The notes under the pieces were generated by a model, which saw nothing but the letters and a program-made list of their open reading frames with translations, searched no databases and was not told where the DNA came from. DNA of 43,899 bases from a bacterium 1xD42-67 (GTDB taxonomy: Bacteria > Bacillota > Clostridia > Oscillospirales > Oscillospiraceae). Position numbers and translations under genes: made by a program. Of this stretch, positions 1 to 43,899 are shown in pieces. The DNA is taken from NCBI GenBank assembly GCA_003612335.1, contig RAYO01000003.1, forward strand, positions 1-43,899. Reading direction: 5' to 3'. Positions within the stretch are counted from its first letter, which is position 1, and every line of letters begins with the position of its first letter.

Positions 1-102
1 ATGTTAGATCTTCAAGGTCTACCACTTGCGTACGGAGGACAGCGGGACGGCCGAAAAACAGCCTCTCTCATGGCTGAAAAAATTACAAGGAGGAAGATCC
101 GA

Positions 103-3100
103 ATGAGAAACCTGAAGCGGGCTCTCAGCCTGACCCTGGCCTCTGTCATGCTCCTGGGCATGATGGTGATCGGGACCAGCGCCGCGAGCTACCCCGACGT
201 TGACAAGGACAACAACGTCGAGGCGATCGAAGTCCTGCAGGCCGTTGGCGTGATGCAGGGCGACGACAAAGGCAACTTCGACCCCGATCGTTCCGTCTCC
301 CGCAACGAGATGGCGATCGTCATGGCCAAGCTGCTGAACCTGGACTATAACTACTACAGCGAGAGCTGCCCCTTCTGGGACGTGCCCGACTACGCCAAGC
401 CCTACGTGGGCGCGTGCTACGCCAACGGCATCGTGTCCGGCTACAACGCCACCACCTACGGCGGCGCTGACACCGTGACCGCCGTGCAGGCCGCCAGCAT
501 GATGATGCGTGCTCTGGGCTACTTCCAGTACGAGAGCGATTACAAGGACGGCTTTGTGATCGCCACTGTGAAGCAGGCTTCCAAGATCGGCCTGTTCAAG
601 GACATCAACGCCAACCAGGACTCCCCCCTGACCCGCGACCAGGTGGCTCAGCTGGCGCTGAACACCCTGAAGACCGGCATGGTGGAGGCGCAGAAGAACA
701 ACGCTGACATCACCATCGGCTCCGGCGACACCGCTGTGACCATCAACGGCGCGGTGACCTATGTGTACGTCACCAGCGGCGACACCAAGTTCAACAGTGC
801 CATCGACAACATCGGCGCCACTTCTCTGGGCCAGTTCAATGACGGCCTGATCGTGGAGCTGGGCGAGAAGCTGTACAACGGCGATCTGAAGCTGGTCAAG
901 AACGACACTGACGACTTCGGCCGTCCCTCCCAGACCTGGACCTACAAGAACGACAAGGTGGGCACCTACGCCAACAAGGGCGAGCTGATCGCCTCTTATG
1001 ACAAGAAGGTCTCCAAGGGCGACCTCTACAGCCTGCTGAGCAGCGCTGTCCGCTCTGACCTGGAGAACACTGCCGAAGGCAGCGCTAAGCTGACTGTCAC
1101 CGTGAATGGCGGCTACACTAACGGCAAGGCGGCCGGCAACACCAACGCCGATGCCTCTTCTTGGTATGTCCGCAACAGCAGCGAGGCCATCTACACCCCC
1201 GTCGCTGACTCCACCCGCCGCGGCACCCTGACCGAGGTCTATCTGGACAAGGACAACAACGTCGACATCGCCATCATCGACACCTTCGTCTATCAGGCCA
1301 CCAGCGACTACAGCTCCAGCCGTGACGACGTGCGGATGGCTCCCGCCGGCGACACTGTTCTGGCTCTCAAGGGCGGCGAGCTGACCCTGAAGGGCGAGGA
1401 CTTCAACATCCAGGACGTCAAGACCGACGACTACCTGCTGATCACCGCCGCCAGCGCCACCGGCTCCGCCTATGAGGTGCAGAGCGTGCAGGTGGCTGAG
1501 AAGGTCACCGGCGAGGTCACCGGCTACACCGCCAACGACTCCGTCACCATCGACGGCACCACCTACAACTACTCCGCCACCGCTCTGAAGAGCGCCGGCG
1601 GCGTGCGCACCACCGCCTACACTGTGGGCCAGGACGCCGTGGTGGTCCTGGACAACTACGGCAACATCATCGCTGTGGACGAGGCCGTGTCCTCCAACAG
1701 CTTCGTGTTCATCAAGGACTTCGGCAGCACCAGCGGCCTGACCACCAAGGTCCTGGCTGACGCCTACTTCACCGATGGCACCAACGAGGAGATCACCATC
1801 GACCGCGTCGATAACGAGAAGAGCGCCTCCGTCCTCCTGGCCAACAATGTGAACGGCAAGAAGGCCATCAACAAGTGGTACACCTACAGCGTGAACAGCG
1901 ACGGCAAGTACGTCCTGTACACCCCCAGCAACCGCACCAACGCGAATCAGCCGTACACTGCCAGCGGCGATACTAAGATCGTCATCAACGGCAAGGTGGA
2001 CTTCCTGGCCGCTCCCGGCACCGCTATCGCCAACGACAAGACCATCATGCTGGTGAAGGACAATGAGGGCGACATGAACGTCTACACCGGCACCGCCAAC
2101 ATCCCTGACGTCAACCTGCCCGATACTAAGACCGCCACTGTGTACTACCTGAACGGCTCCAAGGGCTACGCTGAGTATGCTTTCGTGGACCTGGAGGGCA
2201 CCAACGCTTCCGTGGTGGGCGGCGGCGACGAGACCAGCTTCCTGTATGTCCTGCGGTTCAAGGGCACCACCTACGGGGCCAATGCTACCCAGTACTTCAC
2301 CTACTCCACCCTGGATCCCGAGTCCGGTGAGGAAGTGGTCCGCACCTTCGAGAGCAAGCTCTTCCGCGATGATGTCGGTGACGGGACTGCTCATCCCTAC
2401 TCCCTGCAGTATAAGCCCAGCACCAACAAGGACGACCGCATCACCAGCCTGCCCGACGTTCCCGACGAGGCCAGCGGCAAGTACTTCAACAAGGCCATCA
2501 GCGGCCAGGCTGTCAAGTATGACGGCGGCGCTCTGACCATCGGCAGCAACAAGTTCGTGGTGGCCAAGGACAGCAAGATCACCCTGGTCATCAAGAACCA
2601 CGCCTCTACCACCAGCCTCCTGTCCGATCCCAAGATGGACCACGAGGTCTACTTCAACACCCAGGGCGTGACCGTTGACAGCACCCTGAAGGATCTGCTG
2701 ATGACCGGTACCATCACCGGCGCCACCAAGTCCTCCAGCAGCACCGTCATCGACACTCTGTACATCACCGTGAACAGCGTGTCCGCTGATATGGGCGGCG
2801 CTACCCCCGGCGCTTACAGCGACATGAGCATTACCGTTGGTGATGCTGCCGCCGACGCTACCGCGACCACTGCCGCCAACGTCCCCACTGGCTACACCCT
2901 GACCGCTTCCTCCAGCGACACTGCTAAGGCTACCGCCGCTGTGGACGGCACCACCGTGAAGGTCACCCCCGTGGCTGAGGGCACTGCTACCATCACCGTT
3001 ACCCTGACCAAGACCGCTACCGGCGATACCGTGACCACCACCTTCGACGTGACCGTGAGTGCGGCTAAGACCGCAGATGAGCTGGCTGTTGAGGCTGCTG

Positions 3101-3786
3101 TCGCCGCCCTTGAGGCAAAGACCGGCAATGATGTCACTTTGGCCGCTCAGGACACCGCCTATGCTGACCTCGACGCTCAGGATGCCGCCGCGAAGAGACA
3201 GGTCGGTGTACTCGTTGGTGCGTTGACTGACGCCGGCGCTGGCGTGGCGGTCGATACCAGCAAGGCCAGTGATGGGTTCACTGCTGGCTACAAGTTCGCT
3301 GCTACCGCTGACGGCGCTAAGGCAGTTGTCAACGGTGTGGACACTGGCGATGCGGACGCCGCCGCTGGTACTGACGGTATCAGTATCGTGACTGTCGCTC
3401 TGAAGAAGGGCGATGCCACTGGTGAGGCTACCATCACCTTCACTGCTAAGGCTCGGGCGTTCAAGGACAATAACACTAAAAATGCCTCTGCTGTTAGCAA
3501 GCTCCAAGCTGTGACTACTCTTGTCGATGGTGTGACTCCTACACCTCCTACCAAGACCTCTGATGAAGCGGCGGATAAAACTTCTGCTATCAACGCTGTG
3601 AAGACTGCTGTTGAGGCAGACGGTGGATATTCCGGACTTGATACCGACGCTAAAGCAGGAATTAAGTATGCCATCAAGGAGACGGATTCTGACTGGGCGA
3701 ACGGCACTCTTGTGGTGACTGTTACCGTTACCTGGAAGAACACCGGGCTCACTGAAACCACTGACGTTTCCCTGACCCTCAGCTGA
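103..3786 (+). CDS. S-layer homology (SLH) domain surface protein
   Basis: Large exported protein (1227 aa) probably held on the cell wall by N-terminal SLH repeats. The ATG at 103 follows AAGGAGGA at 87-94 and begins a clear signal peptide (basic MRNLKR, hydrophobic core, cleavage near residue 27). The reading frame is open further upstream to base 1, but that stretch lacks signal character. Three SLH-like repeats follow (about residues 29-80, 88-140 and 145-195), then a long Asp/Asn/Thr/Gly-rich beta-type region. A Big_2-like immunoglobulin domain lies near 905-988, ending in VTVSAA, followed by Ala-rich modules. The last ~700 bases use more A/T-ending codons than the rest. It is a close paralogue of the inverted SLH gene at the right edge; the SLH part is near identical and the distal part diverged. 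Surface location is well supported; ligand and exact role are unknown. Confidence 0.88.
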   Translation: MRNLKRALSLTLASVMLLGMMVIGTSAASYPDVDKDNNVEAIEVLQAVGVMQGDDKGNFDPDRSVSRNEMAIVMAKLLNLDYNYYSESCPFWDVPDYAKPYVGACYANGIVSGYNATTYGGADTVTAVQAASMMMRALGYFQYESDYKDGFVIATVKQASKIGLFKDINANQDSPLTRDQVAQLALNTLKTGMVEAQKNNADITIGSGDTAVTINGAVTYVYVTSGDTKFNSAIDNIGATSLGQFNDGLIVELGEKLYNGDLKLVKNDTDDFGRPSQTWTYKNDKVGTYANKGELIASYDKKVSKGDLYSLLSSAVRSDLENTAEGSAKLTVTVNGGYTNGKAAGNTNADASSWYVRNSSEAIYTPVADSTRRGTLTEVYLDKDNNVDIAIIDTFVYQATSDYSSSRDDVRMAPAGDTVLALKGGELTLKGEDFNIQDVKTDDYLLITAASATGSAYEVQSVQVAEKVTGEVTGYTANDSVTIDGTTYNYSATALKSAGGVRTTAYTVGQDAVVVLDNYGNIIAVDEAVSSNSFVFIKDFGSTSGLTTKVLADAYFTDGTNEEITIDRVDNEKSASVLLANNVNGKKAINKWYTYSVNSDGKYVLYTPSNRTNANQPYTASGDTKIVINGKVDFLAAPGTAIANDKTIMLVKDNEGDMNVYTGTANIPDVNLPDTKTATVYYLNGSKGYAEYAFVDLEGTNASVVGGGDETSFLYVLRFKGTTYGANATQYFTYSTLDPESGEEVVRTFESKLFRDDVGDGTAHPYSLQYKPSTNKDDRITSLPDVPDEASGKYFNKAISGQAVKYDGGALTIGSNKFVVAKDSKITLVIKNHASTTSLLSDPKMDHEVYFNTQGVTVDSTLKDLLMTGTITGATKSSSSTVIDTLYITVNSVSADMGGATPGAYSDMSITVGDAAADATATTAANVPTGYTLTASSSDTAKATAAVDGTTVKVTPVAEGTATITVTLTKTATGDTVTTTFDVTVSAAKTADELAVEAAVAALEAKTGNDVTLAAQDTAYADLDAQDAAAKRQVGVLVGALTDAGAGVAVDTSKASDGFTAGYKFAATADGAKAVVNGVDTGDADAAAGTDGISIVTVALKKGDATGEATITFTAKARAFKDNNTKNASAVSKLQAVTTLVDGVTPTPPTKTSDEAADKTSAINAVKTAVEADGGYSGLDTDAKAGIKYAIKETDSDWANGTLVVTVTVTWKNTGLTETTDVSLTLS
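366..494. repeat. 129-bp exact inverted repeat in SLH genes (left arm)
   Basis: Identical, in inverted orientation, to 43625-43753 within the right SLH gene; it lies in the second SLH repeat. Flanking sequence is similar but not identical. With the 68-bp (4461-4528 / 39327-39394) and 57-bp (4607-4663 / 39194-39250) matches it forms a ~43-kb inverted pair. Confidence 0.92.
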
Positions 3787-3794
3787 GAAAACAA

Positions 3795-3825
3795 CCCCCG
3801 GACCGCAAGGTCCGGGGGTCCTTTT
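3795..3825 (+). terminator. Rho-independent terminator of the left SLH gene
   Basis: A 10-bp perfect stem (CCCCCGGACC / GGTCCGGGGG) with a GCAA tetraloop begins 8 bases after the SLH stop codon and is followed by CTTTT. Confidence 0.85.
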
Positions 3826-3826
3826 G

Positions 3827-3951
3827 CCCTCTCCGTCACAGCTTCGCCGTGCCACCTCCCCCAAAGGGGGAGGCAAGGGCGGCTGCGGAGAGGTCTGCAT
3901 CTTGGCTCCCCCTTTGGGGGAGCTGGCTGGCCGCAGGCCAGACTGAGAGGG
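3827..3951. repeat. Inverted pair of short palindromic intergenic repeats
   Basis: Two copies of a ~50-bp element lie head to head. The first runs from CCCTCTCCGTCAC through a CCTCCCCC-AAA-GGGGGAGG hairpin; the second is its inverted relative, running from CTTGGCTCCCCC through a hairpin to CTGAGAGGG. The reverse complement of the second matches the first over most of its length. This style of repeat (CCCTCTCAGTC plus a CTCCCCC/GGGGGAG hairpin) is familiar from intergenic regions of Oscillospiraceae genomes. It fills the gap between two converging genes and is probably a non-coding REP/MITE-like element. Confidence 0.7.
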
Positions 3952-3979
3952 CCCTGCCCACAGGCGGGCCGGGAGGCCC

Positions 3980-4552
3980 TCATCTCATGCCGTAGACGGT
4001 GGCGGTGGCGCGCAGGAGGGTCTGAGTGCTCAGGGGAACGAGGCGGAACCCTTTGGCGGTCTGGAGGCTGGTGCCGAAGGTGAAGACGGTGCTGTTGTTG
4101 GAGAGCAGGACCCCCATGAAGGGCAGGTCGCTGCGGCACATGGGGAACTGGACGAAGACGAAATCCTTGCTGTCCGAGATCGGCTCGCTGTCGCGGATCC
4201 CGCCCCAGGAGAACAGGCGGCAGGTGCCCGAGGCCGAGTCCGTCTCGGCACGGATGACAGTGACCACGATCCTCCACCGGGCCCAGTCCACATCCTCGAG
4301 GGATATGGCGGCGCCGGTCTTGCTCTGGGGGTAGGACACGGTCTTGATCGTGTGCAGAGCGGCTTTGTCCTCCAGAGCGGCTGTCCTTTGGAGCAGAGCG
4401 TCCAGGGCCGTTTGGGAGGCTCTGGTGTCCGCTTTGGCGTCCACGGCCTTGATCGCGGCATCGATCTTGGCGTTGTCGGCGTTGAAGTCGATGCGCTGGA
4501 CCTTGTCCCCCGCCGCCCACTGGTTCAGTTGGTAATACTTGGTCTTGTCCAT
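3980..4552 (-). CDS. Phage-tail-like small protein (left paralogue)
   Basis: Unknown 190-aa protein. The ATG at 4552 is preceded by AAGGAGGGATCACC, and the frame's longer upstream extension would read through the conserved leader, so it was rejected. The N-terminus (YYQLNQWAAGDKVQRIDFN, then DNAKIDAA) resembles N-terminal modules of phage tail/fibre proteins and is nearly identical to that of the 204-aa protein at 39303. A predicted coiled coil follows (about residues 33-65), then a variable beta-rich C-terminal region with no motif I recognise. No signal peptide or membrane segment is visible. The pattern of conserved N-terminus, coil and variable C-terminus is typical of adaptor or receptor-binding proteins, but there is no other phage gene nearby, so function is open. 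It converges on the SLH gene. Confidence 0.75.
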   Translation of the reverse strand: MDKTKYYQLNQWAAGDKVQRIDFNADNAKIDAAIKAVDAKADTRASQTALDALLQRTAALEDKAALHTIKTVSYPQSKTGAAISLEDVDWARWRIVVTVIRAETDSASGTCRLFSWGGIRDSEPISDSKDFVFVQFPMCRSDLPFMGVLLSNNSTVFTFGTSLQTAKGFRLVPLSTQTLLRATATVYGMR

Positions 4553-4606
4553 GGTGATCCCTCCTTGTTTTGTCGAGGGGATGTGCCCTCTACTACCGGC
4601 GGGCAG

Positions 4607-4663
4607 GAGGGGAAAGGGGGACGTTCCCATACATTTAATGGGAATGGGGGCGCACTGCGCCCA
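4607..4663 (-). repeat. 57-bp duplicated leader (left copy)
   Basis: Exact inverted copy of 39194-39250, lying upstream of the left tail-like gene. Read on the minus strand it starts with the 15-bp palindrome GGGCGCAGTGCGCCC, then a dyad of TTCCCAT and ATGGGAA separated by 7 bases, then a pyrimidine-rich tract. The match ends sharply at 4663 and continues imperfectly toward the gene. Confidence 0.9.
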
Positions 4664-4674
4664 TTTTGTTTCTC

Positions 4675-4703
4675 TTGCATTTCAGGCGGATCTGGGATAT
4701 GAT
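4675..4703 (+). promoter_or_regulatory. Likely sigma-A promoter of nadE
   Basis: TTGCAT (4675-4680) and TATGAT (4698-4703) with 17-bp spacing, about 35 bases before the chosen nadE start. It lies immediately beyond the duplicated leader of the divergent tail-like gene. Confidence 0.65.
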
Positions 4704-4737
4704 GATATCTGAATCAATGACTGAAGGGGGCCCTCTT

Positions 4738-6666
4738 ATGCGGGACGGTTTTATCAAGGTGGCGGCGGGCACGCCGAAGATCAAGGCAGCGGACTGCGTC
4801 TACAACGCGGGACAGATCGTCGCTCTGATGAAGGAGGCGGCGGCGCAGGGGGTGAAGGTGCTGGCCCTGCCCGAGCTGTGCGTCACGGGCTACACCTGCG
4901 GGGATCTGTTTTTGCAGGAGACCCTCCTCCGTGGGGCGGAGGAGGCTCTGAGCCGCATCCTGGAGGAGACATCCACCCTGGACATGCTCACCGCCCTGGG
5001 CCTGCCGGTGCGCAGCAAATGGGACCACAAGATCTATAACTGCGCGGCGGTGATCTGCCGGGGGGAGATCCTGGGGCTCAGGCCCAAGGTGAATATCCCC
5101 AACTACGGTGAGTTCTACGAGGGCCGCTGGTTCGCCTCCGGAAAGGACCAGGACGTCACCCTCCATCTGTGCGGCGACGACATGGTGGACATGTGCCCCC
5201 GGGGGCTCTTCGCCTGTGAGGACATCCCAGATCTGATCGTGGGGGTGGAGATCTGCGAGGACCTGTGGGCCCCGGAGCCCCCCTCCGCCGCCCTGGCCCA
5301 GGCGGGGGCCACCCTGATCCTGAACCTCTCCGCCTCCAACGAGGCGGCGGGCAAGGCCGCCTACCGCCGCCAGCTGGTGGCAGGGCAGTCCGCCCGGCTG
5401 GTGTGCGGCTATGTCTACGCCGACGCCGGCGAGGGGGAGTCCACCACCGACCTGGTCTTTGCCGGACACGATATCATCGCGGAGAACGGGACCGTTTTGG
5501 CGGAAAAGCGGTTCGATACAGGGCTGACCATCAGCGAGATCGACCTGGGCCGGCTGACCCATGAGCGGCGGAGGATGAACACCTTCCCCCCCTATGATGA
5601 GGAGCACAAAGATCACTGGCGGTGTTCCTTCAGCCTGGGACCGGCGGACACCGTCCTCACCCGGCCCGTCCACAAGGATCCCTTCGTCCCGGCGGACACC
5701 GGAGACCGGCGGGAGCGGTGCGAGGAGATCTTCACCATCGCCGCCCTGGGGCTGAAGAAGCGGCTGGAGCACACCGGCGCTTCCTGCGCGGTGGTGGGGC
5801 TGTCCGGCGGGCTGGACTCCACCCTGGCACTGCTGATCGCCGCCCGGGCCTTCGACATGCTGGGCCGGTCCCGGAGAGAGATCCTGGCCGTCACCATGCC
5901 CTGCTTCGGCACCACCAGCCGCACCAAGTCCAACGCCCAGATCCTGGCCGAGCGGATCGGAGCCGAGTTCCGCACCGTGGACATCGGCGAGGCAGTGCGG
6001 GTCCACTTTCGGGACATCGGCCAGTCTATGGACGACCTGTCGGTCACTTTCGAGAACGGTCAGGCCCGGGAACGCACCCAGGTGCTGATGGACCTGGCCA
6101 ACCAGCGGGGGGGCATGGTCATCGGCACCGGCGACCTGTCCGAGCTGGCTCTGGGCTGGGCCACCTACAACGGCGACCACATGTCCATGTACGGAGTGAA
6201 CGGCTCTATCCCCAAGACCCTGGTCCGCCACCTGACGGACTACGCCGCCGGCGAGGCGGAGAGGCGCGACCCAGAGCTGGCCGCCGTCCTCCGGGACATC
6301 TTGGACACTCCCGTCTCCCCGGAGCTCCTCCCCCCAAAGGAGGGGGAGATCGCCCAGAGGACCGAGGACCTGGTGGGGCCCTATGAGCTCCACGACTTCT
6401 TCCTCTACTACGCCATCCGCTGGGGCTTCTCCCCCCGGAAGGTGTTCCGTCTGGCCCTGTACGCTCTGGAGGAGGACCACGACCGGGAGACCATCTTGAA
6501 GTGGCTGAAGAACTTCTACCGCCGCTTCTTCACACAGCAGTTCAAGCGCTCCTGCCTGCCCGACGGGCCCAAGGTGGGCTCCCTGGCGCTCTCCCCCCGT
6601 GGGGACTGGAGGATGCCGTCGGATGCGGCATATGCCCTGTGGATGCAGGAGCTGGAGGAGCTGTGA
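4738..6666 (+). CDS. nadE: Glutamine-dependent NAD+ synthetase
   Basis: Final step of NAD biosynthesis: amidates deamido-NAD using ammonia released from glutamine, with ATP. The 642-aa length fits the two-domain form. The N-terminal nitrilase-type glutaminase domain (about residues 5-290) shows the triad Glu46 (in [10 protein letters not shown]), Lys117 (in [15 protein letters not shown]) and Cys173 (in GVEICEDLW). The C-terminal synthetase domain carries the PP-loop [10 protein letters not shown] at 356-365 and [12 protein letters not shown] further on. The start at 4738 follows GAAGGGGG; an in-frame extension to 4666 would overlap the promoter. It appears monocistronic, with a hairpin behind it. 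Cytosolic. Confidence 0.95.
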
Positions 6667-6704
6667 CAGAGCCGGACCGGCGGCGGAGATCCGATCCCGG
6701 TATC

Positions 6705-6735
6705 ATGGCCCGCCCTGGATATCAGGACGGGCCAT
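6705..6735 (+). terminator. Hairpin after nadE, possible terminator
   Basis: A 13-bp stem (ATGGCCCGCCCTG paired with CAGGACGGGCCAT, one G-U pair) with a 5-base loop, 38 bases after the nadE stop. The following sequence ATCTT is only weakly T-rich, so efficiency is uncertain. Confidence 0.5.
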
Positions 6736-6787
6736 ATCTTGCACTCCGTGATATGATCTTTAAAATGATATTTAGTCATTTTTCATA

Positions 6788-6816
6788 TTGATAAAAACCG
6801 GCGGAAAGGGTATACT
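6788..6816 (+). promoter_or_regulatory. Promoter of the haemolysin III-family gene
   Basis: TTGATA (6788-6793), 17-bp spacer, TATACT (6811-6816), within an A/T-rich stretch. The start codon lies about 50 bases downstream. Confidence 0.75.
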
Positions 6817-6867
6817 GTATCCAGTAGAAGGATCGAAGCCTGTGCCCTCTGGAAAGGAGCGTGTCCA

Positions 6868-7590
6868 ATGCGTACCGATACTTTGACCATGTCCGCCCCG
6901 CTGACCATCCCCAAGCCCCGCCGCCGGAAGGAGGTCCGGGATCCCTACGACGGGCTGCGCCCCTGGTCCGCCATCACCCACGGCCTGGGCGCAGCGCTGG
7001 CTGCGGCGGGCACCGCGGCCCTGCTGATCTCAGCCGCCGCCCAGGGCAAATGGCTGCTCTTCGGGCTCTTTGCGGTCTACGGCCTGTCCATGGTCTGTCT
7101 GTACACCGCCAGTACCCTATATCACTGCCTCCGGGTCTCGGTCCCCGGGCGGTCCGCCCTGCGGAAATACGACCACTGCTCCATCTACCTGCTGATCGCA
7201 GGCAGCTATACCCCCCTGTGTCTCACCGTCCTGCGGGACATCGGCGGGATCCCTCTGGTCGTCGCCGTTTGGGTCCTGGCCGCTGCGGGGATCGCCCTCA
7301 CCATCGCCAAGCTGGCGATCCCCAGGTGGCTCACCAGCGGGATCTATCTGTTCATGGGCTGGCTGGCGATCTTCGCCATCGTCCCGATCTACCAGGTCCT
7401 GCCCCCCGCCGGCTTCTTTTGGCTCCTGACCGGAGGACTGCTGTATACCGTGGGCGGCGTGCTCTACGCCGTCAAGTGGCCCCTCCGTGACAGCCCACGC
7501 TTCGGCTGTCACGAGATCTTCCATGTATTCATCCTGCTGGGCAGCATCGCCCACTTCGTCATGATGTACCGGGTCGTGCTCTCGCTGTGA
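6868..7590 (+). CDS. trhA: Haemolysin III / PAQR-family membrane protein
   Basis: 240-aa integral membrane protein of the YqfA/HlyIII (PAQR-like) family, with about seven hydrophobic segments after a ~35-residue basic cytoplasmic N-terminus. Family signatures are visible: an early ITHGLGAAL His motif, STLYHCL, KYDHCSIYLLIAGSYTP in the middle and FGCHEIFHVFILLGSIAHF near the end. These His/Asp residues form the metal site in PAQR proteins. Bacterial members have been linked to membrane energetics and fluidity; haemolysis is not established for most. The ATG at 6868 follows AAAGGAG, and the gene is flanked by its own promoter and a strong terminator, so it is a single-gene unit. Confidence 0.9.
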   Translation: MRTDTLTMSAPLTIPKPRRRKEVRDPYDGLRPWSAITHGLGAALAAAGTAALLISAAAQGKWLLFGLFAVYGLSMVCLYTASTLYHCLRVSVPGRSALRKYDHCSIYLLIAGSYTPLCLTVLRDIGGIPLVVAVWVLAAAGIALTIAKLAIPRWLTSGIYLFMGWLAIFAIVPIYQVLPPAGFFWLLTGGLLYTVGGVLYAVKWPLRDSPRFGCHEIFHVFILLGSIAHFVMMYRVVLSL

Positions 7591-7597
7591 CCCCTCA

Positions 7598-7619
7598 GCC
7601 CCCGTAAGGGGGCTTTTTT
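7598..7619 (+). terminator. Terminator of the haemolysin III-family gene
   Basis: Stem GCCCCC / GGGGGC with a GTAA loop, followed by TTTTTT, 8 bases after the stop codon. Confidence 0.9.
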
Positions 7620-7708
7620 CATGGACAGACAGGGGCTACCTCCGCCCTGTGTCTGTATCAATGGCCGTTCCCATACCCAGAGACGATATTTTCCGCCAAT
7701 GTCGTGTC

Positions 7709-7737
7709 TTGACCTCCTCTCGATTTTCTTCTATTAT
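7709..7737 (+). promoter_or_regulatory. Promoter of the SUKH-like/TetR pair
   Basis: TTGACC (7709-7714), 17-bp spacer, TATTAT (7732-7737); about 85 bases before the next start codon. Confidence 0.7.
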
Positions 7738-7821
7738 AGTGTCAGAGCGGCAAAAAGCGATCAAGCCCGCTTGGAGATCCCCGCGACCAGCAACTGCGGC
7801 AAAATCGAAGGAGGAAAGACT

Positions 7822-8526
7822 ATGGCATTCAACTACGATATCCCGGTCCTGGAGCTTCTGGACATCCTGGGCTGTCCGCCCGACCCCGACTACCAGCCAG
7901 ACCCCCGGCTCCCCGCCCTGCTGAACGATTTCCTGAGCCGGGCCTATAACAGCCCTCTGTTTAAAACGGCGGACATCTGGACCAAGCATCCCGCCTGGAC
8001 CTCCTACGAGGTCCTTGAGGAGCGGATCGAGGAGGACCGGGAGTACTACGAGGAGCACCCGGAGGAGCTGGAGGAGGACGACGCCTTTGGCCCCTTCTTC
8101 AAGCTGCCCAAGGAGGAGTGGCCCACCCTGGTGGAAAACTACCAGGAGATCGGCAGCGACTACGCCGCCGGAGTGGTGGAATTTGGCATCCGGGAGGGGG
8201 ACCTGGACCAAGCGGACCCGGTCGTCTACATGCTCCACGAGGAGGACGCGCCCATCGGCTGGAAGCAGTTTGCCCCCGATTTGACCGGCTATCTGAAATA
8301 TGTCCTGTGCGCCATCCTGTGCGGCGAGAGCTACCACACCGGACAGAACGTGCTGGAGAAAGCGGGCTGGACATATACAGCGTGCGAAAAGCCGGCAGAC
8401 GCCCCCATGATACCCTGCATCTTCGATCTGGCCGTGTGCTGCGGCTATGACCCGGACACCAGGACCGTCCTGGCCATCTTGTCTGACGCCGAGTGCAAGG
8501 CGTACCAGATCGCCAAAAAGGACTGA
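7822..8526 (+). CDS. Unknown acidic protein, possibly SUKH (SMI1/KNR4)-like
   Basis: 234-aa soluble, strongly acidic protein. The ATG at 7822 has an excellent Shine-Dalgarno (GAAGGAGGAAAG); the frame's longer upstream opening was rejected because it overlaps the promoter. A Glu-rich helix occurs around residues 68-92 (EERIEEDREYYEEHPEELEE). The segment near 125-170 (DPVVYMLHEED, then FAPDLTGYLKYVLCAILCG) recalls the end of SUKH/SMI1-KNR4 domains, where a short strand is followed by a final helix. This is a low-confidence fold guess. SUKH proteins are often immunity proteins, which would relate it to the array at 30-37 kb. A TetR gene starts 7 bases after its stop, so the two are co-transcribed. 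Confidence 0.7.
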   Translation: MAFNYDIPVLELLDILGCPPDPDYQPDPRLPALLNDFLSRAYNSPLFKTADIWTKHPAWTSYEVLEERIEEDREYYEEHPEELEEDDAFGPFFKLPKEEWPTLVENYQEIGSDYAAGVVEFGIREGDLDQADPVVYMLHEEDAPIGWKQFAPDLTGYLKYVLCAILCGESYHTGQNVLEKAGWTYTACEKPADAPMIPCIFDLAVCCGYDPDTRTVLAILSDAECKAYQIAKKD

Positions 8527-8533
8527 GGCGTAC

Positions 8534-9169
8534 ATGGCAAAGAAGAGCACCCGGAACACCCGGGGAAAGATCATCGACGCGGCCTGGAAGCTGTTCTACC
8601 GCCAGGGCTACGACGACACCACCGTGGAGGAGATCATCGAGGGATCGGGCACCTCCCGGGGGTCCTTCTATCACTACTTTCCCGGAAAGGACGGTCTGCT
8701 GTCCACCCTGGCCGACGTCTTCGACCAGAAATATGAGGAGCTGATGGAGAACATCGACCCGGAGATGGACCGCTTCGATCAGCTGATGTATCTCAATCGG
8801 GAGCTCTTCGCCATGATCGAGAGCGCCATCTCCCTGGACCTGCTGGCCCGTCTCTATTCCTCCCAGCTGGTGACACGGGGGGACAAGTCCCTCCTGGACC
8901 AGGGCCGCACCTATTACAAGCTCCTGCGGCAGATCGCGCTCCAGGGACAGGCCCGGGGGGAGCTGCGGACCGACGTCACCGCCAATGAGGTGGTCCGGGC
9001 CTATGCCCTGTGCGAACGGGCCCTGATCTATGACTGGTGCCTGTCCGGCGGAGATTGGTCCCTCACCCAGTATGCTCGGACCATGATGCCCATGTTCCTG
9101 CAGGGCTTCCGGGCGGGTGCCCCCTGCCCATACCGGGGGATCCCCTGTGCGCCAGACAAAACTTTGTAG
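8534..9169 (+). CDS. TetR/AcrR-family transcriptional regulator
   Basis: 211-aa one-component repressor. The N-terminal DNA-binding domain is classic: TRGKIIDAAWKLFYRQGYDD, then TTVEEIIEGSGTSRGSFYHY with FPGKDGLL. The C-terminal ligand/dimerisation region is all-helical and not diagnostic. The start at 8534 lies 7 bases after the preceding stop, with a modest AGGACTGAGG as ribosome site, so translation is probably coupled. Likely targets are its own operon or the symporter downstream: a 20-bp dyad at 9171-9190 directly after the stop could be an operator. The ligand is unknown. Confidence 0.9.
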   Translation: MAKKSTRNTRGKIIDAAWKLFYRQGYDDTTVEEIIEGSGTSRGSFYHYFPGKDGLLSTLADVFDQKYEELMENIDPEMDRFDQLMYLNRELFAMIESAISLDLLARLYSSQLVTRGDKSLLDQGRTYYKLLRQIALQGQARGELRTDVTANEVVRAYALCERALIYDWCLSGGDWSLTQYARTMMPMFLQGFRAGAPCPYRGIPCAPDKTL

Positions 9170-9170
9170 G

Positions 9171-9190
9171 AACGTACAAAACAGTATGTT
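9171..9190. promoter_or_regulatory. Possible TetR-type operator dyad
   Basis: AACGTAC and GTATGTT form 7-bp arms (one mismatch) around a 6-base spacer, starting one base after the TetR stop codon. The size and symmetry suit a TetR dimer. It does not overlap either nearby promoter, which weakens the case. Confidence 0.35.
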
Positions 9191-9200
9191 AGAAAATGTA

Positions 9201-9245
9201 CAGGCTGTTTTTCTTGGGATATCAAGAGAAACAGCCTGTTTTTAT
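9201..9245 (+). terminator. Terminator of the SUKH-like/TetR operon
   Basis: A 16-bp stem (CAGGCTGTTTTTCTTG with CAAGAGAAACAGCCTG, one G-U pair), GGATAT loop, then TTTTTA. Confidence 0.88.
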
Positions 9246-9271
9246 CCTGTCCGTCCGGATTTTGTTCTGGC

Positions 9272-9300
9272 TTGTGTTCTGGTCGTCTTTCTGGTATGAT
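9272..9300 (+). promoter_or_regulatory. Promoter of the symporter gene
   Basis: TTGTGT (9272-9277), 17-bp spacer, TATGAT (9295-9300), ~65 bases before the start codon. Confidence 0.6.
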
Positions 9301-9364
9301 ATCTATCGATCTGCTTTTTGCGGGCCTGTTGTCCCGCAGTGCAGTTATTATGGGAGGGATCTGA

Positions 9365-10894
9365 ATGACTACTGCGCAAATGTGTATCATGGGGACCATC
9401 ATCCTCTACCTCTGCTTCGTGATCTTCACCGGCGTGATGATCGGCCGCCGGTCCAAGAAGAGCGCGGAGGGCTTCTATCTGGGAGGCCGGGGGATGGGCC
9501 CCCTGGTCACCGCTATGAGCGCCGAGGCCAGCGACATGAGCAGCTACCTGCTCATGGGCATCCCCGGCCTGGCCTATCTGTCCGGCGTGGCTGACGCCAG
9601 CTGGACCGCCATCGGCCTGGCCGCGGGCACCTATCTGAACTTCCTGCTGGTGGCCAAGCGGCTGCGCCGCTACAGCGTGGAGCTGGACGCCATCACCATC
9701 CCCAGTTTCATCTCCAAGCGGTACGGCGAGAAGAAGCCGGTGATCATGTGCATCTCCGCCCTGATCATCCTGATCTTCTTCGTGCCCTATGTGGCCTCCG
9801 GCCTGGCCGCCATCGGCAAGCTGTTCAACAGCCTCTTCGGCTGGGACTACATGGCGGCGGTGGTGATCGGGGCCCTGGTCATCATCAGCTACACCTCGGT
9901 GGGCGGCTTCTCTGCCGTGGCCACCATGGACCTGATCCAGTCGGTCATCATGACGATCGCCCTGGCCATCATCGTGGTCTTCGGGATCGTCCAGGCCGGG
10001 GGCCTGGGTGCGGTGATCGACCACGCCAAGACCCTGCCCGGCTTCCTCAGCTTCGGTGAGACTTATAACGCGGCCACCGGCTCCGCCGACCCTTACGGCT
10101 TCATCCGCATCGTGTCCATGATGGCCTGGGGCCTGGGGTACTTCGGGATGCCCCACATCCTGGTGCGCTTCATGGCCATCCGTGACGAGGACGAGCTGAA
10201 GCTGTCCCGGCGGATCGCCTCGGTGTGGGTGGTGATCTCCATGGGAGTGGCGGTCTTCATCGGGATCGTGGGCCGCGCCGTCTCCGCTGTGGAGCGGATC
10301 CCCGCCCTGGAGGGCAGCGCCACCGAGACGGTGATCGTGAAGCTCTCCGACCTCCTCTCCAGCTATGGGATCTTCCCCGCCGTCGTGGCCGGCTGCATCC
10401 TGGCAGGCATCCTGGCCGCCACCATGTCCACTGCGGACAGCCAGCTCCTGGCCGCCTCCTCTGCCTTTTCGGAGAACCTGGTCCAGAACGTGTTCGGCGT
10501 CAAGCTGACCCAGAAGCAGACCATGATCATCGCCCGGCTCACTGTGGTGGTGATCGCGGCAATCGCCCTGTTCCTGGCCGCCGACCCGGACAGCAACGTG
10601 TTCCAGATCGTCTCCTTCGCCTGGGCTGGCTTCGGCGCCACCTTCGGGCCCGCCATGCTGTGCGCCCTCTTCTGGCGGCGGAGCAACCGCCAGGGCATCA
10701 TGGCCGGACTGGTGGCCGGCGGAGTGATGATCTTCGTGTGGAAGTTCCAGATCAAGCCCCTGGGCGGCATCTGGGACATCTATGAGCTCCTCCCCGCTTT
10801 CCTGGTGGCCCTGGCCGCGATCGTGGTGGTCTCTCTGGCCACCCCCGCCCCCGAGAAGGCGGTCACCGATCAGTTCGACGCCTACAACAAATAA
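9365..10894 (+). CDS. putP: Sodium/proline symporter (SSS family)
   Basis: 509-aa secondary transporter of the sodium:solute symporter family, probably taking up proline with Na+. About 13 membrane helices are visible. The first-helix signature AMSAEASDMSSYLLMGIPG matches the PutP substrate/sodium-site motif, followed by ASWTAIGLAAGTYLNF. The pattern GYFGMPHILVRFMAI and the late SFAWAGFGATFGPAMLCALF helix are also PutP-like. The start follows GGGAGGG at a suitable distance. It has its own promoter and is followed by a GC hairpin. Substrate assignment to proline rather than another amino or organic acid rests on family resemblance only. Confidence 0.9.
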   Translation: MTTAQMCIMGTIILYLCFVIFTGVMIGRRSKKSAEGFYLGGRGMGPLVTAMSAEASDMSSYLLMGIPGLAYLSGVADASWTAIGLAAGTYLNFLLVAKRLRRYSVELDAITIPSFISKRYGEKKPVIMCISALIILIFFVPYVASGLAAIGKLFNSLFGWDYMAAVVIGALVIISYTSVGGFSAVATMDLIQSVIMTIALAIIVVFGIVQAGGLGAVIDHAKTLPGFLSFGETYNAATGSADPYGFIRIVSMMAWGLGYFGMPHILVRFMAIRDEDELKLSRRIASVWVVISMGVAVFIGIVGRAVSAVERIPALEGSATETVIVKLSDLLSSYGIFPAVVAGCILAGILAATMSTADSQLLAASSAFSENLVQNVFGVKLTQKQTMIIARLTVVVIAAIALFLAADPDSNVFQIVSFAWAGFGATFGPAMLCALFWRRSNRQGIMAGLVAGGVMIFVWKFQIKPLGGIWDIYELLPAFLVALAAIVVVSLATPAPEKAVTDQFDAYNK

Positions 10895-10903
10895 CAGACT
10901 GCC

Positions 10904-10930
10904 AGGGGCGCGCCGGAACGGCGCGTCCCT
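10904..10930 (+). terminator. GC-rich hairpin after putP
   Basis: AGGGGCGCGCC paired with GGCGCGTCCCT around GGAAC, 9 bases past the putP stop. There is no T-run, so it may be an RNA-stabilising or attenuating structure before the next gene, which has no obvious promoter of its own. Confidence 0.45.
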
Positions 10931-10953
10931 GTGCCCCCAAGGAGGTACAGGTG

Positions 10954-12147
10954 ATGGGCCCTGTTTTGAATCTTCTGATCTTCCCCCGCCAGCGGCTCAA
11001 GCGTGTCCAGCCGGAGGTGGACGCCCTGTCTGACGCTGTCATGCGCCTGTTCGACATGGACATGTCCGGGACCCTGTGGACGGAGCAGCGGGAGGGGACC
11101 TTCGCCCGGCTCACAGGGGGCGCCTCCCCGGAGATGCTGGCCCGCATCCCCTCGGCCAAGGCGGAGTGTACCGCGCTGCTGGTCTTCCGCCGGGAGGAAG
11201 GGGGCTGGGGCTACCGGCTGTGCTGGAAGGGCACGGTGGAGGACGCCTTCGAGAGCTGGACCGAGAGCGCCGCCACGCCGGAGCAGCACGCCGCCCGGAT
11301 GGTCCGGCGCTTCCCTAAGCTGGACCGGGAGGCCCTCCTGGCCTGTCTGGTCCAGGAGACGCCGGGGGAAGATGTCCTGGAGCGCTTTTTGGCCGCAGCG
11401 GTCCCCTGGGCCTGCGGACTGGCCGCCTCGAAGCAGCTGGTCTCGGTCTCCGCCGCCTCGGGCCCGGACCGCTCCTCCCCCCAGGAGAATGCCCCGGACC
11501 GGTCGGAGGGCCAGCGCCCGCCGGAGCAGGAGCCGGGACTGGAGGTCTGCCTGCCCTTCCTCACCGGCGTCCGGGCCCTCCGCCGCCCTCCCGTCTTCCC
11601 GCTGTCCCTGTTCCAAAAGCGGGCCGCGGAGGAGATCTCCCACCAGGGCTGGACCGTCCAGGAGCTGGAGGAGGTTTTAGACCGGTTCTACAGCGGCCGG
11701 CTGGCCTGGCTGGAGCTGGACTTTTCCCTTCAGGGAGAGGGGACCTTCATCCGCCGGCTGAGGAAGACGGTGTATCAGCCCGTCCGGGCCACCCTGGAGC
11801 TCATCCGGGAGAAAAAGCGGTGCATGTGCCTGTTTTTGGACGACCAGGATTCCTGCCTCTACCGGCTGATCGCCGACCGGACGCCCTATATGGAGGAGGA
11901 GTCGGATCAGCTGGAGCAGACCGTCTTCCTGGGCCAGACGGTGGACCGGTATACGGTCTTCCAGGAGCCCCAGCCCGCCGCCATCCCCCGGGAGGTGTCC
12001 TTCCTCCTGTCCCGGCTGGACTGCCGGGACAGCGCCCTCAGTCCCACCCTCCGGATGGGGGTCTGGAGCGGCGAGGGGACCATCACCAACACCGCCGCCG
12101 ACAGACAGCGGCACCAGGAGGTGCGGGAGATCTGGCGGCTCAAATGA
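10954..12147 (+). CDS. Hypothetical protein, 397 aa
   Basis: Not recognised. AAGGAGG at 10939-10945 precedes GTG 10951 and ATG 10954; the ATG has the better 8-base spacing. No signal peptide, membrane helix or catalytic motif is visible. The protein splits into an N-terminal half (about residues 1-165, ending VPWACGLAASKQL), a Pro/Ser-rich linker (about 168-195), and a C-terminal half containing QKRAAEEISHQGWTVQELEE and a segment rich in Arg, Leu and Glu. Hydrophobic helices alternate with charged strands as in a soluble cytosolic protein. It shares the putP transcript (gap 59 bases) unless the hairpin between them stops transcription, and ends at its own terminator. Confidence 0.75.
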   Translation: MGPVLNLLIFPRQRLKRVQPEVDALSDAVMRLFDMDMSGTLWTEQREGTFARLTGGASPEMLARIPSAKAECTALLVFRREEGGWGYRLCWKGTVEDAFESWTESAATPEQHAARMVRRFPKLDREALLACLVQETPGEDVLERFLAAAVPWACGLAASKQLVSVSAASGPDRSSPQENAPDRSEGQRPPEQEPGLEVCLPFLTGVRALRRPPVFPLSLFQKRAAEEISHQGWTVQELEEVLDRFYSGRLAWLELDFSLQGEGTFIRRLRKTVYQPVRATLELIREKKRCMCLFLDDQDSCLYRLIADRTPYMEEESDQLEQTVFLGQTVDRYTVFQEPQPAAIPREVSFLLSRLDCRDSALSPTLRMGVWSGEGTITNTAADRQRHQEVREIWRLK

Positions 12148-12154
12148 CAGCGCA

Positions 12155-12186
12155 GGCCCGGAGCACCGCCCCGGGCCCTTTTTTTG
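12155..12186 (+). terminator. Terminator of the putP-downstream gene
   Basis: Stem GGCCCGG / CCGGGCC followed by CTTTTTTT, 7 bases after the stop codon. Confidence 0.88.
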
Positions 12187-12208
12187 AGACGGATCTGGCA
12201 GATGGGGG

Positions 12209-12237
12209 TTGAAGGATGGGCAGAGACCTGCCATAAT
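12209..12237 (+). promoter_or_regulatory. Promoter of the ribosomal GTPase-NYN gene
   Basis: TTGAAG (12209-12214), 17-bp spacer, CATAAT (12232-12237), 30 bases before the ATG. Confidence 0.65.
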
Positions 12238-12266
12238 AGAGAGAAAGAGCGGAAGGAGGAGAGCGG

Positions 12267-14879
12267 ATGGGACATATCTGCATTGGGATCATGGCCCATG
12301 TGGACGCGGGCAAGACCACCCTCTCCGAGGGGATGCTGTATCTCAGCGGCGCGGTGCGCAGGCTGGGCCGGGTGGACCATGGGGACGCCTTCCTGGACAC
12401 CGACGTCCAGGAGCGGGAGCGGGGGATCACGATCTTCTCCAAACAGGCGGAGCTCACCTGGGGGGACACCTCCTTCACCCTGCTGGACACCCCAGGGCAC
12501 GTGGACTTCTCCGCCGAGATGGAGCGGGTGCTGGGGGTGTTGGACTGCGCCGTCCTGGTGATCAGCGGCGCCGACGGCGTTCAGGCCCACACCCGCACCC
12601 TGTGGAAGCTGCTGGCCCGGCATCAGATCCCCACCTTCCTCTTCGTCAACAAGATGGACCTGGCGGGGGCGGACCGGGACGCCCTCCTGGCCCAGCTCCA
12701 GGATAAGCTGGACGGCGGCTGTCTGGACTTCTCCGCCGGACTGGAGCCCATTCTGGAGGACCTGGCCTCCTCGGACGAGGAACTGCTGGACAAATACCTG
12801 GAGTGGGGGGAGGTCACCTGGGAGGACGCCGCCGCCCTCGTCGCCCGGCGGCTGGTCTTCCCCTGCTTTTTCGGCTCGGCCCTGAAGCTGGAGGGGGTGG
12901 AGGCCCTGCTGGACGGCCTGTCCCGCTATGTCCCGGCGCCGGAGCACCCCGCCGACTTTGGGGCCCGGGTCTTCAAGATCGCCCGGGACGGGGCCGACCG
13001 GCTCACCTATGTAAAGGTCACCGGCGGCTCCCTCAAGGTCCGCACCCTGCTGGGGGAGGAGAAGGTCAACCAGATCAGGATATACTCCGGGGCCAGGTAC
13101 CAGACGGTGGACGAGGCCCCGGCGGGGACGGTGTGCGCCCTCACCGGCCTGACCAAGACCCGGCCGGGGGACGTCTTCGGGGCGGAGCCCCCCGCCGCCG
13201 GGCCCGAGCTGGAGCCAGTGCTGACCTACCAGGTCGTCCTCCCCCCGGGCTGTGATGTCCACGCCACGCTCCGCGATCTCCGCCAGCTGGAGGAGGAGGA
13301 CCCCCAGCTCCGGGTGGTGTGGAGCGAGGCGCTGGGGGAGATCCACCTCCAGCTCATGGGTGAGGTCCAGCTGGAGGTGCTCACCCGGCTCATCCGGGAG
13401 CGTTTCGGGACGGAGGTCACCTTCGGGGCGGGCAGCATCGTCTACCGGGAGACCATCACCGGCCCGGTGGAGGGGGTAGGCCACTTCGAGCCCCTGCGGC
13501 ACTACGCCGAGGTCCATCTGCTCTTAGAGCCCGGCCCCCGGGGGAGCGGGCTGCGCTTCTCCTCCGCCTGCCCCACGGATCAGCTGGACCTGAACTGGCA
13601 GCGGCTGGTCCTCACCCACCTGATGGAGAAGGAACACCGGGGGGTGCTCACCGGCTCCCCCATCACCGATATGAAGATCGCACTGGTGGCGGGCCGGGCC
13701 CACGTGAAGCACACCGAGGGGGGCGACTTCCGCCAGGCCACCTACCGGGCGGTGCGCCAGGGGCTGATGCAGGCGGACAACCTGCTGCTGGAGCCCCACT
13801 ACGACTTCACCCTGGAGCTCCCCCCGGACTGCGTAGGCCGGGCCATGAACGATTTACAGACCATGGGGGGCAGCGTGGAGGGCCCGGAGCAGGAGGGGGA
13901 GCTGTCCGTCCTGACGGGCCACGCCCCGGTGGCCGGCCTGCGGGACTACTGGCGGGAAGTGACAGCCTACACCCGGGGCCGGGGCCGGCTGTCCTGCGCC
14001 CTCCGGGGCTACGAGCCCTGCGCCAGCCAGGAGGAGGTGGTCTCCCGCCTGGCCTACGACCCGGAGCGGGACGTGGACAACCCGCCCGACTCGGTCTTCT
14101 GCTCCCACGGGGCTGGGGTGACCGTCAAGTGGTACGAGGTCCGGGACCACATGCACGTGGACAGCGGCCTTCGGCTGGGGACGGAGCCGCTCCCGCCGGA
14201 GCCAGCCGCCCCCTCGGGCGGGGAGCGGCAGTACCGGGGGGGCAGTCTGGAGCAGGATAAGGAGCTGCTGGCCGTCTTCGAGCGGACCTACGGCAAGGTG
14301 GAGCGGGAAACTGCCTTCCAGCCCCAGCGGAAGCCGGCCCGCACCAGCCTGGACGAGGGGAAGTATACCATCCGGGAGCAGAATACCGGTCCGGAGTACC
14401 TCCTGGTGGACGGCTACAACATCATTTTCGCCTGGGACGAGCTCACCGCTCTGGCCCGGCAGGACATGCCCGCCGCCCGGGGTGCGCTGGAGGACATTCT
14501 GTCCAACTACCAGGGCTTCCGCAGGTGCGTGGTGATCCTGGTGTTCGACGCCTACAAGGTGAAGGGGAACCCGGGTTCGGTGGAGAAAAAGAACAACATC
14601 TATGTGGTCTACACCAGGGAGGCCGAGACGGCGGACGCCTACATCGAAAAGGCCACCTATGACCTGGGCAGAGACCACCGGGTCCGGGTGGCCACCTCCG
14701 ACGCTCTGGAGCAGATGATCATCCTGGGCCATGGGGCCCTGCGGCTGTCCGCCCGGGCCTTCAAGGCGGAGGTGGAGCAGGCCCAGGGGGAGATCTCCGC
14801 CTTGGTGGCCAAGCTGAACCGGCGGAATATCGGCGACCGAAAACTGAGACATACGGCGAAGATCATTGAGAAGAAGTAA
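12267..14879 (+). CDS. Tet(M)-like ribosomal GTPase fused to a YacP/Rae1-like NYN nuclease
   Basis: 870-aa two-part protein. Residues 1-~650 form an EF-G/ribosomal-protection GTPase: G1 AHVDAGKTT at 10-18, G2 region RERGITI at 49-55, G3 DTPGH at 74-78, G4 NKMD at 128-131, and an EF-G-like domain III-V region ending in CALRGYEPC. After a charged linker, residues ~710-870 form a NYN/PIN-like domain with acidic residues Asp715 (YLLVDGYNIIFAW), Asp761 (LVFDAYKVKG), Asp790 (ETADAYIEK) and Asp812 (VATSDALEQ). This is the pattern of YacP/Rae1, the Bacillus ribosome-dependent endonuclease that cuts mRNA in the A site. Tet(M) proper is ~640 aa and lacks the extra domain. Inferred role: a translation factor that enters the A site and cleaves mRNA there; drug resistance is unproven. 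ATG at 12267 follows AAGGAGGA. Confidence 0.9.
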   Translation: MGHICIGIMAHVDAGKTTLSEGMLYLSGAVRRLGRVDHGDAFLDTDVQERERGITIFSKQAELTWGDTSFTLLDTPGHVDFSAEMERVLGVLDCAVLVISGADGVQAHTRTLWKLLARHQIPTFLFVNKMDLAGADRDALLAQLQDKLDGGCLDFSAGLEPILEDLASSDEELLDKYLEWGEVTWEDAAALVARRLVFPCFFGSALKLEGVEALLDGLSRYVPAPEHPADFGARVFKIARDGADRLTYVKVTGGSLKVRTLLGEEKVNQIRIYSGARYQTVDEAPAGTVCALTGLTKTRPGDVFGAEPPAAGPELEPVLTYQVVLPPGCDVHATLRDLRQLEEEDPQLRVVWSEALGEIHLQLMGEVQLEVLTRLIRERFGTEVTFGAGSIVYRETITGPVEGVGHFEPLRHYAEVHLLLEPGPRGSGLRFSSACPTDQLDLNWQRLVLTHLMEKEHRGVLTGSPITDMKIALVAGRAHVKHTEGGDFRQATYRAVRQGLMQADNLLLEPHYDFTLELPPDCVGRAMNDLQTMGGSVEGPEQEGELSVLTGHAPVAGLRDYWREVTAYTRGRGRLSCALRGYEPCASQEEVVSRLAYDPERDVDNPPDSVFCSHGAGVTVKWYEVRDHMHVDSGLRLGTEPLPPEPAAPSGGERQYRGGSLEQDKELLAVFERTYGKVERETAFQPQRKPARTSLDEGKYTIREQNTGPEYLLVDGYNIIFAWDELTALARQDMPAARGALEDILSNYQGFRRCVVILVFDAYKVKGNPGSVEKKNNIYVVYTREAETADAYIEKATYDLGRDHRVRVATSDALEQMIILGHGALRLSARAFKAEVEQAQGEISALVAKLNRRNIGDRKLRHTAKIIEKK

Positions 14880-14880
14880 C

Positions 14881-14916
14881 AGAGACAGCCTGCTGGACCA
14901 GGCTGTCTCTCTTATT
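14881..14916 (+). terminator. Terminator of the GTPase-NYN gene
   Basis: Perfect 12-bp stem (AGAGACAGCCTG / CAGGCTGTCTCT), 6-base loop, then CTTATT, directly after the stop codon. Confidence 0.85.
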
Positions 14917-14964
14917 GCTCCCATTCGCTCTTATGTTCCTCCCACCGGGCAGGAGGATCCCTTG

Positions 14965-16035
14965 CTACAGTGCCCGCAGCGCCGCACCTGCCAGCCGGGC
15001 CAGGGAGGCGGCCACGGTGAGCAGGTCCTTGGGGGCCACATCCTTGACGGCCCGAAGGACATCGGCCAGGTTCTGGGGCTCCAGAGCCTCTGACACCAGC
15101 TTGGCGTCGCCGGAGGACAGCAGCTCATAGAGGGTATCCGCCACCGTCTCCCGCTGTTGGTTGGTCAGCCCCGCCAGCCAGTCCTTCAGGGCCCGGTCGA
15201 TCATCCGGCTCCCGGCGTCCACCTCCTCCAGCCGGACGAAGTCGGGGCCCCGTATCTGCCAGGAATAGAGGTCGTGTTGGAACAGGCCCTCCTGGTCGCT
15301 CTCTACCACAGTGTGGGGCTCCTCGTGGGCCAGGAGCAGCCCCACCACCGAGGACCTGGGGACGAAGCTGTGCAGGCGGGTGCGCAGCTCCTGATAACCC
15401 GGCCGGGCCAGGAGATAGGGCCCGAATCCCGGGCCGTCGAAGGACCAGACCGTCCCGATCCTGTCCCGGGCCCTCACTGGGCACAGAGAGGCCCCCGCTG
15501 CCGCCAGATTGCCCCCCTTGGAGTGTCCCCCCAGCCGCAGAGGGGCGGGAGAGCGCTCCGCGAAGGTCCGGATATACTCCGCCGCCTCCAGTTGGGCGGG
15601 GACCACATCCAAAAAGCTCAGGTTGAAGTCCTCCTTCCAGCCCACCAGGGTGCCGTCGGTCCCCCGGAAGGCCAGGAAGGCGGAGCCATCCCCCGGCAGG
15701 ACGGTGAGGGCGGCGAACTGGCTCTCCTCTTTGGGGACGAACCGGTCCGCATAGCGGCACAGCCCCATTTTGGCGAACCGGGGGGCGCCGGCCAGGGCCT
15801 GGAGGAGGACCAGGTCCTCCTCACACCGGCAGCGGCCCCGTTGGTCCTCCGGCAGGGCCAGATATGTCTCCGCCGCCCGGCCCAGAGGGACCGGGTCCTC
15901 CAACCCGGCGGGGATCAGCCCGTCGAAGTGGATATAGGACAGGGCGGACAGGACCAGCGCGTCCACCGCAGAGAACGGGACCTGCTCCAGGGTCAGATCC
16001 CCCCGCCAGGCCAGATAGTCGATCACATTCCCCAA
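14965..16035 (-). CDS. DUF2974 (Mbeg1-like) lipase-fold protein
   Basis: 356-aa alpha/beta-hydrolase-like protein of the DUF2974 family. The nucleophile elbow GGHSKGGNLA places Ser172 as catalytic candidate; FRGTDG at 123-128 supplies the oxyanion-type motif, and WSFDGPGF and SFVPRSSVVGLLLAHEEPH hold acid and base candidates. Substrate is unknown; no signal peptide is visible, so it is probably cytosolic. The start is a TTG at 16035: it sits 6-7 bases after AGGAGGAGGG, and the first in-frame ATG would be residue 90, losing the conserved N-terminus (NVIDYLAWRGDLTLEQVPF), which is family-typical. Divergent from spoIIID across ~107 bp. Confidence 0.87.
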   Translation of the reverse strand: MGNVIDYLAWRGDLTLEQVPFSAVDALVLSALSYIHFDGLIPAGLEDPVPLGRAAETYLALPEDQRGRCRCEEDLVLLQALAGAPRFAKMGLCRYADRFVPKEESQFAALTVLPGDGSAFLAFRGTDGTLVGWKEDFNLSFLDVVPAQLEAAEYIRTFAERSPAPLRLGGHSKGGNLAAAGASLCPVRARDRIGTVWSFDGPGFGPYLLARPGYQELRTRLHSFVPRSSVVGLLLAHEEPHTVVESDQEGLFQHDLYSWQIRGPDFVRLEEVDAGSRMIDRALKDWLAGLTNQQRETVADTLYELLSSGDAKLVSEALEPQNLADVLRAVKDVAPKDLLTVAASLARLAGAALRAL

Positions 16036-16083
16036 TGGGCCCTCCTCCTCTCTCCTCAGCCTATGCGCCAGCCGGAAAAAAGC

Positions 16084-16112
16084 TCATATCCTTTGGAGGG
16101 GACGCATAGGAT
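16084..16112 (+). promoter_or_regulatory. Candidate sigma-E promoter of spoIIID
   Basis: TCATATC (16084-16090), 14-bp spacer, CATAGGAT (16105-16112). This matches the Bacillus sigma-E consensus (KMATATT, 14 bp, CATACAMT) at 6 of 7 and 6 of 8 positions, and spoIIID is a known mother-cell sigma-E gene. Confidence 0.65.
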
Positions 16113-16142
16113 GGAACAGCTAGAGTCGGGGAGTGTTGCGCG

Positions 16143-16391
16143 TTGAAAGGAAATATGGAGGAGCGGGCCGAGCGTCTGGCGCTCTATATCCTGGAGAACC
16201 GGGCGACGGTTCGGGCCGCCGCCCAGAGATTCGAGATCAGCAAATCGACCGTACACAAGGATCTGTCCGAGCGGCTGCCCGCCTTCAACCGGACGCTCTA
16301 CCTCCAGGTGAAAGAGGTCCTGGAGGCGAACAAGGCGGAGCGTCATATCCGGGGGGGCCTGGCCACACGGAAAAAATACAAAGGAACATGA
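16143..16391 (+). CDS. spoIIID: Sporulation stage III transcriptional regulator SpoIIID
   Basis: 82-aa mother-cell DNA-binding regulator acting between sigma-E and sigma-K. The helix-turn-helix (RAAAQRFEISKSTVHKDLSE, about residues 25-44) and the basic tail (AERHIRGGLATRKKYK) match SpoIIID closely. Start choice: the TTG at 16143 gives MKGNMEERAERL, which aligns without gaps to the N-terminus of Bacillus SpoIIID (MHDYIKERTIKI), and GGGGAG lies 9 bases upstream. The alternative ATG at 16155 would remove four residues and has a very close AAAGGA site. Followed by a strong hairpin. Confidence 0.93.
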   Translation: MKGNMEERAERLALYILENRATVRAAAQRFEISKSTVHKDLSERLPAFNRTLYLQVKEVLEANKAERHIRGGLATRKKYKGT

Positions 16392-16395
16392 GAGA

Positions 16396-16423
16396 GGGCC
16401 GCCCCAGACGGGGCGGCCCTTCT
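16396..16423 (+). terminator. Terminator of spoIIID
   Basis: Stem GGGCCGCCCC / GGGGCGGCCC with AGAC loop, then TTCT. It lies between converging spoIIID and pyk and may serve both. Confidence 0.7.
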
Positions 16424-16436
16424 GTGATGTACACGG

Positions 16437-17867
16437 TCACATAGCGTCTTCGTCGATGATCTGAGCTTTGATCAGGTTGGTGTAGCCGCTCTTGCCCAGG
16501 GGGATCCCGGCGGTGATGACCACGGTGTCGCCGTTCTCCACCAGCCGCTCCTTCAGGGCCACCTCGGCGGACAGGGAGAAGATCCGGTCGGTGGAGGTGA
16601 CCTCTCCGGTGAGGAAGGGGATCACCCCCCAGGAGACGTTCAGCTGACGGCGGACCTTCTCGTGCATGGTGAGGGCGGCGATGGGGCAGGCGGGGCGGAA
16701 CCGGCAGATCATCCGTGCGCTGCGGCCGGAGTTGGTGGCGGCCAGGATCGCCTTGGCCTCCAGGTCCTTGGCGGTGAGGCAGCAGGTGTGGGTGATCGCG
16801 TCGTTGATGTCGGAGGTGGGGATGACCCGCTGCTTCTGGAACTGCTTCCAGTAGTCGATGGCCCCCTCCGTCTCGGTGACGATGGTCACCATGGCGGTCA
16901 GCGCCTCGATGGGGTACTTGCCTCCGGCAGTCTCGCCGGAGAGCATCACACAGCCGGTGCCGTCGTAGACGGCGTTGGCCACGTCGGACACCTCGGCCCG
17001 GGTGGGACGGGGGTTGCGCATCATGGAATCCAGCATCTGGGTGGCGGTGATCACTGGCTTGCCCGCCTGGAGGCCCTTGCGGATCATCTGCTTTTGCAGG
17101 ATGGGCACACGGGCGGCGGGGATCTCCACCCCCAGGTCTCCCCGAGCCACCATGATCCCGTCGGCGGCGGCCAGGATCTCGTCCAGGTTGTCCACCCCCT
17201 CCTGGTTCTCGATCTTCGCGATGATCCTCACATCGTCCCCACCGCAGTCGTGGAGGACCTGGCGGACCGCCTCCACATCCGCCGCCCGGCGGACGAAGGA
17301 GGCGGCGATGAAGTCGAAATCGTTCTCCACGCCGAATCGGATGTCGTCCACGTCCTTCTCGGTGAGGGCGGGGAGCTGGATATGGACGCCGGGGATATTG
17401 ATGGACTTGTTGGCGGACAGGGTGCCGCCGTTCTCCACGGTGCAGAGGATCCTGGTCCCCTCGATCCGGTCCACCCGGATGGCCACCAGGCCGTCATCGA
17501 TCAGGATCTCCTGCCCGGGAGAGAGCTCCTCATGGAGCCGGGGGTAAGAGACGGACACGCAGCTCTGATCCCCCGTCACGTCCTCGGTGGTCAGGGTGAA
17601 GGGATCCCCCGCCTCCAAGGTGATGGATCGGGTCTCGAAGCTCCTGATGCGGATCTCGGGGCCCTTGGTGTCCAGGATGGTGGCCACCGGACGGCCCATG
17701 GTATCCCGGACGGCCTTGAGCATGTTCAGCCGCTCCAGATGCTCCGGATGGCTGCCGTGGGAAAAGTTGAACCGGGCCGCGTCCATTCCGGTGCGGATCA
17801 GGGTGCGGATCATGTCCTCACTGTCCACTGCGGGGCCCAGGGTGCAGATGATCTTCGTTCTTCTCAT
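16437..17867 (-). CDS. pyk: Pyruvate kinase
   Basis: Final glycolytic step, converting phosphoenolpyruvate and ADP to pyruvate and ATP. At 476 aa it is the compact form without the C-terminal PEP-utiliser domain seen in Bacillus (about 585 aa). Motifs include RTKIICTLGP at the N-terminus, ARFNFSHGSH, ILDTKGPEIR, IIAKIENQEG, the signature MVARGDLGVEIP and ITATQMLDSM with NPRPTRAEVSDVANAV after it. AAGGAGGAGATC precedes the ATG. It lies downstream of metG on the same strand but is separated by the metG terminator, so it probably has its own promoter in the 115-bp gap, which I could not place with confidence. Confidence 0.97.
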   Translation of the reverse strand: MRRTKIICTLGPAVDSEDMIRTLIRTGMDAARFNFSHGSHPEHLERLNMLKAVRDTMGRPVATILDTKGPEIRIRSFETRSITLEAGDPFTLTTEDVTGDQSCVSVSYPRLHEELSPGQEILIDDGLVAIRVDRIEGTRILCTVENGGTLSANKSINIPGVHIQLPALTEKDVDDIRFGVENDFDFIAASFVRRAADVEAVRQVLHDCGGDDVRIIAKIENQEGVDNLDEILAAADGIMVARGDLGVEIPAARVPILQKQMIRKGLQAGKPVITATQMLDSMMRNPRPTRAEVSDVANAVYDGTGCVMLSGETAGGKYPIEALTAMVTIVTETEGAIDYWKQFQKQRVIPTSDINDAITHTCCLTAKDLEAKAILAATNSGRSARMICRFRPACPIAALTMHEKVRRQLNVSWGVIPFLTGEVTSTDRIFSLSAEVALKERLVENGDTVVITAGIPLGKSGYTNLIKAQIIDEDAM

Positions 17868-17981
17868 AGTGATCTCCTCCTTCGGGAATCATCGTTCTTT
17901 CCTTGCGTACGCCCCCTATGTTACAGGAAAAATCTCCGGTTGGATAGGGCAGAATTCCATAAAAATGTAAGCGTCTCCAGG

Positions 17982-18017
17982 AAAAAAGTGTGCTGTCCCT
18001 CCAAGAGAGACAGCACA
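17982..18017 (-). terminator. Terminator of metG
   Basis: On the minus strand TGTGCTGTC pairs with GACAGCACA around a short loop and is followed by CTTTTTT; it begins 13 bases after the metG stop. Confidence 0.88.
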
Positions 18018-18029
18018 TTTTACACTTTT

Positions 18030-20072
18030 TTAACACATTTTTGCCCCGGCAGGGATCTTGTCGTCCAGGATCAGCAGATTCAGGCGCTCCTCTCCCTTCT
18101 CGGTGTGGACAGCGGAGATGAGCATCCCCTGGCTCTCTTGGCCCATCATCTTCCGGGGAGGCAGGTTGACGATGGCCATCAGGGTCTTGCCCACCAGCTC
18201 CTCGGGCTTATACCACTTGGCGATCCCGGACAGGATCTGCCGGTCGGTGCCGGTGCCGTCGTCCAGGGTGAAGCGGAGCAGCTTGTCGCTCTTCTTCACC
18301 GGCTGGCAGTCCTTCACCTTCACCGCCCGGAAGTCGGACTTGCAGAAGGTGTCGAAGTCCACCTTCTCCTCCAGTTGGGGCTCGGTCTCCAAGTCGGGGA
18401 GAGCGGCCTTTTTGGCGGCCTCGGCGGCCGCCTCCAGTTCCTTGAGGGCCTTTTCGGTGTCGATGCGGGGGAACAGGTTCTCTCCCCGCTGAACGGCGAC
18501 GGTCTGAGGCAGAGCGCCCCACTGTGCCGCGCTGTCCCAGGTGGAGCACTTCTCGCAGGCGCCGATCTGCCGCAGCACCTCAGCGGCGGAGGTGGGGATG
18601 AAGGGGGTGAGCAGGATGGCGCACACCCGCAGGGTCTCCAGCAGGTTGTACATCACGTGGGCCAGCCGGGGGCCGTTGGCGGTGATATCCTTGGCCAGCA
18701 CCCAGGGGGCGTTCTCGTCAATATACTTGTTTGCCCGGTCAATCACCTTGAAGATCTCCGCCAGGCCGTTCTGGAAGGCGAAGTGCTCCATCTGCTCCTC
18801 GTAGCGGCTCCGGAGGGCAGAGGCCAGAGCGATCAGCTCCACGTCGCAGGCATCATCCCCCGGTTCAACAGTCACACCGAAGCAGTTGGGCTGGGCGCAA
18901 CGCTCCGCAAGTCGAAGCTCCTCCTCGGACGGGCCGCAGCCGGCGGGCAGCTGCCCGCCGAAGTACTTGCCCACCATGGACACGGTGCGGCTGAGCAGGT
19001 TGCCCAGGTCGTTGGCCAGGTCCACGTTGATGGTCTGAATCAGGGCCTCGTTGGAAAAGTTGCCGTCGGACCCGAAGGGGAAGGTGCGCAGCAGGAAGAA
19101 GCGCAGGGCGTCCACCCCGAACATCTCCGCCAGGATATAGGGGTCCACCACGTTGCCCTTGGACTTGGACATCTTGCCCCCGTCCAGCAGCAGCCAGCCG
19201 TGGCCAAACACCTTTTTGGGCAAAGGCTCTCCCAGGCTCATAAGCATGGCGGGCCAGATGATGGAGTGGAAGCGGACGATCTCCTTGCCCACAAAGTGGA
19301 CGTCGGCGGGCCAGAATTTGTCGTAGTCGTCATACTGGTCGTTATCATAGCCCAGGGCGGTGATATAGTTGGACAGGGCGTCCACCCACACATAGACCAC
19401 GTGGCCGGGGTCGAAGTCCACCGGGATGCCCCAGGTGAAGGAGGTGCGGGAGACGCACAGGTCCTCCAGGCCGGGCTTGATGAAGTTGTTCACCATCTCG
19501 TTCACCCGGGAGCGGGGCTCCAGAAAGTCGGTGTCCTCCAGCAGGTGCTGGATCTTGTCCGCGTACTTGGACAGCTTGAAGAAGTAGGCCTCCTCCTCCG
19601 CGTCCTGGACCTCCCGGCCGCAGTCGGGGCACTTGCCGTCCACCAGCTGGCTGTCCGTCCAGAAGGACTCGCAGGGCTTGCAGTATTTGCCCACATACTT
19701 GCCCTTGTAGATGTCCCCGTTGTCGTGCAGCTTCTTGAAGATCTTTTGGATGGCGGACACATGGTAGCTGTCGGTGGTGCGGATAAACCGGTCGTTGGAG
19801 ATGTTCATCAGCTTCCACAGGTCCAGAATGCCCCGGTCCCCTCGGACGATGTTGTCCACAAACTCCTGGGGGGTGATTCCGGCCTCCCGGGCTTTGTCCT
19901 CGATCTTCTGGCCGTGCTCGTCGGTGCCGGTGAGGAACATCACCTCACAGCCGGTGAGCCGCTTGTACCGGGCCATTGCGTCGGTGGCTACGGTGCAGTA
20001 GGTGTGGCCGATGTGCAGCTTGTCGCTGGGGTAGTAGATGGGGGTGGTGATATAATAACGTCTCTTTTCCAT
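18030..20072 (-). CDS. metG: Methionyl-tRNA synthetase
   Basis: 680-aa class I aminoacyl-tRNA synthetase that charges tRNA-Met. HIGH is at residues 20-23 and KMSKS at 300-304. A zinc-knuckle insertion has Cys131/Cys134 and Cys148/Cys151 (CKPC and CPDC). The C-terminal ~110 residues (FDTFCKSDFRAVKVKDC onward) form the EMAP-II/Trbp111-like tRNA-binding domain that dimerises the enzyme. The start codon follows AAGGGAGACC. No T-box or SAM riboswitch is visible upstream; the gene lies 127 bp downstream of a membrane-protein gene on the same strand with a large hairpin between them. Confidence 0.97.
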   Translation of the reverse strand: MEKRRYYITTPIYYPSDKLHIGHTYCTVATDAMARYKRLTGCEVMFLTGTDEHGQKIEDKAREAGITPQEFVDNIVRGDRGILDLWKLMNISNDRFIRTTDSYHVSAIQKIFKKLHDNGDIYKGKYVGKYCKPCESFWTDSQLVDGKCPDCGREVQDAEEEAYFFKLSKYADKIQHLLEDTDFLEPRSRVNEMVNNFIKPGLEDLCVSRTSFTWGIPVDFDPGHVVYVWVDALSNYITALGYDNDQYDDYDKFWPADVHFVGKEIVRFHSIIWPAMLMSLGEPLPKKVFGHGWLLLDGGKMSKSKGNVVDPYILAEMFGVDALRFFLLRTFPFGSDGNFSNEALIQTINVDLANDLGNLLSRTVSMVGKYFGGQLPAGCGPSEEELRLAERCAQPNCFGVTVEPGDDACDVELIALASALRSRYEEQMEHFAFQNGLAEIFKVIDRANKYIDENAPWVLAKDITANGPRLAHVMYNLLETLRVCAILLTPFIPTSAAEVLRQIGACEKCSTWDSAAQWGALPQTVAVQRGENLFPRIDTEKALKELEAAAEAAKKAALPDLETEPQLEEKVDFDTFCKSDFRAVKVKDCQPVKKSDKLLRFTLDDGTGTDRQILSGIAKWYKPEELVGKTLMAIVNLPPRKMMGQESQGMLISAVHTEKGEERLNLLILDDKIPAGAKMC

Positions 20073-20153
20073 GATAACGGTCTCCCTTGCTTTTCATGAT
20101 GTGTGGGAACGCTGTGTCGGGGCGCATGCCCTGCGCCCGCCGTCCTTCGCTCG

Positions 20154-20194
20154 GGCCGTCTCTGCGGATGCGGACAGAATCCGCAGAGACGGCC
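20154..20194. repeat. Perfect 16-bp inverted repeat upstream of metG
   Basis: GGCCGTCTCTGCGGAT and its exact reverse complement flank a 9-base loop, directly after the stop of the 20200-21063 gene (minus strand). There is no T-run on either side. A second small palindrome (GGGCGCA / TGCGCCC) lies at about 20121-20139. Possibly a transcript-stabilising or REP-like structure. Confidence 0.75.
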
Positions 20195-20199
20195 GAACG

Positions 20200-21063
20200 T
20201 CATCCATCCTGTCCTTCCTCCTCCAAGGGAGGCATTCGCTCGGACATGAGCCGTTTGGGCCAGGGGGGGCCGAAGGCGGTACGCAGCAGCACCCGGACCA
20301 GAGCCAGGGCAGACAGGGAGAAGGCCAGGGTGGCGGCGGCGGTGAAGAGGGTGGGGCGGTCGGCCAAGGAGACGATCCCCAGGACGGTCCCCAGCAGGGC
20401 ACAGAAGGCGGTGCGCTTCCGGGCGGTCCGGCCGAACAGGGCCCCGGCGGCGTAGTAATGGGCCAGGGTCAAAAAGCAGATCGCGAACAGGCTGGGGCCG
20501 TACCTCATCAGCACCGGCTCGGTGCCGTGCTCCAGGTGGCAGACGAAGAGCCACACCAGTCCCATCAGGGCGGGGAAGGAGGACAGGCGGCAGGCGGTGC
20601 CGTCCAGCTCCCCCCGATAGGCCATCCGGCCCATGAGGAGGACCCCCAGGCCCGCCGGGACGCACAGCACGGAGGCGATGAGCTGGGCGGCTGGGAAGGA
20701 GACCTGATAGCTCCCTGGGGCGGAACGCCAGAGCTGGAGGTCCGCCGCCGCCTCTTTCAGGCCCAAAGCCCCAGCGGCCAGGAGGAGGAGCCCGGCGGCG
20801 GCCAGGGCGGTCATCTGCCCGGCCTCCGGACTGCCGAAGACGGACAGGTAGTCCGTCTCCCCCTGGAGGTCCCCCTGGACCAGCAGCAGGAAAGCCAGGG
20901 CCAGCAGGGCGGTCAGTCCCAGCAGGAGCCAAGTGGATGTGGCCCCAGGGACGAACAGGCCCGTCTCCGGCACGTAGGCAGAGGCCAGCTGCTGCCGGCG
21001 CAGCAGGAAGCCCGCTCCGCCTCCGCCCAGGGCCAGGCAGGGCAGCAGGATGTCTTTTCTCAT
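20200..21063 (-). CDS. Multi-spanning membrane protein of unknown function
   Basis: 287-aa hydrophobic protein with about seven predicted membrane segments (for example WLLLGLTALLALAFLLLV and TALAAAGLLLLAAGALGL) and a short charged C-terminus. The start at 21063 follows AAGGAGAGGAG; the frame is open further upstream, but that would include the promoter. I recognise no transporter or enzyme signature; a loop with FVCHLEHGTEPVLMRYG between helices is the most polar part. It lies between mnmA/101-aa gene and metG, all leftward, with its own promoter. Confidence 0.75.
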   Translation of the reverse strand: MRKDILLPCLALGGGGAGFLLRRQQLASAYVPETGLFVPGATSTWLLLGLTALLALAFLLLVQGDLQGETDYLSVFGSPEAGQMTALAAAGLLLLAAGALGLKEAAADLQLWRSAPGSYQVSFPAAQLIASVLCVPAGLGVLLMGRMAYRGELDGTACRLSSFPALMGLVWLFVCHLEHGTEPVLMRYGPSLFAICFLTLAHYYAAGALFGRTARKRTAFCALLGTVLGIVSLADRPTLFTAAATLAFSLSALALVRVLLRTAFGPPWPKRLMSERMPPLEEEGQDG

Positions 21064-21111
21064 CGCGTCAGCTCCTCTCCTTGGGAGGGTCATCCTCACA
21101 GAATAACAACC

Positions 21112-21140
21112 ATCATATACCAAACCGGCGGGAAAATCAA
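21112..21140 (-). promoter_or_regulatory. Promoter of the 287-aa membrane protein gene
   Basis: Minus strand TTGATT (21140-21135), 17-bp spacer, TATGAT (21117-21112), about 50 bases before the ATG. Confidence 0.65.
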
Positions 21141-21154
21141 TCCTTTTTCTGGCG

Positions 21155-21460
21155 CTACAGCCCCGGTCCCCGGCCGGAGCCCCCCCGCTTCCTGCCGAAC
21201 AGGAGCCAAAGGGCGATGAAGAGCAGGATGAGCCCGATGATGGTACACAGGCCGCTGATCACCTCGGAGATCAGGTGGTTCATATAGAGGATGGAGGCCG
21301 CCGCCAAAAACACCAGGTCGAAGTACAGCAGCATCCGGCCGGTGGGGTCCCAGCGATTCTTGGCCCGTTCCCGCTCGCTGGCCAGCTTCTCCTGTTCGGC
21401 CAGCCGCTTGGCGGCCACTGTGGGGCTGTGCTGACGCTTTTTATATCTCTTTTTCGCCAT
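21155..21460 (-). CDS. Small two-helix membrane protein, 101 aa
   Basis: The N-terminal ~40 residues are very basic (MAKKRYKKRQHSPTVAAKRL), followed by two hydrophobic segments (MLLYFDLVFLAAASILYM and ISGLCTIIGLILLFIALWLL) and a basic Gly/Arg tail. The positive-inside rule puts both ends in the cytoplasm. AAAGGAG precedes the ATG. It starts 14 bases after the mnmA stop, so it is the second gene of the mnmA operon. No family recognised. Confidence 0.75.
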   Translation of the reverse strand: MAKKRYKKRQHSPTVAAKRLAEQEKLASERERAKNRWDPTGRMLLYFDLVFLAAASILYMNHLISEVISGLCTIIGLILLFIALWLLFGRKRGGSGRGPGL

Positions 21461-21474
21461 ATCTGTTGCTCCTT

Positions 21475-22530
21475 TCAGCGTTCGTCCAGGCTGTCCAGGA
21501 TCCTGGCTCCGCCCACCACCGTGTCCCCATCATAGAGGACCACGGTCTGGCCGGGACAGATGGCCCGTTGGGGGCTGTCGAAGGTGAGGCGGAGGGACTC
21601 CTCACCGGTCTGCTCCGCGGTACAGGGCTGCTCCGCCATGCGGTAGCGGATCTTGGCCCGAAGACGGACCGGGCCCTCCAGCCGTCCGCAGGGGATCAGA
21701 TTCAGCCGGTCCGCCGTGAGGGTCCGGGCAAAGAGGCCGCCGCCGCCCGAGAGCACCACGGCGCCCTCCTCAGGGCGGATCTCCTTCACATACAGCCGCC
21801 CCCGGCTGGAGGATACTCCCAGTCCCCGGCGCTGGCCCACGGTGTAGTCCACGATCCCGGTGTGCCGGCCCAGGACCTGGCCCTCCTCATCCAGGAAGGG
21901 GCCGGCGGGGTAGTCTTTCCCGGTGTGCCGGCGGAGGAAGGCGCCGTAGTCCCCGTCGGGGATGAAGCAGATGTCCTGGCTGTCCTTTTTCCGGGCGCTG
22001 GTCAGACCGGCCTGCCGGGCGATGGCGCGCACCTCTTCCTTTGACAGCCCCCCCAGGGGGAAGAGGGCCTGGGAGAGCTGATCCTGGGTGAGCATGGCCA
22101 GGACATAGCTCTGGTCCTTCTCCGGCCGGGCCGCCTTGCGGAGGAGCCAGCGTCCAGAGCCGGAGTCGTGCTCCACCCGGGCGTAGTGGCCGGTGGCCAG
22201 ACCGGTACAGCCCAGCGCCCGGGCTGCCTGGAGGAGCGCGCCGAACTTCACCGCCCGGTTGCACCCGACGCAGGGGTTGGGCGTGCGGCCCGCCTCATAC
22301 TCTGCGGCGAAGGGCTCGATCACTCCAGCCCGGAACGCTGCGGACATGTCCAGGGTCCGGTGAGGGAAGCCCATCTGGGCGGCGGCGGCGGCGGCATCTG
22401 TGCCGTCCTCCCCGCCGTCGAAGAGGTGCAGCGTGAGCCCCAGCAGGGCCCGTCCCTCCCGCTGGAGGAGGAGCGCGGCGGCGGAGCTGTCAACACCGCC
22501 GCTCATAGCGACGGCCGTCGTTCTGATCAT
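21475..22530 (-). CDS. mnmA: tRNA-specific 2-thiouridylase MnmA
   Basis: 351-aa enzyme that makes 2-thiouridine at wobble position 34 of Lys, Glu and Gln tRNAs using persulfide sulfur. The PP-loop SGGVDSS spans residues 10-16; catalytic cysteines are Cys87 in PNPCVGCN and Cys188 in SQDICFI; GIVDYTVGQRRGLG is the family-conserved central motif. The start at 22530 (MIRTTAVAMSGG) has TGGAGGT just upstream; a six-residue longer frame opening was rejected. Transcribed from a consensus-like promoter at 22569-22597, back-to-back with the nrdD control region. Confidence 0.95.
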   Translation of the reverse strand: MIRTTAVAMSGGVDSSAAALLLQREGRALLGLTLHLFDGGEDGTDAAAAAAQMGFPHRTLDMSAAFRAGVIEPFAAEYEAGRTPNPCVGCNRAVKFGALLQAARALGCTGLATGHYARVEHDSGSGRWLLRKAARPEKDQSYVLAMLTQDQLSQALFPLGGLSKEEVRAIARQAGLTSARKKDSQDICFIPDGDYGAFLRRHTGKDYPAGPFLDEEGQVLGRHTGIVDYTVGQRRGLGVSSSRGRLYVKEIRPEEGAVVLSGGGGLFARTLTADRLNLIPCGRLEGPVRLRAKIRYRMAEQPCTAEQTGEESLRLTFDSPQRAICPGQTVVLYDGDTVVGGARILDSLDER

Positions 22531-22568
22531 AGAGACCTCCATGGGCATTTTGCCGAATTTTCATCCAG

Positions 22569-22597
22569 AGTATACCACATTTCTCCCCGTCTGGCAA
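22569..22597 (-). promoter_or_regulatory. Promoter of the mnmA operon
   Basis: Minus strand TTGCCA (22597-22592), 17-bp spacer, TATACT (22574-22569). Confidence 0.75.
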
Positions 22598-22650
22598 CTG
22601 GAACCCTTGCGGCAGGCGGAAAAGAGGGAGCCAAAGCCAGAAAATACATC

Positions 22651-22698
22651 TTGTATTATCTTGGACTTCGTATCAGGAAGAGACACAATATCTTGTAG
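22651..22698 (+). promoter_or_regulatory. Tandem NrdR boxes before nrdD
   Basis: The proximal box ACACAATATCTTGTAG (22683-22698) is close to the NrdR consensus ACACWATATCTWGTGT. A weaker box (22651-22666, TTGTATTATCTTGGAC) has its centre 32 bp upstream, the spacing of about three helical turns known for NrdR box pairs. The proximal box overlaps the -35 region, as expected for ATP/dATP-responsive repression of ribonucleotide reductase genes. No nrdR gene is in this window. Confidence 0.7.
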
Positions 22699-22725
22699 AC
22701 AAATGAGGGGCGGGTGTGCTATAAT
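22696..22725 (+). promoter_or_regulatory. Promoter of the nrdD operon
   Basis: TAGACA (22696-22701), 18-bp spacer, TATAAT (22720-22725) with an upstream TGC extended -10. The -35 overlaps the proximal NrdR box. Confidence 0.75.
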
Positions 22726-22750
22726 CCCTCTTGCGCTCCAGTTTGAGAGG

Positions 22751-22778
22751 GACCGCCCCGGCGGGTGCGCGGTCTTTT
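22751..22778 (+). terminator. Possible leader attenuator of nrdD
   Basis: In the ~90-base leader, GACCGC pairs with GCGGTC around a GC-rich loop and is followed by TTTT, resembling a short intrinsic terminator. No leader peptide or riboswitch core is evident. Confidence 0.4.
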
Positions 22779-22819
22779 CGCGTCTTTCTGACGCCTTTAC
22801 CAATGAGAGGAGAACAGGG

Positions 22820-24946
22820 ATGAAAGTCATCAAACGAGACGGCACCAGCGTGGACTATGACCGAAGCAAGATCGTCACCGCGATCGAGAAGGCCAACGCC
22901 GAAGTGGCGGAGGAGGACCGGCTGAGCCGGACGGACATCGATGCGATCATCGATGGGATCGAGGCCCTGAAGCGCCCCCGTATCCTGGTGGAGGATATCC
23001 AGGATCTGGTGGAGCAGGGACTGGTGGAGCGCAACAAGTTCCACCTGGCCAAGACCTATATCATCTACCGCTACAACCGGGCCCTGGTCCGGAAGGCCAA
23101 CACCACCGACGAGTCGATCCTCTCCCTCCTGCGCAACGAGAATCAGGAGCTGGCCGAGGAGAACTCCAACAAGAACACCATGATCGCCGCCACCCAGCGG
23201 GACTATATCGCCGGCGAGGTGAGCCGGGACCTGACCCGGCGGATCCTCCTCCCCGAGCACATCTCTAAGGCCCACGACGAGGGGGCGATCCACTTCCATG
23301 ACGCGGACTATTTCGTCCAGCCCATCTTCAACTGCTGTCTGATCAACATCGGGGACATGCTGGAGAACGGCACCGTGATGAACGGCAAGCTGATCGAGAG
23401 CCCCAAGACCTTCCAGGTGGCCTGCACCATCACCACCCAGATCATCGCCTGCGTGGCCTCCAACCAGTATGGGGGCCAGTCGGTGGACCTGCGCCACCTG
23501 GGCAAGTATCTGCGCCGCAGCCGGGAGAAATTCAAGGCCCACATCGCCTATGAGTGCGCTGGAAAAGTGGACGAGGCCACCATGGACCGGCTGGTGATGG
23601 ACCAGCTCCGGTGCGAGCTGAAAAACGGGGTCCAGACCCTCCAGTATCAGATCAACACCCTGATGACCACCAACGGCCAGTCCCCCTTTGTCACCCTCTT
23701 CCTCAACCTCCAGGAGGATGACCCCTATGCGGAAGAGAACGCCATGATCATCCAGGAGGTCCTCCGCCAGCGGCTGGAGGGCATCAAGAACGAGAAGGGG
23801 GTCTATATCACCCCCGCCTTCCCCAAGCTGGTCTATGTGCTGGACGAACACAACTGCCTCAAGGGGGGCAAGTACGACTACCTCACCGAGCTGGCCGTCC
23901 AGTGCTCCGCCAAGCGGATGTACCCCGACTATATCTCCGCCAAAAAGATGCGGGAGAACTACCAGGGCAACGTCTTCTCCCCCATGGGATGCCGGTCCTT
24001 CCTAGCCCCCTGGAAGGACGAGGAGGGCAATTATAAGTTCGAGGGCCGGTTCAACCAGGGGGTGGTCTCCCTCAACCTGCCCCAGATCGGCATCCTCTCC
24101 GGCGGCGACGAGGAGAAGTTCTGGTCTATCTTGGAGGAGCGGCTGGACCTGTGCTTCGAGGCCATCATGTGCCGGCATAACGCTTTAAAAAAGGTGCGGT
24201 CTGATTCCTCCCCCATCCACTGGCAGTATGGAGCCATCGCCCGCCTGCCCAAGGGGGCCTCCATCGAGCCCCTCCTCTACGACGGCTACTCCTCCATCTC
24301 CCTGGGCTACATCGGCCTGTATGAGGTCACCAAGCTGGTGAAGGGGACCAGCCACACCCAGCCCGGAGGCGCCGAGTTCGCCCTGAAGGTGATGCAGCGC
24401 CTGCGAAAGGCCTGCGACGACTGGAAGGCATCAACAAATATCGGCTTCGCCCTCTACGGCACCCCCGCTGAGTCCCTGTGCTACCGCTTCGCCCGCATCG
24501 ACAAGGAGCGGTTCGGGACGATCCCCGACGTAACGGATAAGGGATATTATACGAACAGCTATCACGTGGACGTGCGGGAGCACATCGACGCCTTCGACAA
24601 GTTCACCTTCGAGAGCCAGTTCCAGAGGATCTCCACCGGCGGCTGCATCTCCTATGTGGAGATCCCCAATATGCGCCACAACCTGGAGGCCCTGAAGGAC
24701 GTGGTCCGGTTCATCTATGACAACATCCAGTATGCCGAGTTCAACACCAAGAGCGACTACTGCCAGTGCTGCGGCTTCGACGGGGAGATCGAGATCAACG
24801 AGGAGTTCCGCTGGGAGTGCCCGGTGTGCCATAACACCGACCAGTCTAAGATGAACGTCACCCGGCGCACCTGCGGCTACCTGGGCGAAAACTTCTGGAA
24901 CGTGGGCAAGACCAAGGAGATCAAGGCACGGGTGCTGCATCTTTGA
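22820..24946 (+). CDS. nrdD: Anaerobic (class III) ribonucleoside-triphosphate reductase
   Basis: 708-aa glycyl-radical enzyme that reduces ribonucleoside triphosphates to deoxy forms without oxygen. Residues 1-~95 are an ATP-cone regulatory domain (MKVIKRDGTSVDYDRSKIV). The C-terminus has a zinc site with Cys648/Cys651 and Cys667/Cys670 (YCQCCGFDG, WECPVCHN) and the radical loop RTCGYLGENFWNVGKTKE with Gly686 as the probable radical residue. The start at 22820 (AGGAGAACAGGG upstream) was preferred to an in-frame opening that would cross the NrdR boxes and promoter. First gene of an operon with a 76-aa membrane protein and the activase nrdG. Confidence 0.97.
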   Translation: MKVIKRDGTSVDYDRSKIVTAIEKANAEVAEEDRLSRTDIDAIIDGIEALKRPRILVEDIQDLVEQGLVERNKFHLAKTYIIYRYNRALVRKANTTDESILSLLRNENQELAEENSNKNTMIAATQRDYIAGEVSRDLTRRILLPEHISKAHDEGAIHFHDADYFVQPIFNCCLINIGDMLENGTVMNGKLIESPKTFQVACTITTQIIACVASNQYGGQSVDLRHLGKYLRRSREKFKAHIAYECAGKVDEATMDRLVMDQLRCELKNGVQTLQYQINTLMTTNGQSPFVTLFLNLQEDDPYAEENAMIIQEVLRQRLEGIKNEKGVYITPAFPKLVYVLDEHNCLKGGKYDYLTELAVQCSAKRMYPDYISAKKMRENYQGNVFSPMGCRSFLAPWKDEEGNYKFEGRFNQGVVSLNLPQIGILSGGDEEKFWSILEERLDLCFEAIMCRHNALKKVRSDSSPIHWQYGAIARLPKGASIEPLLYDGYSSISLGYIGLYEVTKLVKGTSHTQPGGAEFALKVMQRLRKACDDWKASTNIGFALYGTPAESLCYRFARIDKERFGTIPDVTDKGYYTNSYHVDVREHIDAFDKFTFESQFQRISTGGCISYVEIPNMRHNLEALKDVVRFIYDNIQYAEFNTKSDYCQCCGFDGEIEINEEFRWECPVCHNTDQSKMNVTRRTCGYLGENFWNVGKTKEIKARVLHL

Positions 24947-24961
24947 TCGGAGGTGACCTGT

Positions 24962-25192
24962 ATGAAACGACTGGTAGGCGGCGGCTTTACTGCTACGATC
25001 GGCTCTGTCTGGACCGCCTTTGCTATCCTCTATACAGACGCCCGGCTGGACGAGCTGACCGGCTGGTACGAGCCACCGGGAGAGTTCATCACGGGAGCCT
25101 TTGAATGCCTGGCAATCATTCCGCTGCTCATCGGTCTGGTCATGGTGATCGTTGGCGGCTGTATCATGTACCAGGAGCTCCGAAAGCCCTGA
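24962..25192 (+). CDS. Small two-helix membrane protein between nrdD and nrdG
   Basis: 76-aa protein with two hydrophobic segments (about residues 7-24 and 46-68) joined by a polar loop (TDARLDELTGWYEPPGE). GGAGGTGA at 24949-24956 gives the ATG at 24962; a GTG at 24953 would lie inside the ribosome site. Starts 15 bases after nrdD and ends 23 bases before nrdG, so it is part of the operon. No known ribonucleotide reductase partner resembles it; function unknown. Confidence 0.75.
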   Translation: MKRLVGGGFTATIGSVWTAFAILYTDARLDELTGWYEPPGEFITGAFECLAIIPLLIGLVMVIVGGCIMYQELRKP

Positions 25193-25215
25193 GTTTTCCG
25201 CAAGGAGGTCCTCTC

Positions 25216-25737
25216 ATGCGCTACGCCGATATTAAAAAGGTAGACGTGGCCAACGGCCCGGGGGTGCGGGTGTCCCTGTTCGTGTCCGGCTGCACCCACC
25301 GGTGCAAGGAGTGCTTCAACCCGGAGACCTGGGATTTTTCCTACGGCGACCCCTTTGGGGAGGCGGAGATCCAGCGGATCCTCTCCCTGCTGGACAAGGA
25401 CCACATCCGGGGACTGTCCCTGCTGGGGGGCGAGCCCTTCGAGCCGGCCAACCAGGAGGCCGTCCTGGCGCTGGTCCGCCGGGTCCGGGAGGCGCTGCCC
25501 GGGAAGACCGTCTGGTGCTGGTCCGGCTTCCTCTTCGAGGAGCTGGCCGCCGGGAAGGTCGGAGACCACAGCCGGGAGCTGCTGGAACAGCTGGATGTGC
25601 TGGTGGATGGCCCCTTCGTCCTGGCGAAGAAGGATCTGGGCCTCCGGTTCCGGGGGTCCAGCAACCAGCGGATCGTGGATGTGTCCGCCTCGTTGGAGGC
25701 GGGAGAGGTCCGGTTGGCAGAGGAGTATATGCAATAA
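25216..25737 (+). CDS. nrdG: Anaerobic ribonucleotide reductase activating protein (radical SAM)
   Basis: 173-aa activase that uses S-adenosylmethionine and a 4Fe-4S cluster to place the glycyl radical on NrdD. The cluster motif is CX3CX2C at Cys26/Cys30/Cys33 (SGCTHRCKECF); LLGGEPF is the Gly-rich SAM-binding motif, and VWCWSGFLFEEL and DVLVDGPF are typical of NrdG. AAGGAGG precedes the ATG; a longer frame overlaps the 76-aa gene and was rejected. Last gene of the nrdD operon. Confidence 0.95.
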   Translation: MRYADIKKVDVANGPGVRVSLFVSGCTHRCKECFNPETWDFSYGDPFGEAEIQRILSLLDKDHIRGLSLLGGEPFEPANQEAVLALVRRVREALPGKTVWCWSGFLFEELAAGKVGDHSRELLEQLDVLVDGPFVLAKKDLGLRFRGSSNQRIVDVSASLEAGEVRLAEEYMQ

Positions 25738-25740
25738 AAG

Positions 25741-25779
25741 ACGCCCATATCTCGAACTGTCATCGAGGTATGGGCGTTT
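25741..25779 (+). terminator. Terminator of the nrdD operon
   Basis: 15-bp stem (ACGCCCATATCTCGA with TCGAGGTATGGGCGT, one G-U pair) followed by TT, 3 bases after the nrdG stop. Confidence 0.75.
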
Positions 25780-25784
25780 CCATA

Positions 25785-25987
25785 TCCCCCGCAGGGCCAA
25801 GGCTCCTTTTGAAAGGAGTTGTCAGACGCGAAGCGGCTGACTGAGGATTGCGTTTTGCGAAGCAAAACATACGAAGTAGATTCAGTTTTGCAAGACCTTG
25901 CATGCTTCGCACATTTCGCCTGCGGCGAAATACGATCCTCCGCCCCAGTGTGCGCACTGGGGCACCTCCTTTCAAAAGGAGGCTTTT
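25785..25987. repeat. ~200-bp palindromic MITE-like element, copy A
   Basis: Bounded by CCCCCGCAGGGCCAAGG at one end and AAAAGG-type hairpins at both ends (TCCTTTTGAAAGGA and CTCCTTTCAAAAGGAG). Inside are further small stem-loops (GTTTTGCGAAGCAAAAC, TTTCGCCTGCGGCGAAA) and the heptamer-like GAGGATTGCG / CGATCCTC. The reverse complement of copy B (28482-28671) aligns along its whole length. The right end carries CCTCCTT / AAGGAGG followed by CTTTTTT, so it also acts as a terminator-like sequence facing right. No open reading frame. Confidence 0.8.
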
Positions 25988-25999
25988 TTGCGCTCTGAA

Positions 26000-26590
26000 T
26001 CAGATACAGGCCAGCGGCGGGCCGTCCAGTTCGATCACGGTGTCGGCGGCGGCGAGGACGGCCGGCTCGTGGCTGACCAGCAGGATGGGGACCGGGAGGG
26101 CGCGCAGCCGCTCCAGGATGCGCAGGGCCCGGGGCAGATCCACGCCGGCGAAGGGCTCATCCAGGAGATAGAGCTTCGCATCCAGGGCCAGACACCGGGC
26201 CAGAGCCAGCCGCCGCCCCATCCCCCCGGACAGAGCGGCGGGCCAGGTCCCCTCCTCCCCTTCCAGCTCCACCAGGGCCAGCAGGGCGGGGACCTCTCCC
26301 CAGCGCTCCTTGGGCAGGACGTCGGTCAGGTGCTGTCCTGCCGTCCGCCAGGGGAGGAGGCGGTCCTCCTGGAAGAGCAGGGCGGTCTTTTGGGGGGAGA
26401 TCCCCTCGACCGAGCCGTTCTGGGGCCTCTCCAGCCCCGCCAGCACCCGGAGGAGGGTGGTCTTGCCGCACCCAGAGGGCCCGCTGAGGGCGGTGACGCC
26501 GCGCTCCGGGATGCGGAGAGAGGATCGGTCCAGGACCGCCCTGTCTCCGAAAGAGAGGCTCAGCTCCCTGCAGAGGATCAAGTCCTCCAC
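26000..26590 (-). CDS. ABC transporter ATP-binding protein (SsuB/TauB-like)
   Basis: 196-aa nucleotide-binding subunit, short for the family (usually 230-260) but complete in motifs: Walker [10 protein letters not shown] at 37-45, Q-loop [11 protein letters not shown] (Gln74), signature [13 protein letters not shown] from 120, Walker B LYLLDEP at 140-146, and switch His174. The start is probably the GTG at 26590, overlapping the permease end by 13 bases; a TTG at 26581 is possible, and there is no ATG near. Translation is likely coupled. Substrate follows the binding protein, a SsuA/NitT/TauT-type molecule, not identifiable from sequence. Confidence 0.9.
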
Positions 26591-27360
26591 CCCCTTCCCC
26601 ACCGGGCCAGACAAGCCCGGAGCAGCCGCTCCAATACCAGGCTCAGGGCCACGGTCACCGCCGTCCAGGCAAAGAGCTCCGGGATGTCCAGATAGTATTT
26701 GGTATAGTAGATCTGCTGGCCCAGAGAGGGCTCGGGCAGACAGAGGACCTCCGCCGCCACCCCCGACTTCCAGGCCAGTCCCCCGGCGGTGGTGAGGGCG
26801 GAGAGGATATGGGGGCGCAGAGAGGGCAGGTAGATCAGGACAACAGTCTTCCGCCAGGAGAAACGATAGCATCGAGCCAGCTCCAGCAGCTTTTCGTCCA
26901 CCGCCTGGATTCCCCGGGACAGGCTGTCCCACACCACAGGGACCACCATCAGGGCTGAGATCGCTGCCGGCACGGCGTCCCGCCCGGTCCACAGCAGGAT
27001 CAGCAGGATGAAGGAGGCCACCGGCGCCGCCCGTACTACCCGGATGGCGGGGGAGAGGATACGGTCCGCCCAGGGGGAGGCGCAGGTGAGGCTGGCCAGC
27101 AGGGCCCCGAGCACGATCCCTGTCCCCAGCCCCAGGGCGATCCGACCCAGGGAAGCCAGCACCGTCCTCCAGAACTCCTCTGTCCCGACCAGGGCCACCA
27201 GAGCGTTCCAAACGGAGATGGGGTAGGGCAGGAGCAGTTCGTTGCCCCTCCCATCCACCCTCCGGTCCACCAAGAAGGCGCAGACCTGCCAGGTCCCCAG
27301 CCAGAAGGCGGGGGCCGGCAGGGCAGACAGGGACTTTTTCAGGGGCTCAGCCCACCCCAT
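26578..27360 (-). CDS. ABC transporter permease (SsuC/TauC-like)
   Basis: 260-aa inner-membrane permease with about six helices and the BPD-type coupling loop ([20 protein letters not shown], an EAA-like motif). The N-terminus has [17 protein letters not shown], a motif seen in SsuC/TauC proteins. The ATG at 27360 overlaps the binding-protein gene end by 14 bases and lacks a good Shine-Dalgarno, so it is presumably translationally coupled. Upstream frame extension was rejected because it runs into the binding-protein coding region. Confidence 0.9.
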
Positions 27361-28441
27361 AGTAGAAGGAGTCGTAGGGCAGGCCGCCGCCGATGGACTC
27401 GGGGGCCGCCTGGAAGAGGATCTCATAGTAGTCCTCCAGCATGTCCTTCATCTCCGGGCCAGTGACAAAGGTGAGGGAGCACTGGGGGATGGCCTTCTCC
27501 GCCACCTTCTCGTTGGGCAGGATCCCCAGCTCCACCGCCAAGGCAGCGGCATCAGACAGGTTGCCCTCCCCCGACACGAAGGAGATGGAGTCGCCGTACA
27601 GGTCGAGGAAAGCCTCGATCAGGGCGGGATCGCTCTTCTCGATGAACTCGGTGCGGGCCACCAGACAGCCCATGGGCAGCTCGGTGCCCTCCAGGTCCTT
27701 CCAGGCGTCGGACAGGGAGATCGCCTCCCGGACGCCGCTGTCCTGGACCATCAGGGCGGTGGCGGCGGGGACGGGGAGCATGCAGATCCCCGCATCAGAG
27801 GAGGTCATCTTGGCGGTGATCTCCTGGGGGGTGAGCCATTCAATGTTGACCTCAGCCAGGTCCATGTTGGTGCTGGCCAGCAGATGATCCAGGATGTGCT
27901 CCGGGTTGGCTCCCTTGGTGTTGGAAGGGCAGTACAGCGTCCTGCCCGCCAGGTCGGCGATGGAGTGGACGGTGTCCCCCTTCTCCAGGATATAGAGCAC
28001 CCCCAGGGTGTTGACGGCCAGCACCTGGATCGCCCCGTCGCTCTTGGCGTACAGGTTGGCGGCCACGTTGGTGGCCACGGCGGCGATGTCGGCGTCGCCA
28101 TTGATCAGGGCGTTGGTGACCTCCTGGTTGTCGGTGACGATGGTGCTGTCCAGGACGAAGGGCATATCGGGATAGGCGTTCTCGGCGGAGTAGTACTCCA
28201 TCAGCCAGGAGGCGCCCACCCCGGTGGGCCCGGAGAGAGCCATGAACTTGATGACAGGGGCGTCCGTCTCGGGAACGGACGAGTCGGCGGAGCTGTCCTG
28301 CCCGGAGCCGTCCGGCTGGCTGGAGCTGGGACCGGGTACAGAGGAGCCGGAGCTCCCCTCGGGTGCCTTCTTGGGCCCGCAGCCCGCCAGCAGGGACAGG
28401 GCCAAGGCGGCAGTGAGGAGCAGAGAGAGGGTGCGTTTCAT
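27347..28441 (-). CDS. ABC transporter substrate-binding lipoprotein
   Basis: 364-aa lipid-anchored periplasmic-type binding protein of the NMT1/SsuA/TauA fold. The signal peptide ends in lipobox LLAGC with Cys21. A Ser/Gly/Pro-rich linker (about 25-60) precedes the type II binding domain, which has NGDADIAAVATNVAANLYA and DLAGRTLYCPSNTKGANPEH, typical of this family. Ligand unknown (sulfonate, pyrimidine or similar aromatic/organic compounds are possible). First gene of the three-gene uptake operon, preceded by repeat copy B and the Crp/Fnr gene. AAAGGAAG upstream of the ATG. Confidence 0.92.
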   Translation of the reverse strand: MKRTLSLLLTAALALSLLAGCGPKKAPEGSSGSSVPGPSSSQPDGSGQDSSADSSVPETDAPVIKFMALSGPTGVGASWLMEYYSAENAYPDMPFVLDSTIVTDNQEVTNALINGDADIAAVATNVAANLYAKSDGAIQVLAVNTLGVLYILEKGDTVHSIADLAGRTLYCPSNTKGANPEHILDHLLASTNMDLAEVNIEWLTPQEITAKMTSSDAGICMLPVPAATALMVQDSGVREAISLSDAWKDLEGTELPMGCLVARTEFIEKSDPALIEAFLDLYGDSISFVSGEGNLSDAAALAVELGILPNEKVAEKAIPQCSLTFVTGPEMKDMLEDYYEILFQAAPESIGGGLPYDSFYYGVG

Positions 28442-28481
28442 AACGATCTTCCTTTCAGAGTATGGTTTGCAGGTTTAGGAC

Positions 28482-28671
28482 AAAAGCCTCCTTTGGAAAG
28501 GAGGTGGCATCCGCGAAGCGGATGACGGAGGATCGTGTTTCGCGAAGCGAAACATACGAAGTATACAAGCTCCAAAACAAGGTTTATTTCATACATTTTG
28601 CTTCGCAAAATACAATCCCCACCGGCTTCGCCGGGAGCCCCTTTCAAAAGGGGCCTTGGCCCTGCGGGGGA
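28482..28671. repeat. ~190-bp palindromic MITE-like element, copy B
   Basis: Inverted relative of copy A: AAAAGCCTCCTTTGGAAAGG at the left end, CCTTTCAAAAGGGGCCTTGG then CCCTGCGGGGGA at the right, with GTTTCGCGAAGCGAAAC and ATTTTGCTTCGCAAAAT stem-loops inside. Copies A and B lie on either side of the ABC operon. It fills the gap between the Crp/Fnr stop codon and the binding-protein gene. Confidence 0.8.
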
Positions 28672-28676
28672 CAGGG

Positions 28677-29327
28677 TCACAGCACCATCTCCAGGCCTGT
28701 GGGATCGGCGATTGTGATGGTCTTGCCCTTCCGGGTGATGAGGCCGCTGTCCTCTAGGGCGGAGAAGGCCCGGTAGAGGGAGGCCCGGCTCACCCCCAGC
28801 CGCTGGGAGAGCTGGGTGGCGGAGCAGGTGAGCTCTCCCGCTCCGCTGGAGAGCAGGTAGCGGGCCAGCTTGCCCTCCGCTCCCGGCTGGGCCAGGGTCT
28901 GGAGCCGCCCGGAGAGGAACCGGATCCGCCCGGTGAGGTAACGCAGATAGTTTTCCCGAATCTGACCGTATCCAGCCAGCAGACGGTCGATCAGTCCCTG
29001 CTCCAGCATGAGGCACCGGCCGGGCCCTTTGGCGGTGATGGTGGCGGCGAACTCGGGCTCGTCGCTGTACAGGGCAGCGGCGCCAAACAGGTCCCCCGGC
29101 CCCAGCACGCTGACGGACAGCGTCCCCTTCGTCACCTGGAGCTGGCCCGACAGCACCACCCCCAGACAGCGGCGGAAGTGGATGGGGTCGTAGACCACCT
29201 GGCCGGGCTGGAGCTCCGCACGTCCAGCCTCCTGGATCAGGCGGCACAGCAGTTCCTCCTCCACGCCCCGGAAGAGGGGACAGGCGGACAGCAGAGCGGT
29301 CTCCTCTTTCGTAAGCGGCAAGGGCAT
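28677..29327 (-). CDS. Crp/Fnr-family transcriptional regulator
   Basis: 216-aa regulator. The N-terminal cyclic-nucleotide-like sensor domain (about 15-125) contains GVVLSGQLQVTKGTLSVSVLGPGDLFGAAALYSDEP; the C-terminal winged helix has TQLSQRLGVSRASLYRAFSALEDSGLITRKG. There are few cysteines and no FNR-type Fe-S cluster motif, so the signal is unknown. Start is ATG 29327 or GTG 29330; the ribosome site (TTTGAGGT) is close to both. Its promoter is a perfect consensus, with an operator-like dyad between it and the start. Location suggests it controls the ABC operon on the same strand. Confidence 0.9.
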   Translation of the reverse strand: MPLPLTKEETALLSACPLFRGVEEELLCRLIQEAGRAELQPGQVVYDPIHFRRCLGVVLSGQLQVTKGTLSVSVLGPGDLFGAAALYSDEPEFAATITAKGPGRCLMLEQGLIDRLLAGYGQIRENYLRYLTGRIRFLSGRLQTLAQPGAEGKLARYLLSSGAGELTCSATQLSQRLGVSRASLYRAFSALEDSGLITRKGKTITIADPTGLEMVL

Positions 29328-29333
29328 CACCTC

Positions 29334-29358
29334 AAAACTGTCTTATTTGAGACGTTTT
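29334..29358. promoter_or_regulatory. Operator-like dyad in the Crp/Fnr leader
   Basis: AAAAC..GTCT / AGAC.GTTTT arms surround a 6-base centre (core GTCTTATTTGAGAC at 29340-29353), near-symmetrical apart from one inserted base. It lies between the -10 element and the start codon, the position expected for autorepression by the Crp/Fnr protein. Confidence 0.5.
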
Positions 29359-29360
29359 AA

Positions 29361-29389
29361 ATTATACAGCAGCGGGTAAAAAATGTCAA
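29361..29389 (-). promoter_or_regulatory. Consensus promoter of the Crp/Fnr gene
   Basis: Minus strand TTGACA (29389-29384), 17-bp spacer, TATAAT (29366-29361): exact sigma-A consensus at both hexamers with optimal spacing. Confidence 0.9.
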
Positions 29390-29432
29390 CCCCGGCGACA
29401 GAAACATCGCCGGGGGCGATCATCATATCGGT

Positions 29433-29993
29433 TTATTCGTAGTACTCCACCAGCTCAAAAGCTCCGATGGCCTGGCAGGTATCGCAGATGTCGGGCCGCT
29501 CCTCAAACACCGCGCCGCAGAACTGGCAGCGGTAGCCGGTCTTCTTCTGCCGGGGGCTGGGCTCCGCCCGGGTGGGGGCATGGGCCTGCTCGGGGGAGGT
29601 CTGAGCCAGCTTCGCCAGCAGGGTCATGAAGCGGCCCTCGTGGTCTCGCTCGATGGCGGCCACCTTTTCGAACATGACGGCGATATCCTCCAGCCCTTCT
29701 TCCCGGGCCTGGGCGGCAAAGTCTGGATACATATCGTGCCACTCGCTGTATTCCCCCATGGCAGCCTGGGTCAGACACTCCTTGGTGTCAGCAGGCTTGC
29801 CATAGAGCTGCTCGAACCAGAACTTGGCGTGCATCATCTCGTTTTTTGCCATCTGCTCAAAGGCGGCGGCGATCTCCTCGTCTCCGTTGGCCCGGGCGGC
29901 CATAGCAAAATAGGTGTACTTGTTGCGGGCGATGGATTCCCCCGCCAGGGCCTTGCGGAGGTTCTCCGCAGTTTTGGTATCCTTGATGTCCAT
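29433..29993 (-). CDS. rbr: Rubrerythrin
   Basis: 186-aa non-haem iron peroxidase that protects anaerobes from hydrogen peroxide. Ferritin-like diiron domain: Glu19, Glu52 with His55 (EMMH) and Glu115 with His118 (ERDH) supply ligands. C-terminal rubredoxin-type domain: Cys156/Cys159 and Cys170/Cys173 (CQFC, CDTC). AGGAGGAAGC precedes the ATG. A 35-codon gene ends 16 bases upstream, making a likely two-gene unit downstream of the SUFU/TPR gene. Confidence 0.96.
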   Translation of the reverse strand: MDIKDTKTAENLRKALAGESIARNKYTYFAMAARANGDEEIAAAFEQMAKNEMMHAKFWFEQLYGKPADTKECLTQAAMGEYSEWHDMYPDFAAQAREEGLEDIAVMFEKVAAIERDHEGRFMTLLAKLAQTSPEQAHAPTRAEPSPRQKKTGYRCQFCGAVFEERPDICDTCQAIGAFELVEYYE

Positions 29994-30009
29994 GTCTGCT
30001 TCCTCCTGT

Positions 30010-30117
30010 TCAGTTTAAAAATAGATGGAATAAAAAAGGTGTGAGGCAGATCACGATCGCACCTGCGATGCAAACGGTGAACACATATATGACTTTCTTG
30101 CGTTCCTCTTCATTCAT
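30010..30117 (-). CDS. 35-aa single-helix membrane protein
   Basis: Short gene with a strong ribosome site (GGGAGGAACGAA) before ATG. The protein starts MNEEERKKVIYVF and continues as one hydrophobic helix (about residues 9-33, including VCIAGAIVICLTPFLFHLF). Charged N-terminus in the cytoplasm, single span. It ends 16 bases before rubrerythrin and begins 35 bases after the SUFU/TPR gene stop. Evidence is ribosome site, membrane character and position; no family is known to me. Confidence 0.65.
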   Translation of the reverse strand: MNEEERKKVIYVFTVCIAGAIVICLTPFLFHLFLN

Positions 30118-30152
30118 TTCGTTCCTCCCTTGATGGAATATGTAAGATCGTG

Positions 30153-31529
30153 TCAGTCATCCTCATACAGCTCGGGCCGGAACACTCCGTCCTCCCCCCG
30201 GCTCCAGGCGGTGCCGGGCTCGGAGTCCAGCAGGGGGATCACGTCCGGGTCGTAGTTGCAGATGGTGTTCAGGGCGTAGACGCCGGAGCGGTCCGGGTCG
30301 TCCATGTAGGTGCCGCTCTCATCCCCGGCGGTGAAGCGCCAGCCGCTGTCCCAGGCCTCATCCCCGGCGTCGGGCTCCTCCCGGTAGCAGTAGCCCACGG
30401 GGGCCCCGTCCACCACGATGCGGTCGGTGGCGATGCAGCCCTGGGGGCCGTCGCCCTGATAGACCTCCTTCAGCTCGGTCTGGGGGATGGCGAACCGCTT
30501 TTGGGGCAGGTCGGCGCAGACGCTCTCCCGGTGGACATCTACCACCGCCAGCTGCTGGGGGGTGAACCGGTCCAGCAGCTCCTGAGCGTCATGGGCCAGC
30601 TTGAACTGCATCTCCTCGAAGGTGAGGGGGATCATCTGGTAGAAGTTCACCTCGTCCCCGCCGGGGAGGGGGCAGCACACCGCCTCGTCGTCGAAGCCCT
30701 GGGGCTGGGTGAGGACCAGGCCGCACAGTCTGGTGTTGTCCGCGAAGGGGGCGTCGTCGGGGTTGGCCACAGTGTGGCCCCAGCCCAGCCAGCCGTCCTC
30801 GTTGATAGGCAGGCGGGCCAGAATCTTCAGCCAGCGGATGGGCCAGTACCACTCCTCGCCCTCCTGGCCGATTTTCCAGTCGGGGGGCAGGGTGACGATG
30901 ATCTCCGCCCGCTCCAGCTTTCGATCAGCCAGCTCCTCGGGCACGTTCATCCGGTGGGCCCCCATGCCGAAGGTGGACAGGACGTAGTAATTCCGCTCCG
31001 GCGTGGGCTTCATGATGTAGATATCCACGTGGATATCGGGGGACATGATCTCGTGAAACACGTTGTCGCAGGGGCCGAAATACCGCTCCAGGTGGGCCTC
31101 CACCGCCTCCCAGTCCTCCTGGGCGTACATCTCTGGGTGGCACTCCCTGGCGGCGATGTACTTCTCGCACTCTTTGATAAAAAACTCCGTGTCCGCGTCC
31201 TCGGGGTCCAGCTCCCTGGCCCGCTGGAAGCAGGACAGGGCCTCCTTCTCACGGTCCTGGTAGAACAGGGAGTAGCCCAGGCGGTAGTGCCACAGGGGGT
31301 CGTCCTGGCCCTCATCCGCCACGGAGCGCAGCAGCTCCTCCGCCCGCTCCAGCTGGGACTTGCCCTCCTCCTTGTCCAGGTCGGCGATGTTGTTGTAGGC
31401 CCGGGCCAGCTGGCAGGTGAGGGTATAGTCCAGTTTTTGGGTGTTGGACAGCTCCTCCAGACAGTTGATGATCTTCTGATATTCGTCATCCTGGTGCCAT
31501 TTGTCCAGGGCAGATAATAGATCGTTCAT
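30153..31529 (-). CDS. TPR - SUFU - DUF2185 (Imm33-like) protein
   Basis: 458-aa soluble three-module protein. Residues ~1-135: TPR-like helices (ARAYNNIADLDKEEGKSQLE; WHYRLGYSLFYQDREKEALS). Residues ~140-335: Suppressor-of-fused (SUFU) domain, with HVDIYIMKPTPERNYYVLST, GMGAHRMNVPEEL and WPIRWLKILARLPINEDGWL. Residues ~365-455: DUF2185, with the ending CIATDRIVVDGAPVGYCYRE and GWRFTAGDESGTYMDD. In bacteria SUFU and DUF2185 are known as immunity-protein domains of polymorphic toxin systems. The TPR start resembles that of the 505-aa gene at 35462. The start at 31529 has AGAAGGTG upstream; the longer frame reads through a palindromic repeat and was rejected. Confidence 0.88.
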   Translation of the reverse strand: MNDLLSALDKWHQDDEYQKIINCLEELSNTQKLDYTLTCQLARAYNNIADLDKEEGKSQLERAEELLRSVADEGQDDPLWHYRLGYSLFYQDREKEALSCFQRARELDPEDADTEFFIKECEKYIAARECHPEMYAQEDWEAVEAHLERYFGPCDNVFHEIMSPDIHVDIYIMKPTPERNYYVLSTFGMGAHRMNVPEELADRKLERAEIIVTLPPDWKIGQEGEEWYWPIRWLKILARLPINEDGWLGWGHTVANPDDAPFADNTRLCGLVLTQPQGFDDEAVCCPLPGGDEVNFYQMIPLTFEEMQFKLAHDAQELLDRFTPQQLAVVDVHRESVCADLPQKRFAIPQTELKEVYQGDGPQGCIATDRIVVDGAPVGYCYREEPDAGDEAWDSGWRFTAGDESGTYMDDPDRSGVYALNTICNYDPDVIPLLDSEPGTAWSRGEDGVFRPELYEDD

Positions 31530-31552
31530 TTTGGAACACCTTCTTGATATTT

Positions 31553-31621
31553 GTGGGGCGCGACGACCTCGGCGCGCCGGTACATATTTTGATGCGGCGT
31601 GCCCGGTGGTCACGCCCTACG
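31553..31621. repeat. Palindromic intergenic repeat between the SUFU and DUF4261 genes
   Basis: GTGGGGCGCGACGACC with CGGCGCGCC on one side and GGCGTGCCCGGTGGTC with ACGCCCTACG on the other form an imperfect inverted repeat. The motif GTAGGGCGTGACCACC followed by CGCC resembles a repeat family often seen between genes in these bacteria. Confidence 0.65.
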
Positions 31622-31638
31622 CAGGGAGATACGTTTGA

Positions 31639-32721
31639 TCAAAACCCGATCTTCAGGGACATGCCCTCCACGTTGACCCCCTCGGACCGGGTGATGTGGA
31701 GCTTCTGCTCGGCGGTGTAGCCCAAAGTCTCTCCGTCCTGGAGGGTGACGTCCTCCTCAATCAGATAGCCGGAGACATTCAGCAGCAGCTCGTGGACGTC
31801 CCTGGGGGACTGCTGGCTGTCCCGAATCTCCAGCTCGTCCTTGCCGAAGGCCCGCAGGCCGTTGGTCCAGCCGCAGATACCCTTCTCGTACTGGACCAGC
31901 CCCACGAAGACCAGGTCCAGCAGGGGCAGATGGCCCTCCTTCAGGTCCTCAGAGACCCGGATGAAGTAGTCGGGCAGCCAGACGGTGCCGTTGGTGTACA
32001 CACCCAGGGCGTTGGGGGCCTTGAGCAGGGTGGACACCAGCTTCACATACAGCTCCCCCCGGGCTCTGGGCGGGTGCTCCTTGTCGATCACCGCGATCAT
32101 CACGTGGGCCGTGTGGTCCCGGGCGGCGGCGAGGGCGTTCTCCTTGTCCATAAAATTGCTGTTGGCCCAGTACTCCGCCTCGCCGTCGGGGACGGGGGCC
32201 TCCATCAGGGAGGCTGCCACAGTCATGCCGTCCACATCGAAGACCGCCACGGTCTTGTCGTCGTTCTCTTCGGCCTGTTCCCCGTCTGTGGGGGGATAGT
32301 CGATGTCCCAGTCGGCTTTCAGCTGCTGCTTGAAGGCCTCCAGGTCCCACTCCGGAGTGGACAGGAGCACAAAGCCGGCGAAGGGCCCGGCGGACGCCTC
32401 CTCCTTGGCCCGGTCCATCCAGTACTGGCGGATCATCTCCACCATGGCCTCACACTTCTTTTGGGCGTTGGCAGGGTCGTAGGGCTCCATCTCGCTGAAG
32501 GTGTGGCCGCAGGTCTCCAGGGTCTCGGTGTCCTCAAAGCCGCACACCCCCACCAGCCACTTGCCCAGCAGGGACTTTTTGTATTTGAGGATATAATAGT
32601 GGCAGTCGTGGAGGTCGAACTCCCCCGCGATCTCGATCTTGGCCGGGGCCTTGCCCAGTTCCTGGGGATGGGCCAGCCACTCCGTCATGGCGGCCACTGC
32701 CGCCTGCTGCTGATTTGTCAT
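31639..32721 (-). CDS. DUF4261-domain protein
   Basis: 360-aa cytosolic protein. Residues ~115-355 resemble DUF4261: GFVLLSTPEWDLEAFKQQL, VAVFDVDGMTVAASLMEAPV, then a HVMIAVI strand and VYTNGTVWLPDYFIRV. The first ~110 residues form a separate small domain (HDCHYYILKYKKSLLGKWLV, then GVCGFEDTETLETCGH) that I do not recognise. The ATG at 32721 follows AGGAGGATCG. The frame's longer upstream version runs into the palindromic repeat and is rejected. Second to last in the five-gene array; function unknown, possibly immunity-related by context. Confidence 0.82.
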   Translation of the reverse strand: MTNQQQAAVAAMTEWLAHPQELGKAPAKIEIAGEFDLHDCHYYILKYKKSLLGKWLVGVCGFEDTETLETCGHTFSEMEPYDPANAQKKCEAMVEMIRQYWMDRAKEEASAGPFAGFVLLSTPEWDLEAFKQQLKADWDIDYPPTDGEQAEENDDKTVAVFDVDGMTVAASLMEAPVPDGEAEYWANSNFMDKENALAAARDHTAHVMIAVIDKEHPPRARGELYVKLVSTLLKAPNALGVYTNGTVWLPDYFIRVSEDLKEGHLPLLDLVFVGLVQYEKGICGWTNGLRAFGKDELEIRDSQQSPRDVHELLLNVSGYLIEEDVTLQDGETLGYTAEQKLHITRSEGVNVEGMSLKIGF

Positions 32722-32746
32722 ATCGTCGATCCTCCTGTTTTCGATA

Positions 32747-32814
32747 TAGGGGCGGATATCCTCCGCCCATCCATACATGGTCTGTTCCATGAGGGCGGAT
32801 GATATCCGCCCCTA
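32747..32814. repeat. Palindromic repeat at the end of the 423-aa gene
   Basis: 22-bp arms (TAGGGGCGGATATCCTCC to GCCC and its inverted partner, one mismatch) separated by 24 bases. The right arm supplies the stop codon of the gene ending at 32812, suggesting it inserted there. The arms match the TAGGGGCGGAT intergenic repeat family. Confidence 0.8.
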
Positions 32815-34083
32815 CGGCTGGGCCTGGATGGTCTGTTTCTCCACATCCTGGGTCTGGACGGTGATCTTTTCCATCAGTTCCACGATGCCGGGGCGCTCCT
32901 CCGCCTCCAGATAGGTCGCGGTGATGACGAAGAGGGAGGGGCCGGTGATGACCTCCGCCCGGACCTGGAAGTAGGGCCACTCCTTGTCGTCCATCTCCCG
33001 CCAGCCGTACCGGATGGCGCCCCCCTTGATCTCATGCTCGGTCAGGTCGTTGTCGTCCTTGAGTATCGGGGTGAAGACGGCCTCGCCCTGGCCCATCCGG
33101 TAGCCGTTCACCCGCCAGATGGGGCTGTGGCTGGAGATATCCGCCCACTTGTCACAGCCCTTTCCGTCCTTCCACTGCTCCCGCTCATAGCGGTAGCTGC
33201 CGGGGAGGGTGAGGCGCAGCGCGCCGATGGGGCAGGTGACCAGCCCCTTCCGGTAGCCGGGTGCAAACTCCTCCTCCAGCTCCGGTCCCTTGGGCAGGGC
33301 GGGAGCCCGGCGGGCCAGCTGGCAGATCTCCTCGTAGGCCCTCCGGGGCAGGGGGAGGGACGGGTCCAGCTGCGCAGCCATCTCCAGGTTTTTGCAGATG
33401 TCCTCATTGATGCCGGCGTCCTCCTCATGCCGGGAGGAGGGGGCGAAGTAACACAGCTCCCACAGAAGGTTCAGGGCGACCTGCCGGTCATAGAGGGCGT
33501 CCCGCCTGCCGGGGTGATACCACAGGAAGAACCGCTCTGCCAGGGCCTGGATGCCCTGGTCTTCCACCGTCTCCTTCATCCACTTGGCGGAGAAGCGGCC
33601 CACTGGGGTGACCACCGTGCCGGGCACGTCCTCGGGCATATAGGAGTCGATGTCCCAGCACATACACACGCTGGAGTGGTCCTCCCCGAACTGACCGGTC
33701 AGCACGTCCACCATGGTGTTCAGCCAGGGATGGAAGTGCTCTCGGAGCATCCGGTCAAAATCCCGGTGCTGGTAATACTCCGTCTCGTCCTCTACGGTCA
33801 GGTTTTTCAGTCCCAGACTGTCCAGCACCTCCACCGCGGCCTTGTGCAGACCGGGGCCGGCGGGGGTGGAGACGCACTCCCCCGCTACAGTCCACTGTCC
33901 AAACAGGCCGCTCTCCTTCTTCCAGGTCATGTATACCCGGCCGTCCAGGGGACACAGGCTGATGCTCAGCCCGTCCTCCCGATGATAGAGGCCGTAATAC
34001 CGCTCGTCCGCCAGCTTTTGGGCTGCGGCGATCAGGGCCTCCGGTTTTTTCACCCTTCCGGTGAAGGTGAATCCGATGCTCAT
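32812..34083 (-). CDS. Unknown paralogous protein, downstream copy
   Basis: 423-aa protein, tandem paralogue of the 422-aa gene immediately upstream on the same strand. Both begin MSIG.TFTG and share CVSTPAG.GLH.AAVE.LD, LTVEDET..(F/Y)QHRDF, DTVVTP-type segments (here VPGTVVTPVGRF), and PGYRKGLVT..(I/V)GALRL. A final ~140-residue unit (GYRKGLVT onward) may be a PsbP/Mog1-like sheet domain; this is a guess. No signal or membrane segment. AAGGAGCG precedes the ATG. Its stop lies within a palindromic repeat, and its last residues (IQAQP) parallel those of the other copy (VQAQK). Confidence 0.8.
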   Translation of the reverse strand: MSIGFTFTGRVKKPEALIAAAQKLADERYYGLYHREDGLSISLCPLDGRVYMTWKKESGLFGQWTVAGECVSTPAGPGLHKAAVEVLDSLGLKNLTVEDETEYYQHRDFDRMLREHFHPWLNTMVDVLTGQFGEDHSSVCMCWDIDSYMPEDVPGTVVTPVGRFSAKWMKETVEDQGIQALAERFFLWYHPGRRDALYDRQVALNLLWELCYFAPSSRHEEDAGINEDICKNLEMAAQLDPSLPLPRRAYEEICQLARRAPALPKGPELEEEFAPGYRKGLVTCPIGALRLTLPGSYRYEREQWKDGKGCDKWADISSHSPIWRVNGYRMGQGEAVFTPILKDDNDLTEHEIKGGAIRYGWREMDDKEWPYFQVRAEVITGPSLFVITATYLEAEERPGIVELMEKITVQTQDVEKQTIQAQP

Positions 34084-34102
34084 ATCTCAACGCTCCTTGT
34101 CA

Positions 34103-35371
34103 TCATTTCTGGGCCTGGACCGTCTCCTTCCGGGCGGCGGTGCTGACCACCTGGATGCGGCCGATCAGCTCCGCCGCTGGGCCCAGCTGGCTGGGGTCGG
34201 TGCAGGCCGCGGTGAGGAAATAGAGGCAGGGCCCGGCGATCGCCTCACACTCCGCCAGATAAAGGGTCTGACCATCCTCACGGACGTCCCGCCAGCCCCA
34301 CCGCAGGGCGCCGCCCTTCAGGGCCCGGCCCTCCACGCCGTGGAGGGCGTCCAGGCGGCCGGAGAACTGGGCCTCTCCCTCCCGCGCCCGGTAGGCGCTC
34401 ACCCGCCAGACCGGGCTGTCAGAGGAGGCGTCGCTCCAGCGGTGGGCGCCGCCTCCCGTCTCCCAGGGCTCCCAGTCGTAGCGGTATATGCCGGGCAGGA
34501 CGAGGCGCAGGGCCCCCACCGCATGGGTGACCAGGCCCTTCCGATAGCCGGGGGAGAACTCCTCCTGGAGCTCAGGGCCCTGGGGCAGCGCGGGCTCCCG
34601 TCCTGCCAGGGCGCACACCTCCTCATAGGCTGCCCGGGGCAGGGGGAGGGAGGGGCTCATCTGGGCCGCCCGCTCCAGGTCGTCCAGGATGGCGGAGTTG
34701 ACGGCGGCGTCCTCCGCGCTGCGGCAGGAGGGGGCAAAACAGCACCGCTCCCACAGGGCGTTGATGGCTCGGTTGCGGTAGAAGCGGGCATCCCGGACCC
34801 GGCCGTCCCAGAGGAAGAAGCGGCTGGCCAGGGCCTGGATCCCCTCCTGCTCCACCAGGTCCGCCAGCTCCCCCAGGCGGAACCGGCCCATGGGGGTGAC
34901 CACCGTGTCCGGGATATCCTCCGGGGCGTACTGCTCCAGATCCCAGCACAGCTGCATCCCGGAAGCCCCCTTGCCCTGCTCCCGGCGGCACACCTCCACC
35001 AGGGTCCTCAGCCAGGGGTAGAAGTGTTCCTCCTTCATCCGCTGGAAGTCCCGGTGCTGGAAGAACCCCGTCTCATCCTCCACGGTCAGGGCCCGGATGG
35101 GCAGGCGGTCCAGCAGCTCCACCGCCGCCCGGTGGAGCCCCGCCCCGGCGGGGGTGGACACACAGCTCCCCCGGACCAGCCAGGGGCCCGCCGGGTCCCC
35201 TTCGGGGCGCCAGAGGATATCCACCTCGCCCCCCAGGGAACACAGGACCGCCTTCAGCCCCGTCTCCCCCGCGCCCAGGCGGTAGTCCCGCTCCTGGGCC
35301 AGGGCCTTTGCCGCCTCCAGCAGAGCCTGGGGGCTGTCTATCTTTCCGGTGAATGTTAAGCCGATGCTCAT
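34103..35371 (-). CDS. Unknown paralogous protein, upstream copy
   Basis: 422-aa paralogue of the 32812-34083 gene, 19 bases before it, from a local duplication. Shared blocks run the full length, including the central WDLEQYAPEDIPDTVVTP region and the alpha-helical LPLPRAAYEEVCALAGREPA. Not recognised as a named family. The start at 35371 has AAGGAGGAGATC; the frame's opening at 35425 lies in a palindrome and lacks a ribosome site. Third gene of the array counted from the far end; the divergence between the copies suggests an old duplication. Confidence 0.8.
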   Translation of the reverse strand: MSIGLTFTGKIDSPQALLEAAKALAQERDYRLGAGETGLKAVLCSLGGEVDILWRPEGDPAGPWLVRGSCVSTPAGAGLHRAAVELLDRLPIRALTVEDETGFFQHRDFQRMKEEHFYPWLRTLVEVCRREQGKGASGMQLCWDLEQYAPEDIPDTVVTPMGRFRLGELADLVEQEGIQALASRFFLWDGRVRDARFYRNRAINALWERCCFAPSCRSAEDAAVNSAILDDLERAAQMSPSLPLPRAAYEEVCALAGREPALPQGPELQEEFSPGYRKGLVTHAVGALRLVLPGIYRYDWEPWETGGGAHRWSDASSDSPVWRVSAYRAREGEAQFSGRLDALHGVEGRALKGGALRWGWRDVREDGQTLYLAECEAIAGPCLYFLTAACTDPSQLGPAAELIGRIQVVSTAARKETVQAQK

Positions 35372-35392
35372 GGCGATCTCCTCCTTGGTGTG

Positions 35393-35421
35393 TCCTTTCC
35401 TTTTTTCAAAAAAGGAAAGGA
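35393..35421. repeat. Perfect hairpin between the 505-aa and 422-aa genes
   Basis: TCCTTTCCTTTTTT and its reverse complement flank a single C, giving 14-bp arms; outer bases CCTTGG / CCAAAGG extend it imperfectly. Minus-strand transcription is not followed by a T-run, so it is unlikely to be an efficient terminator. Confidence 0.75.
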
Positions 35422-35461
35422 CCAAAGGAAAAAATATCTGGAAAAACTTCGGTTTCCCCCT

Positions 35462-36979
35462 CTACTCCTCGTCCGGCTGCTTCAGTCCGATTCCATTCAC
35501 ATCAAAGCGGAAGGTGTGGAAAGCGGCCCATTCCACCGGGGCCCCGGCGAAGACCTCCACCGCCGCGTCCAGCAGGGTCCTCAGGTCCCAGGCGATGAAG
35601 TCCAGATAGCCGTAGCAGGTGCCGGTGGCTCCGCCGGTGAAGGTGACGATCCCCTCGCCGCACCGGGCCTCGATGGCCTGTTCCAGCTGGTCCCGCAGGT
35701 CCAGGATCTCCTTCCGGTCCACCCCGTCCAGGGGATAGTAGAAGAAGCCGGGCACCACCCCGTCCCGGTGAAGGCGGTCCATAAAGTAGTCGTCTCTTTG
35801 GAAATAGTACTTGAGCAGGGGCACGCAGCAGGTCACCCCCACATACACATCGGCCCGCAGGGGCCAGTCCTCCTCCTCGCTGGGCTTGCCCTTATAGGCG
35901 GTGTACCGCTCTCCGGCCAGCTCCGGGTCGTTGGCCTGGGGCCAGCCCTCCGGGTCCACCTCTGTGGACACAAAGTCGGCCAGCTGGTCCAGAGTCATGG
36001 CCGGCCCCTCCGCCGGGGCGGCCAGGATGTCCAGATAGTCCACATACCGCATGGCGGCCAGCTCCCCCAGGGACTGGTCCAGCAGGATGTAGATCATGTG
36101 ATAGACCTGGTCCTGGTCCTCCTTCCACAGGGGGGCCAGCTTTTCGCAGTACAGCCGCAGGCCCACGCCGTTGTCCTCGGTCTTCTCCGCCCACACCTGG
36201 ACGTCCTCGGGGGTGATATCCTGGCCGTTCATCCGCAGGCCGAAGCCGCTGCTCTGGGCGCGGCCCACCAGGATATTCCACTTGTCCAGCAGCTCTTTTG
36301 GGGCGCGCTTCTGGAAGTAGGCCAGCTGGAACAGCCGGGTCCGGTCCCCCTCGGGGACCAGGATCAGCTCGTATTTCTCCCCGTTGTGGCCCAGCTCAAA
36401 GGCCACGTCGGCGAAGGCGGGGGAGAGCAGCTCGGTACACCGGTCCACCAGCTCCCGGCCCACCGCCTCCCGGTCCTCCTGGTCCATCAGGGCCCGCAGT
36501 TCCCCCTCACCGGCCAGGAAGGAGCTCCAGCCCTCCTCGGTCCGTACCCGGAAGGGCTTCACCCCCAAAGGCGCGGCCAGGCTCCGCTGGCAGCGGTCGA
36601 TCATCTCCAGGGTGTCCTCGTCGCCGGGGCGGCCCTCCAGGGCCTTCTCGAAGTAAGGCAGGGCCAGATTCTCCTGGTCCAGGTAGAAGTAGGCATAGGC
36701 CAGCCGGAAGTTCCAGGTGTGGGCCACGTCCGGGTCACGCTCCACCGCCTCCTCCAGCTGGTCCTCCAGGGAGAGGAGCAGGTCCACCGCCCGCTGATAC
36801 AGGGGCCGGTCCTCCGGCGGCATCAGATCGATAGCCAGGTTGTTGTAGGCCCGGGCCAGGGCGCTGATGAGGCCGAAGTCCAGTGCCTCCTCGGGCAGGG
36901 CCTCGATGGCGTCGATGATCTCCTGGTATTTGTCCTCCTCGTTCCACTGCTCCAGCTGGTTTAAAAGATCCTGATTCAT
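35462..36979 (-). CDS. TPR-containing protein of unknown function
   Basis: 505-aa cytosolic protein. The N-terminus (MNQDLLNQLEQWNEEDKYQE) and ALARAYNNLAIDLM, with FRLAYAYFYLDQENLALPYF, are TPR helices similar to those of the SUFU gene at 30153. From ~residue 150 on it is a different, non-SUFU region rich in Asp/Glu/Leu: FADVAFELGHNGEKYELILV, then GVGLRLYCEKLAPLW, and WPLRADVYVGVTCCVPLLKY. It ends FDVNGIGLKQPDEE. No catalytic motif. The start has GGAAGGAGAACG. First gene of the array, with a possible extended -10 promoter ahead. Confidence 0.8.
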   Translation of the reverse strand: MNQDLLNQLEQWNEEDKYQEIIDAIEALPEEALDFGLISALARAYNNLAIDLMPPEDRPLYQRAVDLLLSLEDQLEEAVERDPDVAHTWNFRLAYAYFYLDQENLALPYFEKALEGRPGDEDTLEMIDRCQRSLAAPLGVKPFRVRTEEGWSSFLAGEGELRALMDQEDREAVGRELVDRCTELLSPAFADVAFELGHNGEKYELILVPEGDRTRLFQLAYFQKRAPKELLDKWNILVGRAQSSGFGLRMNGQDITPEDVQVWAEKTEDNGVGLRLYCEKLAPLWKEDQDQVYHMIYILLDQSLGELAAMRYVDYLDILAAPAEGPAMTLDQLADFVSTEVDPEGWPQANDPELAGERYTAYKGKPSEEEDWPLRADVYVGVTCCVPLLKYYFQRDDYFMDRLHRDGVVPGFFYYPLDGVDRKEILDLRDQLEQAIEARCGEGIVTFTGGATGTCYGYLDFIAWDLRTLLDAAVEVFAGAPVEWAAFHTFRFDVNGIGLKQPDEE

Positions 36980-37007
36980 AAGTCGTTCTCCTTCCAGGTC
37001 GAGTGTG

Positions 37008-37019
37008 TGTATTCTATCA
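37008..37019 (-). promoter_or_regulatory. Possible extended -10 promoter of the immunity-like array
   Basis: Minus strand TGATAGAAT (-10 TAGAAT at 37016-37011 with TG extension) lies ~32 bases before the 505-aa gene; the -35 region is poor (GTTTTA). This is the only clear promoter-like sequence before the five-gene array. Confidence 0.4.
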
Positions 37020-37047
37020 CAGGTGCTGTCCTATAAAACGGACTTTT

Positions 37048-37680
37048 TCACTCTGTGCCAAGGGCGTTCCGCTCCCGGAAATAGCCCTCGGCGCAGTAGA
37101 TGGCGGCGGCGGGGTTGTGGCCCGTGGCCCGGTCCTTTGCCACCAGGGTAGTGACCGGGGCATCACAGTATTTGTAGAAGAGGGAGTCGTGGCCCACGCA
37201 CAGCCCCAGGCAGATGTTGAACTGGGTCTGGGCCCGGTTCAGCAGCTTGGCCTGGGCGATGGGGTCGCACATGACCTCCCGGGTGCCCGGGCGCAGGTGG
37301 AGCTCCTCCGGCACCCCCGCCCTAGCCTTGGGGATGGAGCCCGTCTTGCAGGCCACCGACACCACCTGAAAGCCCTGGTCCCGGAGGATCCGGTCCACGA
37401 CGGCGGCCTCTTTCCGCAGGCCCACGCAGAAGCCCATCCCCAGACGGACATATCCCATCCGGCGGGCGAACTCGGCCACCTCCCGCAGGCGGGGCCAGCG
37501 GCAGTAGCCCAGGGCCTTGATGGCGGTGCTGGTGAGGAAAAAGTCGTGATTCTCCGGTGCCAGATACTCCTGGAAGACCTCCTCGAAGAAGTCCGGATCG
37601 TGCATGGGACAGTTCTTAGGCATCTTGTCCAGCTCGCCGGACTTGCAGGCCAGAACGGCACATTGGGCGCAGGTGAACAT
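37048..37680 (-). CDS. DUF1847 cysteine-rich protein
   Basis: 210-aa protein of the DUF1847 family, unknown function, probably metal-binding. N-terminal cysteines (CAQCAVLAC, then NCPMHD) and later GFCVGL, SVACKTGS, DPIAQAKLLNRAQTQFNICL and GHDSLFYKYCDAPVTTLVAK are family-typical. AAAGGAGC precedes the ATG. Starts 16 bases after the fumarase beta subunit, so it is the last gene of that operon. It may serve an Fe-S or metal-related role, but this is inference. Confidence 0.88.
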   Translation of the reverse strand: MFTCAQCAVLACKSGELDKMPKNCPMHDPDFFEEVFQEYLAPENHDFFLTSTAIKALGYCRWPRLREVAEFARRMGYVRLGMGFCVGLRKEAAVVDRILRDQGFQVVSVACKTGSIPKARAGVPEELHLRPGTREVMCDPIAQAKLLNRAQTQFNICLGLCVGHDSLFYKYCDAPVTTLVAKDRATGHNPAAAIYCAEGYFRERNALGTE

Positions 37681-37696
37681 GGGGACAGCTCCTTTC

Positions 37697-38251
37697 TTAC
37701 AGACTGTTCAGGTAGGCGGCGGGGCCGCTCTCGTAGAGGTCGCCGCCGTGGGCGTCCAGGATGACGGTGAGGGGCATATCCTCCACCACCAGGCGGCGCA
37801 CCGCCTCACAGCCCAGGTCCTCCCAGCAGATGATCTCCAGCTCCTTCACGCTGGCGGCCATCAGAGCTCCGGCGCCCCCCAGAGCGGCCAGGTAGACCGC
37901 GCCGTTGCGGACCACCGCCTCCTTGACGGCCCTGTTCCGGGCTCCCTTGCCGATCATGACCGCCTGCCCCAGGTCCAGCAACCGGGGGGAGCAGGCGTCC
38001 ATCCGGCCGCTGGTGGTGGGCCCGGCGGAGCCGATCGTCTCCCCTGGCCGCTCCGGGGTGGGGCCCACGTAATACAAAGCGGAGCCCTCCACCGGGAAGG
38101 GCAGGGCCTCCCCCCGGTCCAGCAGTTCCATCATCCGCCCGTGGGCGGCGTCCCGGGCGGTGTACACTACCCCGGACAGCAGCACCGTGTCCCCCGCCCT
38201 CAGGGGGGCCAGATCCTCCCGGGTGACGGGAGCGGTCAGCCGATATCGCAT
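37697..38251 (-). CDS. Class I fumarate hydratase (or tartrate dehydratase), beta subunit
   Basis: 184-aa beta subunit of an Fe-S hydro-lyase interconverting fumarate and malate (TtdB/FumA C-terminal type). Visible motifs: LLSGVVYTARDAAHGRM, YYVGPTPERPGE, GSAGPTTSGRMD and VMIGKGARNRAVKEA, which are strongly conserved in the family. CGGAGGT precedes the ATG, whose first base immediately follows the alpha-subunit stop. Fumarase is more likely than tartrate dehydratase by central-metabolism context only. Confidence 0.93.
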   Translation of the reverse strand: MRYRLTAPVTREDLAPLRAGDTVLLSGVVYTARDAAHGRMMELLDRGEALPFPVEGSALYYVGPTPERPGETIGSAGPTTSGRMDACSPRLLDLGQAVMIGKGARNRAVKEAVVRNGAVYLAALGGAGALMAASVKELEIICWEDLGCEAVRRLVVEDMPLTVILDAHGGDLYESGPAAYLNSL

Positions 38252-39091
38252 CTACATTACCTCCGTTGCTCTCCGGGTGACGTGACAGCTCACGTTCACC
38301 GCCACGGGCAGGCCGGCCACATGGGTGGGGGCGGTCTCGATGGCCAGGCCCAGGCAGGTGGTCCTGCCGCCGAAGCCCTGGGGACCGATGCCCAAGGCGT
38401 TGATCTCCTCCAGCAGCTCGTCCTCCAGCTTTTCATAGAAGGGGTCGGGGTTGGGCTCGTCCAGGGGACGGAGGAGGGCGTGCTTGGCCAGGGCGGCCAC
38501 CTTGTCGAAGGATCCGCCGATCCCGATGCCCAGCACCACCGGCGGACAGGGGTCGGGCCCGGCCAGCCGGACCGTCTCCACCACGAACTCCTTCACGCCC
38601 TCTGCCCCGTCGGCGGGCTTGAGCATGGCCAGACGGCTCTTGTTCTCCGATCCGAAGCCCTTAGGGACCACAGTGATGGCGCACCTGTCCCCGGGGACGA
38701 TACGCACGGTGATCGAGGCCGGGGCATTATCCCCTGTGTTGACCCTCCGGAGGGGGTCGGCTACGATGGACTTGCGCAGATAGCCCTCCCCGTAGCCTTG
38801 GCGGACCCCCGCATGGATGGCCTCTTCAAGATCTCCATCGATGTGGACCTCCTGGCCCAGCTCCACGAAGACGCAGGCCATGCCCGTGTCCTGACAGATG
38901 GGCAGGCCCCTCTCCCAGGCCAGATCCTGGTTCTGCCGGAGCAGGCTCAGCGTCTCCTCAGCCAGAGGCCAGGGCTCGGTGTGCTGGGCCAGTTCCAGGG
39001 CGCGGTCCACGTCCTCGGGCAGGAGGGTGTTGGCCCGGATGCACAGCCGGGCCACGGCGGCGGCGATCTCAGGGGCAGGGATGGTCCTCAT
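38252..39091 (-). CDS. Class I fumarate hydratase (or tartrate dehydratase), alpha subunit
   Basis: 279-aa alpha subunit holding the 4Fe-4S cluster. Candidate ligands are Cys66 (LPICQDTGMACVFVELG), Cys182 (PDPCPPVVLGIGIGGS) and Cys246 (GGRTTCLGLAIE); KGFGSENKS is another conserved motif. Oxygen-sensitive enzyme, fitting an anaerobe. Its stop abuts the start of the beta subunit. GAAAGGAAG precedes the ATG; an almost consensus promoter lies ~40 bases upstream. Confidence 0.94.
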   Translation of the reverse strand: MRTIPAPEIAAAVARLCIRANTLLPEDVDRALELAQHTEPWPLAEETLSLLRQNQDLAWERGLPICQDTGMACVFVELGQEVHIDGDLEEAIHAGVRQGYGEGYLRKSIVADPLRRVNTGDNAPASITVRIVPGDRCAITVVPKGFGSENKSRLAMLKPADGAEGVKEFVVETVRLAGPDPCPPVVLGIGIGGSFDKVAALAKHALLRPLDEPNPDPFYEKLEDELLEEINALGIGPQGFGGRTTCLGLAIETAPTHVAGLPVAVNVSCHVTRRATEVM

Positions 39092-39126
39092 GGCGGGTCT
39101 TCCTTTCTCTCATCATGATCTCCCTT

Positions 39127-39155
39127 ATTCTACCACAGCTACAGGGCGCTTTCAA
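39127..39155 (-). promoter_or_regulatory. Promoter of the fumarase operon
   Basis: Minus strand TTGAAA (39155-39150), 17-bp spacer, TAGAAT (39132-39127). Confidence 0.78.
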
Positions 39156-39156
39156 C

Positions 39157-39194
39157 AAAAAAACGCCTGTGTCCAGTTCCGGACACAGGCGTTT
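39157..39194 (-). terminator. Strong terminator upstream of the fumarase operon
   Basis: Perfect 14-bp stem (AAACGCCTGTGTCC / GGACACAGGCGTTT) followed on the minus strand by seven Ts. It lies before the fum promoter, so it cannot be its attenuator; no minus-strand gene ends nearby. It may insulate the operon from leftward transcription arriving from the SLH side. Confidence 0.8.
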
Positions 39195-39250
39195 GGGCGC
39201 AGTGCGCCCCCATTCCCATTAAATGTATGGGAACGTCCCCCTTTCCCCTC
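39194..39250 (+). repeat. 57-bp duplicated leader (right copy)
   Basis: Exact inverted copy of 4607-4663, upstream of the right tail-like gene. Contains the GGGCGCAGTGCGCCC palindrome and, at 39213-39233, the TTCCCAT / ATGGGAA dyad with a 7-base spacer. No convincing sigma-A hexamer pair is visible, so this conserved block probably includes the promoter or a regulatory leader of an unusual type. Confidence 0.88.
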
Positions 39251-39302
39251 TTGCCCGCCAGGGACAGAGGGCGCATCCCCTCGATAAAAAGGAGGAACTA
39301 CT

Positions 39303-39917
39303 ATGGAAAAAACGAAATACTACCAGCTGAACCAGTGGGCGGCGGGGGACAAGGTCCAGCGCATCGACTTCAACGCCGACAACGCCAAGATCGACGCCGC
39401 GCTCCGCACCAACGCCAACGCCATCGCCGCAGAGGTCTCCGCCCGGACGGCGGCGGTCTCTGCGGAGGTCACCGCACGGGAAAAGGCCGTCTCTGCGGAG
39501 GTCACCGCCCGGACGGCGGCGGTCGCCGCTCTGGAGGACAAGACCAAGCTCCACACCATCCTCACCCACTACGTCCGGTCGTCTTCCGCACAGCAGTCCA
39601 TCGACCTCTCCAGCGTGCGCTGGAGCCAGTGGCGGCAGATCTATCTGCTGGTCCAGCTGAGCGGCACCGGTGTGTGCGAATGCGGCTTCAACAGCATGAA
39701 GAACTTTTTCAGCGTCACTCTGGATGGGGAAAAATACTGCATCGCCCTGACGCCCCTGTATGACACGTCTATGAAGATCTGCGGCCTGCTCAGCGGCCCG
39801 AGATACGAGCTGGTGAAGAGCTCCCAGACCTATGGCGATATCCAGTCTTTGCTCCTGTACCCCCCCTCCGGCAGCTCCATCTCCTCCGGGACCATCACCC
39901 TCAAGGGCGTTAAGTGA
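39303..39917 (+). CDS. Phage-tail-like small protein (right paralogue)
   Basis: 204-aa paralogue of the 3980-4552 protein. AAAAAGGAGG precedes ATG at 39303. Residues ~4-33 are almost identical to the left copy (KTKYYQLNQWAAGDKVQRID); DNA at 39327-39394 is identical to 4461-4528 inverted. Next comes a coiled coil made of three 11-residue repeats (AEVSARTAAVS type, about 43-75), absent in the left copy. The C-terminal domain (from ~90) is unrelated to the left one and looks beta-rich. This is the pattern of a conserved base with exchangeable tip. Function unknown; tail-fibre-like by resemblance. Confidence 0.75.
   Translation: MEKTKYYQLNQWAAGDKVQRIDFNADNAKIDAALRTNANAIAAEVSARTAAVSAEVTAREKAVSAEVTARTAAVAALEDKTKLHTILTHYVRSSSAQQSIDLSSVRWSQWRQIYLLVQLSGTGVCECGFNSMKNFFSVTLDGEKYCIALTPLYDTSMKICGLLSGPRYELVKSSQTYGDIQSLLLYPPSGSSISSGTITLKGVK
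39429..39527 (+). repeat. Three 33-bp tandem repeats in the tail-like gene
   Basis: Units at 39429-39461, 39462-39494 and 39495-39527 share GCGGAGGTC.CCGC.CGG and GTC..., encoding three copies of an 11-residue coiled-coil unit. Copies 1 and 3 are closest in their second half; copy 2 has AAAAGGCC in the middle. Confidence 0.8.
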
Positions 39918-39924
39918 TAAGGAT

Positions 39925-39950
39925 GCCCCCGGGCCTTACGGCCCGGGGGC
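39925..39950 (+). terminator. Hairpin between the right tail-like and SLH genes
   Basis: 11-bp perfect stem (GCCCCCGGGCC / GGCCCGGGGGC) with TTAC loop, between two converging genes. No strong T-run on either side, so termination is plausible but not certain. Confidence 0.6.
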
Positions 39951-39987
39951 GTTGTGCGTAGTGTCTAGATCTCGATACCTTCTGGGC

Positions 39988-42900
39988 TTAGGTGCTGGGC
40001 ACCTCAGCCAGCAGAGTGAAGCTAGTCACGTCGGCAACCACAGAGGCGGGATCAGCGTCAGCCAGAGCGATGGTGATCTTGACTGCGATGCTCCCGTCAC
40101 TCGTGCCGTCCACCGCAGTGTACGCAGGAGTGTCAGCCTGAGCAACGGTCGCAGTGAGGCCGGTCACGCCCTTCACGCCGGTGAGGTCATCGACCAGAGC
40201 CTGGATGACAGTGATCACGTCATTCGCGGTATCGCTGCTCGTAAAGGCAGTATCCGCAGCCTTCAGGATCGTGGTCTCCATAGCCTCGATCGCGGTCTTC
40301 GCGGCGGCGACCTTGGCGTTCTGGACCTCGGCCCAAGTCTTCTGGGCGACAGTGAACACGATCTCAACAGACTCCTTAGCCACCTCGCCCACAGTCAGGG
40401 TGTAAGTGACAGTGTAGGTGCCAGCAGTACCAGCATTAGAGGCGCTGGAGGCATCCACGGGGGCGACCCAAGCGCCAGCCGCCTTCTCGGCCACGGTCAC
40501 GCCAGCGCCGGCCAGGCCCTCGACGACCGCCTTGGCCTTGGCAGCGGCGGTGGTCGCGTCAGTGACCTGCGCAGGATCCAGAGTCTTCTGCGTGGTGGTG
40601 ATCGCATCGACCTTAGTCTTGGCAGCAGTGGCCTTCTGCTCGTCGGTCTCACCGGCCGACTCAAAAGCCTTAGCCTTGACGGTGACGTTAGTCATCTCGA
40701 TCAGGCCCTTGGCCTCGCCCTTCTTGATCTGGACCTTGACGCTGGCGAACTTGCCGTCAGTGCCAGCGGCGGAATCCTCAGTGCCGTTAGTGGGGGCAGT
40801 AAACGCACCGAACTCCCAGCCGTCCGTAAAGGCGCGGGCGGCGGTGCGGTCGGAGGTATCCACCTCCACACCGGCGGGCAGAGCGGCAGTCACAGCGGCC
40901 TTGACAGCGGTCTTGGCGGCGTCCTCAGTGCTCAGGTCCTGAGTGGTGTCGCCCACACCACCGGCGGCGGTGATAGCGGCGGGCACGCTGGTCTGAGCGC
41001 CAGTGACGACCTCAGCGTCGGTCTGCGTCTTCGCCGCGATAGTGATCGCGCCGATGGTGGCGGTAGCGGTCTGGGTGGAGTCGTTCTTGCTGGTCAGCAC
41101 GACGGTAGTGCCAGTGGCGATACTGCCGGGAGTGCCGCCAGTGGCAGGAGTGATAGTGCCCCAGGTGATGGTCCCGACCTTCACGTTGGGACCGGCAGCG
41201 GCCTCGATCAGCTTCTTGACCTCAGCCTTGATCTGGGCCTCGGTGTAATCAGAGCCGGTGGCGGGGGCGGGGAGGGTGGTGATCGCCTCGACATTGGTCT
41301 TGGCATTGCTGATGTCCACCGCATTGGCGTCGGTGTCGCCCTCGACATACAGGAACAGGTACTTCAGCTCGGTGTTGCCGTTGCCGCCATCGTAGGCGTC
41401 CTTGGTCACGATGTAGTAGTAGCCGTCGTCGATGTCGTAGCCGTTCAGCACGCTGGCGATGGTGCTGGCGGTGGTGCCGCAGTAAGCCTCATAGTCGGCG
41501 TCCTTATCGGTGGTAGCGCCGGCGCCCTTCATGATGACCAGGTTCAGCTGGCTGTCCTTGCCGGTGATGAAGCTGTTGTCGCCGATGGTCATGCCCTCGT
41601 TCTTGGCGGTGACGCGGGTGGCAGCGCCGATGTCGAACTTCTTCCAGTCGTCGTCGGTGGTGAAGTTGCTGTCGTTGCCGCTGTTCACGTTGGTGTCGCC
41701 GGTGCCGATGACTTCCTTCATGCTGGTGATGCGGTCGGTCTTGGAGTCCCGCTTCACCTTGGTGTACATGGTGTACTCAGGATACTGGTCGTCGGTCTCG
41801 ATGGAGGTCTTCTTGCCGTCCACGATAGCGTTGTAGATGTAGTAGGTGTCGTCGCCGGTGCCCTTGGTGGCGTCCTTATCCAGCAGGATGTAGAACACGT
41901 CGTCCTCGGTGGAGGCGTCCACCTCAGTGTCGTTGTTCCCGTCCACGCTGATGAACACGTAGGTGGCGTAGTTGTTCTTGGTGTTCCAGACATAGCCGGC
42001 CTTGTAGGTGCCGCTGTTCATGCTGATATCGGGGGCGTTGGAGGTGCCGGTGTAGGTGTACACGTCGCCGTCCTTGTCCACGATGATGAACTGGGTCTTG
42101 CTGTTGGTGCGGATGCCGGAGGCGCCGGTGATGTCGGCCAGCTTGGCGTTGCCCTGGACCAGGACCTTGGTGCCGGTCACGCAGGCATCGGCATTGAGCT
42201 GGTGGGTGTCGTCATAGCTGCCGGAGATGGCGGTCAGGGTGTACTTGTCAGCGCTGTCCTTGCTGTAGGTATACCAGCCCTTGGCGGCCTTCATGGCGGT
42301 CTTGTTGGAAGAGCCGGCCACCTTCTTCAGGGTGATGGTGTCCTCGGTGCCGTCGGCGAAGTAGGCCTTGGCGATGATGTTGGAGGAGGTCAGGTTGCCC
42401 TCGTTGTTGGCCTCAGTGATGAACACGTAGTTGCCGCCCACCAGGGTGGTATCCACGGCGATCACATAGCCGTACTCGTCCAGGACCAGAGCGACCTGGC
42501 TGCCGGTGGCCTGGATCTCAGACTTCACGCCGCCGTCCTTCTTGGTCTTCAGGGAGTAGGAGTAGTCGGTGCCGTCCACGGTGATGTTGCTCTCCAGCTT
42601 GTAGCCGGTGACCTCACCAGTGACGACCTCGGCGGGCTTCACGGTGGCGACCTTATAGGTGCTGCCGCTCTTGTAAGCGGTGACCAGCAGGTAGTCGTCC
42701 TCCTTGACGTCCTCCAGGTTGAAGTCCTCACCCTTCAGGGTGTAGGTGTCCAGGTTGACAGGGAACTCGCTGGTGTCGCCGGCGGAGGCGATGCGCAGCT
42801 CGTCGTTGCTGGAGTTGTAGTCGCTGCTGGCCTGATAGACATAGGTGCTCACCACCACGATGGTGGCGTTGTCGTCCTTGTCCACATACAGCTTGGTCAC

Positions 42901-43899
42901 GCTGCCGTTGCCGGTGTCAGCCGCGTCGTCGTTGATCTTACCGGTGTTGTTCCGGTCAGCGAACTTGGGAACATCGCCCTTGACAACACTGGTGTCACGG
43001 CCGTCCACCCAATAGTGGAATTCGGTGCCTTCCCTGTCGCCAGCACTGGCTTTCAGAGCGTCCACGGTGTTCTTGCCCATGGCCTTGTACATGGCGTCCT
43101 TGGTGACCTTGCCGGTCCAGGTCTCCACCAGGTCGGTGTCGTCCTCATAGGTGCCGATCTCGGTGTTGCGCAGCTTCCAGGTCACGGCGGGGTGGCCGAA
43201 GTCGTCGTTCTGCTCCTCCTGCTTCACCAGGTCGCCGTTGTACAGCTGCTCGCCCAGCTCCACGGTGCAGCCCTGACGGCCGTCGGTCTCGTTGCCGCCC
43301 TGGTCGGTGCTGTTGATGGCCTTGGCGAACTTCTCGGTGCTGGTGCGGACCACGTAGTCCACCTGGCCGCCGGTGATGGAGATGTTGCCGCCGGCCTCAC
43401 CCGTGTTGATGTTCAGGGTGTTGTCCTTGGCGTCCACCATGGCGGTCTCCAGGGTGTTCAGGGCCAGCTGAGCCACCTGGTCGCGGGTCAGGGGGGTGTC
43501 GTTGCTGGCGTTGATGTCCTTGAACAGGCCCAGCTTGCTGGCCTGACGGACGGTAGCGATCACAAAGCCGTCCTTGTAGTCGCTGTCGTACTTGAAGTAG
43601 CCCAGAGCACGCATCATCATGGAAGCGGCCTGCACGGCGGTCACGGTGTCAGCGCCGCCGTAGGTGGTGGCGTTGTAGCCGGACACGATGCCGTTGGCGT
43701 AGCACGCGCCCACGTAGGGCTTGGCGTAGTCGGGCACGTCCCAGAAGGGGCAGTTCTCTTTGTAGTAGTTGTAGTCCAGGTTGAGCAGCTTGGCCATCAC
43801 GATCGCCATCTCATTGCGGGAGACGGTGCGGTCAGGGTCGAAGTTGCCCTTATCGTCGCCCTGCATCACGCCAACGGCCTGCAGGACTTCGATCGCCTC
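39988..43899 (-). CDS. S-layer homology (SLH) domain surface protein, 5' end beyond the window
   Basis: Partial: 1303 codons visible, the frame is open to the window edge, and the missing N-terminus should contain the signal peptide and first SLH residues. The visible start (EAIEVLQAVGVMQGDDKGN) aligns with residues 37-55 of the left SLH protein. Three SLH repeats (within the first ~160 visible residues) are almost identical to the left copy. The middle shares beta-rich segments (TLKGEDF, EVVTGEVTGY) with it, and the distal part has FIVAR/Ala-rich repeats and a shared module with LKKG/IKKG, then a stretch ending in VKAKAF. The C-termini differ. The internal ATG at 43869 is not the true start. 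Confidence 0.9.
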   Translation of the reverse strand, partial: EAIEVLQAVGVMQGDDKGNFDPDRTVSRNEMAIVMAKLLNLDYNYYKENCPFWDVPDYAKPYVGACYANGIVSGYNATTYGGADTVTAVQAASMMMRALGYFKYDSDYKDGFVIATVRQASKLGLFKDINASNDTPLTRDQVAQLALNTLETAMVDAKDNTLNINTGEAGGNISITGGQVDYVVRTSTEKFAKAINSTDQGGNETDGRQGCTVELGEQLYNGDLVKQEEQNDDFGHPAVTWKLRNTEIGTYEDDTDLVETWTGKVTKDAMYKAMGKNTVDALKASAGDREGTEFHYWVDGRDTSVVKGDVPKFADRNNTGKINDDAADTGNGSVTKLYVDKDDNATIVVVSTYVYQASSDYNSSNDELRIASAGDTSEFPVNLDTYTLKGEDFNLEDVKEDDYLLVTAYKSGSTYKVATVKPAEVVTGEVTGYKLESNITVDGTDYSYSLKTKKDGGVKSEIQATGSQVALVLDEYGYVIAVDTTLVGGNYVFITEANNEGNLTSSNIIAKAYFADGTEDTITLKKVAGSSNKTAMKAAKGWYTYSKDSADKYTLTAISGSYDDTHQLNADACVTGTKVLVQGNAKLADITGASGIRTNSKTQFIIVDKDGDVYTYTGTSNAPDISMNSGTYKAGYVWNTKNNYATYVFISVDGNNDTEVDASTEDDVFYILLDKDATKGTGDDTYYIYNAIVDGKKTSIETDDQYPEYTMYTKVKRDSKTDRITSMKEVIGTGDTNVNSGNDSNFTTDDDWKKFDIGAATRVTAKNEGMTIGDNSFITGKDSQLNLVIMKGAGATTDKDADYEAYCGTTASTIASVLNGYDIDDGYYYIVTKDAYDGGNGNTELKYLFLYVEGDTDANAVDISNAKTNVEAITTLPAPATGSDYTEAQIKAEVKKLIEAAAGPNVKVGTITWGTITPATGGTPGSIATGTTVVLTSKNDSTQTATATIGAITIAAKTQTDAEVVTGAQTSVPAAITAAGGVGDTTQDLSTEDAAKTAVKAAVTAALPAGVEVDTSDRTAARAFTDGWEFGAFTAPTNGTEDSAAGTDGKFASVKVQIKKGEAKGLIEMTNVTVKAKAFESAGETDEQKATAAKTKVDAITTTQKTLDPAQVTDATTAAAKAKAVVEGLAGAGVTVAEKAAGAWVAPVDASSASNAGTAGTYTVTYTLTVGEVAKESVEIVFTVAQKTWAEVQNAKVAAAKTAIEAMETTILKAADTAFTSSDTANDVITVIQALVDDLTGVKGVTGLTATVAQADTPAYTAVDGTSDGSIAVKITIALADADPASVVADVTSFTLLAEVPST
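43625..43753. repeat. 129-bp exact inverted repeat in SLH genes (right arm)
   Basis: Exact reverse complement of 366-494. Confidence 0.92.

What the first reader, a model, noticed from the sequence alone, without database searches (positions are those of the whole stretch)
12267..14879. Ribosomal-protection GTPase fused to an A-site-type NYN nuclease
An EF-G/Tet(M)-like GTPase that should enter the ribosomal A site carries a C-terminal YacP/Rae1-like NYN domain with four visible acidic residues (715, 761, 790, 812). Rae1 is known to cleave mRNA in the A site. The fusion would deliver the nuclease by GTP-dependent ribosome binding, suggesting a stalled-ribosome or drug-stress mRNA cutter rather than simple tetracycline protection. 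I recall long translation-factor GTPase entries of similar length in Clostridia, but the role of the fusion is, to my knowledge, undescribed.
Basis: partly seen in the sequence, partly recalled or inferred. Interest (0 to 1): 0.78.

Follow-up and report, generated by a model that had tools for sequence, protein, structure and literature searches.

The report
Ribosome GTPase fused to Rae1 nuclease
A gut bacterium carries one protein that joins a ribosome-binding GTPase to the mRNA-cutting enzyme Rae1, and comparison with relatives suggests that this joined protein has taken over the job of the separate Rae1 gene.

Summary

New here: (1) In 291 Clostridia genomes, 105 have the fusion (5 contig-cut or broken) and 83 a free Rae1; none has both. 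(2) In one genus, 7 of 11 genomes have the fusion and 4 the free rae1; none has both. (3) In 21 of 35 fusion genomes examined rlmB lies beside sigH without the intact rae1 found there in relatives; five keep rae1 traces in the gap (one clear, four weaker). (4) The GTPase belongs to a subfamily lacking the Tet drug-displacing loop; it also occurs alone, but no fusion genome has an intact separate copy.

Best reading: a chromosomal, GTPase-tethered Rae1 that cuts mRNA on paused ribosomes in place of Rae1, not a tetracycline-resistance factor. Ribosome delivery and cleavage are inferred.

The parts
12267..14879 (+). 870-aa fusion gene: translational GTPase + extension + linker + Rae1-type NYN nuclease
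12273..12935 (+). GTPase domain (residues 3-223), P-loop AHVDAGKTT at 10, DTPGH at 74, NKMD at 128
   Evidence: Pfam GTP_EFTU; motif positions
12960..13427 (+). EF-G domains II and III (residues 232-387)
13434..13775 (+). EF-G domain IV (residues 390-503)
13698..13733 (+). domain IV loop III, AHVKHTEGGDFR (residues 478-489); Tet(M/O/Q) have YYSPVSTPADFR in these columns, EF-G has FHEVDSSEMAFK
13785..14030 (+). EF-G domain V (residues 507-588)
14031..14162 (+). subfamily-specific extension (589-632; modelled as ordered to 628) with invariant C612 and H630; shared with the NYN-less relatives, absent from Tet(M/O/Q) and EF-G
14163..14393 (+). linker (633-709; 62-143 residues from H630 to Y711 in 69 fusions), modelled as disordered at 641-661 and 678-704
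14247..14291 (+). short conserved helix inside the linker (661-675, DKELLAVFERTYG type); role unknown
14400..14831 (+). NYN_YacP / Rae1 domain (712-855); acids D715, D761, D790, D812 (also E794)
12209..12237 (+). sigma-A-like promoter TTGAAG-17-CATAAT; leader of about 25 bases
   Evidence: consensus match only
   Evidence: read
14881..14910 (.). terminator-like inverted repeat after the fusion, found on both strands

Best explanation
The protein is a chromosomal translational GTPase with the ribosome-dependent nuclease Rae1 permanently tethered to it. The GTPase part most likely docks at the factor site of a paused ribosome, with domain IV reaching towards the decoding centre. The Rae1 domain, on its long linker, cuts the mRNA in or near the A site, leaving the ribosome for rescue (for instance by tmRNA). 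It supplants the free Rae1 of related bacteria. Shown: the domains, intact GTPase and nuclease residues, the predicted Rae1 fold, mutual exclusion with free Rae1 in the genomes searched, absence and in one clear case decay of rae1 at its usual locus in fusion carriers, and a GTPase subfamily distinct from Tet. Inferred: ribosome binding, GTP dependence, A-site cleavage, rescue.
For: Fold and catalytic-type acids of Rae1. G-domain motifs kept. Fusion (105 of 291, including 5 contig-cut or broken) and free Rae1 (83 of 291) never share a genome (Fisher p 1.5e-20, not corrected for kinship). In genus g36, 7 of 11 genomes have the fusion, 4 free rae1, 0 both, 0 neither. rae1 lies between rlmB and sigH in 9 of 15 free-Rae1 genomes looked at; in 21 of 35 fusion genomes rlmB and sigH are neighbours with no intact rae1 between. 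In G025 that gap holds a decayed rae1 (blastn E 3e-42, 68% over 477 bases to the intact gene of G059 in the same genus, 15-17 stops in each frame of the gap); G155, G199, G292 and G112 hold weaker pieces at the same place and strand. Shuffled loci gave 2 hits in 30 replicates of 41 loci. B. subtilis Rae1 is described as an A-site endoribonuclease (PMC6613710 passages; PMC12320835 passages).
Against: I found no biochemistry on the fusion in the papers I could read. 47 of 120 genomes of the window's own family and 102 of 291 in the class have no NYN_YacP match, so the function is dispensable (some genomes are incomplete). In 14 of 35 fusion genomes, the window's included, sigH was not recognised beside rlmB, so displacement at that site could not be judged. 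Free Rae1 works without a GTPase attached. If domain IV fills the A site, the nuclease cannot be there at the same moment; it must act before, after, or on another RNA. Most of the linker is poorly conserved. Exclusion partly reflects kinship.
Confidence: 0.6

Rival explanations
1. It is a tetracycline-resistance ribosomal protection protein whose nuclease adds a new resistance mechanism (the proposal of Atkinson 2015).
For: The best NCBIfam model is tet_protect (402.9 bits). Public records name some relatives TetM/TetW/TetO/TetS family. Published proposal (PMC4342817). A Tet(M) triple mutant S508A P509A V510A is reported active (PMC4750697 passage), so a different loop does not by itself exclude protection.
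Against: The score is about half the curated cut-off of 775. Loop III and the C-terminal segment differ from Tet(M/O/Q) in all 41 fusions, and loop III is KHTEGGDF in 69 of 69. The tree separates fusion plus free relatives from Tet plus EF-G (SH-aLRT 99, quick tree with a long EF-G branch). Only 2 of 72,556 plasmid records hold a place covering 80% of the fusion. The window's gene has only about 25 leader bases.
Confidence: 0.12
2. The NYN domain cuts structural RNA (rRNA or tRNA) during maturation or quality control rather than mRNA in the A site.
For: NYN domains were proposed to mature rRNA and tRNA (cited in PMC4342817). In 9 of 15 free-Rae1 genomes rae1 lies beside rlmB, an rRNA methylase gene.
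Against: The closest solved relative, Rae1, is described as an A-site mRNA endonuclease, and the fusion stands in for exactly that gene.
Confidence: 0.15
3. The fusion is only a convenience of co-expression: the GTPase has its own unrelated ribosome task and the nuclease acts alone.
For: Of 16 genomes with an intact free GTPase, 6 have no Rae1 match, and the link between free GTPase and free Rae1 is not significant (p 0.19). In G243 both parts occur apart, the NYN being of fused type. 73 of 83 free-Rae1 genomes have no such GTPase.
Against: The fusion excludes both free parts: of 105 fusion genomes none holds free Rae1 and none an intact separate GTPase (p 0.0008 for the GTPase, uncorrected; G070 has a second, contig-cut GTPase piece of unknown kind). 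A linker is kept in all 69 fusions, with a better conserved stretch in its middle (mean column identity 0.64 against 0.31 and 0.27).
Confidence: 0.2
4. Mutual exclusion is only shared ancestry (clades with one or the other) and says nothing about function.
For: Fused and free NYN domains form two main groups in the tree (2 label changes), so genomes are not independent trials.
Against: The exchange is seen inside one genus (7 against 4), both states occur within families f25, f26, f30 and f31, and rae1 traces persist in fusion carriers.
Confidence: 0.1

Closest known systems
Rae1/YacP (B. subtilis; PDB 5mq8, 5mq9)
   Same: NYN fold, four catalytic-type acids (D7, D53, D81, D104 = D715, D761, D790, D812), about 39% identity; by exclusion the fusion occupies the same niche
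   Different: Rae1 is a free protein of about 170 aa; here it is the C-terminal domain of a GTPase
Tet(M)/Tet(O)/Tet(Q) ribosomal protection proteins
   Same: EF-G-type five-domain GTPase, about 30% identity, presumably the same ribosomal site
   Different: no SPVS-type loop III, no Tet C-terminal segment, carries a C612/H630 extension and a nuclease; about half of the curated Tet cut-off; rarely on plasmids
Tet-NYN proteins of ten Clostridiales (Atkinson 2015)
   Same: by description the same architecture
   Different: that paper filed them under Tet and proposed RNase-based resistance or rRNA cleavage; its list of members (Additional file 8) was not read, so identity of members is not checked
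Free GTPases of about 640-730 aa in Clostridia and Ligilactobacillus (a similar stretch in a Paenibacillus record was not opened)
   Same: loop III KHTxGGDFR in 16 of 17, C612 and H630 in 17 of 17; 40-53% identity over residues 1-632
   Different: stop after the extension; no linker and no nuclease

Membership tests
Rae1/YacP nuclease domain | NYN_YacP profile above its cut-off | tested here: met
   159.9 bits against 24.6
Rae1/YacP nuclease domain | Rae1 fold | tested here: met
Rae1/YacP nuclease domain | conserved catalytic-type acids across the family | tested here: met
   D715, D761, D790 69/69; D812 68/69
Rae1/YacP nuclease domain | ribosome-dependent cleavage of mRNA in the A site | not testable with these tools
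   needs biochemistry
Translational GTPase (EF-G/EF2 branch) | G domain with intact GTP motifs plus domains II-V | tested here: met
Translational GTPase (EF-G/EF2 branch) | ribosome-stimulated GTP hydrolysis | not testable with these tools
   needs biochemistry
Tet ribosomal protection protein | curated NCBIfam cut-off (NF012153, 775 bits) | tested here: not met
   402.9 bits; five free relatives 381-432
Tet ribosomal protection protein | loop III of domain IV as in Tet(M/O/Q) (SPVSTPADF) | tested here: not met
   KHTEGGDF in 69 of 69 fusions; Tet rows
Tet ribosomal protection protein | Tet C-terminal segment after domain V | tested here: not met
   replaced by the C612/H630 extension
Tet ribosomal protection protein | raises the tetracycline MIC | not testable with these tools
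   needs an experiment

The most novel reading that the evidence does not exclude
A two-part ribosome-rescue device: a translational GTPase subfamily, mistaken for tetracycline resistance, that opens or holds the A site of paused ribosomes for the nuclease Rae1. Some bacteria keep the two parts as separate genes; many gut Oscillospiraceae, Ruminococcaceae and Lachnospiraceae carry them fused, and the fusion displaced both free genes. Rae1 would have a dedicated GTPase partner in nature.
Probability: 0.33. Interest if true: 0.82.

Novelty: new variant of a known kind. Interest (0 to 1): 0.6.

Why it matters
If right, a large class of genes in gut anaerobes, some of which databases name tetracycline-resistance ribosomal protection proteins, is really translation quality control, which matters for resistome counts. 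It would also be a translational GTPase that carries its own mRNA nuclease (I know of no other, from recall), and a natural system in which the question how Rae1 gets into the A site becomes testable.

Tried and rejected
Operon or partner genes: no neighbour family recurs in more than 7 of 121 loci within the flanks held, so context gives no function. Known RNA elements: no Rfam match in 8000-20000. Mobile resistance: a protein search of plasmids gave 2 records covering 80% of the fusion; of the 40 rows listed in the spread the others are mainly tet genes, EF-G, TypA, LepA and a free GTPase. Kinship of the free GTPases with TetB(P): no Clostridium among the 38 plasmid records at E <= 1e-100 for one free form; TetB(P) itself was not fetched, so this is indirect. 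Obligatory pairing of free GTPase and Rae1: not supported (p 0.19). Direction of the exchange in genus g36: the trees do not decide between gain of the fusion and regain of rae1. In the GTPase tree 14 of 16 free forms group together (97) while L084 and L035 lie unresolved near the fusions. Fused NYN as one clade is neither shown nor rejected (AU p 0.525). The full-length fold search spans residues 1-598 and does not test the extension or linker. Rows dropped: L065 (broken); L177 from alignment A2; A3 holds the window and 62 of 77 NYN stretches; L089 and cut or broken forms from the tree. Literature: nine searches. Of the six papers opened, as passages only (PMC4342817, its outline too, PMC6613710, PMC12320835, PMC10100781, PMC4750697, PMC8161019), only PMC4342817 describes the fusion; most listed papers were seen as titles and abstract starts alone. 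Leroy 2017, Li 2013, Condon 2018 (on the distribution of Rae1), Deves 2023 and Gilet 2025 are not held, so prior mention there is not excluded.

Full report

Prior art. Atkinson 2015 (PMC4342817; outline and passages read) states that Tet proteins from ten Clostridiales species have acquired a YacP-like NYN RNase domain and suggests a resistance mechanism by RNase activity. The fusion is therefore not a new object. That paper predates the Rae1 work of 2017. Nine library searches (listed under Tried and rejected) brought up no second paper on the fusion among the titles, abstract starts and passages that I saw; key Rae1 papers are not held.

How common. A search with residues 600-870 scored 7,996 candidates, all of them matches, which was the ceiling of that search; all 120 listed (the window included) carry NYN_YacP together with EFG_IV and EFG_C by precomputed Pfam. 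The 80 kept come from records named Oscillospiraceae, Ruminococcaceae, Lachnospiraceae and unplaced Clostridia, among them Lawsonibacter, Oscillibacter, Anaerostipes butyraticus and Mediterraneibacter. Of 121 loci examined, 109 are full-length fusions in one alignment, 2 more in one frame but two pieces, 6 are cut by a contig end and 4 are broken in frame. The gene stands alone: no neighbour family occurs in more than 7 of 121 loci. In the window a promoter-like site ends 29 bases before the start codon.

Exclusion of free Rae1. In 291 genomes of the class, 189 match NYN_YacP and 188 exceed the cut-off. Sorted by reading frame: 100 have GTPase and NYN in one frame, 5 are probable fusions that are cut or broken (G180, G215, G051, G139, G224), 83 have free Rae1, 1 a sub-threshold hit (G248), 102 none. 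No genome has both. G136, G201 and G242 have second hits, all below the cut-off; G133 has two fusions. In the window's own family 73 of 120 have NYN_YacP, one match each, 69 in frames of 800 aa or more; the other 4 (125-602 aa) were not examined; 47 have none. The window's genome has only the fusion.

Displacement. In genus g36, 7 of 11 genomes carry the fusion and 4 free rae1. All 4 have rlmB-rae1-sigH; all 7 have rlmB-sigH without intact rae1. Over all 50 rlmB loci looked at, 9 of 15 free-Rae1 genomes show rlmB-rae1-sigH and 21 of 35 fusion genomes show rlmB next to sigH without rae1. In the other 6 and 14 no sigH was recognised next to rlmB, and the window's genome is one of these. In G025 the gap holds a clear rae1 remnant (blastn E 3e-42, 68% over 477 bases; 15-17 stops per frame). 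G155 (tblastn 3e-6) is fairly clear; G112 (blastn 3e-6 over 39 bases), G292 (blastn 4e-5) and G199 (tblastn 1e-4) are weaker. All five lie in the gap on the expected strand; no other fusion locus gave a hit at E 1e-3. Shuffled loci gave 2 hits in 30 replicates of 41 loci. Three of the four free-Rae1 genomes of g36 also carry a free GTPase of 662-693 aa; the fourth, G059, has none; the 7 fusion genomes have no separate GTPase.

The free GTPase in the class. One search shows a gap in E-values between 6e-77 and 4e-34. Above it lie the fusions and NYN-less forms. Sixteen genomes have an intact NYN-less form, 10 with and 6 without Rae1; G237 is broken and G131 cut. No fusion genome has an intact separate one; G070 has a second, contig-cut piece of unknown kind. 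So the fusion excludes both free parts (Fisher p 1.5e-20 and 0.0008, uncorrected for kinship), but the free GTPase does not need Rae1 (p 0.19).

The GTPase subfamily. Fusions and free forms share loop III KHTxGGDFR (16 of 17 free forms; exception L035) and a C612...H630 extension absent from Tet(M/O/Q) and EF-G. The column of Tet(M) Pro509, which contacts C1054 in the drug site (PMC8161019 passage), is K481 in 69 of 69. H479 takes the column of the EF-G tip histidine (alignment; that this is H573 of Thermus EF-G is my reading). Against over-reading this: a Tet(M) triple loop mutant is reported active (PMC4750697 passage). The tree splits the subfamily from Tet plus EF-G with SH-aLRT 99, but it is a quick tree, the EF-G branch is long (5.64) and 24 of 58 inner branches are open. 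Fused and free NYN domains need 2 label changes; the one exception, free NYN of G243, sits among the fused ones, without a GTPase trace beside it, and looks like a domain freed from a fusion.

Mechanism. Shown: an intact nuclease domain on an intact translational GTPase that stands where relatives have free Rae1. From the literature: Rae1 is described as cutting mRNA in the A site. From general knowledge: EF-G-type factors place domain IV at the decoding centre. Inferred: the GTPase brings Rae1 to paused ribosomes. Because domain IV and the nuclease cannot both fill the A site, I favour sequential action: the GTPase docks and leaves or swings back, and the nuclease, held by a linker of 62-143 residues, enters. 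The conserved helix in the linker and the C612/H630 extension are unexplained.

Verdict.

Noticed in passing
L038 and hits H33-H44 (Clostridioides difficile plasmid records): Twelve C. difficile records filed as plasmids hold rae1; the one opened carries gltX-cysS-RNase III-like-thyX-rlmB-rae1-sigH-tuf-rpmG-secE-nusG-rplK, which looks like a chromosome piece filed as a plasmid.
   Followed up: partly
L039 (MT835563.1, 'Bacteriophage sp.', unverified): A 32-kb faecal record labelled phage encodes an 875-aa fusion 59% identical to the window's; probably a bacterial contig.
   Followed up: no
L035, L036 and Ligilactobacillus salivarius megaplasmids: Free GTPases (and the Agathobacter fusion L036) are named TetM/TetW/TetO/TetS tetracycline resistance in public records; the L. 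salivarius form L035, the one of these scored here, reaches about half of the curated Tet cut-off.
   Followed up: partly
window 14247-14291: A conserved helix (DKELxxIFERTYG type) in the middle of an otherwise variable linker; possible docking site.
   Followed up: partly
window 14031-14162: Invariant C612 and H630 in the extension, with a Cys after the His in many free forms; a metal site is possible.
   Followed up: no
window 10951-12147: The upstream 398-aa ORF has no Pfam match.
   Followed up: no
G133 (L045, L046) and G121 (L094, L095): One incomplete genome has two fusions from different parts of the tree (perhaps a mixed assembly); another has two free GTPases.
   Followed up: no
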